IMG/VR virus record: IMGVR_UViG_3300042373_000174
Location: 1 to 36,736 of that record
Length of the DNA: 36,736 bases
Strand: one strand, 5' to 3'
From: a virus
Shown: positions 1-36,736 of the stretch, piece after piece
Layout of the letters: every line of letters starts with the position of its first letter
Position numbering within the stretch: the stretch's first letter is position 1
Position numbers and translations under genes: made by a program
The notes under the pieces: generated by a model
Told to the model about the DNA's origin: nothing
The model's input: the letters and a program-made list of their open reading frames with translations, nothing else
Database searches by the model: none

Positions 1-148
1 GAGCTTCCTCTTTCGTTTTGTACCATGGCCCAACGTGCACGGGCATCGCTTCGTTGCAGTCGAAATGCCCCCATGCGTGCACGTTTTTCTTGAGCGTGAC
101 GTTGTAGGCGTTGGTGACGCCGATTAGCACGCCAGTTTGTTCGGTGTA
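1..148. repeat. Terminal direct repeat (copy 1 of 2), circular closure
   Basis: Bases 1-148 match bases 36589-36736 at every position except one: A at 22 versus C at 36610. A minus-strand gene starting at 163 runs off the left end and continues in the same frame at 36588-36530, which shows that the two ends join. The repeat is best explained as overlap from assembling a circular or circularly permuted genome; a true direct terminal repeat is less likely because it would normally be identical. Confidence 0.93.
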
Positions 149-163
149 GCGTGTTTTGATCAT
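1..163 (-). CDS. Small phage protein of unknown function, crosses the circle junction (5' part)
   Basis: Starts at ATG 163-161, preceded by an AAGGAG ribosome site; the ATG overlaps the TGA of the upstream gene (ATGA). The frame stays open to base 1 and continues through the circular join to the stop at 36530, giving 73 residues. The protein contains the stretch KKNVHAWGHFDCNEAM and a Trp-rich, charged C-terminal half. I do not recognise a family. It belongs to the leftward operon of small genes. At codon 48 this copy encodes Tyr (TAC) while the copy at the right end encodes Asp (GAC), because of the single mismatch between the terminal repeats. Confidence 0.75.
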   Translation of the reverse strand, partial: MIKTRYTEQTGVLIGVTNAYNVTLKKNVHAWGHFDCNEAMPVHVGPWYKTKEEA

Positions 164-366
164 GTTGTCTCCTTTCCGCGGTAAGGCGCGGGTTCGTTCT
201 GCGCTTTCCATGCTTGCAGTTCCTGAAATGCCCACCGGTCTAGACTTTCCATGTCGCGGTCGTATTGTTCTTGGCTGATTTGGTTGCCGAGAAAATGTCG
301 GTCGAGCCGGTCGATAACAGATTGAACTTTTCGCTCGATTTGCGTTTCGTTTAGTGCTTTGTTCAT
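160..366 (-). CDS. Small helical protein of unknown function
   Basis: 68 residues, from ATG 366-364 (overlapping the preceding TGA) to the TGA at 162-160 (overlapping the next ATG). The sequence is mostly charged and helical, with segments such as IERKVQSVIDRLDRHFLG and SQEQYDRDMESLDRW, and ends in a short Pro/Lys tail. It has no membrane segment, signal or catalytic motif that I can see. Overlapping stop-start joints on both sides indicate translational coupling in the leftward operon. It could be a small DNA- or protein-binding accessory factor, but nothing in the sequence decides this. Confidence 0.72.
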   Translation of the reverse strand: MNKALNETQIERKVQSVIDRLDRHFLGNQISQEQYDRDMESLDRWAFQELQAWKAQNEPAPYRGKETT

Positions 367-482
367 GTTGCGGCCCTCACGGCGTCATCCCAACCTCTGT
401 TGTATTCGCGGCTGGTGGCGTGGTTCATGTCGTACCCGTAACCACTTATCGCGTCGGCGTACCCTTCGAGGTATAGGTTCAT
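363..482 (-). CDS. 39-residue small phage protein
   Basis: Starts at ATG 482-480 with GGAG eight bases upstream; the stop TGA 365-363 overlaps the next start codon. It encodes 39 residues with two Tyr/Gly-rich turns and the motif SREYNRGWDDAV. Short proteins ending in a YNRGWDDA-like motif are, from memory, common among phage accessory genes, with no known function. The strong ribosome site and the coupled ATGA joint are the main evidence that it is real. A longer frame running upstream through 626 is the shadow of the neighbouring gene. Confidence 0.62.
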   Translation of the reverse strand: MNLYLEGYADAISGYGYDMNHATSREYNRGWDDAVRAAT

Positions 483-484
483 GG

Positions 485-775
485 TCAGAACTCCGAACAG
501 TAAACGACCGCCCCGGCGTGCGTGACGCCGAGCACGATGGTGTTTTCTTGCAGCCAGTCGAGGACGTCGCCATCGATGGAATAGTTGCGGCGCACGTCGT
601 CTTCTTCGTCCTCTGCATAGGCGCAACAGAGCGCGATCACATCTAGCTCATGGTCGGGGTCGACTTCTTCGAGGTGGTCGAAAAGCATGCGCTTGGCTTC
701 ATAGCTGAACTGATCCTCACGGCCCTGAGCGCGAAAGGCGTCGCAGAAACCGCCGAAGTTTAGGGTTTGGTACAT
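485..775 (-). CDS. Conserved small acidic phage protein
   Basis: 96 residues from ATG 775-773, with AAAGGA upstream, to the TGA at 487-485. The protein is acidic and probably globular: an N-terminal block FCDAFRAQGREDQFSYEA is followed by LFDHLEEVDPDHELDVIALC and a C-terminal half ending VTHAGAVVYC. From memory, this FCDAF/QFSY/LDVIALC pattern is a recurrent small phage family without an assigned function. It lies in the leftward operon two bases before the next start. Cysteines at several positions could bind metal, but no clear C-x2-C pair is present. Confidence 0.78.
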   Translation of the reverse strand: MYQTLNFGGFCDAFRAQGREDQFSYEAKRMLFDHLEEVDPDHELDVIALCCAYAEDEEDDVRRNYSIDGDVLDWLQENTIVLGVTHAGAVVYCSEF

Positions 776-787
776 GGTGGGGTCCTT

Positions 788-1000
788 TCAATGTGTAATG
801 ATGATTGCGACAGGAGAACCTTGATAGCGCAACTGGACGCTATAGCGTCCGAACCCGTCGCGGCGGACGTCATAGCGTTTGCAACCCGTGTTGCCGCGCG
901 AATTGCGGCATGAGCGCAAATAGTGCGCAATCCATGCGCGGGATTCGGCGCCCGCAAACTGAGGTTCGTTGGCGAAGTAAAAAAGACCGGTGGCTTTCAT
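788..1000 (-). CDS. Small basic protein of unknown function
   Basis: 70 residues from ATG 1000-998, chosen because AAAGG lies upstream and because this ATG overlaps the TGA of the micro-gene before it; an in-frame extension upstream has no ribosome site. The protein is basic in its middle (HYLRSCRNSRGNTGCKRYDV) and ends in a beta-strand-like hydrophobic tail (VQLRYQGSPVAIIITH). The mix of Arg/Tyr and short strands would suit a small nucleic-acid- or protein-binding domain, but no family is recognised. Confidence 0.66.
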   Translation of the reverse strand: MKATGLFYFANEPQFAGAESRAWIAHYLRSCRNSRGNTGCKRYDVRRDGFGRYSVQLRYQGSPVAIIITH

Positions 1001-1086
1001 TTTTTGCCTTTCAGGATGAGAACGATTAGACCGACGGCGACGAGCGCCACCGGAACGAGAAACGGAGCCAGCTCGAAGCCGCTCAT
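997..1086 (-). CDS. 29-residue single-span membrane micro-protein
   Basis: ATG 1086-1084 to TGA 999-997. The product is MSGFELAPFL followed by a hydrophobic run of Val, Leu, Ile and Ala and a Lys-rich end (LKGKK), a typical small transmembrane peptide with a positively charged tail. Both ends couple to neighbours: its ATG overlaps the previous TGA, and its TGA overlaps the next ATG. Such micro-proteins are often missed by gene callers. Function unknown; membrane-directed roles such as host takeover or superinfection exclusion are possible but only inferred. Confidence 0.55.
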   Translation of the reverse strand: MSGFELAPFLVPVALVAVGLIVLILKGKK

Positions 1087-1265
1087 GCCGCCACCTCACG
1101 CAGCAGTCGAGCGCGGAGGTGCGCCGGATAGGTGGAAAGGTCGTGCGCCGTCCAGTCGCGCGCAACGCCGCCACGGGCGAGGATTGCAGCCTGCACTGCG
1201 CGAACCAGGGTCGGCGCGGTGGCGATGAAGTCGCCGTGGCGACCGAAGAGAATGTAGGTGTTCAT
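1083..1265 (-). CDS. First gene of leftward operon, 60-residue unknown protein
   Basis: Starts at ATG 1265-1263; stop TGA 1085-1083 overlaps the next ATG. An upstream TTG at 1298 is in frame but lies within the predicted -10 element, so the ATG is preferred. The protein begins MNTYILFGRHGDFIATAPTL and continues as an Ala/Arg-rich helical domain. No strong Shine-Dalgarno sequence is visible before the ATG, which is unusual for this operon. The family is not recognised. Its position next to the promoter suggests early expression. Confidence 0.6.
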   Translation of the reverse strand: MNTYILFGRHGDFIATAPTLVRAVQAAILARGGVARDWTAHDLSTYPAHLRARLLREVAA

Positions 1266-1297
1266 GATTTTGTGGGTTTTGGTTGCGGAGAGACTCA

Positions 1298-1326
1298 AGC
1301 ATAAAGCAATGCTTTACAAAATGCAA
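1298..1326 (-). promoter_or_regulatory. Candidate leftward promoter with palindrome in its spacer
   Basis: Read on the minus strand there is TTGCAT (1326-1321), a 17-base spacer, then TATGCT (1303-1298), a plausible sigma-70-type promoter just upstream of the leftward operon. The spacer and -10 contain the palindrome TAAAGC-AAT-GCTTTA (1302-1316), which could be a repressor site. Element matches are only moderate, so this is a candidate. Confidence 0.35.
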
Positions 1327-1412
1327 TTTAGGACAAACCCGAAGATGATGGGTGTCGGTGGGTGTCGCGGTGGGCGAGGTTTGGGTGGGGCGAATTGGCT
1401 GTCTACGCCCCG

Positions 1413-1782
1413 TGTGGGTAGTTTGGGTAGCAGTTTGTATTTTCTGAAATAGAAAGTTATATTTCATATAGTGGAACGGAGCGTCATGTGGAGCGCTGGC
1501 GGGATCCACCGACTTGAAAAACTGCTACCCACATGACCCACACTCTAAATCGTTGTCAGATATAGGGTTTCCGGCATTCACCCCCTTCAGAGTGGCACCC
1601 ACACAAAGCACCCACAAATCCGGCCGCGCTCACGCCAGACAGCCAGAACCAAATACCGACTTGCGTGGGTGCTACCCAAAGTGCCCACAACCTTGCGTGT
1701 AGCGTCTTGTTACGTCATGCCGCCTGGCAGCTTGCTGCGCGCCGCCTGCCGACTGCCGTGGGTGCTACCCACATGACCCACA
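1413..1782. repeat. Iteron-like array of GCTACCCAnnnnnCCCACA (four copies)
   Basis: Copies are at 1413-1431 (inverted), 1524-1542, 1671-1689 and 1764-1782. Each has two CCCA half-sites about nine bases apart. Copies 2 and 4 share an exact 20-mer (1523-1542 and 1763-1782). Copies 3 and 4 are both preceded by GTGGGT, forming GTGGGT-GCT-ACCCAC at 1758-1772. Copies 1 and 2 face each other around the AT-rich patch. Looser relatives lie at 1349-1368 (tandem TGGGTGTCG) and 1595-1616. Irregular spacing and short length exclude CRISPR. Confidence 0.75.
1435..1463 (+). promoter_or_regulatory. Candidate rightward promoter inside repeat array
   Basis: TTGTAT (1435-1440), a 17-base spacer, then TATATT (1458-1463), a good -10 with a weaker -35. 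It lies between the two inverted repeat copies, so a protein bound to the array would be well placed to control it. The AT-rich stretch could instead be a DNA-unwinding element. Confidence 0.35.
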
Positions 1783-1838
1783 GCGGCGAGGGGGAGGGGT
1801 AGGGCCGACGCAAAGGGCCAGCGGCTACGGAGCGCACG

Positions 1839-1866
1839 CAGACAATTTTTATTTTTTTGGTATAGT
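1839..1866 (+). promoter_or_regulatory. Candidate late-operon promoter
   Basis: CAGACA (1839-1844), a 16-base T-rich spacer, and TATAGT (1861-1866) directly precede the first rightward gene. The -10 is close to consensus and the -35 is partial. Transcription would start near 1873, leaving a very short leader before the first candidate start codons (1887, 1896, 1902). Confidence 0.35.
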
Positions 1867-1886
1867 TGCAGCCATGTTTCCTTTTG

Positions 1887-2351
1887 ATGTATGATATGCA
1901 AATGGAACATCTCAAAACACACTTGCATTACGACCCAGAAACCGGCGTGTTTACCTGGAAGCGGCCTACAAGCAACCGGGTAAAAGTTGGCTCGCAAGCA
2001 GGGCGCTTGCGAAAAGATGGGTATGTAACAATAGGCTTTAATGGGCAGCGTTTTCAAGCGCACAGACTTGCTTGGCTGTACACATATGGAAATTGGCCTG
2101 CCAGAGAAATTGATCATATAAATCGCAACCGGCAAGACAACCGGATAGTAAATTTGAGAGACGCAACGCGAAGCGAAAACGCGCTAAACGTAGGGCCTCG
2201 GGTAAGTAGTTCTAGCGGAATTAGGGGGGTGTCATGGGACAAACTTTGCAGCCGCTGGCGTGTTCAATTAAGAATCAACGGAAAACAAACGTATGTGGGC
2301 GTCTTTAAGACGCTAGAAGAAGCAACTTCAGCGTACGAAAAAGCCACATGA
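1887..2351 (+). CDS. HNH homing endonuclease with AP2 DNA-binding domain
   Basis: About 154 residues from ATG 1887; the family-typical start (MEHLKTHLHYDPETGVFTW) is a later in-frame ATG at 1902, and none has a clear ribosome site. The N-terminal half carries the HNH signature AHRLAWLY ... EIDHINRNRQDNRI-NLR, the second His being the general base in this family. The C-terminal half (GIRGVSWDKLCSRW ... YVGVFKTLEEA) is an AP2 domain for DNA recognition. It is a free-standing selfish endonuclease that probably nicks or cuts related phage genomes near the packaging genes. Its AP2 domain ends abruptly because the TGA overlaps the start of the small terminase (ATGA). It is paralogous to the endonuclease at 33480. 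Confidence 0.88.
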   Translation: MYDMQMEHLKTHLHYDPETGVFTWKRPTSNRVKVGSQAGRLRKDGYVTIGFNGQRFQAHRLAWLYTYGNWPAREIDHINRNRQDNRIVNLRDATRSENALNVGPRVSSSSGIRGVSWDKLCSRWRVQLRINGKQTYVGVFKTLEEATSAYEKAT

Positions 2352-2812
2352 GCTTTCAAAGTCTTCCTTACGAACCCCGGCGCGTACAAGCCACCGAGGC
2401 GCGGTTAGAGCGCATATACGCTGCTGCAAAGCGCGGCCTCAAAGGCGACTCGCTGGCGCTATCTGCTGGACTGCTGCCACAAGAGTTCAACCAAATCGCC
2501 CAGCTAGACCCGTTGGTCAACCTGGCCGCGCAGAAAGGCCGCGCCGACGCCGAGCGAGAACTGTCGGATGTGCTGCACACCGCAGCGATGTCAGGCGACG
2601 CTAAGATGGCTCTGGAGATACTGAAGCATCAGCACGGGTGGGTCGCCAAGCAACAGATCGAAGTCAATCAGGTTATTTCGATTACCGCCGCGCTTCAAGA
2701 AGCAGAGCAACGCGTAATCAACATGGGAGAAATAATTGCAGACGACGATATATTCAGCGACGGACGAACAGGCGTTAATGGCGAGGCTGTGGACGCCAGC
2801 TATAAAGAATGA
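2348..2812 (+). CDS. terS: Terminase small subunit (putative)
   Basis: 154 residues starting at ATG 2348, overlapping the stop of the HNH gene and immediately upstream of the large terminase. The N-terminal part has a helix-turn-helix-like stretch (IYAAAKRGLKGDSLALSAGL), followed by a helical region ending in LEILKHQHGWVAKQQIEVN, typical of small terminases (P22 gp3 is 162 residues). It should recognise the packaging site on concatemeric DNA and stimulate the large subunit. Its 3' end overlaps the large subunit gene by 77 bases. The assignment rests on position, size and fold pattern more than on diagnostic residues. Confidence 0.8.
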   Translation: MSFQSLPYEPRRVQATEARLERIYAAAKRGLKGDSLALSAGLLPQEFNQIAQLDPLVNLAAQKGRADAERELSDVLHTAAMSGDAKMALEILKHQHGWVAKQQIEVNQVISITAALQEAEQRVINMGEIIADDDIFSDGRTGVNGEAVDASYKE

Positions 2813-4259
2813 CCCGCTGGCGTTTGTAATGCTGGTATTCCCGTGGGGAAAAGCTGGCACACCACTAGAACACTTCACCGGCCCGCGCAAATGGCAGCGC
2901 GAGGTGCTGTCGGCGCTCAAGGAGCACATCCGGCAGAACAGCGGCAAGGTTGACTTCGACACCTTAAGACTAGCGGTAGCGTCAGGGCGCGGTATTGGCA
3001 AGTCGGCGCTAGTCAGTTGGCTGACGATCTGGATGCTGTCCACGCGGATCGGCTCAACAACCATCATCTCAGCGAATTCCGAGTCACAGCTAAGAAGTGT
3101 CACCTGGGCCGAGATCACCAAGTGGCTGGCGATGTCACTCAACAGCCATTGGTTCGAGGTGAGCGCCACCAGACTGATGCCAGCCAAGTGGCTAACTGAA
3201 CTGGTCGAGCGTGACCTAAAGAAAGGCACGCGGTACTGGGGCGTCGAGGGTCGGCTCTGGTCGGCAGAGAATCCTGACGCCTACGCAGGCGTCCACAACT
3301 ACGACGGCGTGATGGTGATCTTCGACGAGGCCAGCGGCATCGAGGAGTCGATCTGGGCTGTGACGGGTGGCTTCTTCACAGAGAACACGCCCAACAGGTT
3401 TTGGTTGGCGTTTAGCAACCCGCGCCGCAACACGGGGTACTTCTACGAAGCCTTTAACAGCAAACGGGAGTTCTGGCACGGCAAGCAAGTAGACGCGCGC
3501 ACGGTCGAGGGTACGGACAAACAGGTCTACGAGCAGATCATCGCGGAGTACGGGTCGGACTCGTACCAAGCGCACGTTGAGGTGTACGGGTCGTTCCCTA
3601 ACGCCAGCGACGACCAGTTCATTGGCAGCAGTCTGGTGGACGAGGCGATGGCGCGAGAGAAGTACAAAGACCTGAGCGCGCCCATCATCGTCGGAGTAGA
3701 CCCGGCGCGGTTCGGCGCTGACTCGACGGTGATCGCTATCCGGCAGGGCAGGGACATCGTGACGATCAAGCGGTACAAGGGCGACGACACAATGACGGTG
3801 GTTGGTCATGTGATCGACGTAATCGATGAGTACAAGCCTGCGCTGGTGGTCATCGACGAAGGCGGGCTAGGTGCGGGCATCGTGGACAGGCTAAAAGAGC
3901 AGCGGTACAAGATCAAAGGCGTCAACTTCGGCAACAAGGCGAAAAACCCGATCATGTACGGCAATATGAGGGCGCAGATGTGGGGTGAAATGCGTGAATG
4001 GCTGAAGTCGGCCAGCATACCCAAGGACAAGTTCTTGAAAACCGATCTGATTTCGCCTATGATGAAACCGGACTCGCGAGGTACAATCTTTCTAGAGAGC
4101 AAGAAAGAAATGAAATCGAGAGGCCTTGCCTCGCCCGACGCAGCGGACGCGCTGGCTGTGACGTTTGCATTTCCTGTCGCGCACCGTGAGTACAAGGAGC
4201 CTACGCGGCGGGTTAACGCGCAGGGCAGCGGCGTAAGTACATCTTGGATGGGATCATGA
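2736..4259 (+). CDS. terL: Terminase large subunit (ATPase/nuclease packaging motor)
   Basis: 507 residues. The TTG start at 2736 has GGGAG six bases upstream; the next in-frame ATG at 2778 has a poorer site. The ATPase domain shows Walker A SGRGIGKS (83-90), Walker B VMVIFDEA (192-199) and a coupling motif AFSNP (225-229). The C-terminal RNase H-like nuclease has acidic residues in VDPARFGAD (D322, D329), VVIDEG (D374) and SPDAADAL (D468, D471). It pumps DNA through the portal and cuts it at headful. Length is close to P22 gp2 (499 residues). All catalytic positions are intact. The stop overlaps the next gene (ATGA). Confidence 0.96.
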   Translation: MQTTIYSATDEQALMARLWTPAIKNDPLAFVMLVFPWGKAGTPLEHFTGPRKWQREVLSALKEHIRQNSGKVDFDTLRLAVASGRGIGKSALVSWLTIWMLSTRIGSTTIISANSESQLRSVTWAEITKWLAMSLNSHWFEVSATRLMPAKWLTELVERDLKKGTRYWGVEGRLWSAENPDAYAGVHNYDGVMVIFDEASGIEESIWAVTGGFFTENTPNRFWLAFSNPRRNTGYFYEAFNSKREFWHGKQVDARTVEGTDKQVYEQIIAEYGSDSYQAHVEVYGSFPNASDDQFIGSSLVDEAMAREKYKDLSAPIIVGVDPARFGADSTVIAIRQGRDIVTIKRYKGDDTMTVVGHVIDVIDEYKPALVVIDEGGLGAGIVDRLKEQRYKIKGVNFGNKAKNPIMYGNMRAQMWGEMREWLKSASIPKDKFLKTDLISPMMKPDSRGTIFLESKKEMKSRGLASPDAADALAVTFAFPVAHREYKEPTRRVNAQGSGVSTSWMGS

Positions 4260-4510
4260 AAAAAAGTGTTTCTCTGTCTGTAGGGCGTGGCGAGAAGTTG
4301 CCTGTGAGCAAGGGTGCAGGGCTGACGGAAAAAGGGCGCGAGAAGTACAACGCAGCCACCGGCAGTAACTTGAAAGCGCCCGCGCCCAACCCCAAGACCA
4401 AGGCGGATGAGGGCCGCAAGGCGTCATTTTGTGCCCGTATGGGTGCCGTTGCGGCTAATGCCAAAGACGGCGAACGCGCCAAGGCGGCGCTCAAACGATG
4501 GAAGTGCTAA
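4256..4510 (+). CDS. Small basic phage protein (DUF6321-like)
   Basis: 84 residues from ATG 4256, overlapping the terminase TGA; an in-frame TTG at 4244 is less likely. The core GLTEKGREKYNAATGSNLKA, a Pro/Lys linker and SFCARMGAV resemble the DUF6321 family of phage proteins, recognised from memory. It is strongly basic and probably partly disordered outside the core. Genes of this type sit between terminase and portal in many phages, which suggests a role in packaging or head morphogenesis, but none has been shown to my knowledge. Confidence 0.78.
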   Translation: MKKSVSLSVGRGEKLPVSKGAGLTEKGREKYNAATGSNLKAPAPNPKTKADEGRKASFCARMGAVAANAKDGERAKAALKRWKC

Positions 4511-4512
4511 TC

Positions 4513-4665
4513 ATGCATAAGAAGCCTGGACTCTACGCAAACATCAACGCCAAGCAAGAACGCATTAAGGCTGGCTCTGGCGAGAAGATGAACAAGCCCG
4601 GCAGCAAGGCAGCGCCTAGCGCCAAGGACTTCAAAGACTCGGCCAAGACGGCTAAGAAAAAATGA
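4513..4665 (+). CDS. 50-residue basic phage protein
   Basis: Starts at ATG 4513 with GGAAG eight bases upstream and ends in a TGA at 4663-4665 that overlaps the portal ATG. An in-frame ATG at 4498 would add five residues. The product contains KKPGLYANINAKQERIKAG followed by a Gly/Ser/Lys/Pro-rich tail rich in KAAPSAKDFKDSAKTAK-like sequence. Small Lys-rich proteins with this KKPGLYANI core occur next to portal genes in many podovirus-like genomes, from memory. It is likely a disordered, nucleic-acid- or virion-associated protein of unknown function. Confidence 0.75.
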   Translation: MHKKPGLYANINAKQERIKAGSGEKMNKPGSKAAPSAKDFKDSAKTAKKK

Positions 4666-6845
4666 ACGATAACGGGATCACAGCAGCGAAAGCTGTAGCC
4701 AGCGGGAACGAAGACCTACTGTCAACGGCTCGCAGTCGGTTGGACATGGCTATGTCGGCGCTGTCTGAGTCCCGCGAGGATGAGATTGACGACCTGAAGT
4801 TCTACGCAGGCTCGCCTGACAATCATTGGCAATGGCCCGCTGATGTGCTGGCGACCCGTGGTGCGGTGCAGGGGCAGACGATCAACGCACGCCCGTGCCT
4901 AACGATCAACAAGCTGCCGCAGCACGTCAAGCAAGTGACCAACGATCAGCGCCAGAACAGGCCAGCGGCGAAGGTCATTCCGGTGGACGACAACGCCGAC
5001 ATTGAGGTGGCCGACATCTTCAACGGCATGATCCGGCACATTGAGTACATCTCGGACGCCGACGTAGCCTACGACACAGCGTGCGAGAACCAAGTGGCGT
5101 ATGGCGAGGGTTACATACGCCTGCTGACCGAATACTGCGACGACAACACGTTTGAGCAGGACATCAAGATCGGGCGGGTGCGGAACTCGTTCTCGGTGTA
5201 CATGGACCCAATGATCCAAGACCCGACGGGCGCGGACGCCAAGTATTGCTTTGTTACGCAAGACTTGACCCGCGAGGAGTACGAGCGGATGTACCCCAAC
5301 GCAGCGCCTGTGACGACGCTGCAATCGTTGGGTGTTGGCGATCAGTCCATCAGCAACTGGCTGAACGAGGACACGATCCGCGTTGCCGACTACTACTACA
5401 TCGACTACGACCGCGCTACGCTGAATCTGTACCCCGGCAATCAGACGGCGTTTGCCGGTACGCCGGAAGACAAGCAGTTGCAGGCGTTTTTTGGCAAGCC
5501 GATCCGCTCACGCGAGTCAGACAGGCCGAAAGTCAAGTATTGCAAAATCAACGGCTACGAGGTCTTGGAGCAAAACGACTGGGCCGGGAAGTGTATTCCG
5601 GTCATTCGGGTGGTTGGCAACGAATACGAGGTTGATGGACGTCTGTATGTGAGCGGATTGGTGCGAAATGCCAAGGACGCACAGCGGATGTACAACTATT
5701 GGGTTAGCCAAGAGGCAGAAATGCTGGCTTTGGCCCCGAAAGCGCCGTTTATTGGGTACGGCGGGCAGTTTGAGGGGTACGAAACTCAATGGAAGACCGC
5801 CAACACGCAAAACTGGCCGTATTTGGAGGTCAATCCAGACGTAACTGACGGTCAGGGCGCTGTTTTGCCGCTTCCACAGCGCGCCCAACCACCTATGGCG
5901 TCATCTGGACTGTTGCAGGCCAAGGCAGGCGCGTCTGAGGACATCAAATCAACCACGGGGCAGTACAACGCCTCGTTGGGCATGGGTTCTAACGAGCGTT
6001 CTGGCAAGGCTATTCTGGCCCGCCAGCGCGAGGGCGACGTTGGGACGTATCACTACGGCGACAACTTGGCCCGCAGCGTGCGAAACGTCGCTCGGCAACT
6101 GGTGGACTTGATCCCCAAGATTTACGACACGCAGCGCGTGGCTCGGATCATTGGTGAAGACGGCGACACCAAGATGGTCAAGGTCAACCCTGACCAGCAG
6201 CAGCCGGTCAACAAGATCGTTGACCAATCAGGCATTGTGATTGAGAAAATCTACAATCTGAGCGTTGGCAAGTACGATGTGGTGGCTGTGACCGGCCCCG
6301 GCTACGCAACCAAGCGCCAAGAGTCGCTGGAGGCTATGGGTCAGATGCTGCAAGCCAACCCAGAATTGTGGGCTGTGGCTGGCGATCTGTTCGTCAAGAA
6401 CATGGATTGGCCTGGGGCGCAGGAGATGGCGAAACGCTTTGCCAAGACCATTGATCCGAAACTGATGGACGATGGCGATGACAATCCTGCGCTTGCCGCT
6501 GCCCAGCAGCAGATGGAGGCGATGGGGCAGGAGATGGAGCAGATGCACCAGATGCTGCAAAACGTCGGCAAGTCCATCGAGGTGCAAGAGCAAGAGCGCA
6601 AGGACTACGAAGCCAAGATCAAGGCGTTCGAGGCCGAGACCAAGCGCATCTCTGCCGTGCAGGCTGGCATGACTTTTGAGCAGATTCAAGATATTGTGCA
6701 AGGCACCATTGCGGGCATGATTACATCAGGCGACTTGATCTCTGAGATGCCTGGGCAGGAAATGCCGATAGAAGAGATGCCTATGGAAGGTATGGAGCAA
6801 GAAATGCCTATGGAAGAAATGCCAATGGAAGGGTTCCAGCAATGA
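4662..6845 (+). CDS. Portal protein, P22 type
   Basis: 727 residues, almost the same as P22 gp1 (725). It begins with the helical TARSRLDMAMSALSESREDE region and the FYAGSPDNHWQWP motif typical of P22-like portals, followed by a long wing/stem domain (LTINKLPQHVKQVTNDQRQN). The C-terminal 150 residues are predicted coiled coil (MEAMGQEMEQMHQMLQNVGK), corresponding to the portal barrel. The last 30 residues are Met/Glu/Pro-rich imperfect repeats of EEMPMEG. It forms the dodecameric ring at the unique vertex through which DNA enters and leaves. The stop overlaps the next ATG. Confidence 0.94.
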   Translation: MNDNGITAAKAVASGNEDLLSTARSRLDMAMSALSESREDEIDDLKFYAGSPDNHWQWPADVLATRGAVQGQTINARPCLTINKLPQHVKQVTNDQRQNRPAAKVIPVDDNADIEVADIFNGMIRHIEYISDADVAYDTACENQVAYGEGYIRLLTEYCDDNTFEQDIKIGRVRNSFSVYMDPMIQDPTGADAKYCFVTQDLTREEYERMYPNAAPVTTLQSLGVGDQSISNWLNEDTIRVADYYYIDYDRATLNLYPGNQTAFAGTPEDKQLQAFFGKPIRSRESDRPKVKYCKINGYEVLEQNDWAGKCIPVIRVVGNEYEVDGRLYVSGLVRNAKDAQRMYNYWVSQEAEMLALAPKAPFIGYGGQFEGYETQWKTANTQNWPYLEVNPDVTDGQGAVLPLPQRAQPPMASSGLLQAKAGASEDIKSTTGQYNASLGMGSNERSGKAILARQREGDVGTYHYGDNLARSVRNVARQLVDLIPKIYDTQRVARIIGEDGDTKMVKVNPDQQQPVNKIVDQSGIVIEKIYNLSVGKYDVVAVTGPGYATKRQESLEAMGQMLQANPELWAVAGDLFVKNMDWPGAQEMAKRFAKTIDPKLMDDGDDNPALAAAQQQMEAMGQEMEQMHQMLQNVGKSIEVQEQERKDYEAKIKAFEAETKRISAVQAGMTFEQIQDIVQGTIAGMITSGDLISEMPGQEMPIEEMPMEGMEQEMPMEEMPMEGFQQ

Positions 6846-7204
6846 ACGCCTGTCAGTTTGTCGGCCTGCTGTTCCTTGGCCGGAATGTAGCGCACAGCAC
6901 CCATCTCAACACCCGCTCGTTCAGCAAGCACATGGCGCTGAACACGTTCTACGATGAGATCATCGACCTAGCAGACTCGTTTGCGGAGGCGTACTCCGGC
7001 AGACACGGCTTGATTGGGCAGATTGCTGTTCCGGCGAATAAAAAAACCGCGAACATTACAGATTTTCTGCAAGGCCAGCTTGATGAGATAGAAAAAATGC
7101 GGTACGAGGTTTGCGACAAGTCAGACACCGCTATTCAGAACATCATTGATGAGATTGTTGCGCTGTATCTCAGCACGCTCTACAAGCTTAGGTTTTTGGC
7201 ATAA
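6842..7204 (+). CDS. Ferritin/Dps-like four-helix protein (DUF5856-like)
   Basis: 120 residues, ATGA-coupled to the portal gene. The helical pattern HSTHLNTRSFSKHMALNTFY-DEIIDLADSFAEAYSGRHG resembles the first helices of Dps/bacterioferritin-like proteins and the phage family DUF5856, including His, Asp and Glu spaced as in a di-iron or Dps inter-subunit site. The second half (FLQGQLDEIEKMRYEV ... IIDEIVALYLSTLYKL) supplies the remaining helices. It could be a structural or DNA-associated virion protein, or protect DNA from oxidative damage. The match is by remembered pattern, so function is inferred. Confidence 0.65.
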   Translation: MNACQFVGLLFLGRNVAHSTHLNTRSFSKHMALNTFYDEIIDLADSFAEAYSGRHGLIGQIAVPANKKTANITDFLQGQLDEIEKMRYEVCDKSDTAIQNIIDEIVALYLSTLYKLRFLA

Positions 7205-7207
7205 AAC

Positions 7208-7585
7208 ATGGCAATCACACTTAACACCACGCTGCGGAACAACCGCGCTGACCAGATCACCACTTTTGCTGGCACCAGCGCCAAGCTGCGGATTTACACC
7301 GCCGCCTACGCTTCGCAACTGGTTGAGTGCATTTGTAGCGCGTCTGCTTTTGCTGCTGCTGCGTCTGGCGGTGTGTTGACTCTGAACGCTATCTCGGCAG
7401 GGACTGCAAGTGCTGCTGGCACGGCGGCAATTGCTCGCATCTACAAGTCAGACGGCACGACGATAGTGATTGAGGGTTTGACGGTCGGCGTATCGGCCAG
7501 CAACATCAACATCACCAACACAACGATTGCCATCAGCGACACGATTACTGTCACTTCTGCCACGATTACAGAGGGCAACTCTTGA
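7208..7585 (+). CDS. Putative small virion protein
   Basis: 125 residues starting four bases after the previous stop. The sequence is Ala/Thr/Ser/Gly-rich with alternating hydrophobic residues (TLNAISAGTASAAGTAAIAR, TTIAISDTITVTSATI), the pattern of a beta-sandwich structural protein. N-terminal TLRNNRADQITTF and KLRIYTAAY are like short phage head or neck proteins seen from memory. No ribosome site stands out. Its TGA overlaps the TTG start of the next gene, supporting co-translation. Probably a decoration or tail-associated protein. Confidence 0.7.
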   Translation: MAITLNTTLRNNRADQITTFAGTSAKLRIYTAAYASQLVECICSASAFAAAASGGVLTLNAISAGTASAAGTAAIARIYKSDGTTIVIEGLTVGVSASNINITNTTIAISDTITVTSATITEGNS

Positions 7586-7932
7586 GTTTCGTAGCTGATC
7601 GCGTATCGCAGACCGCCGCCAACCCCGGCAGCGGTGCAGTCACGCCCAGCGGTTCTGTTGCTGGCTACCAGACCTTTGCGTCTGGCGTCACGACAGGCTC
7701 GGTGGTGACCATCGCCATCGAGTCAACCACCCCCGGCGATTGGGAGGTGTGTGATGCAACGTGGAACGGCACAACTCTCACGCGCGGCGAGATCAGCGGC
7801 AGCAGCACCGGCTCACGGGTGACGTTCACCACCACCGTCAACGTCTTCCTGACGCCTTCGGCTCGGGCCTTGAAAAACACCCGCAGCGGCACGGCGAGGC
7901 TGCTGGCCGCTGGCAACTTTGGAGTAACTTGA
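7582..7932 (+). CDS. Putative beta-rich virion protein
   Basis: 116 residues from TTG 7582, chosen because GAGGG lies six bases upstream and the codon overlaps the previous stop (TTGA); no ATG lies nearby. It contains ADRVSQTAANPGSGAVT, then GYQTFASGVTTGSVVTIAI and WEVCDATWNGTTLTRGEI, ending VNVFLTPSARAL. From memory this layout (ADRV ... GF/YxTF ... WEV ... LTR) is a widespread phage structural domain in head-tail modules. It is probably exposed on the virion, but its position is not known. Confidence 0.75.
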   Translation: MSFVADRVSQTAANPGSGAVTPSGSVAGYQTFASGVTTGSVVTIAIESTTPGDWEVCDATWNGTTLTRGEISGSSTGSRVTFTTTVNVFLTPSARALKNTRSGTARLLAAGNFGVT

Positions 7933-7933
7933 G

Positions 7934-8335
7934 ATGGCACTTGACCCGCAATACACCACCACGCCGAATATCTCGGCAGATACCGAAACAACAGCCAATA
8001 ACGTCTATGACGGCACGGGAACTGTAGGGACTTGCTTTACCGCAGGCGCAAGCGGCAGTTTCGTGGGGTTTATCAAACTCAAACCACTAGGAACTAACGT
8101 AGCGTCTGTTGGAAGGTTTTGGATCAATAACGGCAGCACTAACGCCACCGCAGCAAACAATTTCCTGATTGCTGAAGTCACACTTCCTGCGACAACAGCA
8201 TCGGCAAATACGTCGCTTCAAGAATTGTCTGTACCAATCAACTTTGCTATCCCTGCGGGTTACAAAATTAACTTTGCGCTTGGTACAACGGTGGCCGCTG
8301 GCTGGCAAGCAACGGGCGTGGGCGGAAATTACTGA
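7934..8335 (+). CDS. Putative small virion protein
   Basis: 133 residues with GGAG nine bases before the ATG. It is Thr/Asn/Ala-rich with regular hydrophobic alternation (FVGFIKLKPLGTNVASVGRF, EVTLPATTASANTSLQELSV), indicating an all-beta fold. It belongs to a block of eight small genes between portal/Dps-like and scaffold genes. The TGA overlaps the ATG of the glycine-rich adhesin-like gene (TGATG), suggesting the two are made in fixed proportion. No enzyme motif is visible. Confidence 0.72.
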   Translation: MALDPQYTTTPNISADTETTANNVYDGTGTVGTCFTAGASGSFVGFIKLKPLGTNVASVGRFWINNGSTNATAANNFLIAEVTLPATTASANTSLQELSVPINFAIPAGYKINFALGTTVAAGWQATGVGGNY

Positions 8336-9168
8336 TGGATTTCCAAGGATTTGCCCAGACGGGGGTAAAGCCCATCATCTTGCAGCCGCAAGGTAGCGCC
8401 CGTATTGGCTCGGTGGCTATCCCCAAGTCAGCCAAGTTTGTCTATGCAACCATCATTGGCCCCGGTGGTAATGGCGGTGTTGGGCAATCCGCTGCTCCGG
8501 GGGGCGGTGGCGGTGGCGGTGGTTCGGGCGGCGTTGGGCGAGCCCTAATCCCCGCCAGCGTGTTTAATGGCGTTCTTTACTACAAAGTAGGCTCCGGCGG
8601 CACTGCTGAAGCCTCCGCAATTTTTATAAACAGCGACATTTCCATAAACGCGGGTGCGCTGATAACTTCAAACCAAGGAAGTGCTGGCGGCGCAGGTGCA
8701 GCAGGCGGCGGCGCGGCTGGTGCTACGGCGGCTGCTGGTTCAACACTTTGGCCGTCACTTGGTTTGGTATTGGCTGGCCCAACCGCAGGTGGTGCTGGCG
8801 GGGCCAATACAGGAACAGCAGGGGCTACGGTCACCACCAACTTTCTTCCAACAACAACCGGCGGGGCGGGTGGTGGCGGCTGCACCGCAGCCTTGAACGC
8901 AGCCGGTGGCCCAGTTACCTACACAAGTGTTTATGTCTACACATTGGCTGGCGGCGTGGTGTTGGGTGGTGCTGGCAATAACGGCTGGATCATCAATAGC
9001 ACCATGAGCGGCTTTGGTGGCTCAGGCGGCGGCAGTAACTTTGCTGGCGTCGGTGGCGCGGGTGGGCGCGGGGCCATTGGCTGCGGCGGCGGGGGCGGTG
9101 GTGCTGGCACAACCGGTGGTGCTGGTGGCATCGGTGGTAACGGCCAGATTATGCTGTGGTGGTTGTGA
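8335..9168 (+). CDS. Glycine-rich adhesin-like tail or surface protein
   Basis: 277 residues. After an N-terminal beta region (SARIGSVAIPKSAKFVYATI) the protein is dominated by Gly-rich runs (PGGGGGGGGSGGVGRALI, GGSGGGSNFAGVGGAGG) broken by short strands, and ends GGNGQIMLWWL. This resembles glycine-rich receptor-binding proteins such as the gp38-type adhesins, whose polyglycine helices pack into a sandwich that presents variable loops, and also general phage 'glycine-rich domain' proteins. The insertions between Gly runs (YTSVYVYTLAG, NGWIINSTMSGF) may be the variable loops. It is probably exposed and involved in host recognition; this is inference. Confidence 0.72.
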   Translation: MDFQGFAQTGVKPIILQPQGSARIGSVAIPKSAKFVYATIIGPGGNGGVGQSAAPGGGGGGGGSGGVGRALIPASVFNGVLYYKVGSGGTAEASAIFINSDISINAGALITSNQGSAGGAGAAGGGAAGATAAAGSTLWPSLGLVLAGPTAGGAGGANTGTAGATVTTNFLPTTTGGAGGGGCTAALNAAGGPVTYTSVYVYTLAGGVVLGGAGNNGWIINSTMSGFGGSGGGSNFAGVGGAGGRGAIGCGGGGGGAGTTGGAGGIGGNGQIMLWWL

Positions 9169-9569
9169 TGATTAACTACCAAGACAATCAGTTCGTCAAC
9201 GGCCCCGACATTGAGTTTGCAACGCTTGCAGAAGCACAAGCCAACCGCTTCGCTGTGGTCGAGATGGCAGCAGCGTCCATGCGTGACCAGATCACCGCAG
9301 GCACCTCACCTGCTGAGATGTCCAGTTGGCCCATCAAACTTGATGAGGCCAATAATGGCGGTGGCCCGATGCTGACGCTGGAGGCTGGCTATCGCGGGAT
9401 CACCGAGGCTGCGTTGGTGACTCTGGTGCTGGAGAAGGCCCAGCAACTGTCCACGCTTGAGGCCCAGATTGCTGGCGTGTCAGGGATGCACCGAGACACC
9501 ATTGACGCCATGACGACTATTGCAGATGTGGTTGCTTACGATATGCGAGCCGATTGGCCTGAGGTTTAA
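9168..9569 (+). CDS. Small helical protein following adhesin (possible fibre chaperone)
   Basis: 133 residues from ATG 9168, which overlaps the previous TGA (TGATG). It starts with a short strand-rich head (MINYQDNQFVNG), then long helices (LAEAQANRFAVVEMAAASM, ALVTLVLEKAQQLSTLEAQI) with a SWPIKLDEA segment. Helical proteins with a SWP...EA segment next to tail-fibre or adhesin genes are, from memory, fibre-assembly or fibre-associated proteins. The adjacent adhesin-like gene fits that role. No family can be assigned firmly. Confidence 0.68.
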   Translation: MINYQDNQFVNGPDIEFATLAEAQANRFAVVEMAAASMRDQITAGTSPAEMSSWPIKLDEANNGGGPMLTLEAGYRGITEAALVTLVLEKAQQLSTLEAQIAGVSGMHRDTIDAMTTIADVVAYDMRADWPEV

Positions 9570-9902
9570 ATGTTAGGCTTTTGGCCTGTTGCAAGCCGCC
9601 CTATTGCGGCGCAAGCAGTAGCTGGCAACGCGAGTCTAACCGCCACTCTTGCGGTCACTTTAGATGGCATTGCTTTTGCTGCCACGGCCACTAACGGCAA
9701 CGCAATTACCGCCACCCTAGCGGTCATCCTTGACGGCATTTCGTTTGATGGTGCTATAGTATCGGGGCATATCGCTACGATTGCGTTTGCGCTTGATGGC
9801 ATCAATGTTGCCATGACCGCAACCAATTCGGGAGCGCCGCCGACACCGGGGTTTGTGCAGACTTTGATCGAGATTAGATCGTTTACTGAACGGAGATTTT
9901 AA
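9570..9902 (+). CDS. Small protein with three internal repeats
   Basis: 110 residues. Residues about 20-88 consist of three copies of a 22-24-residue unit with the core TLAVxLDGIxF: ATLAVTLDGIAFAATATNG, ATLAVILDGISFDGAIVSG and IAFALDGINVAMTATNSG. The repeats are beta-strand-like and likely stack into a small beta-solenoid or sandwich. The N-terminus (MLGFWPVASRPIAA) may anchor it to a partner. The TAA overlaps the next ATG. Probably a virion surface protein; family unknown. Confidence 0.62.
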   Translation: MLGFWPVASRPIAAQAVAGNASLTATLAVTLDGIAFAATATNGNAITATLAVILDGISFDGAIVSGHIATIAFALDGINVAMTATNSGAPPTPGFVQTLIEIRSFTERRF

Positions 9903-10207
9903 TGGCTCTTACTCTCAAAGCTGTCACCACGCGGCTAGGCTACCAGCAGATCACCTCTTTGACCGCATCGACTGCGCTCACCGTGCCGGTGACTGACCTT
10001 AACGGCTTGTCGTGCAAGCCCAGCATTGCCATCATCACCGCTGAGACTCAAGCAGTCCGGTGGCGTGACGATGATGTTGCCCCGACTGCCTCAGTTGGTA
10101 TGCCGTTGGCGGCTGGCGTGACGCTTCAGTACGATGGCGATCTGACCAAGATTCGGTTTATTGAGCAGACGGCCAGCGCCAAACTCAACGTCAGTTACTA
10201 CGCATAA
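9902..10207 (+). CDS. Conserved small phage structural protein
   Basis: 101 residues with GGAG six bases before the ATG. The motif VRWRDDDVAPTASVGMPLAA followed by LQYDGDLTKIRFIEQTASAK-LNVSYY matches, from memory, a small beta-sandwich protein found in many phage head or head-tail modules. It ends in a typical aromatic strand. It may decorate the capsid or neck. No catalytic features. Confidence 0.78.
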   Translation: MALTLKAVTTRLGYQQITSLTASTALTVPVTDLNGLSCKPSIAIITAETQAVRWRDDDVAPTASVGMPLAAGVTLQYDGDLTKIRFIEQTASAKLNVSYYA

Positions 10208-10216
10208 GGGGGCCAC

Positions 10217-10705
10217 ATGAACATCACCAACGACACCCCAGGCACCGATTATCTGTCGTACTTTACGACGCAGATGCCTAAAGACCTTGCGGCTATGGCT
10301 GCGCTGCGCGATGAACTGGCTATCCGCCAAGGCGCGTTGTCAGCAGCGGCAGACACCGTGAAGCTGAAGGCCGACGCTGCGGCGGCGCTGGAAGTTGCTA
10401 AGACTGAAGCTGCTGCACTTTTGGCTGATGCCAAGGTCAAAAACGCTGAAGCGGTGGCAAAGAAAAAGGTGCAAGACACCCGCGAGGTTGAACTGAACGC
10501 CCGCGAGGCTGATACAACGGCTACGTTTAGTGCCCGCGACAAAGCGCTGAGCCTGCGGGAAACGCAAGTGCAAACGCAGCAAGACGCCTTGGATGCCAAG
10601 GACGCTGCCGTGTTTGCCGCACAGGCCAAGTTGGACGCTGACCGCGCTGCGTTGGATGCACGCATCAAGGCGCTCCAAGACAAAGTAGCATCAATTAACC
10701 TTTAA
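10217..10705 (+). CDS. Long coiled-coil protein upstream of scaffold
   Basis: 162 residues, with a GGGGG-rich ribosome site before the ATG. After about 35 residues the protein is an almost unbroken amphipathic helix rich in Ala, Lys, Asp and Glu (KLKADAAAALEVAKTEAAAL, ARDKALSLRETQVQTQQDAL), predicted to form a coiled coil to the C-terminus. Position directly before the scaffold gene suggests an assembly role, for instance a scaffold partner or internal head protein. Coiled-coil composition alone cannot show function. Confidence 0.7.
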   Translation: MNITNDTPGTDYLSYFTTQMPKDLAAMAALRDELAIRQGALSAAADTVKLKADAAAALEVAKTEAAALLADAKVKNAEAVAKKKVQDTREVELNAREADTTATFSARDKALSLRETQVQTQQDALDAKDAAVFAAQAKLDADRAALDARIKALQDKVASINL

Positions 10706-10746
10706 CCGTACTGGCCCGTTGACCAGGGAATCTTAGGATTCAAGCA

Positions 10747-11499
10747 ATGACTGAAGAAGTAGAAGTAGTAGCGGAAGTACCCGCGCCGGAACAGGTGGCT
10801 ACGGCAGCGCCTGAGCCAGAAGACCAAACGCCGGAAGTAGCTGATGAAGCGCCCTCAGAGAAACTGTTCACGCAGGAAGAACTGAACGCTGAATTCGGCA
10901 AGCGTCTCGCAAGAGAACGCCGCAAGATGGGACGAGAGTTTGCTGCAAAGCAGGCACCTACCCCGTTACCGGAAAACGCTGACACGCCAGAGGCTTACGC
11001 CGAGGCGTTGGCCTATCAAAAGGCCGAGCAGATTATCCGTGAACGTGAGGTGCAAAAACAGCAGTCAGAAACTCTTGAGAGCTACCGCGACAGGGAAGAA
11101 GAAGCACGGGACAAGTACGAGGACTTCGAGCAAGTTGCGTACAACCCCAACCTTCGGATTACTGAAGTAATGGCTCAGTCAATCCAAGCATCTGAAATTG
11201 GCCCTGATGTGGCTTATTTCTTGGGGGCAAACCCCAAAGAGGCAGATCGTATTTCCAAGTTGCAGCCTATCTTGCAGGCCAAAGAAATCGGGAAACTTGA
11301 AGCCAAATTGGCTGATAATCCCGTTGTCAAGAAAACGACCAGCGCACCAACCCCGATTGCGCCGGTTACCGCACGTTCTTCTGGTGCGCCTAGTTACGAC
11401 ACTACCGATCCTCGATCAGTAAAGACCATGAGCGCAAGCGAGTGGATCATTGCTGACAGGGCTAGGCAGATGAAGAAACTTGAGCGTAACCGTTACTAA
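10747..11499 (+). CDS. Capsid scaffolding protein
   Basis: 250 residues. The N-terminus is acidic and Pro/Glu/Val-rich, followed by FTQEELNAEFGKRLARERRK and a long charged helical region. The segment ARDKYEDFEQVAYNPNLRIT leads to ASEIGPDVAYFLGANPKEAD, a pattern typical of phage scaffolding proteins next to P22-like coat genes. The C-terminus is basic (RARQMKKLERNRY), like the coat-binding helix-turn-helix of P22 scaffold. It directs procapsid assembly and exits before packaging. It lies just before the coat gene. Confidence 0.85.
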   Translation: MTEEVEVVAEVPAPEQVATAAPEPEDQTPEVADEAPSEKLFTQEELNAEFGKRLARERRKMGREFAAKQAPTPLPENADTPEAYAEALAYQKAEQIIREREVQKQQSETLESYRDREEEARDKYEDFEQVAYNPNLRITEVMAQSIQASEIGPDVAYFLGANPKEADRISKLQPILQAKEIGKLEAKLADNPVVKKTTSAPTPIAPVTARSSGAPSYDTTDPRSVKTMSASEWIIADRARQMKKLERNRY

Positions 11500-11517
11500 C
11501 TTCATAAGGAAATTATT

Positions 11518-12717
11518 GTGGCTAATTCGATTCTTACCATCGACATGATCACGCGCAAGGCGCTTGAGATTCTCGAAAACAACCTTGTTCTTACCCGTAA
11601 CGTGAACCGTCAGTACGACGACAGCTTTGCTGTTGAAGGTGCCAAGATCGGCTCGACCCTGCGTATCCGCCTGCCAGACCGCGCTCTGGTAACGGACGGG
11701 GCTGCCCTGCAAGTTCAGGACGACAACGAGCAGTTCACCACCCTGTCTGTGAGCAACCAAAAGCACATCGGCGTGAACTTCACCAGCGCCGAACTGACGA
11801 TGCAGCTTGACGACTTTGCAGACCGCGTGCTGAAGCCTCGTATTAGCCAGTTGGCCTCCAGCATCGACGCTGATGTGGCTAACGCCTACAAGACCATCGG
11901 CAACAGCGTCGGCACCCCGGGCACGACCCCCGGCACCTCGCTGGTTCTGCTGCAAGCGCAACAGAAGCTTAACGAGAACGCAGCGGTTATGTCGCCACGT
12001 TACGCTACCGTCAACCCTGCGGCCAACGCCGCCTTGGTCGAGGGCATGAAGGGCTTGTTCAACCCAACCGATACGGTCAGCAAGCAGTTCCGCAACGGCA
12101 TGATGGGCACCGGCGTGCTGGGCTTCGATGAAGTCAATATGTCTCAGTCGATCAAGCAGCACACCACCGGCTCACGCACGAACGGCACCACCTCGGCTGC
12201 TGTGACTGCTGAAGGCGCTACGACCATCTCCCTGACGGGTCTGGGCAGCACGAACACCGTTCTGGCTGGCGATGTGTTCACGGTGGCTGATTGCTTTGCT
12301 GTCAACCCGCAAACCCGTGAAACCACCGGCTCGCTGGCGCAGTTCGTTGCTCTGGCTAGTGTTACCGCTTCTGGTGGCGCTGCTGATGTGACCGTGGCTC
12401 CGATCTACTCGGCTACGCACGCTCTAGCGACCGTCAACACGCTGCCCGGTAACAGCAAGACCGTAACCTTCTTGGGCGCTGCTTCTACGCAGTTCGCTCA
12501 AAATCTGGTCTATCACAAGGACGCCATCACGTTCGCTACCGCTGACCTCTTGCTGCCGCAAGGTGTTGACATGGCTGCGCGTGCGACCCATAACGGTATC
12601 AGCCTGCGCGTTGTTCGTCAGTACGACATCAACAACGACCGTATGCCTTGCCGTATTGACGTTCTGTACGGCTACAGCACCATTCGTCCACAGATGGCCT
12701 GCCGCATCTGGGGTTAA
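11518..12717 (+). CDS. Major capsid protein, P22 coat family
   Basis: 399 residues (P22 coat is 430). It starts at GTG 11518 after AAGGA. The N-terminal MANSILTIDMITRKALEILE and NLVLTRNVNRQYDD, then GAKIGSTLRIRLPDR, are characteristic of the P22 coat (HK97 fold) family. The middle segment, about residues 225-330 (GLGSTNTVLAGDVFTVADCF ... FVALASV), corresponds to the inserted I-domain. The C-terminus ends with IDVLYGYSTIRPQMACRI. It forms the icosahedral head. Codon use is strongly biased, as expected for the most abundant protein. Confidence 0.95.
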   Translation: MANSILTIDMITRKALEILENNLVLTRNVNRQYDDSFAVEGAKIGSTLRIRLPDRALVTDGAALQVQDDNEQFTTLSVSNQKHIGVNFTSAELTMQLDDFADRVLKPRISQLASSIDADVANAYKTIGNSVGTPGTTPGTSLVLLQAQQKLNENAAVMSPRYATVNPAANAALVEGMKGLFNPTDTVSKQFRNGMMGTGVLGFDEVNMSQSIKQHTTGSRTNGTTSAAVTAEGATTISLTGLGSTNTVLAGDVFTVADCFAVNPQTRETTGSLAQFVALASVTASGGAADVTVAPIYSATHALATVNTLPGNSKTVTFLGAASTQFAQNLVYHKDAITFATADLLLPQGVDMAARATHNGISLRVVRQYDINNDRMPCRIDVLYGYSTIRPQMACRIWG

Positions 12718-12740
12718 ACTTTTTCTAAGGAGCAAATATC

Positions 12741-13157
12741 ATGGCTTTTCCAAATGGCGCAGGCGGTTACCAAGTTGGTAGCGGCAATCTGGGCGAAGTT
12801 CTTCTCGGTTACGAAAATACGCCTTTGTCGGCGGCTGCAACCGCTACTCTGTCGGCGGCTCAAGTGACCTCTGGCATCTTGGTGGTGGGCTCGGGCGCAA
12901 CTGCTGCTCAGACCTACACGCTGCCAGCGGCTACGCTGATTGACGCTGTTGTTTCATCCGCAAAGGTTGGCAGCACGTTTGATCTGTTTGTGGTCAACAT
13001 CGGCACTTCGTCGGGTACGGGCGCATTGGCTATGGGTTCTGGTACGGGCTTTACTGATGGCGGCAACGCTACGGTGGCTCTCCCAATCACCTCTAGCGGA
13101 ATGTTCCGGTTCCGCAAGACCGGCGACGGCGCGTATTCGGTTTACAGGACTGCCTAA
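12741..13157 (+). CDS. Putative capsid-associated protein
   Basis: 138 residues, with AAGGAG before the ATG, directly after the coat gene and upstream of a strong terminator. It has a Gly-rich start (PNGAGGYQVGSGNLGEVLLG) and a beta-rich body (TATLSAAQVTSGILVVGSG, FDLFVVNIGTSSG) ending FRFRKTGDGAYSVYRT. From memory, this is a phage structural family with a conserved 'GxFRxRKT...Y' end. The tight linkage to the coat gene suggests a decoration protein made in large amount. Confidence 0.75.
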   Translation: MAFPNGAGGYQVGSGNLGEVLLGYENTPLSAAATATLSAAQVTSGILVVGSGATAAQTYTLPAATLIDAVVSSAKVGSTFDLFVVNIGTSSGTGALAMGSGTGFTDGGNATVALPITSSGMFRFRKTGDGAYSVYRTA

Positions 13158-13161
13158 CCTC

Positions 13162-13185
13162 ATGGGGGCTTCGGCCCCCATTTTT
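13162..13185 (+). terminator. Intrinsic terminator after coat genes (UUCG loop)
   Basis: ATGGGGGC-TTCG-GCCCCCAT is an eight-base-pair perfect stem with a UUCG tetraloop, followed by TTTTT. It follows the coat and decoration genes and precedes AAAGGATTAG, the ribosome site of the next gene. It probably reduces, rather than stops, expression of tail genes relative to coat. Confidence 0.88.
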
Positions 13186-13198
13186 CAAAGGATTAGAT

Positions 13199-13654
13199 AT
13201 GGGTAATACCAAATCAATTGGCGTTGCGTTTAGCGACCAAGACATTGATGGCGGCACTATCGGCGCTGTCACTCCAGCATCTGTGGTTGGCACAACTGTC
13301 TACGCAACCAGCGAAATCGGCTACGCCGCCGCAGCACAGGGCACGGTTACGCAAGCAACCAGCAAGTCTACCGGCGTCACGCTGAGTAAGTCGGCTGGCC
13401 GCATCACGATGAACGCTGCTGCTCTGGCTGGCAACACCGCCGTGTCGTTCACGCTGACCAACACTACTATCAGCACCAACGACGTGTTGATTCTGTGCGT
13501 GTCAGGTGGCTCGGTAGCAGACACCACGACGTATACTGTATACGTCAGCAGTCTGTCGGCTGGCTCCGCAGTCATCACGCTGCGAAACTTTACCGCTACC
13601 TCGCAGTCTGAGGCGGTGGTGATCAATTTCTCAGTCATCCACGGCGCGGCGTAA
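13199..13654 (+). CDS. Putative small virion protein
   Basis: 151 residues with AGGA upstream. It has an N-terminal segment (NTKSIGVAFSDQDIDGG) and a C-terminal beta domain: GTVTQATSKSTGVTLSKSAG, ITMNAAALAGNTAVSFTLTN and SSLSAGSAVITLRNFTATSQ. This TQATSKSTGVTL...ITMN pattern is found, from memory, in phage structural proteins near head-completion genes. It lies between the coat terminator and the gp4-like gene, so a head-surface or neck role is likely. No enzyme motif. Confidence 0.75.
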   Translation: MGNTKSIGVAFSDQDIDGGTIGAVTPASVVGTTVYATSEIGYAAAAQGTVTQATSKSTGVTLSKSAGRITMNAAALAGNTAVSFTLTNTTISTNDVLILCVSGGSVADTTTYTVYVSSLSAGSAVITLRNFTATSQSEAVVINFSVIHGAA

Positions 13655-13669
13655 AAAGGAGGGGTAGTC

Positions 13670-14380
13670 ATGACGACTGCTGGAGATCAGATCAACGCCG
13701 CGTTGCGGCTTTTGGGTGTTCTGGCAGAAGGCGAGACTACCTCCCCCGACGCATCTCAGGATGCGCTTGCGGCGCTAAACCAGATGATTGACTCTTGGTC
13801 TACCGAGCGTCTAATGATCTACAACACCCTTGACCAAGTGTTTACTTGGCCGTCTGGTGTGATTCAGAGAACGCTTGGCCCCACGGGTGACTTTGTTGGC
13901 GTGCGGCCTGTGCTGTTGGACGACGCGACGTATTACCGCGACCCAGGCACCAACGTGTCGTTTGGCATCAAGTTTATCAATCAACAGCAGTACAACGGTA
14001 TTGCTGTCAAGACGGTGACGAGCACCTACCCGCAGGTGATTTTCGTCAACATGACGCACCCCGACATCACCATGACCATCTATCCCAAGCCTACACGGGA
14101 TTTGGAGTGGCACTTTATTTCGGTGCAACAACTGGCTGCGCCCGCAACGCTGGCAACGCAGATTTATATGCCGCCGGGTTACTTGCGGTGTTTCAAGTAC
14201 AACTTGGCCTGCGAGATTGCACCTGAGTTTGGCGTTGAGCCATCGCAGACGGTTCAGCGTATTGCGATGACCAGCAAGCGTAACCTCAAGCGCATCAACA
14301 ACCCTGATGATGTGATGTCAATGCCTTACGCAATCGTGGCAACCAGGCAGCGTTTCAACGTCTATGCTGGATCATACTAA
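13670..14380 (+). CDS. Tail accessory factor gp4 (P22 family, head completion)
   Basis: 236 residues, with a perfect AGGAGG ribosome site. The N-terminal MTTAGDQINAALRLLGVLAE, then QDALAALNQMIDSWSTERLM, is the characteristic P22 gp4 pattern (helical head-completion domain). The C-terminal half (YMPPGYLRCFKYNLACEIAP) also matches. It is longer than P22 gp4 (166 residues) through insertions in the middle (YYRDPGTNVSFGIKFINQQQ). It binds the portal and seals packaged DNA. The TAA overlaps the ATG of the gp10-like gene. Confidence 0.9.
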   Translation: MTTAGDQINAALRLLGVLAEGETTSPDASQDALAALNQMIDSWSTERLMIYNTLDQVFTWPSGVIQRTLGPTGDFVGVRPVLLDDATYYRDPGTNVSFGIKFINQQQYNGIAVKTVTSTYPQVIFVNMTHPDITMTIYPKPTRDLEWHFISVQQLAAPATLATQIYMPPGYLRCFKYNLACEIAPEFGVEPSQTVQRIAMTSKRNLKRINNPDDVMSMPYAIVATRQRFNVYAGSY

Positions 14381-15834
14381 TGCACACGCCTATTCTGGGC
14401 TCAAGTTATGTGGCTCGCAGCGTCAACGCTGCGGCAAACCGCATGGTGAATCTTTTTCCAGAAGTGATCCCAGAAGGCGGCAAAGAGCCTGCGTTCCTTA
14501 ATCGAGCGCCTGGTCTGGCGTTTCTTCAGACTGTTGGCACAGGCCCAATTCGCGCATTGTGGGCGCACCAAACTAACGGCTCAGATTTCTACGTTGTCTC
14601 GGGCACAGAGGTCTACAAACTGACCTCCACTACCGGCACGCCGGTCAAGCTGGGCGATGTGTCCGGTACTGGCCCCGTGTCAATTGCAGACAACGGCACG
14701 CAGATTTTCTTTGCCTGTAACGGCCCGAGCTACATCTACAACGAAGTTACCAACGTCTTCCAGCAGATCACCGACATAGATTTCCCTGGCGCGAAGACGG
14801 TCGGCTACTTGGATGGCTACTTTGTCTTTAACGAGCCAAGCGGCCAGCGAATTTGGGTTACTGAACTTCTTGAAGGCACTAGCGTTGATCCGCTGGATTT
14901 TGCCAGCGCGGAAGGATCGCCTGACGGGCTGGTGGCCGTCAACATCAACAACCGCGAAGCGTGGTTGTTTGGGGCTGATTCGGTTGAAGTTTGGTACGAC
15001 GCAGGGTTGGCCGACTTTCCGTTGACCAGAATTCAAGGCGCGTTTTCTGAAGTCGGTTGCGTTGCAGCCTATTCTGTTGCCAAGTTGGACAACTCGTTGT
15101 TCTGGTTGGGCACCGACGCTCGCGGCCAAGGGATTGTCTACCGCACCGCTGGCTATAACGCGCAGCGCGTCAGCACGCACGCCATCGAATACGCCATCGC
15201 CCAGTACGCCGACATCTCAACGGCTGTGGCCTACACATACCAGCAAGAAGGCCACGCCTTTTATGTGCTGAGTTTTGCGGAAGCGACATGGGTGTTTGAC
15301 GTAGCAACCTCTGCATGGCATGAGCGTGCCGGGTTTGAGGCTGGTGAATTCACCCGGCATCGGTCAAACTGCCAATGCAACTTTGGCGGCACAATCATTG
15401 TCGGCGACTACGAGAACGGCAACATTTACGCGCTTGATTTGGATGTCTATGCCGACAACGGTGAGATTCAGAAGTGGTTGCGGTCTTGGCGGGCGATCCC
15501 CACCGGGCAAAACGACCTCAAGCGCACCGCGCACCATGCATTGCAACTTGATTGCGAGTCTGGCGTCGGGCTTGACTATCTTGACGCAATAGACACAACA
15601 GAGATGATGAAACCCCGCGTTATGCTGCGGTGGTCGGACGATGGCGGGCACACTTGGAGCAACGAGCATTGGGCCGACATGGGCCAGATAGGTCAGTTCA
15701 GCCACCGTGTGTTCTGGCGGCGCTTGGGCATGACGCTTAAGCTGCGTGATCGGGTGTACGAAGTATCTGGCACCGACCCGGTGAAGATCGCTATCATGGG
15801 CGCTGAACTTCAAGTGAGCGGCACCAATGCCTAA
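14380..15834 (+). CDS. Packaged-DNA stabilisation protein gp10 (P22 family)
   Basis: 484 residues (P22 gp10 is 472). It begins SSYVARSVNAAANRMVNLFP, followed by GGKEPAFLNRAPGLAFLQTV, typical of the gp10 tail-hub family. Repeated beta-propeller-like strands follow (WLFGADSVEVWYD, LFWLGTDARGQGIVYRTAGY), ending RVFWRRLGMTLKLRDRVYEV. It forms the hexameric hub between gp4 and the needle or spikes. It overlaps the next gene by eight bases. The match is strong along the whole length. Confidence 0.92.
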   Translation: MHTPILGSSYVARSVNAAANRMVNLFPEVIPEGGKEPAFLNRAPGLAFLQTVGTGPIRALWAHQTNGSDFYVVSGTEVYKLTSTTGTPVKLGDVSGTGPVSIADNGTQIFFACNGPSYIYNEVTNVFQQITDIDFPGAKTVGYLDGYFVFNEPSGQRIWVTELLEGTSVDPLDFASAEGSPDGLVAVNINNREAWLFGADSVEVWYDAGLADFPLTRIQGAFSEVGCVAAYSVAKLDNSLFWLGTDARGQGIVYRTAGYNAQRVSTHAIEYAIAQYADISTAVAYTYQQEGHAFYVLSFAEATWVFDVATSAWHERAGFEAGEFTRHRSNCQCNFGGTIIVGDYENGNIYALDLDVYADNGEIQKWLRSWRAIPTGQNDLKRTAHHALQLDCESGVGLDYLDAIDTTEMMKPRVMLRWSDDGGHTWSNEHWADMGQIGQFSHRVFWRRLGMTLKLRDRVYEVSGTDPVKIAIMGAELQVSGTNA

Positions 15835-17041
15835 CAATATCACTCAGATTCCCGCGCTGCGGGTGCCGATCATTGATGAAAAAACCGGCTTGATGTCGCG
15901 CGAGTGGTATCGGTTTTTCATTAACATATTTACGTTGACCGGCGACGGCTCTAACACTTTTTCATTGTCTGATTTGCAAGTCGGGCCACCGCCAGTTGAT
16001 ACTTCAGCAGTCAACGCGGTGTTTACCTCGTCAACGGCTGGCTTGGCTCCCGCAAGCGGCGGTGGCACCGCCAACTTCTTGCGGGCTGATGGTACGTTTG
16101 CCTCGCCGCCGGTAACCGCCCCCGCCGGGTCTACTACCCAAGTTCAGTACAACAACGCGGGCGCGTTTGGGGCAAGCGCCAACTTTACCTACGACACAGG
16201 CACAAACACCTTCACCGTTGGCCCTGCGGGGGCAACTACCACCATTGAGACGCTTGCGCCTACGGGGGCAACGGTTGCGGGCACCTTGCGGCTTTTGGGC
16301 AAGAACGCCAGCGCAACTAACGGCGCGGGGGGCGGTCTTCAATTTACTGGCGGTACTGCGTTAGGAACGGGGACAGGCGGCAGCTTTTCATTTAATACAG
16401 GTACGGGTCAAACTGGGGGAAGTCTAAGTTTTACCTCTGCTAACGGGACGGTTTCTGGGGGGTCAGTAACTTTTAACTCTGGAAATGGAAGCGGCCCAAC
16501 GGGTACTGGTGGCAATTTCACCATGACCGCTGGTTTGGGTTCTACTACTGCTTCCGGTGGAAGTTTTGAATTGACCGCTGGTGCAGCGGCGTCTTCGGGG
16601 GCGGGAGGAAGTTTTGTGATGCTGGCTGGTTCGTCCGTAACCGGAACGGGCGGGGATGTCACTATTGCATCTGGTTTTGGAGTGCCAAGCGGCAGCATTT
16701 ATTTCAATGCAGACTCGGGGACGGTTATTCAAGTCACCCAAGACGCCACGCCCACTTTGCAGTTAGGTTTTTTTGGTACAACCCCCGTGGCACAAGCGGC
16801 TGCGTACACCAAGACTTACGCCACGGCGTCGCGCGTAATTCCTAACGCGACGTTTACAAACCTTGTCACCACAGCGGCAACAAACGTCGCCCCCTACGGA
16901 TTTACCACGCAAGCGCAAGCAGACGCAATCGCCACTAAGGTCAACGCTTTGGCGGCTGATGTGCTGATACTGAAACAGTTGATTGTTTCGCTTGTTAATG
17001 ACTCATCAACAACCCTTGGGGTTGGTTTGAACGCAACTTGA
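15827..17041 (+). CDS. Tail needle/fibre protein with predicted beta-solenoid
   Basis: 404 residues in the position of the P22 needle gene gp26, directly after gp10. The N-terminus (IPALRVPIIDEKTGLMSREW-YRFFINIF) probably attaches to the tail hub; NFLRADGTFASPP (residues 83-95) is a common fibre motif. Residues about 184-298 are eight imperfect repeats of 14-17 residues starting GG-S/N-F/L/V and containing two short strands, typical of a beta-solenoid. The C-terminus (AYTKTYATASRVIPNAT, then LAADVLILKQLIVSLVND) looks like a trimeric coiled-coil tip. Sequence differs entirely from P22 gp26. Confidence 0.78.
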   Translation: MPNNITQIPALRVPIIDEKTGLMSREWYRFFINIFTLTGDGSNTFSLSDLQVGPPPVDTSAVNAVFTSSTAGLAPASGGGTANFLRADGTFASPPVTAPAGSTTQVQYNNAGAFGASANFTYDTGTNTFTVGPAGATTTIETLAPTGATVAGTLRLLGKNASATNGAGGGLQFTGGTALGTGTGGSFSFNTGTGQTGGSLSFTSANGTVSGGSVTFNSGNGSGPTGTGGNFTMTAGLGSTTASGGSFELTAGAAASSGAGGSFVMLAGSSVTGTGGDVTIASGFGVPSGSIYFNADSGTVIQVTQDATPTLQLGFFGTTPVAQAAAYTKTYATASRVIPNATFTNLVTTAATNVAPYGFTTQAQADAIATKVNALAADVLILKQLIVSLVNDSSTTLGVGLNAT

Positions 17042-17048
17042 GGCTCTT

Positions 17049-18521
17049 ATGACCGCAGCACTTACGCCAGCACCCAAAGCCCAGTTCCTCGCCAGCGACG
17101 GCACGCCGCTGGTTGGCGGGAAACTGTATTCATACGCTGCGGGCACCACAACGCCCTTGGCAACGTACACGACCTACGCCGGTACTATTGCTAACACCAA
17201 CCCGGTCATCTTGGACTCGCGCGGCGAAGCGAATGTGTGGCTAAGTCCCGCCGCTCCATACAAGTTGGCGTTGTACGACGCTGACGATGCGCTAATCTGG
17301 ACGGTAGATAACATTTATGCCACCAACAGCGGCGTTTTTAACGGCCCCGTTTCTGGCACAACCGCCACGTTCAGCGGCGCTCTTACTGCTGCGTCAGGCG
17401 CGTTCTCCGGCGCAGTTTCTGGCACTACAGGCACGTTTAGCGGCGCAGTTTCTGGCACAACTGGTACGTTCAGCGGCAACGTGCAAATGGCCTCTGCCAA
17501 TGGCGGTCAGTTGGCGGGGCTGCGGAATAAGATTATCAATGGGAATATGGGGATATTCCAGCGGGGGGCGACTGCGGTTACTACCAACGTCTATGGCCCT
17601 GCAGATCGGTGGAAGAATGATTCCGTTGGAAGCACATTCTCCACAACTCAAGGATCGTTTGTATCTGGCGATACTTTGTTTGACACGGGCGGGGCGCAAT
17701 ACTTTACAACGGTTGCGGTCACTTCAGTTGCTGGTGCAGCAAACTATGTAAAAATTGGGCAACCCATTGAAGATGTCCGGATTCTCGCTGGGCAAACAGT
17801 AACTGTTTCATTTTGGGCCAAAGCAGCAAGCGGCACTCCGTCAATTGGGTTTGAAGTTTGGCAGTCATTTGGTACTGGTGGCAGTCCATCCGCAACGGTT
17901 ACGGGAGTAGGGCAGTCGCAAGCACTAACAACCACTTGGACAAAATACACCAAGACTTTTACTGTTTCGTCTATTAGTGGCAAAACTATTGGAACAACGG
18001 CAAACACAAGTTTTACAGTATTAGACATTTGGCTAGATTCAGGTTCATCTTCTGCAACCCGCTCAGGCTCCATCGGCCAAGCCAGCAAAACCGTCAGTAT
18101 TGCTCAGGTGCAACTTGAAGTCGGCCCAATTTCAAGTCCATTCGAGCAAATTCCATACGGTTTGAGTCTGCAATTGTGTCAGAGATACTATTACAGAATA
18201 AGCCCAGCAGCTGCGTCGGCCGTATTTAGTACCGGAGGCTATGCTGCAACTACTACTGCTTCCGCACTAATGACTCCATTTCCTGTCACCATGAGAGCAG
18301 CTCCTTCTGTGTTAGATCAAACAGGTACTGCAACAGATTATTCAGTTTTAACTGCTGGAGGATCAACTATTACTTGCAGCGCCGTGCCAACCATTAGTGC
18401 GTCCAATGTAAACAATGTAAGGACAGTAGGAACTGTCGCTTCTGGGTTAACTGCTGGACAAGGGGCGGAACTGAGGTCTGCCACTTCAAATGCTTATCTT
18501 GGATGGAGTGCAGAACTGTGA
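17049..18521 (+). CDS. Tail fibre/tailspike protein
   Basis: 490 residues. The N-terminal domain (PKAQFLASDGTPLVGGKLYS-YAAGTTTPLATYT, then NPVILDSRGEANVWLSP and YKLALYDADDALIWTVD) resembles the P22-type head-binding domain of tailspikes. Residues 99-142 are four 11-residue repeats (GAVSGTTGTFS type). The C-terminal region starts LRNKIINGNMGIFQRG and contains ADRWKND plus a carbohydrate-binding-like beta sandwich (VTVSFWAKAASGTPSI), typical of phage adhesins. It should bind a surface glycan or protein of the host. I see no depolymerase active site. Confidence 0.87.
   Translation: MTAALTPAPKAQFLASDGTPLVGGKLYSYAAGTTTPLATYTTYAGTIANTNPVILDSRGEANVWLSPAAPYKLALYDADDALIWTVDNIYATNSGVFNGPVSGTTATFSGALTAASGAFSGAVSGTTGTFSGAVSGTTGTFSGNVQMASANGGQLAGLRNKIINGNMGIFQRGATAVTTNVYGPADRWKNDSVGSTFSTTQGSFVSGDTLFDTGGAQYFTTVAVTSVAGAANYVKIGQPIEDVRILAGQTVTVSFWAKAASGTPSIGFEVWQSFGTGGSPSATVTGVGQSQALTTTWTKYTKTFTVSSISGKTIGTTANTSFTVLDIWLDSGSSSATRSGSIGQASKTVSIAQVQLEVGPISSPFEQIPYGLSLQLCQRYYYRISPAAASAVFSTGGYAATTTASALMTPFPVTMRAAPSVLDQTGTATDYSVLTAGGSTITCSAVPTISASNVNNVRTVGTVASGLTAGQGAELRSATSNAYLGWSAEL
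17343..17474 (+). repeat. Four tandem 33-bp repeats in fibre gene
   Basis: Units 17343-17375, 17376-17408, 17409-17441 and 17442-17474 encode GPVSGTTATFS, GALTAASGAFS and GAVSGTTGTFS twice. The second unit has diverged most. The copies are in frame, so copy number could change by slippage and alter shaft length. Confidence 0.85.
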
Positions 18522-18898
18522 AAACATATCAATACACCGACGCAACAAACACCGCTGCCCAAGTTTTTGACGAGGACGGCATCAGCAGGATGTCCATGAT
18601 TGCGTCCGCGTTGCCAGAGGGTGCAGTTGTTGAACCCTACGTCTCCCCACCGCCACCCATCCCTGCAACGGTGACGCGCTTCCAAGCACTCGCCACGCTC
18701 GCCGCTGGTGGCTGGCTAGATACCGTCCACGTTTACATCGACGCCCTGCCGCGCACCAATGTCACCCGACTGGCCTTTGAGAACGCCACCGATTGGGAGC
18801 GCACCAGCCCAACGGTCAACGCTCTTGCAGCAATGCTTGGCTTGACAGACGCTCAGGTGGATGAGTTGTTCGTGGCTGCCGCTCAGGTGAGCGCATGA
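18518..18898 (+). CDS. Putative fibre-associated (chaperone-like) protein
   Basis: 126 residues from GTG 18518, chosen because it overlaps the fibre stop (GTGA) and has GGAG nine bases upstream; an ATG at 18503 in the same frame lacks a site. It has a short N-terminal beta region, a Pro-rich linker (SPPPPIPATV), and a helical domain (TRFQALATLAAGGWLDTVHV ... MLGLTDAQVDELFVAAAQV). This helical end is found, from memory, in tail-fibre assembly-type proteins next to fibre genes. It probably helps fibre folding or attachment. Confidence 0.72.
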   Translation: MKTYQYTDATNTAAQVFDEDGISRMSMIASALPEGAVVEPYVSPPPPIPATVTRFQALATLAAGGWLDTVHVYIDALPRTNVTRLAFENATDWERTSPTVNALAAMLGLTDAQVDELFVAAAQVSA

Positions 18899-19230
18899 CC
18901 GTTACAGTAAAAGTCTTGGTTCCGGCCAAGACCGCTGAGGCGGCGCAGACACGGCAGTACACGGCAACGAACGTGACGACGATCATTGACAAGTTCACCG
19001 CAACGAATTACAGCGCCAGCGCCGCGACGATTAGCGTAAACTTGGTCACGGCGGCGGGTACGGCAGGCGACGCCAACCTGATTACAAAGAACAGGACGTT
19101 GCAGCCGTCTGAGGTGTACACTTTTCCTGAGCTTGTCGGCCAAGTGCTGTCGCCGTCTGCGTTTATATCGACCCTTGCTGGCACGGCCAGCGCGATCAAC
19201 ATTCGGGTGTCTGGGCGTGAGGTTACATGA
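18895..19230 (+). CDS. Small beta-rich virion protein
   Basis: 111 residues, ATGA-coupled to the previous gene. It is an all-beta pattern: TVTVKVLVPAKTAEAAQTRQ, NVTTIIDKFTATNYSASAAT and NLVTAAGTAGDANLITKNRT, ending INIRVSGREVT. From memory, similar small proteins lie between fibre and ejection genes of podovirus-like phages, perhaps as tail accessory proteins. No enzyme motif is seen. Its end overlaps the GNAT-like gene by 14 bases. Confidence 0.72.
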   Translation: MTVTVKVLVPAKTAEAAQTRQYTATNVTTIIDKFTATNYSASAATISVNLVTAAGTAGDANLITKNRTLQPSEVYTFPELVGQVLSPSAFISTLAGTASAINIRVSGREVT

Positions 19231-19570
19231 TGACGTTTGGCAGGTGATCTGCGATTACACCGACGTTGCAGATGGCACGCGCGAGTGGATCGAAGAAAAT
19301 CTAGACATCACGCCGTTTGACGGCGGCGCGTTCATCGCCGATGGCAATGAATTTGATTTGTTTGTAGTTCCCGAGCGCCGTGGGCGGTGGAACATCCGTG
19401 GTCAAGTAACGAAGTTTCTTAGTACAATGGGTCGCAAGCACGGCACCCTTGTGGCTAAGATTTACGAAGACAATCTGCCGTCTTTGCGCCTAGCAAAACA
19501 TTTTGGTTTTACGGAAGTCGGGCGCGACGGTAATATGATTCGATTGGAGAGTACATCATGGGCGGCGTAG
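19217..19570 (+). CDS. GNAT-fold acetyltransferase-like protein
   Basis: 117 residues from GTG 19217; the longer upstream frame runs inside the previous gene. The fold pattern is GNAT-like: strand DLFVVPERRGR (residues 47-57, acetyl-CoA loop region, but the usual Q/RxxGxG/A is degenerate), then helix VTKFLSTMGRKHG, then TLVAKIYEDNLPSLRLAKHF-GFTEVGR (motif B). An enzyme would transfer acetyl from acetyl-CoA to an amine. It sits among virion genes, where P22 has gp14, and may instead be a structural use of the fold. It overlaps the next gene by 13 bases. Confidence 0.78.
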   Translation: MRLHDDVWQVICDYTDVADGTREWIEENLDITPFDGGAFIADGNEFDLFVVPERRGRWNIRGQVTKFLSTMGRKHGTLVAKIYEDNLPSLRLAKHFGFTEVGRDGNMIRLESTSWAA

Positions 19571-20478
19571 TTAAAGCGGTAGGCAACGTAATAGGCGCAA
19601 AGAAGCAATCTAAAGCAGTAAAAAAAGCCGCGCAAACATCGGCGGATGCAGAACGGTACGCAGCCGATCTCCAAAAGGAGATGTTTGACAAGCAGCTTGA
19701 ACTGCAAGCGCCGTTTCGCGCATCTGGTCTTGCCGCGCAAAATCGTCTGAATGAGTTGCTTGGTCTAGGCCCACGGTACGATCAATCACAAGGCAATTTT
19801 AACGCCGCCGCGTATCTTGCCGCCAATCCCGACGCCAAAACTTTTGTAAGCCAGCAAACCGGCGGTGTCCGGTTGCCTAACGGCATGGTTATTCCGGGGC
19901 GGCCTACATCAGACAAAAGCCCAGACCAACTAGCTTACGAGCATTGGGTGTCAAAAGGCGCGCCTCAAGGCAATTTTCTTCGTAATCAAGCGCCGGTTGC
20001 CAACTACGGAAAATACGCCCGTGACTTTGGAATGCAAGACTTTACGACTGACCCAGGCTATGCGTTTCGGGTGAGCGAAGGCATGAAGGCGCTAGACCGC
20101 CAAGCAGCAGCGCGGGGCGGCTTGATCTCTGGCGGGGCGCTGAAGGCCGCGCAACGGTATGGGCAGGATTTGGGCTCGCAAGAGTACATGAACGCTTTTA
20201 ACCGCTACCAAACCAACCGCGCCAACCAACTGAACCCGCTTCAAAGCATCACAGGCGCGGGGCAGACGGCCACTAATCAACTGGCTGGCGCTGCGGGGAA
20301 TTATGGTACGAACGCAGGCAACATCGCCATGACCGGCGGCGCGAACCAAGCAAATGCTTATCTGGCTAGGGGCAACATTGGGGCCAGCCAGTACGGAAAC
20401 TATGGTGAATTGTTTGGTGCAATAGAAGATACTGATTTTAATGAACTTGGGTCAAAAATAAAAGGTTACTTTTCATGA
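19558..20478 (+). CDS. Ejection/DNA-transfer protein (P22 gp7-like)
   Basis: 306 residues with GGAGAG before the ATG. It starts with a helical basic segment (VGNVIGAKKQSKAVKKAAQT), then alternates helices and Gly/Asn/Gln-rich stretches (QSITGAGQTATNQLAGAAGN, MTGGANQANAYLARGNIGA). It lies first in a set of three large Ala/Gln/Gly-rich proteins, matching the gp7-gp20-gp16 order of P22 ejection proteins that leave the head with DNA and form a conduit across the envelope. Sequence identity to P22 is not apparent; composition and position support the call. Confidence 0.75.
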   Translation: MGGVVKAVGNVIGAKKQSKAVKKAAQTSADAERYAADLQKEMFDKQLELQAPFRASGLAAQNRLNELLGLGPRYDQSQGNFNAAAYLAANPDAKTFVSQQTGGVRLPNGMVIPGRPTSDKSPDQLAYEHWVSKGAPQGNFLRNQAPVANYGKYARDFGMQDFTTDPGYAFRVSEGMKALDRQAAARGGLISGGALKAAQRYGQDLGSQEYMNAFNRYQTNRANQLNPLQSITGAGQTATNQLAGAAGNYGTNAGNIAMTGGANQANAYLARGNIGASQYGNYGELFGAIEDTDFNELGSKIKGYFS

Positions 20479-21836
20479 GTGCATTAGTTAACTACGGGGT
20501 GATTGACCCCAACCTGACTCAAGGCGCGATGACGAAGGGCTACAACGCCTACATTGACCGTGGCAACGCGCTGGTGCAGCAAGAGCGGGCCAACAAGCTG
20601 GCTGATTTGCAGTACAACCAAGCGATGGACGCTGAGAACCAGCGTCGGGCGCTGCAGTCGTACATGGCGAACAAAGACCCTAGCGCGCCAGACTTTGAGC
20701 GGGGTTTGGGCATGATCGTCGGGCCGCAGGGAATGGTGGACTACAGAACGAAGCAAGCGGGGGCTAAAAAAGCAGACCTTGATCTTCGCATGAAGCAGGA
20801 TGATTTTCTTGACAAACTCAAGCGCAACCTTTCAAGCAACCCATCAGATGAAAATGTAATCTCATGGGGCCAAGACGCGGTTATTGAAAAGCTGTACTCT
20901 GCGGAGGAAGCAGAAGCTACCGTTCAAGAATTGCTTCGTATGACCCCAGAAAAACGTGCCGAAGTGTTGTCGCAATCTGGCGCAAGCGCAAGCGATCTGA
21001 AGCCTAGCACCCTCCAAGTCAACCGTGGCGGGCAGACCGATGTAATTGAGCGCCCAGCGTTTGGCGGCGCGCCTACGACGGTCGGCACGTACGCAGACGT
21101 TCCGCTGCCGGAAAATGTTGTGGCGCAGAAAAGAGATATTGCACAAGCCGGACGACCAGAAGGCGCAAGAGTGTATTTGCCGCCGCAGCCGAAAGCAGAA
21201 CAGGAAAAGCGCGGCGAGTTGCTGGTCAAGCAATACGGCGCGGTTTCAGATCAAGCGGGTATCGCCATTAAAACACTACCGGCTATTCAATCTAACTTAA
21301 AAGTTCTTGAGAACGGCTTTAACACCGGCTTTGGCACGGAGGCACAGGCCGCTGCCGCTAAAGTGCTGGGCGCGCTCGGCGTTCAAGACGCTGAAAAGTA
21401 CGCCACTACCGCGCAAATTTTTAATGCCAACGCTACGCAAGCCGTGCTGCAAAGGCAGCTTGAGCAGAAAGGCCCGCAAACGGAATCTGACGCGCAACGT
21501 ATTAAGGAAACCGGCGCGCAGTTGGGTAACACCGCTGGGGGCAATAAATTTATGCTCACCGTCGCTCAAGAGCAACTCAAGCGTGATGTCGAGCAGCGCA
21601 ACTTCTACGACAAGTGGTGGAAGTCCAACAAGACCTACGACGGCGCGGAAGATGCGTGGTACGAAGGTGACGGCGGCAAATCGCTGTTTGACCGGCCTGC
21701 GCTTAAAAAATTCGGCGCCGCAAATGAAAGCACCGCCGCGCGGATTCCTGGTGCCCGAACGGTTGCCCGCACGGGTACACTAAACGGGCGCAAGGTTATT
21801 GAATACAGCGACGGAACTATTGAATATGGCAATTGA
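20475..21836 (+). CDS. Ejection/DNA-transfer protein (P22 gp20-like position)
   Basis: 453 residues, close to P22 gp20 (471), ATGA-coupled to the previous gene. The N-terminal NYGVIDPNLTQGAMTKGYNA, then NRGNALVQQERANKLADLQY-like helical sequence, is typical of internal virion proteins of podovirus-like phages. The long helical middle (QTESDAQRIKETGAQLGNTA, LTVAQEQLKRDVEQRNFYDK) ends with NGRKVIEYSDGTIEYGN, a short beta hairpin also seen at the end of other phage internal proteins. It is probably ejected with DNA. Confidence 0.76.
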   Translation: MSALVNYGVIDPNLTQGAMTKGYNAYIDRGNALVQQERANKLADLQYNQAMDAENQRRALQSYMANKDPSAPDFERGLGMIVGPQGMVDYRTKQAGAKKADLDLRMKQDDFLDKLKRNLSSNPSDENVISWGQDAVIEKLYSAEEAEATVQELLRMTPEKRAEVLSQSGASASDLKPSTLQVNRGGQTDVIERPAFGGAPTTVGTYADVPLPENVVAQKRDIAQAGRPEGARVYLPPQPKAEQEKRGELLVKQYGAVSDQAGIAIKTLPAIQSNLKVLENGFNTGFGTEAQAAAAKVLGALGVQDAEKYATTAQIFNANATQAVLQRQLEQKGPQTESDAQRIKETGAQLGNTAGGNKFMLTVAQEQLKRDVEQRNFYDKWWKSNKTYDGAEDAWYEGDGGKSLFDRPALKKFGAANESTAARIPGARTVARTGTLNGRKVIEYSDGTIEYGN

Positions 21837-24222
21837 CGCATCTAAAGTTCAATGGGACGCTGCGCCCGCGATTGATCTTTCTGCTGTTCAATGGGACGCG
21901 GCCCCCGCGCCAGGGTTTTTTACGCGGCTCGGGCGCGGGGCGGCGTCTTTAGCTGACGTTACTGTTGGTGGTGTGCTTCCGGCCATTGCACAACAAGTGG
22001 CCTACCCTCTCGCTCGCGTAGGCCGCACGCCAGAGCAGGCGCAGGCGGCTGCGCGCGGCGTAGTCAGCGCCGTTGAGCAGCCGTTTGGTAAGGCTTTTGG
22101 GGTGTCAAATACCCCGGAATACCAGCAAGAGTCTGGGCGTCAACTGCTAGATTTTATCGGGCAGAACATCCAAAAAGGTGCTAAATGGATTTCTAACGCG
22201 ACGGGCGTGCCTACGCCCGACGTTGAAAACATGATGGGCACGCTGACGGTAGCCGCGCCGTTAGCCAAACCGTTGCCGGGGGCGATTAAACAGGCTGTTG
22301 CGCCCGCTATAGAGCGCGCCGTTGTCGGGGCAAAGATGCCGTTTGAGCCTATGCTTCAAGCGCGCCGCGAGGCGGCATCGCTAAAAGACTACGCTCGCGG
22401 CCCGCAACTTGACGCAGCGGCAGAAGCGCAGCGTTTAGGCATTGCGTTGAACCCGGTGGACATCCAGCCAACAGCAGGGCCAAGGATGCTGTCTGCTGTA
22501 GCAGGCGAAAAAGGCGTAGAAGCAATTACAGCGGCTAACAAAAATAAAATCCGCGATGTTGCTTTGAATGAATTGGACTTACCGCCGACCACCCAACTCA
22601 ACGGCGGCGCTGCCTTTGACGCGGCGCGTGCCAAATTAGCCGCGCCGTATGATGAAGTTCGGCGTTTGCCCGTCATCGTAGCTGATGACGCCGCCCGCGC
22701 GGCCTTAGAGCGTTTGCGTCCAGATGAGTCTTTGATTGGTTCCAAGACTTACGCCAAAAGCATAAACGCGATCATCGACGACGCGTTGGTTAAGGCAGGC
22801 ACCGGGCTGGACGGCACGCAACTGCTCAACAACGTAAGAACTTTACGCCAACGCGCGCGCAAAATTTACAACAACAAAAACGCAGACTTACCTGCGATTG
22901 ATGTTGCGGACACCAATTTAGCCGTAGCCAACGCGCTGGAGTCCATGATTGAGTCCAACATTTCTAACCCGAAACTGTTGGGCCAGTTCCGCGACGCGCG
23001 GCAAAAAATGGCTAGGACATATGCCTACGAAGCCGCGACGGACTTCAATACGGGCATGGTTGATGTTCAAAAATTAGCGCGCGTCACCGGTAAGGATAAC
23101 GCTCTGACCGGCGACATTGCTTCGCTCGGTCGTATTGCGGGTAACTTTCCAGACGCGTTCACCAACAAAGCGGCTTCTCCGTGGACTAAGGCTTTGTCGG
23201 TTGGCCGTACTGGCGCGGCGGGTACGTTGGGTGGTCTTGCTGGCTACACGCTAGGGCAAGACTACATCAGCGCCGCGTTAGGTTCTGTTTTAGGTGCTAC
23301 TGGAGGTAAGTTAGCCCAATCGTATGCGGCTAACCGCATGGCTTCACCTGGCTACCAAGCGGGTTTGAACCTGAGTGATGCGCGCCTGCCAATCAATCAG
23401 TTGGCTACATCTATGCAACCGATCCCGCAGAACCGCGCCGTCGTCCCTTACGAAGCGCCGGTAGAAGTTCTTGACGCGCAGTACAAGCCTAACTTTGTGG
23501 CGCAGCCAAATCAATACCCGCCGCGAGTAACGCCCGTTGCGCCGGAAATGCGTAATGCTTTGCCCGCGCCCAGCGCCGAATCCACGCTGAATATGCTGGC
23601 GCAAGAACGTGGCCGTGCTGCCGGTATGTCCCGCACGCTAGGCCAGCAAGCCGAAGCTCAACAGGCGGCGGCAGAGGCCGCAGCGCGCGCGCCTACAGGC
23701 GCAGGGCAACTGTTTGACCTCGATCCGATCACGGGGCGGCTGGTTAGTGCCAGCGCAGGCATCAAAGGCGCGACGCCAGCTACGTTCTCAGACTTCGGCA
23801 TGGCGCTCAAAACGGCGGCAGAAAAAGTTACTGCGGGCCGTAATTTTGACCTCACCGCCGCTGAAAAAGTAGCGTGGAACAAGACCAAGATTGACTTTGC
23901 TACTGCCGCGCCAGAACTCAAAGGTATGTCTGACGCCCAAATCGCGGGCAAGATCATGGATCGGGAGTGGGCTGCGGGGGCCGCCCAGAAAGCGCGCGAA
24001 AAAGCCCAAGCATTTGACGACATCGCCCAGCGCGCGCAAACGGCGCAAGCTAGACGTAGTGCTGAAAAGTCCCGCGATGAACTGCTGGACGCCCTCGATG
24101 CTATGGAAGAAAATATGCGTGGCCCCCGGCCTACACGGTCGGGCGCACAAGGCCCGAAGACACGCGCTGCCATTAAGAATCAGATGGCTCCCGCACCCAC
24201 CAACAGGCTGATCCTTGAATGA
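21826..24222 (+). CDS. Large internal virion/ejection protein (P22 gp16-like position)
   Basis: 798 residues from ATG 21826, which overlaps the previous gene by 11 bases; an upstream TTG at 21799 is less likely. The N-terminus has two copies of an SxVQWDAAP motif. The body is Ala-rich helix with a hydrophobic Gly-rich stretch (GRTGAAGTLGGLAGYTLGQ-DYISAALGSVLGATGG, about residues 455-495) that could enter a membrane. The C-terminus is coiled coil (RRSAEKSRDELLDALDAMEE). It is the largest of the ejection set. No lytic transglycosylase or peptidase motif is visible, so membrane passage by the amphipathic stretch is inferred. Confidence 0.76.
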   Translation: MAIDASKVQWDAAPAIDLSAVQWDAAPAPGFFTRLGRGAASLADVTVGGVLPAIAQQVAYPLARVGRTPEQAQAAARGVVSAVEQPFGKAFGVSNTPEYQQESGRQLLDFIGQNIQKGAKWISNATGVPTPDVENMMGTLTVAAPLAKPLPGAIKQAVAPAIERAVVGAKMPFEPMLQARREAASLKDYARGPQLDAAAEAQRLGIALNPVDIQPTAGPRMLSAVAGEKGVEAITAANKNKIRDVALNELDLPPTTQLNGGAAFDAARAKLAAPYDEVRRLPVIVADDAARAALERLRPDESLIGSKTYAKSINAIIDDALVKAGTGLDGTQLLNNVRTLRQRARKIYNNKNADLPAIDVADTNLAVANALESMIESNISNPKLLGQFRDARQKMARTYAYEAATDFNTGMVDVQKLARVTGKDNALTGDIASLGRIAGNFPDAFTNKAASPWTKALSVGRTGAAGTLGGLAGYTLGQDYISAALGSVLGATGGKLAQSYAANRMASPGYQAGLNLSDARLPINQLATSMQPIPQNRAVVPYEAPVEVLDAQYKPNFVAQPNQYPPRVTPVAPEMRNALPAPSAESTLNMLAQERGRAAGMSRTLGQQAEAQQAAAEAAARAPTGAGQLFDLDPITGRLVSASAGIKGATPATFSDFGMALKTAAEKVTAGRNFDLTAAEKVAWNKTKIDFATAAPELKGMSDAQIAGKIMDREWAAGAAQKAREKAQAFDDIAQRAQTAQARRSAEKSRDELLDALDAMEENMRGPRPTRSGAQGPKTRAAIKNQMAPAPTNRLILE

Positions 24223-24452
24223 ACTCACAAGACCTGATTAACCTTGCCCTTGGGGTATCAGCAAGCGTGTTGGGTTGGTTCGCCCGCGAAATGTGGGCAG
24301 CGGTCAAGGAACTGAAAGCTGATCTTGCTAAGCTGCGCGAAGAACTTCCGCGAACGTATGTGGTGCGTGATGACTACAAGGACGACATCCGCGAAATCAA
24401 AGAGATGCTGACCAAGTTGTTTGACCGGATTGACGGGAAAGCAGACAAGTGA
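24219..24452 (+). CDS. Small membrane-anchored coiled-coil protein (lysis cassette)
   Basis: 77 residues, ATGA-coupled to the ejection gene. An N-terminal hydrophobic helix (LINLALGVSASVLGWFA) is followed by a coiled coil (LKADLAKLREELPRTYV, DDYKDDIREIKEMLTKLFD). This one-membrane-span plus helix layout is that of an inner-membrane spanin subunit (Rz-like) or a holin regulator; the helix is short for a spanin. Position before the holin supports a lysis role. Confidence 0.65.
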   Translation: MNSQDLINLALGVSASVLGWFAREMWAAVKELKADLAKLREELPRTYVVRDDYKDDIREIKEMLTKLFDRIDGKADK

Positions 24453-24925
24453 ATGAACTGCTCCGACTGCTTGGCAGCATTGCACCCGCTCTTGCAACTG
24501 CTGTTGCTGGCCCCTTGGGGGGCGCTGCTGTATCAGCTATTGCTCGACGTTTGGGAGTAGAAGATACCGTCGAGGCGGTGACGCAGGCCGTCAAGGCAGA
24601 CCCAGACGCCGCGTTGAAGCTGGCGCAGATTGATTTGGAAAAGATCAGGGCCGACTACGCCAACACCGCTGACGCTCGGGCTATGCAGATCGCTGCGCTC
24701 CAGCAGTCGGATGTGTTTAGCAAGCGGTTCACGATGTACTTGACCTCGTTCTGGAGCATTGCTGCGGCGGTGTACATTGGCTTCATTACGTTCAGCGTAA
24801 TCCCAGAGCAGAACGTCCGGTTCGCCGACACCATTCTTGGTTTCATATTGGGGACTGTCGTGGCAACAATGCTTAATTTCTGGTTTGGCTCAAGTATCGG
24901 CAGCAAAGAGAAAGACAAGAAATGA
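24449..24925 (+). CDS. Holin, three-membrane-span type
   Basis: 158 residues from GTG 24449, which overlaps the previous stop (GTGA). The pattern of a hydrophobic Gly/Ala-rich start (APALATAVAGPLGGAAVSAI), a central charged helix (ALKLAQIDLEKIRADYANTA) and two C-terminal spans (about residues 98-118 and 127-146) matches the GTA_holin_3TM family (PF11351). It should accumulate in the cytoplasmic membrane and trigger lysis. It lies four genes from the lipoprotein at the end of the lysis cassette. Confidence 0.85.
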   Translation: MNELLRLLGSIAPALATAVAGPLGGAAVSAIARRLGVEDTVEAVTQAVKADPDAALKLAQIDLEKIRADYANTADARAMQIAALQQSDVFSKRFTMYLTSFWSIAAAVYIGFITFSVIPEQNVRFADTILGFILGTVVATMLNFWFGSSIGSKEKDKK

Positions 24926-25131
24926 AAGTCAGCGATCAGATCACCGTTGTCTGCTGCATTTCGCTGGCGGTGGTGTTGGTATCAACTGCCTTTGTTTGTC
25001 TGTATGCTTTTTTTGATGAGCGAGTAGACAACCAAGCCATCTTCAAAATCATGGAGCCAGCGTTCAATATGATAGTCGGGGCGTTTGTCGGCACGATTGC
25101 TGGAATTAAAATGGGCCGGGATGACAAGTGA
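24922..25131 (+). CDS. Small two-span membrane protein (second holin or antiholin candidate)
   Basis: 69 residues, coupled by ATGA and GTGA joints to holin and endolysin genes. Two hydrophobic segments (residues about 8-30, ITVVCCISLAVVLVSTAFV, and 44-63, EPAFNMIVGAFVGTIAGIKM) are joined by an acidic loop (DERVDNQ), ending MGRDDK. Two-span proteins beside a holin often modulate timing. No family certain. Confidence 0.75.
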   Translation: MKVSDQITVVCCISLAVVLVSTAFVCLYAFFDERVDNQAIFKIMEPAFNMIVGAFVGTIAGIKMGRDDK

Positions 25132-25640
25132 ACACAAACTTTGAGAAAAGTCTGGCCGAGCTGCTCAAGCACGAAGGCGGTTTCGTCAATCATCCGTCCG
25201 ACCCAGGCGGCGCTACCAACCTCGGCGTGACGCAAGCCGTCTGGGAAGATTGGATTGACCGCACAGTTACAGAAGAAAACATGAAGGCACTCACGCCAGC
25301 CAAGGTTGCACCGCTGTACCGCGAGATGTATTGGGATCGCGTCAAGGGCGACAAGCTGCCGTCTGGCGTGGACTATTGCGTGTTTGACGCTGCCGTCAAC
25401 AGCGGTGTGTCTCGCGCAGCCAAGTGGCTACAAACCACCGTCGCAGCCGTTGCCGATGGCGCAATCGGCGAGCAGACGCTGAAGCTAGTGCTGTTGACCA
25501 ACCCCCAAATGCTGATCGACAAGTACAGCGCGATCCGGCTGGAGTTTCTCAAAGGCCGGTCAACATGGCCCACGTTTGGCAAAGGTTGGGAGCGCCGGGT
25601 TGAAGAAGTCCGCGTCACCGCGCTCAAGATGTGCGGCTGA
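25128..25640 (+). CDS. Endolysin, glycoside hydrolase family 108
   Basis: 170 residues from GTG 25128. The motif HEGGFVNHPSDPGGATNLGV is the signature of the GH108 N-acetylmuramidase family; the catalytic acid is Glu16. The second half (AAKWLQTTVAAVADGAIGEQ ... RLEFLKGRSTWPTFGKGWER) is the peptidoglycan-binding domain (PG_binding_3). It cleaves the beta-1,4 bond between N-acetylmuramic acid and N-acetylglucosamine. No signal peptide is evident, so release depends on the holin. The stop overlaps the lipoprotein gene by ten bases. Confidence 0.94.
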   Translation: MNTNFEKSLAELLKHEGGFVNHPSDPGGATNLGVTQAVWEDWIDRTVTEENMKALTPAKVAPLYREMYWDRVKGDKLPSGVDYCVFDAAVNSGVSRAAKWLQTTVAAVADGAIGEQTLKLVLLTNPQMLIDKYSAIRLEFLKGRSTWPTFGKGWERRVEEVRVTALKMCG

Positions 25641-25813
25641 TTCTGCTCCTGCTGGCAGGCTGCGTTAGTCCTCTTGAGGAAGATGGTCTGTGGCGGTGTG
25701 AGGTGCAGGGTCAGTTTCTGGTTTGCGTTCCAGAGCGTTCCATCGATGCCCATTCTGGCACTCAAAACGCCGGTATCGCCATTCGAGACGAACCCGCGAA
25801 TCCAGCACCTTAG
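25631..25813 (+). CDS. Small lipoprotein, candidate outer-membrane spanin
   Basis: 60 residues from GTG 25631, overlapping the endolysin end. A short signal (MRLILLLLAGC) contains a lipobox LAGC with the lipidated Cys at residue 11. The mature part (VSPLEEDGLWRCEVQGQFLV-CVPERS) is small with two more Cys. Lipoproteins after endolysin genes are usually o-spanins (Rz1-like) that fuse the outer membrane, though this one is not Pro-rich. It overlaps a minus-strand zinc-ribbon gene by 149 bases. Confidence 0.68.
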   Translation: MRLILLLLAGCVSPLEEDGLWRCEVQGQFLVCVPERSIDAHSGTQNAGIAIRDEPANPAP

Positions 25814-25844
25814 CGTGCCTGCCGCACTCAGGACATTTGATCAC
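25665..25844 (-). CDS. NrdR-like zinc-ribbon small protein, antisense to lysis lipoprotein
   Basis: 59 residues from GTG 25844 to TAA 25665. CPECGRHAKVLDSRVRLEWR is followed by YRRFECQNGHRWNALE: two Cys in CPxC, then Cys and His, like the N-terminal zinc ribbon of NrdR (CPxC...VxDSR...RRR..C). NrdR represses ribonucleotide reductase genes; a truncated copy in a phage might bind DNA. The ATP-cone is absent. The gene lies wholly or partly antisense to the lipoprotein gene, and both look genuine. Start without clear ribosome site; coupling to the upstream gene is possible. Confidence 0.66.
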   Translation of the reverse strand: MIKCPECGRHAKVLDSRVRLEWRYRRFECQNGHRWNALERKPETDPAPHTATDHLPQED

Positions 25845-25941
25845 GCCAGGCTTTCAGTACGGTTTTCAGGTCAGCCCGCAGCGCGTCAATCTCAGCCTTT
25901 TGCTGCTCCACCAGCAGCCGCAACGCTTCCAATTCGCTCAT
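25828..25941 (-). CDS. 37-residue coiled-coil small protein
   Basis: ATG 25941-25939 to TGA 25830-25828. It encodes a single charged helix with heptad pattern (LEALRLLVEQQKAEIDALRA, ending WRDQMS). It overlaps the end of the DUF3310 gene by 50 bases and the start of the zinc-ribbon gene by 17, so it may mainly couple translation. No clear ribosome site is visible; the heptads make chance less likely. Function unknown. Confidence 0.5.
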   Translation of the reverse strand: MSELEALRLLVEQQKAEIDALRADLKTVLKAWRDQMS

Positions 25942-26143
25942 GTTCTGTCTCGATTAGTTTTGTGAGGTAGTGCTGCGCCTTCAACAAGTCGGTCATGCCG
26001 CCCTTGGATCGCCAGCGTGAAACGTACTTGATGACGTTTCCTTCAAGATACGGAATGTCGTTCTGAACGATGTAGTCCCACGGTTGAATCGTGCGATCTT
26101 TGTAATGCGATCCGTCAATCTGTTCTTCGTTTGCCGTACTCAT
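25892..26143 (-). CDS. DUF3310 family protein
   Basis: 83 residues from ATG 26143, which has AAGGA nine bases upstream; an ATG at 26149 is too near that site. The signature DGSHYKDRTIQPWDYIVQ, then YLEGNVIKYVSRWRSKGGMT and LLKAQHYLTKLIE, is that of DUF3310 (PF11753), common in phage early operons and sometimes called nucleotide-kinase-like, without proof. It is probably involved in nucleotide or DNA metabolism. The C-terminal Gly/Ala tail overlaps the next gene. Confidence 0.9.
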   Translation of the reverse strand: MSTANEEQIDGSHYKDRTIQPWDYIVQNDIPYLEGNVIKYVSRWRSKGGMTDLLKAQHYLTKLIETEHERIGSVAAAGGAAKG

Positions 26144-26315
26144 GGGCATAGTTCCTTATGTAAAGGGTCAGCGCCACAAGGTCGCCTTTAGGAATAGGCG
26201 TGGGCACGGTGTAGCCAATCGCGGCCAACGCCCCCAGCACAATGCTTTCGTGCTTCTCTGGCGGCGCGTCTTCGGTCAGCATCGCCACTAACATACAACG
26301 TCTAAAGATCAGCAT
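26115..26315 (-). CDS. Small unknown protein
   Basis: 66 residues from ATG 26315-26313, overlapping the previous TGA by seven bases; a longer frame extends upstream through the neighbour. Hydrophobic N-terminus (MLIFRRCMLVAMLTEDAPPE), then HESIVLGALAAIGYTV and GDLVALTLYIRNYAHEYGK. It is helical and probably soluble or membrane-associated. Overlaps the DUF3310 start by about 30 bases. The family is not recognised. Confidence 0.55.
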   Translation of the reverse strand: MLIFRRCMLVAMLTEDAPPEKHESIVLGALAAIGYTVPTPIPKGDLVALTLYIRNYAHEYGKRRTD

Positions 26316-26470
26316 ATCAGCAACCACACGATCAGGGTGGCCAGCAAGATCGTAACCCCTACGGCCAACCAGAATGTCCACGACTCAGCAGGGTCTGGGT
26401 CTTCGTCAATGTGGTTTGACGTATACGGGCCAAAAGCTGACTGCATTGTGCGGTGGTATTTATCGCTCAT
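26309..26470 (-). CDS. 53-residue tail-anchored membrane protein
   Basis: ATG 26470-26468 with a strong AGGAGA seven bases upstream. The N-terminal 30 residues are polar and acidic (HIDEDPDPAES), and the C-terminal end is one hydrophobic span (WLAVGVTILLATLIVWLLIC). The charge pattern predicts the N-terminus in the cytoplasm. Function unknown; small tail-anchored proteins of early phage operons are candidates for host-membrane interactions. Confidence 0.7.
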   Translation of the reverse strand: MSDKYHRTMQSAFGPYTSNHIDEDPDPAESWTFWLAVGVTILLATLIVWLLIC

Positions 26471-26487
26471 TGATAATTCTCCTAAAG

Positions 26488-26754
26488 TCACTCAATCCCA
26501 TGCATTTTTTCAGCGTAGCGAATACCTGCCTCAATCCATTCAACTGAAGTGTGGCTAAAGCCATCTGACAAGTCTCGCCAAATTTCTCGGTAAGCCAACT
26601 CAATGTCATCTTCCGTCAGCGGCTTGCGCTCAGGCTGCGCGAGGGCAGCGCGGAGGGCGTCAAACTCTTTGTCTGGGCGGGTAGGAAACGGCCATTGTCG
26701 TGACCGATCCCATGCCTCCAACGCCGTCTGCACTGCTTTGCGTAGGTCACTCAT
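26488..26754 (-). CDS. Small phage protein with ALAQPE motif
   Basis: 88 residues, ATGA-coupled to the previous gene. MSDLRKAVQTALEAWDRSRQ and FDALRAALAQPERKPLTEDD are typical of small phage accessory proteins in Proteobacteria (from memory), often followed by variable C-termini. The second half (ELAYREIWRDLSDGFSHTSV, IEAGIRYAEKM) is helical. No function is known. Confidence 0.72.
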   Translation of the reverse strand: MSDLRKAVQTALEAWDRSRQWPFPTRPDKEFDALRAALAQPERKPLTEDDIELAYREIWRDLSDGFSHTSVEWIEAGIRYAEKMHGIE

Positions 26755-26969
26755 TTTGTCCCCCAGATGATTTCGCTGTTGTAACCCTTTACTTCTTTCT
26801 TAGACGCCCACCGGCCAGCCTTGACCGCTGACTCATGAGGAAAGGCAGGCCATGACCACAGCCTGCCATCCCACCATCGGTAAGAGTTGTTCCAACCTTG
26901 TGTAGTGTCCCGCGCAAACCGCGCCGCATACCAGCCAGAGGTAGGTGGTGTCCCCACGTTCCACTTCAT
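26751..26969 (-). CDS. Trp-rich small phage protein
   Basis: 72 residues, start coupled by ATGA to the upstream gene, with GAGG before the ATG. Trp/Tyr/Gly-rich: GTPPTSGWYAARF, WNNSYRWWDGRLWSWPAF, ending SEIIWGTK. The pattern GxPxxGWY...W.W resembles small DUF551-like beta proteins in phage early regions, but I cannot assign the family. It is probably a compact beta domain. Confidence 0.7.
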   Translation of the reverse strand: MKWNVGTPPTSGWYAARFARDTTQGWNNSYRWWDGRLWSWPAFPHESAVKAGRWASKKEVKGYNSEIIWGTK

Positions 26970-27163
26970 ACCGACCTCGCCGTACCCAACAACTCAATCC
27001 TCTCCCGCGACACGCGCAGGGCGTTGTACCTCTGGTGAAGTCTCTGCAAGAACATCGCCCTGCGGCGGTTCTTGATCTCGTGCTCCAACATCGCCAGCAC
27101 CGTCGGCTCGTCGAACGTGTTTAGGTGTTGGTTCAACACCCTCCAATTTTCTAGTGATTCCAT
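26966..27163 (-). CDS. Small helical protein of unknown function
   Basis: 65 residues from ATG 27163-27161 with AAGGA six bases upstream; the frame could start at a TTG one codon earlier. MESLENWRVLNQHLNTFDEP, then LAMLEHEIKNRRRAMFLQRL and HQRYNALRVSRERIELL, are basic helices typical of phage small DNA- or RNA-associated proteins. The TGA overlaps the next ATG. Most of it overlaps, in another frame, the end of the gene that follows the helicase. Confidence 0.68.
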   Translation of the reverse strand: MESLENWRVLNQHLNTFDEPTVLAMLEHEIKNRRRAMFLQRLHQRYNALRVSRERIELLGTARSV

Positions 27164-27263
27164 CAATTGTCCTTAGTACTTTCTCATAACCACGTTGAGC
27201 GGCGTTCAACTGCCGCTGCCTGATCCTCAGTTCCGCTTTCGCGGCAAACAACTTCGCTTTCAT
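26994..27263 (-). CDS. Helical protein coupled to helicase, overlaps next gene in another frame
   Basis: 89 residues from ATG 27263-27261, which overlaps the helicase TGA and has GGAGG seven bases upstream. The N-terminal 47 residues are helical and basic (KLFAAKAELRIRQRQLNAA, YEKVLRTIDGITRKLE). The remainder (VEPTPKHVRRADGAGDVGA ... VQRPARVAGED) is disordered and Pro/Gly-rich, and lies within the overlapping gene at 26966-27163, so it may be a by-product of that gene's codons. The stop could be displaced by a frameshift. Function unknown. Confidence 0.58.
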   Translation of the reverse strand: MKAKLFAAKAELRIRQRQLNAAQRGYEKVLRTIDGITRKLEGVEPTPKHVRRADGAGDVGARDQEPPQGDVLAETSPEVQRPARVAGED

Positions 27264-28531
27264 TTCAACGCCTCCATTGCAATGTCTGACACCGACCGCT
27301 TGTCTTGCAACGCCCGCGCGATCTTCTCGTCCACGGTGCCCTTGGTAGTCATGCGGTAACACCAGACATCATGGCGCTGACCGCTGCGGTGCAGTCGCCC
27401 CACCGTCTGCTCGTACAACTCCAACGACCACGGCAGCGAGAAGAACACGATCTTGCTGCCGCCGTGCTGAAGGTTCAACCCGTGCCCCGCTGACTTGGGG
27501 TGGATCAGCAGCAGTTCTATCTTCCCGTCATTCCAATCATCGATAGACCCGTCGATGGTTCTGGCCCTCGGGTAGCGGCGCTGAAGTTCTTCCAACTCCG
27601 CTTGGAAATTGTAAACAACTATTGTATTGGCGCGTTGATTTTCTTGCAATAAATTGTCGAGCGCGTCGAACTTGTGTGGCGAAGTGTGTACCGTCGTTTT
27701 GCTTTCGGTGTACACAAACCCTGACGCCAGTTGTTGTAACTTGGCCGTGACCACAGCGGCGTTGGCAGCGATGGCGCGGTCGTCACCGTAGCGCAGCACC
27801 ATCTCCTTCTTCATCTCTTTGTAATCCAGCATATCCATCTCGCAGTCAACGTCCACGGTGTGCAGCGGCGGCAACTTGTCGGCGTACTCGCCAGGCTCCA
27901 ATACGAACGTGGCGCGTTTGATGCGCTCCATGACCAACTTGAGCGACCCGACGCGCGGCTCCCATTGGCCGAATTCCTTGTTGATCAGGACAAAGTACTG
28001 CTGCTGGAACGCACCCTTGCTGCGGCCCAGCAGGGATTGATCGATGATCTTGCATTGGCCGAATACGTCTTCCAGACCGTTCGAGGTGAACGATCCGGTC
28101 AAGCCCCACCTGATCTGGATCGGGTCGATGACTTTCAGCAGCGCCTTGAACCGCGCGCCGGAGGGGTTCTTCAGCCGCGTGAGTTCGTCAAACACGATCC
28201 CGTCAAACGGGCGCATATTGTTCGACAGCCATTGCAAGTTGTCGTAGTTGGTGACCGTGATGTCAGCGTCTTCCATCAGCGCCTTCAGCCGCTGCGCTGG
28301 CGTGCCGACGCACACAGCCACCGACAGGTTCGGTGCCCACTTCTTTGTTTCGGTCGGCCAGACCGACACGGCCACCCGTTTCGGGGCGACGACCAAGAAC
28401 TTGCGGGCCATGTCGCGCATCGCGGCCAGCGTGATGGCGGTCTTGCCCGCGCCCACGGGCGCGAGGATCATGGCGCGGTCGCGCCCGTACAGGAAGTCAG
28501 CCGCAAGGTTTTGGTAGGGCCGTAAACTCAT
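27260..28531 (-). CDS. SNF2/DEAD-box type helicase
   Basis: 423 residues from ATG 28531-28529, with AAGGAG seven bases upstream; a longer TTG form is unlikely. Motifs: Walker A PVGAGKT (25-31), VTNYDNLQW, motif II VFDELTRLK (DELT 115-118), motif III LTGSFTSN, motif V SAGHGLNLQHG, motif VI QTVGRLHRSGQ. This is a superfamily 2, SNF2-like ATPase. It probably remodels or unwinds DNA during phage replication or recombination. It lies next to a VRR-NUC nuclease, as in many phages. Confidence 0.93.
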   Translation of the reverse strand: MSLRPYQNLAADFLYGRDRAMILAPVGAGKTAITLAAMRDMARKFLVVAPKRVAVSVWPTETKKWAPNLSVAVCVGTPAQRLKALMEDADITVTNYDNLQWLSNNMRPFDGIVFDELTRLKNPSGARFKALLKVIDPIQIRWGLTGSFTSNGLEDVFGQCKIIDQSLLGRSKGAFQQQYFVLINKEFGQWEPRVGSLKLVMERIKRATFVLEPGEYADKLPPLHTVDVDCEMDMLDYKEMKKEMVLRYGDDRAIAANAAVVTAKLQQLASGFVYTESKTTVHTSPHKFDALDNLLQENQRANTIVVYNFQAELEELQRRYPRARTIDGSIDDWNDGKIELLLIHPKSAGHGLNLQHGGSKIVFFSLPWSLELYEQTVGRLHRSGQRHDVWCYRMTTKGTVDEKIARALQDKRSVSDIAMEALK

Positions 28532-28781
28532 CAACTTGCTCCTTGTTCCAGACAACAATGTATCGCTGGTTGAGGCGCATCATATCTTCGGCAAAAACTT
28601 TTTGCAAGGCAGACAGCCGACCGCCTGTTGTTTTGATCTCGACGAACCATGTCTCGCCGTTGGGAAGACACACAATTCTGTCGGCTACACCGGCCCTGCC
28701 GGGGCTAACGAACTTGTACGCCTTGCCTCCACACGCCTCAACACGTTTCACTAGGTATCGCTCTATGTCACGTTCAAGCAT
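28497..28781 (-). CDS. VRR-NUC domain nuclease
   Basis: 94 residues from ATG 28781 (a longer GTG form at 28838 has no support). The pattern MLERDIERYLVKRVEACGGK, KFVSPGRAGVADRIV (Asp34), FVEIKTTGGRLSALQ (Glu48, Lys50, Gln60) is the VRR-NUC PD-(D/E)XK fold (PF08774). Such small nucleases cleave branched DNA and commonly pair with SNF2 helicases in phages. It overlaps the helicase start by 35 bases. Confidence 0.93.
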   Translation of the reverse strand: MLERDIERYLVKRVEACGGKAYKFVSPGRAGVADRIVCLPNGETWFVEIKTTGGRLSALQKVFAEDMMRLNQRYIVVWNKEQVDEFTALPKPCG

Positions 28782-28791
28782 AAAAAAGTTG

Positions 28792-28841
28792 TTGACTTGG
28801 GATGCGGCGATGCTAACATAGCGTGGCGGGTCAGTCACCCG
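28792..28841 (+). promoter_or_regulatory. Candidate rightward promoter and operator at divergence
   Basis: TTGACT (28792-28797), a 16-base spacer and TGCTAACAT, an extended -10 (TAACAT 28814-28819), lie upstream of the rightward replication operon. Just downstream, at the expected start point, is the palindrome CGGGT-CAGTC-ACCCG (28827-28841), a likely operator. The divergent leftward genes start at 28781, so both directions could be co-regulated. Confidence 0.5.
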
Positions 28842-28860
28842 TAACCACTAAAGGCAAACA

Positions 28861-29022
28861 ATGAAACTCACCATCACTCCCGAAGAAATCAACGACATTT
28901 TGCTCACTTGGGCGCAGCGCCAGTTCCCGCAGGCTGAGTTCAACACGGTCATGATGGAGACGTACACCTACGCTCCGAACGCCACCTTCACCTTCGAGGA
29001 AAAGACTGATGAAGCACTCTAA
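28861..29022 (+). CDS. 53-residue small protein, first of rightward replication operon
   Basis: ATG 28861 with AAAGG six bases upstream; TAA at 29020-29022, overlapping the next gene by 14 bases. KLTITPEEINDILLTWAQRQ is a helical N-terminus, followed by FNTVMMETYTYAPNATFTFE, a beta strand pair, and an acidic end. No family recognised; likely an early regulatory or accessory protein. Confidence 0.68.
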   Translation: MKLTITPEEINDILLTWAQRQFPQAEFNTVMMETYTYAPNATFTFEEKTDEAL

Positions 29023-30139
29023 TATCGTTGGCGGTAGCACCGCCGAGCGCGTCATCAACTGCCCCGGTTCGGTCAAACTGGTGGCAACCATGCCACCGAA
29101 AGAGTCCAGCAGCTACGCCGACGAAGGCACCCTGCTGCACGACTGCATCGCTGATCTGCTGAACTTGAATGTCAAGAGTGCGCGCGACATGATCGGACGC
29201 ACCTACAACGGCCAGACCTTGACCGAGGAATTGGTTGAGGAGAAGCTGCTGCCCGCCATGCGCTTGCTCAACAGCATCGACCCCGACAACCAGATGGACT
29301 ACGAGGTCGAGCAGCGCGTCGGCTTCGGCGATCTGCTGCCGGGGGTGTTCGGCAGCGCCGACCTGTTGGGTCGGCTGGGCGATACGGCCATCGTGCTGGA
29401 CTGGAAGTTTGGCAGCGGCGTCATGGTCGAGGCCGAGGAGAACTATCAAGGGCTGTTCTACGCTTGCGCGGCGCGGCGTACTGATCTGACGAAATGGGTC
29501 TTCAAGGGTGCTACGAAGGTGCTTGTTGCCATCGTACAGCCACCAGGCATCAAGATTTGGGAAACCACGCCGGAACGGCTTGACCGTTTTGAGGAGCAGT
29601 TGGTCAGCGCCGTTAAGGAAGCGAAGTCCGACAACGCCCTGCTGGCGGCTGGCAAGTGGTGCAAGTGGTGTGCGGCCAAACCTGTCTGCCCCGTGATGAC
29701 CGGCGAGGTGGATCGGGTTCGGGCAGCGCAGATTGCTGCTTTACCCGCCGCTCAGATTGGTGAATACTTGAAGACCGCTGACGCGCTCGAAGGGTGGATC
29801 ACCGACCTCCGCGCGCTGGCGTTTCAAATGCTGGAGTCAGGCGTCGAAGTGCCTGGCTACAAGTTGGTCGCTAAAAGGGCCACACGATCATGGGTGAACG
29901 AGGACGCAGCCAAGGCGCTGCTTCTCGCGCACCTTCCAGAGTCTGAACTGGTCGAGGTGAAAATGTGCAGTCCAGCAGTCGTCGAGAAGAAGTTGAAGAA
30001 ACTGAAACTTGCGCTGCCGGAAGGCTCGACCGCCGCCGTCAGTTCGGGCGTTACGCTTGCAGACGTGGATGATCCACGGCCGCAAGTCATGCAACTCGGG
30101 TCGCAACTGAAGTCGGCCCTCACTAAACTTCAAGGATAA
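29009..30139 (+). CDS. DUF2800 Cas4/RecB-like nuclease
   Basis: 376 residues. Nuclease motifs of the PD-(D/E)XK type: DEGTLLHDC (His44), FGSADLLG (Asp118), and VLDWKFGSG (Asp131, Lys133). Four Cys at 18, 218, 221 and 227 (N-terminal one plus CKWCAAKPVC) match an iron-sulphur cluster as in Cas4 and AddB nucleases. The family is DUF2800 (PF10926). It may trim DNA ends for recombination or replication. It lies with a SNF2 helicase and PolA, a set seen in many phages. Confidence 0.9.
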   Translation: MKHSNIVGGSTAERVINCPGSVKLVATMPPKESSSYADEGTLLHDCIADLLNLNVKSARDMIGRTYNGQTLTEELVEEKLLPAMRLLNSIDPDNQMDYEVEQRVGFGDLLPGVFGSADLLGRLGDTAIVLDWKFGSGVMVEAEENYQGLFYACAARRTDLTKWVFKGATKVLVAIVQPPGIKIWETTPERLDRFEEQLVSAVKEAKSDNALLAAGKWCKWCAAKPVCPVMTGEVDRVRAAQIAALPAAQIGEYLKTADALEGWITDLRALAFQMLESGVEVPGYKLVAKRATRSWVNEDAAKALLLAHLPESELVEVKMCSPAVVEKKLKKLKLALPEGSTAAVSSGVTLADVDDPRPQVMQLGSQLKSALTKLQG

Positions 30140-30145
30140 ACAATC

Positions 30146-30754
30146 ATGTTTCCAGTAGTCCAAAACGGTTCTATCGCCACCATTGCCACCGCTCTCCGCA
30201 CGTTGGCCCCTGCCGCCGCAACGGGCGTCGCCATCTTGAAAATGGATAAGACGGGTCATTGGGTGTTCGGCGCAGACCAGACCGAGGTCGATGCCGGTTC
30301 CCTGTGGGCGGTGAATCCGTTCTCTTTCGTCCACGGGTTCATCGCTTGGGGTGAAGGCGAGGTTCTCGGCGAGAAGATGGTCAGCATCACGTCGCCGCTG
30401 CCAGAACTCGAAGCCGCGCCTCCCGGCGCAAAGCGTGGGTGGGAGGAACAGGTCGGGCTGAGCATGAAGTGCCTGTCCGGAGAAGATGAGGGTCTGGAAG
30501 TGCGCTATACCGTGACTTCGGTTGGCGGCAAGCGCGCCGTGCAGGCGATGGGCGTGAAGATCGCCGAGCGCGTGGACACGAACCCCGAGTCACCTGTGCC
30601 TGTTGTGTCGCTGGGCAAGGAACACTACGTTCACAAGTCCTACGGTCGCATCTACACGCCTCTGTTCGATGTGAAGAAGTGGATTGGCATGGAGGGCGAA
30701 GTTAAGGCTGAACCGGAAGCGCCTGCCCGTCGTCGTCGGGCCATCGCTGAGTAA
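30146..30754 (+). CDS. Unknown replication-region protein (ssDNA-binding candidate)
   Basis: 202 residues, immediately after the DUF2800 gene. Segments AILKMDKTGHWVFGADQTEV, WAVNPFSFVHGFIAWGEGEV and GLEVRYTVTSVGGKRAVQAM form beta-rich folds, and SLGKEHYVHKSYGRIYTPLF precedes an acidic/basic tail ending ARRRRAIAE. In related replication operons this position often holds DUF2815-type ssDNA-binding proteins. Sequence alone does not prove an OB fold; the call is positional. Confidence 0.72.
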   Translation: MFPVVQNGSIATIATALRTLAPAAATGVAILKMDKTGHWVFGADQTEVDAGSLWAVNPFSFVHGFIAWGEGEVLGEKMVSITSPLPELEAAPPGAKRGWEEQVGLSMKCLSGEDEGLEVRYTVTSVGGKRAVQAMGVKIAERVDTNPESPVPVVSLGKEHYVHKSYGRIYTPLFDVKKWIGMEGEVKAEPEAPARRRRAIAE

Positions 30755-30759
30755 AGGGT

Positions 30760-30775
30760 GGGGGCTTCGGCCCCT
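30760..30775 (+). terminator. UUCG hairpin between unknown gene and PP-loop gene
   Basis: GGGGC-TTCG-GCCCC (30761-30774) extended by one G-T pair, followed by TTCTTCCT, a weak T-tract. It ends eight bases before the ATG of the PP-loop gene, where a ribosome site would be expected. It may be a weak terminator or a translation control element. Confidence 0.55.
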
Positions 30776-30782
30776 TCTTCCT

Positions 30783-31484
30783 ATGAAGCACGTTATTGGA
30801 CTGAGCGGTGGCAAAGATTCCACCGCACTTGCGTTGCGTTTGATGGAAGTCGAGCCGCGCGAGTACGAACTGATCTGCAACGCCACCGGCAATGAACTTC
30901 CAGAGATGGTCGCGCATTGGGAGAAACTGGAGCGCCTGCTGGGCCTGCCAATCAAGAAGGTAGGCCACACGACTGACCTGTACGGGTTGATCGACCAGAT
31001 GCAGATGCTGCCCAACTTTCGCGCCAGATGGTGTACGCGCATCTTGAAGATCGAGCCGACGATCAAGTACTTCGAATCGCTTCCTGACGGGTCGGTACTG
31101 TATGTGGGGCTGCGCGCTGACGAAGAGGCGCGGCGCGGTATCTACGGCGAAGACATGAAGATCAGGTTTCCCATGCGAGAGTGGGGGTGGAACGAGGCTG
31201 ATGTTTGGAAGTATCTGGCCTCGCGCGATGTCACCATCCCAAAGCGCACCGATTGCGCCGTGTGTCCGTATCAGCGGCTGGGTGAGTGGCGCGACCTCTG
31301 GCGCGACTACCCAGAAGAGTACGCGCGCGGTGTGGCGGTCGAAGAGAAACTCGGCCACACGTTTCGATCCCCGCAGCGCGACAACTGGCCTGCTTCGCTC
31401 AAAGAACTGGCTGTTGAGTTTGAAAGCGGGCGCAAGATTCGCGGCGACGGTAACGCCCCAACTTGCCGGGTTTGCTCTCTATGA
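30783..31484 (+). CDS. PP-loop (PAPS-reductase/DndC-like) protein
   Basis: 233 residues from ATG 30783; no Shine-Dalgarno is visible. The PP-loop SGGKDS (8-13) is followed by RWCTRILK (Cys84), VGLRADE, and two pairs CAVC (158, 161) and CRVC (228, 231) that could bind an Fe-S cluster. The fold is that of adenylyl-activating PAPS reductases and DndC/QueC-like enzymes. Possible roles are sulphur metabolism, phosphorothioate DNA modification or modification of a base; no DndC partners are present. The stop overlaps the polymerase start. Confidence 0.85.
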   Translation: MKHVIGLSGGKDSTALALRLMEVEPREYELICNATGNELPEMVAHWEKLERLLGLPIKKVGHTTDLYGLIDQMQMLPNFRARWCTRILKIEPTIKYFESLPDGSVLYVGLRADEEARRGIYGEDMKIRFPMREWGWNEADVWKYLASRDVTIPKRTDCAVCPYQRLGEWRDLWRDYPEEYARGVAVEEKLGHTFRSPQRDNWPASLKELAVEFESGRKIRGDGNAPTCRVCSL

Positions 31485-33382
31485 TCCTTTGGGTTGACTT
31501 TGAAACCCGTAGCGCCTGCGACCTAAAAATCGCAGGCGTTTACAACTACGCGCAGGACGCCAGCACAGAGGTGCTGTGTATGTCCTACGCTTTCGACGAT
31601 GAACCTGTACAGACATGGACACCTGAACGTCCGTTTCCTGTACAGGTCACCAACTTCACCGGCCAGATCAGGGCGCACAACGCGGCCTTTGAGCGGCTGA
31701 TCTTCTGGTACGTCCTACAGATCGAATTCAAACTAGAACAGTTCTACTGCACCGCCACGCAGGCTAGGTCGAATTGCGCGCCTGGTTCGCTGGAAGATGT
31801 GGGAAGATTTTACGGCGCGTCGATGCGGAAGGATCACCGGGGCGCGCATCTGGTTCGGCAATGCTGCATCCCGCCGTTCAACACCGCGCTCCTGCCGGAA
31901 CTGTATGCCTATTGCGAGCAGGACGTTCGGGCGATGCGCGCCATAAGCACCGGGCTGCGCCAGTTGACCGCCGACGAACTGCTCGACTACCATGTCAACG
32001 AACGCATCAACGATCGTGGCGTACTGGTCGATGTACCGCTGGCGCGCGGTGCTGTGCGGTACGCCGCGCAGGAGGTCAAGGACATACAGGAGATCGTCGT
32101 CGAGGTGACGGGCGGCGCTGTGCCGACTGTGCGCTCACCGAAAATGAGGGAGTGGGTCTTCGAGCGTCTGGACGAAGAAGGCCAGAAACTGATGATGGTC
32201 GAGGGTAAGAAGTCCATCGACAAGACCGTGCGCGCCAACTTGCTCAACACCGATCTTGACTCGGATGTGCGCGAGGTCATCCAATCAGCAGATGATCTTT
32301 TTTCGTCTTCAGTAGCAAAATTTGCGAGGTTCGCACAAATTGCCGACGTTGAGGATTGCCGCGTTAGAGGTGCATTTGTTTTTGCTGGGGGTTCGGCTAC
32401 GGGGCGCGCGGCGTCGTATGGAATTCAATTACACAATCTGTCTCGCAAAACAGCAAAAGACCCTGAAGCTGTCCGCGATGTTATATGCAAGAACGGTCAG
32501 ATCGTTCCTGTTTTTGGCAAGCGCGTAACCGACGTGCTGAAGGGTATGCTGCGGCCTGCCATCATAGCGTCGCCGGGGCGGGTACTGGTCAACTACGATT
32601 GGAGCGCCATTGAAGCGCGCGTCTTACCGTGGTTGAGTGAACACGGTGAGGATACGCTTGACGTATTTCGGCGCGGTGAGGACATGTACGTTGCTACTGC
32701 GCGTGCCATGTTCAACGTAACTGAAGTATCCCCCGACCAACGCCAGCAAGCCAAAGTGGCGATTCTCGCGTGCGGTTTTGGGGGATCAGTAGGCGCTCTG
32801 GCTGCAATGGCTAAAGGTTACGGGCTCAAGTTCTCAGATTCTGAGGCGAAGCGCATCGTAAATCTTTGGCGACGCGCGAATCCTTGGGCGCAGAGCATGT
32901 GGCAGCGGGCGGAAGAAGCCTACCGTCGAGCTATGCGGCATCCAGGGCATACGTTTACGGCGAACCGTGTGACGTACATGTACGACCGACATCACTTGTG
33001 GTACGCGCTTCCGTCAGGCCGCGTCTTGTGCTACCCATTTGCGCGTTTTGAAGAAGACGGGGAAATTTCATACGCAAAATCCGCGTGGAAGCCAGCGCAG
33101 GACGCGAAAGAATGGCCGCGCGCAAAACTTTGGTACGGGATTGCGGTTGAAAACTGTACTCAAGCAGTAGCGCATGACATCTTGCGCCATTCGTTGCGAA
33201 GGATGGACGGTGAAGGCCTTGAGACTATTGGGCACGTACACGACGAGGCGCTCATAGAGTGCGACGAAGCTGAACAAGACCGCGTGGCGCAGCGCGTGCA
33301 AGAGATCATGTGTGAAGCGCCAGAGTGGGCAAAAGGTTTGCCGTTAGCGGTTGCGGGCGCGGTGTCTACCCGGTACAGTTGA
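31481..33382 (+). CDS. DNA polymerase, family A (PolA-like) with N-terminal exonuclease
   Basis: 633 residues from ATG 31481, overlapping the previous TGA. N-terminal 3'-5' exonuclease: VDFETRS (D6, E8), AHNAAFERLIF, CEQDVRAM (D148). Polymerase: motif A VNYDWSAIEAR (D373), motif B RQQAKVAILACGFGG (K425), motif C HVHDEALIE (D588). All key residues are intact. It is shorter than E. coli Pol I and lacks the 5'-3' exonuclease. It is probably the replicative polymerase of the phage. Confidence 0.96.
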   Translation: MILWVDFETRSACDLKIAGVYNYAQDASTEVLCMSYAFDDEPVQTWTPERPFPVQVTNFTGQIRAHNAAFERLIFWYVLQIEFKLEQFYCTATQARSNCAPGSLEDVGRFYGASMRKDHRGAHLVRQCCIPPFNTALLPELYAYCEQDVRAMRAISTGLRQLTADELLDYHVNERINDRGVLVDVPLARGAVRYAAQEVKDIQEIVVEVTGGAVPTVRSPKMREWVFERLDEEGQKLMMVEGKKSIDKTVRANLLNTDLDSDVREVIQSADDLFSSSVAKFARFAQIADVEDCRVRGAFVFAGGSATGRAASYGIQLHNLSRKTAKDPEAVRDVICKNGQIVPVFGKRVTDVLKGMLRPAIIASPGRVLVNYDWSAIEARVLPWLSEHGEDTLDVFRRGEDMYVATARAMFNVTEVSPDQRQQAKVAILACGFGGSVGALAAMAKGYGLKFSDSEAKRIVNLWRRANPWAQSMWQRAEEAYRRAMRHPGHTFTANRVTYMYDRHHLWYALPSGRVLCYPFARFEEDGEISYAKSAWKPAQDAKEWPRAKLWYGIAVENCTQAVAHDILRHSLRRMDGEGLETIGHVHDEALIECDEAEQDRVAQRVQEIMCEAPEWAKGLPLAVAGAVSTRYS

Positions 33383-33479
33383 GCACAAACACGGCTAGTC
33401 TGGAAGTCATGAGCCAGACGAAAAGCGTACTCCCCGCCTGCCGCTGTTTTCTTTTTGGGAGTGTCGCGGAGAGAAATCA
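33383..33479. other. Short intergenic region with hairpin
   Basis: 97 bases between polymerase and HNH genes. GTCTGG-AAGTCATGAG-CCAGAC (33398-33419) forms a six-pair stem with a ten-base loop, and ACTCCC ... GGGAGT further on forms a long-range inverted repeat. No T-tract follows. GGAGAG near the end is the ribosome site of the HNH gene. Confidence 0.5.
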
Positions 33480-33950
33480 ATGAATCAAGATAGGCTAAAA
33501 GAGCTGTTGCATTACTGTCCCTTGACGGGCGTGTTTACGTGGCGCAGTACAGGCAAATTAGCCGGGTCTAATAAAGGCCATCGTTATTTACGGATTACTA
33601 TTTCACACAAACACTATTTTGCACATCGGCTTGCATGGCTTTATGTTTACGGTGTCGAGCCTATTTTGCACATTGACCATATTAATCATGAGTCGCTTGA
33701 CAACCGCATAGAAAATTTGCGCCAAGTTACTGTTAGCCAAAACATTCAGAATTCAAAATTGTCCGCCGCAAATTCTAGCGGCTACAGGGGTGTTTCAAGA
33801 GATAAACGCCGAAACAAATGGGACGCGTACATTAATGTTAACTACAGAAAAAAGTATTTAGGTAGTTTTGACAACATTTGCGATGCGGCGAAAGCGTACG
33901 CCGTTGCCGCGTCAAAAATTCACACGCATAATCCCGAGGCTGTTAAATGA
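33480..33950 (+). CDS. HNH homing endonuclease with AP2 domain (second copy)
   Basis: 156 residues, with GGAGAG upstream. LLHYCPLTGVFTWRS and AHRLAWLYVYG precede the HNH core HIDHINHESLDNRIENLRQ; SGYRGVSRDKRRNKWDAYI and KKYLGSFDNICDAAKAYA form the AP2 domain. It is a paralogue of the gene at 1887. Base composition is visibly AT-richer than its neighbours, as for a transferred selfish gene, and it lies between two essential replication genes. ATGA overlap joins it to the primase gene. Confidence 0.9.
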   Translation: MNQDRLKELLHYCPLTGVFTWRSTGKLAGSNKGHRYLRITISHKHYFAHRLAWLYVYGVEPILHIDHINHESLDNRIENLRQVTVSQNIQNSKLSAANSSGYRGVSRDKRRNKWDAYINVNYRKKYLGSFDNICDAAKAYAVAASKIHTHNPEAVK

Positions 33951-36175
33951 TCGACTACCTGAGTTCACTCGCTGGCGAAGGCGAAACTTTCCTGATCGTC
34001 AAGCAAAAGCCCAAGGGTGAGGCGTTCACCTACCCGGCTTTCCTGCCTCGCAAGTACACGCCAGGCGGCGCGTGGTATGGCAACACCGGCTCTTTCATCG
34101 TTGACCGCTTCCGCGACGGCCATGTGTCGGCCAGCAGCGCGAACATCGAACACGTTCTGGTTATGGTGCTGGACGACATCGGCACGAAGAGCCGCGCGCC
34201 CGAACTGCCGCCGACTTGGATTATGGAGACCAGCGAGGGTAACTACCAGTGGGGCTACACCTTCTCTGAACAGCCCACTAAACATGAGTTCGCCGCTGCG
34301 ATCCTCGCTATTGCTGCCGCTGGCTACACCGACCCCGGCGCGATCAACCCGGTTAGAAACTTCCGACTGCCGGGGTCAGTCAATCACAAAAATGGCTTTG
34401 CGTCCCGGCTGGCCGAGTTCCACCCCGAGCGCGAATACACGCTTGACGAAATCTGCGAGGCGCTCCAAGTAACGCCCGCCGACCACGGCAATGGCAGCGT
34501 GCAGACGATTGCTGTTGACGCCGCGCCCGACGATGTTGTCGAGTGGCTGGCCGGGCGCGGCGAGGTGTTGGAGCACGGCAATTCCTCGGGCTGGTGGGGC
34601 GTCAAGTGCCCGAACAGCGCCGAGCACTCGGACGGCCAGATCGGCGCGCGTTATCTGCCCACCTCACGCGCGTTTGCTTGTTTTCACGGGCATTGTCAGG
34701 ACTGGGGGTCAGAGGCGTTCTTGGCCTGGGTCGCCGCCGAGGGTGGCCCCCGGCACGCGCACGGGTTCCGGTCAGAACTGATCGCCAGCATCATGCAGGG
34801 CGTTGCTGAGAAGCTGAACCCGACGCCAGCGTTCCCCGACGCCGCCGCTGCGACGATCAAGGCGGTCGAACAGCGCGAGCTAGGCCGGATCGACAAGGCC
34901 GACTGGTGGGGTAAGTGGGCCTACGTCCAAGACGATGAATCATTCTTCGACCTTGACGACCGGCGGCTAGTGTCCCGCTCGACTTTCAACGCCATTTATC
35001 GCCACGTTAACTGTACGTCGATCCACGGCAACAAGCCCCGGCGTGTCGAGGCGTCGATCTGCTTTGACGAGAACCGCCAAGCTAACGGCGCGCATTGCTT
35101 GTCAGGCGTCACCTATGCCGCTGGCGGCTCCACCTTGGTCACGCGCGAGGGCTTGGTGTACGGTAATCGCTGGCGCGACCATCGCCCCGAGCCGATACCT
35201 GGTGACGCTGGCCCTTGGCTGCGTCATGTCGCGCGGATGATCCCCGACGCTATGGAGCGCGCGCACTTCTTGTCTGCGCTGGCCCATAAGGTCCAGTTTC
35301 CATCAATCAAGATCAATCACGCCATCCTGCTAGGCGGCAATCACGGCAGCGGCAAGGATACGCTGATGGCCCCCTTCTTTTGGGCTATCGGTGGCGACAC
35401 GAAGTCCAACTGCACCATGGTCAAGAATGAAGAACTGACCAGCCAATGGGGATACGCTCTCGAATGTGAGGTGATGGAGATCGCCGAGCTTAGACAGTCT
35501 GACGCCAAAGACCGTCGCGCGATAGAAAACACCCTCAAGCCGATTATTGCCGCGCCCCCTGAGTTGCTGCCCGTGAATCGTAAGGGCTTACACCCATACA
35601 TGGCGCTCAACAGAATTTTTGTTGTTGCCTTTACGAACGAGCGCGGAGCCATTTCGTTGCCCTCTGAAGATAGGCGATGGTTCGTGATCTGGTGCGAGGC
35701 CGACCGACTGCCCGAAGCCGACGCTGGCGCGCTCTGGAACTGGTACACACACCAGAACGGCTTCGGGGCCGTGGCCCATTACCTGATGACTTACGATGTG
35801 TCGGCCTGGTGCCCGACTGCGCCGCCACCCATGACCGAAGCCAAGCTGATCTTGATTGATGCTGCCATGTCGCCCGCAGAGGCCGCGCTCGTGTCGGCGA
35901 TCCGAAACCGCGTGGGTGACTTCCGCGAGGGGGTCATCTGCGGCCCTTTCCACGCTATCCTCGACCGGGTGCAGTTCCCCGCCCATGTCAAGACGCCACC
36001 CCAGGCCGCGCTGTTTCACGCGCTCAAAGAGGCCGGGTGGGTCGACATGGGCCGACTGCACTCGCGTGACCACAGCACGAAGAAGCACATTTTCCGCGCG
36101 CCAGAGTTGGCCGGAGTGTCGAAGTCTGACCTTCGCGTTATGGTCGAAAAAAGACCCGCCGAAGCGGGTCATTAA
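33947..36175 (+). CDS. Primase-helicase (AEP-like primase, zinc motif, SF3-like DUF5906 helicase)
   Basis: 742 residues. The N-terminal region has an archaeo-eukaryotic-type primase pattern: VMVLDDIGTK (D76, D77) and NPVRNFRLPGSVNHK (about 134-148). A zinc motif follows: CPN...H (221, 227) and CFHGHC (245, 250). The C-terminal half is a superfamily 3-like helicase of the DUF5906 type: Walker A GGNHGSGKDT (463-472), then EVMEIAELRQSD and VVAFTNERGAISLPSEDRRW as Walker B and sensor motifs. It should prime and unwind DNA at the phage origin. The gene overlaps the HNH stop. Confidence 0.9.
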   Translation: MIDYLSSLAGEGETFLIVKQKPKGEAFTYPAFLPRKYTPGGAWYGNTGSFIVDRFRDGHVSASSANIEHVLVMVLDDIGTKSRAPELPPTWIMETSEGNYQWGYTFSEQPTKHEFAAAILAIAAAGYTDPGAINPVRNFRLPGSVNHKNGFASRLAEFHPEREYTLDEICEALQVTPADHGNGSVQTIAVDAAPDDVVEWLAGRGEVLEHGNSSGWWGVKCPNSAEHSDGQIGARYLPTSRAFACFHGHCQDWGSEAFLAWVAAEGGPRHAHGFRSELIASIMQGVAEKLNPTPAFPDAAAATIKAVEQRELGRIDKADWWGKWAYVQDDESFFDLDDRRLVSRSTFNAIYRHVNCTSIHGNKPRRVEASICFDENRQANGAHCLSGVTYAAGGSTLVTREGLVYGNRWRDHRPEPIPGDAGPWLRHVARMIPDAMERAHFLSALAHKVQFPSIKINHAILLGGNHGSGKDTLMAPFFWAIGGDTKSNCTMVKNEELTSQWGYALECEVMEIAELRQSDAKDRRAIENTLKPIIAAPPELLPVNRKGLHPYMALNRIFVVAFTNERGAISLPSEDRRWFVIWCEADRLPEADAGALWNWYTHQNGFGAVAHYLMTYDVSAWCPTAPPPMTEAKLILIDAAMSPAEAALVSAIRNRVGDFREGVICGPFHAILDRVQFPAHVKTPPQAALFHALKEAGWVDMGRLHSRDHSTKKHIFRAPELAGVSKSDLRVMVEKRPAEAGH
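36153..36170 (-). terminator. Intrinsic terminator for leftward operon, inside the primase gene end
   Basis: Read on the minus strand: GACCCGC-TTCG-GCGGGTC followed by TTTTTT (36152-36147), a seven-pair stem with UUCG loop and clean T-tract. It lies in the last codons of the convergent primase gene and ends the leftward operon. On the plus strand the same hairpin is followed only by ATTAAAG, so it would be weak there. Confidence 0.85.
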
Positions 36176-36231
36176 AGACGTAATAGCGTGGCTAGTATAG
36201 CGGCGATGAGCGCCGCTAGCACCAGCGTCAC
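36172..36231 (-). CDS. 19-residue hydrophobic micro-protein
   Basis: GTG 36231-36229 overlaps the TGA of the previous gene (GTGA); TAA 36174-36172 overlaps the primase stop on the other strand. It encodes MTLVLAALIAAILATLLRL, one short membrane span with a single Arg. A GGAAGAG sequence lies just upstream. The coupled start and membrane-like composition support translation, but short length leaves chance possible. Confidence 0.4.
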   Translation of the reverse strand: MTLVLAALIAAILATLLRL

Positions 36232-36533
36232 GTCTCTTCCGCGCAGATTGGCTGCGTCGGGTCGTAGTGTGTTGTTGGCCGTTCGTTGAGCGGCGCAAAC
36301 CGCGCAACGCATGACGGCATGATCTTTTCGTTGAGCATTTCATACTGACGCACATACTGCGCCGTTGAGTCTGCGTGTGTCGGGTACTGCCGCGCCATCT
36401 TGAGGCCTGGCGCGTCGGGCTTGAACTTGCGCCCCTTACCCTTCGTTTTGATGCTGGCACATAAGGCGCGCGCATTCTCCGCGTTTTCAGGGCGCAGGGT
36501 GAACGCGGTGCCGTCGATGTTCAAGGTAATCAT
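36228..36533 (-). CDS. Small basic protein of unknown function
   Basis: 101 residues from ATG 36533-36531, with GGAG eight bases upstream and overlapping the previous TGA; the longer upstream frame is a shadow. N-terminal strand-rich MITLNIDGTAFTLRPENAEN, then a basic region (IKTKGKGRKFKPDAPGLK) and QYPTHADSTAQYVRQYEMLN. It may bind nucleic acid. No family is recognised. Part of the leftward operon, near its end. Confidence 0.7.
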   Translation of the reverse strand: MITLNIDGTAFTLRPENAENARALCASIKTKGKGRKFKPDAPGLKMARQYPTHADSTAQYVRQYEMLNEKIMPSCVARFAPLNERPTTHYDPTQPICAEET

Positions 36534-36736
36534 TTGCTTGTCTCCAATGGCAGCCATGCGGCTTTGATGTAGCGCTCGTGATCCGAAAGAGCTTCCTCTT
36601 TCGTTTTGTCCCATGGCCCAACGTGCACGGGCATCGCTTCGTTGCAGTCGAAATGCCCCCATGCGTGCACGTTTTTCTTGAGCGTGACGTTGTAGGCGTT
36701 GGTGACGCCGATTAGCACGCCAGTTTGTTCGGTGTA
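36530..36736 (-). CDS. Small phage protein crossing the circle junction (second copy, 3' complete)
   Basis: The right-end copy of the gene that starts at 163. Here the frame runs off the right end of the window and the stop lies at 36532-36530 (TGA, overlapping the next ATG). Together the two parts give 73 residues. This copy encodes Asp at residue 48 (GPWDKTKEEA), the left copy Tyr. C-terminus: SDHERYIKAAWLPLETSK. No family recognised. Confidence 0.75.
   Translation of the reverse strand, partial: YTEQTGVLIGVTNAYNVTLKKNVHAWGHFDCNEAMPVHVGPWDKTKEEALSDHERYIKAAWLPLETSK
36589..36736. repeat. Terminal direct repeat (copy 2 of 2)
   Basis: Matches 1-148 with one difference (36610 C versus 22 A). 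See the first copy for interpretation. Confidence 0.93.

Follow-up and report, generated by a model that had tools for sequence, protein, structure and literature searches.

Proteins that join a helicase to a DNA-binding domain and act at short repeats have been described in several mobile elements. In the case of P4 alpha, which carries a Toprim primase, the repeats of the origin are bound by a winged helix (PMC4234260), and the C-terminal domains of SaPI Rep and Cch2 recognise iterons in origins immediately downstream of the helicase gene (PMC7581432). An archaeo-eukaryotic primase, an SF3 helicase and a winged helix are also found together in pRN1 ORF904 and in proteins of phage BIP-1, in whose case the authors saw no origin of the iteron type and suggested that assembly takes place at a stem-loop (PMC4234260). 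The polymerase of NrS-1 is reported to use an 8-nt template recognition sequence that is present in two genomic copies, with no iteron array (PMC7102993).

The locus analysed here belongs to a phage record of 36.7 kb (36,736 nt, referred to in its full length as the window), described as a freshwater phage. We propose that positions 1357-1782 are very probably the replication origin of this phage, with tandem 9-mers that would be bound by the winged helix of its own primase-helicase. Like P4 alpha, this protein combines a primase, an SF3-type helicase and a winged helix that may bind repeats, but its N-terminal domain is a RepB_primase rather than a Toprim domain, and unlike the P4 origin the present group carries tandem 9-mers with lineage-specific letters. 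As with SaPI Rep and SCCmec Cch2, a self-encoded helicase has a C-terminal domain that appears to be paired with short origin repeats; in contrast to the SaPI-type replicon, the initiator gene and the array are some 1.8 kb apart, with a small leftward operon in between, and unlike the SaPI and SCCmec islands this is a phage genome, in which the recognition segment could be traced to a predicted wing. A single protein that unites a primase, an SF3 helicase and a winged helix is shared with pRN1 ORF904 and BIP-1, and a related helicase part with the NrS-1 primase-polymerase, whereas the clear iterons of the present phage group set it apart from all three. Within the open-licence literature compared, the locus is best read as an iteron origin of the kind used with P4 alpha and SaPI Rep, distinguished by the type of primase, a fast-diverging specificity and a striking diversity of letters.

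The Repeat Array and Its Genomic Context

The original prediction for this stretch had described four 19-base units, one inverted and three direct, with looser relatives around them and an exact 20-mer occurring twice, 240 bases apart. The motif GCTACCCAN5CCCACA indeed has four exact copies, at 1413-1431 on the minus strand and at 1524-1542, 1671-1689 and 1764-1782 on the plus strand, with zero further exact matches in the window and a chance expectation of 0.00 (100 dinucleotide shuffles). The 20-mer TGCTACCCACATGACCCACA is present at 1523-1542 and 1763-1782, at the spacing given, and the looser relatives were found as degenerate single 9-mers. When up to three mismatches are permitted, six units are found against 3.3 expected, an unexceptional number, so that only the exact units count as evidence by themselves. 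While the 19-base copies are real, the true unit is a pair of head-to-tail 9-mers with a 9-bp period, CTACCCACA+TGACCCACA, CTACCCAAA+GTGCCCACA or a close variant, and because of the degenerate 9-mers at its left end the feature extends a little beyond the start at 1413 that had been noted (Table 1). The gap separating copies of opposite orientation has an AT-rich core at ~1435-1472, and its densest 50 bp reach 72% AT.

Table 1. Features of the repeat array, its surroundings and the proposed initiator gene (positions in the window).
Feature	Position	Strand	Remarks
Leftward operon	first start ~1265	-	left flank of the repeat array
Leftmost 9-mer-like sites ACACCCACC, TCGCCCACC, CCACCCAAA	~1357-1388	-	degenerate, weak
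Iteron pair 1, CTACCCAAA + CTACCCACA	1413-1430	-	left, outward-facing; conserved in close relative L125
Gap separating (-) and (+) iterons	1431-1524		57% AT; candidate unwinding element
Promoter-like CTGAAA-17-TATAGT	1444-1472	+	within AT-rich core; consensus match only
Iteron pair 2, CTACCCACA + TGACCCACA	1525-1542	+	
Two looser 9-mers GCACCCACA	1595-1603, 1608-1616	+	4 bp between
Inverted single 9-mer	1664-1672	-	ahead of pair 3
Iteron pair 3, CTACCCAAA + GTGCCCACA	1672-1689	+	
Inverted single 9-mer	1757-1765	-	ahead of pair 4
Iteron pair 4, CTACCCACA + TGACCCACA	1765-1782	+	
HNH endonuclease, putative TerS, TerL, portal protein	rightward side of array		
Nuclease, SNF2 helicase	far end of window	leftward	
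Exonuclease, SSB-like protein, PolA, second HNH, 742-residue primase-helicase	far end of window, after SNF2 helicase		
Primase-helicase, 742 aa	33947-36175	+	proposed initiator; RepB-type primase, DUF5906/SF3 helicase, C-terminal winged helix
C-terminal winged helix (predicted)	35867-36151	+	residues ~641-735; proposed 9-mer-binding domain
Wing segment LHSRDHSTK	36056-36082	+	residues 704-712; 705, 707 and 710 covary with 9-mer bases

The placement of the array between divergent operons was likewise borne out, with the leftward operon on one side and the rightward HNH-terminase operon on the other. The genome map is probably circular and complete, because the terminal bases of the record seem to overlap, if imperfectly; on this circular map the order is primase-helicase, small leftward operon, array, and that the array does not directly adjoin the primase gene counts against a pairing of origin and initiator. 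The label TerS rests on gene position and on annotation in relatives, and a PHROG search with the putative TerS of the window gave no match. In the host lookup the matches were phage-like contigs only, found in metagenome bins of freshwater Betaproteobacteria, Methylococcaceae and others.

Several further features of the window were recorded. Just upstream of the HNH/terS start, a G-rich and then A/T-tract element (GAGGGGGAGGGGTAGGGCCGAC...GGGCC...ACAATTTTTATTTTTTT...TATA, 1783-1880) is kept in five aligned relatives; a late promoter or a packaging signal would be our guesses as to its nature. The two HNH endonuclease genes (1866-2351 and 33480-33950), which sit immediately before terS and before the primase-helicase gene, belong to the same PHROG family (phrog_99), and since each occurs in only four of 22 relatives they appear to be mobile genes. 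A 66-residue protein without PHROG match (26966-27166, minus strand) is kept in 17 of the 22 relatives at a mean identity of 57%, and a family of small leftward proteins with the motif (Y/F)P...ST..YV..Y..LN, represented at 36228-36662 on the minus strand next to the 3' end of the primase gene, occurs at 73 of 102 loci.

Conservation of the Array Among Relatives

Relatives were collected from IMG/VR by means of TerL, and the gap upstream of the terminase genes was scanned for 9-mers. The motif recurs in related phages at the equivalent place in the form of tandem 9-mers whose letters differ by lineage: nearly all of the approximately 100 relatives have them ahead of the terminase genes, and the DNA downstream of terL showed none. 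The letters are mostly uniform inside one genome, with TTGTCCACA, TTGCCCACA, TGACCCAAA, TAGCCAACA, TAGCCGACA, TGGCACACA and others each typical of certain lineages, and are mixed in some lineages (those with an EYQ wing). One clade has a pair spacing of 10 bp, not 9, and at a few loci the generic scan returned zero or single matches, variant copies being visible by eye in some of these. The exact 19-mer itself was found in viral contigs mostly as scattered single occurrences among the matches listed, which include one close relative, L125.

Counted over 14 records, 64 tandem pairs that match the type of their own record fall in the gap ahead of terS, with 0 in the rest of the sequence. The layout is also kept, with minus-strand pairs mostly to the left and plus-strand pairs mostly to the right of an AT-rich gap, which at 63 loci has a median length of 99 bp and a median composition of 62% AT, compared with 49% regionally; the densest 50 bp of AT lie strictly within this gap at 36 of the 63. 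The conserved place, the outward pairs around an AT-rich gap and the count of 64 versus 0 pairs support, at the level of sequence, the original suggestion that the repeats would be iterons of a replication origin. Cumulative GC skew, which had been named as a check, has no consistent switch near the array and neither supports nor excludes this reading.

Different repeats were observed in two records. OR003940 (L205:33200-34100), which has a different replication module with a PolB-type polymerase, carries palindromic TGACCCACTGGGTCA-type and CGCACCCCG repeats in the equivalent gap. The relative MW202483 has a gene for a stand-alone DnaA domain IV protein (L206:31423-31719; PF08299, E 1e-17), and its gap contains an additional, separate cluster of TTTACATAAACA-like repeats.

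The Primase-Helicase as Proposed Initiator

TerS, TerL, portal and primase-helicase are among the genes that the majority of 22 relatives have in common, and the primase-helicase was found in all 20 relatives searched for it. The N-terminal domain of the window protein matches RepB_primase, with no match to the Toprim-type primase family, and the helicase part matches DUF5906 and resembles the NrS-1 phage primase-polymerase by sequence profile (6k9c/6lrb, E 2e-7). Modelling of the C-terminal 154 residues gave a pLDDT of ~83-91 across the winged-helix part and placed the variable residues in the wing, the hairpin joining the last two strands, with a conserved helix preceding it; the full-length model agrees in the C-terminal domain and is elsewhere too poor to use (pLDDT 45). 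Foldseek gave no match at E <= 0.001, and VIA-align returned weak winged-helix matches only (Z up to 6.4). No match to the origin-binding domain of P4 was found by sequence or fold, and the weak structure matches point neither toward nor away from kinship with it.

The locus has a non-coding region with several short direct repeats, an AT-rich element among or beside them, and a self-encoded primase-helicase with a predicted C-terminal DNA-binding domain, features of iteron origins that a primase-helicase binds, as with P4 alpha and SaPI Rep. We envisage that the C-terminal winged helix would physically bind the tandem 9-mers. Since the AT-rich centre is flanked on either side by outward-facing copies, there would be room to load two helicase assemblies; these would melt the AT-rich centre, after which the primase-helicase would unwind and prime, so that replication would start at the array.

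Covariation of Wing and 9-mer

An alignment of 102 primase C-termini revealed a short variable motif, residues 705-711 of the window protein (HSRDHST), that changes with the 9-mer, the covariation being resolved to single residues at 705-710. Natural exchanges illustrate this. The TerL, TerS, PolA, SSB and exonuclease of G012 and G013 are 95-100% identical compared with 71% for the primase-helicase, DNA similarity disappears toward the C-terminus of the latter, and the 9-mers differ. Between G015 and G017, TerS is 100% and primase residues 401-697 are 96-99% identical, whereas residues 698-716 are only 53% identical, and the respective 9-mers are TGACCCAAA and TTGTCCACA. The reverse is seen for L062 and L252, which are 59% identical over residues 601-697 and 84% over 698-716, and have the 9-mer TGGCACACA in common. 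Distant phages with the wing HSR(D/E)FN also share the 9-mer TGRCACACA.

Across clades, residues 704-712 were the best predictor of the 9-mer (nearest neighbour, mean distance 2.09, compared with 2.63 for TerS and 2.88 for random choice), and this ranking was unchanged at stricter thresholds. Within clades, the association with the 9-mer exceeds all 1000 permutations, with other regions correlating as well. In a sliding test, another stretch of the C-terminus (665-676) shows an equally good correlation. Mutual information alone fails to single out the wing, given that there are only ~14 effective clades.

Four residue-base rules derived on the first set of sequences were applied to 58 further sequences with unseen C-termini, a check that is not fully independent, because the new sequences often share lineages with the first set. 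Three rules held, namely K705 with D/E710 for T4 (77 vs 1%), N710 for A5 (63 vs 1%) and non-R707 for A8 (88 vs 2%). The remaining rule largely broke down, at 19 vs 4%; the wing rule for Q/P/A710 was mainly good for Q. As the rules recur in separate clades, common linkage is unlikely to be the sole cause. Taken from the sequences, these observations suggest that the C-terminus of the primase-helicase reads the 9-mers through a few fast-changing wing residues.

Alternative Explanations

The position between divergent operons and promoter-like matches at 1444-1472 and 1839-1866 would also suit operators that control divergent early leftward and late rightward promoters, with replication starting elsewhere and a phage protein, possibly the primase-helicase, as the binder. 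We regard this as unlikely, given that the covarying protein is the primase-helicase, no known type of regulator, and that multiple spaced outward pairs around an AT-rich gap suit an origin better, although the two roles are not mutually exclusive. Packaging signals usually sit just upstream of terS, as the 9-mers do, and the G-rich element beside them is kept in relatives, which could point to cosB- or pac-like signals bound by TerS. This is less likely still: phages with quite different 9-mers have almost the same TerS, its helix-turn-helix stretch included, and the association of TerS with the 9-mer disappears after correction for the primase C-terminus (partial r -0.08). TerS was rejected as the binder of the 9-mers, the letters of which do not follow its DNA-binding residues.

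The original prediction looked for the binder among the small leftward genes or in the zinc-ribbon protein and named the primase-helicase only as a gel-shift candidate. The covariation instead points to the latter, and the window's leftward genes are missing from most repeat-bearing relatives. The primase tail and the array may travel in a single recombination block, and the DNA between them is likewise divergent in the natural swaps, so a small leftward protein could in principle bind the 9-mers while the primase covaries through the shared block; this becomes highly improbable as none of the leftward genes occurs throughout, the most frequent family (73 of 102 loci) predicts the 9-mer no better than random choice (3.07 vs 2.97; wing 2.13), and linkage would not yield identical residue-base rules in separate clades. 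An apparently near-universal leftward family proved to be an artefact of loose-linkage clustering and was removed by motif query, strict clustering and the prediction test. As to the host, the 9-mer of several lineages is TTGTCCACA, a DnaA-box-like sequence, and a DnaA domain IV is encoded by MW202483, so that the 9-mers might be variants of host DnaA boxes at which host DnaA starts replication. We give this almost no credence, since most lineages (TGACCCAAA, TAGCCAACA, TGGCACACA and the window's CTACCCACA) deviate from the DnaA box, the domain occurs in that one of 23 records only, and the letters track a gene of the phage rather than a factor of the host; in the window, the 9-mers CTACCCACA/TGACCCACA are not boxes near TTATCCACA, and no DnaA domain IV was found.

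Implications

To our knowledge, the replication start sites of most uncultivated phages are not known. Under the reading as an iteron origin, origin and initiator have here been matched from sequence alone in more than 100 phages, and the rules obtained extend in part to unseen cases. A primase-helicase without a P4-type primase can accompany iterons, where a stem-loop had earlier been proposed for similarly built proteins. We tentatively suggest, as a possibility that we would not yet call probable, that the wing carries a readable code (residues 705, 707 and 710 versus bases 4, 5, 6 and 8) which diversifies fast through point change and recombination and divides this group of phages among many types of origin, which perhaps keeps co-infecting relatives or satellites from firing each other's origins. 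If this code holds, the co-evolution of origin and initiator, incompatibility in co-infection and DNA recognition through a wing would become testable with small purified domains.
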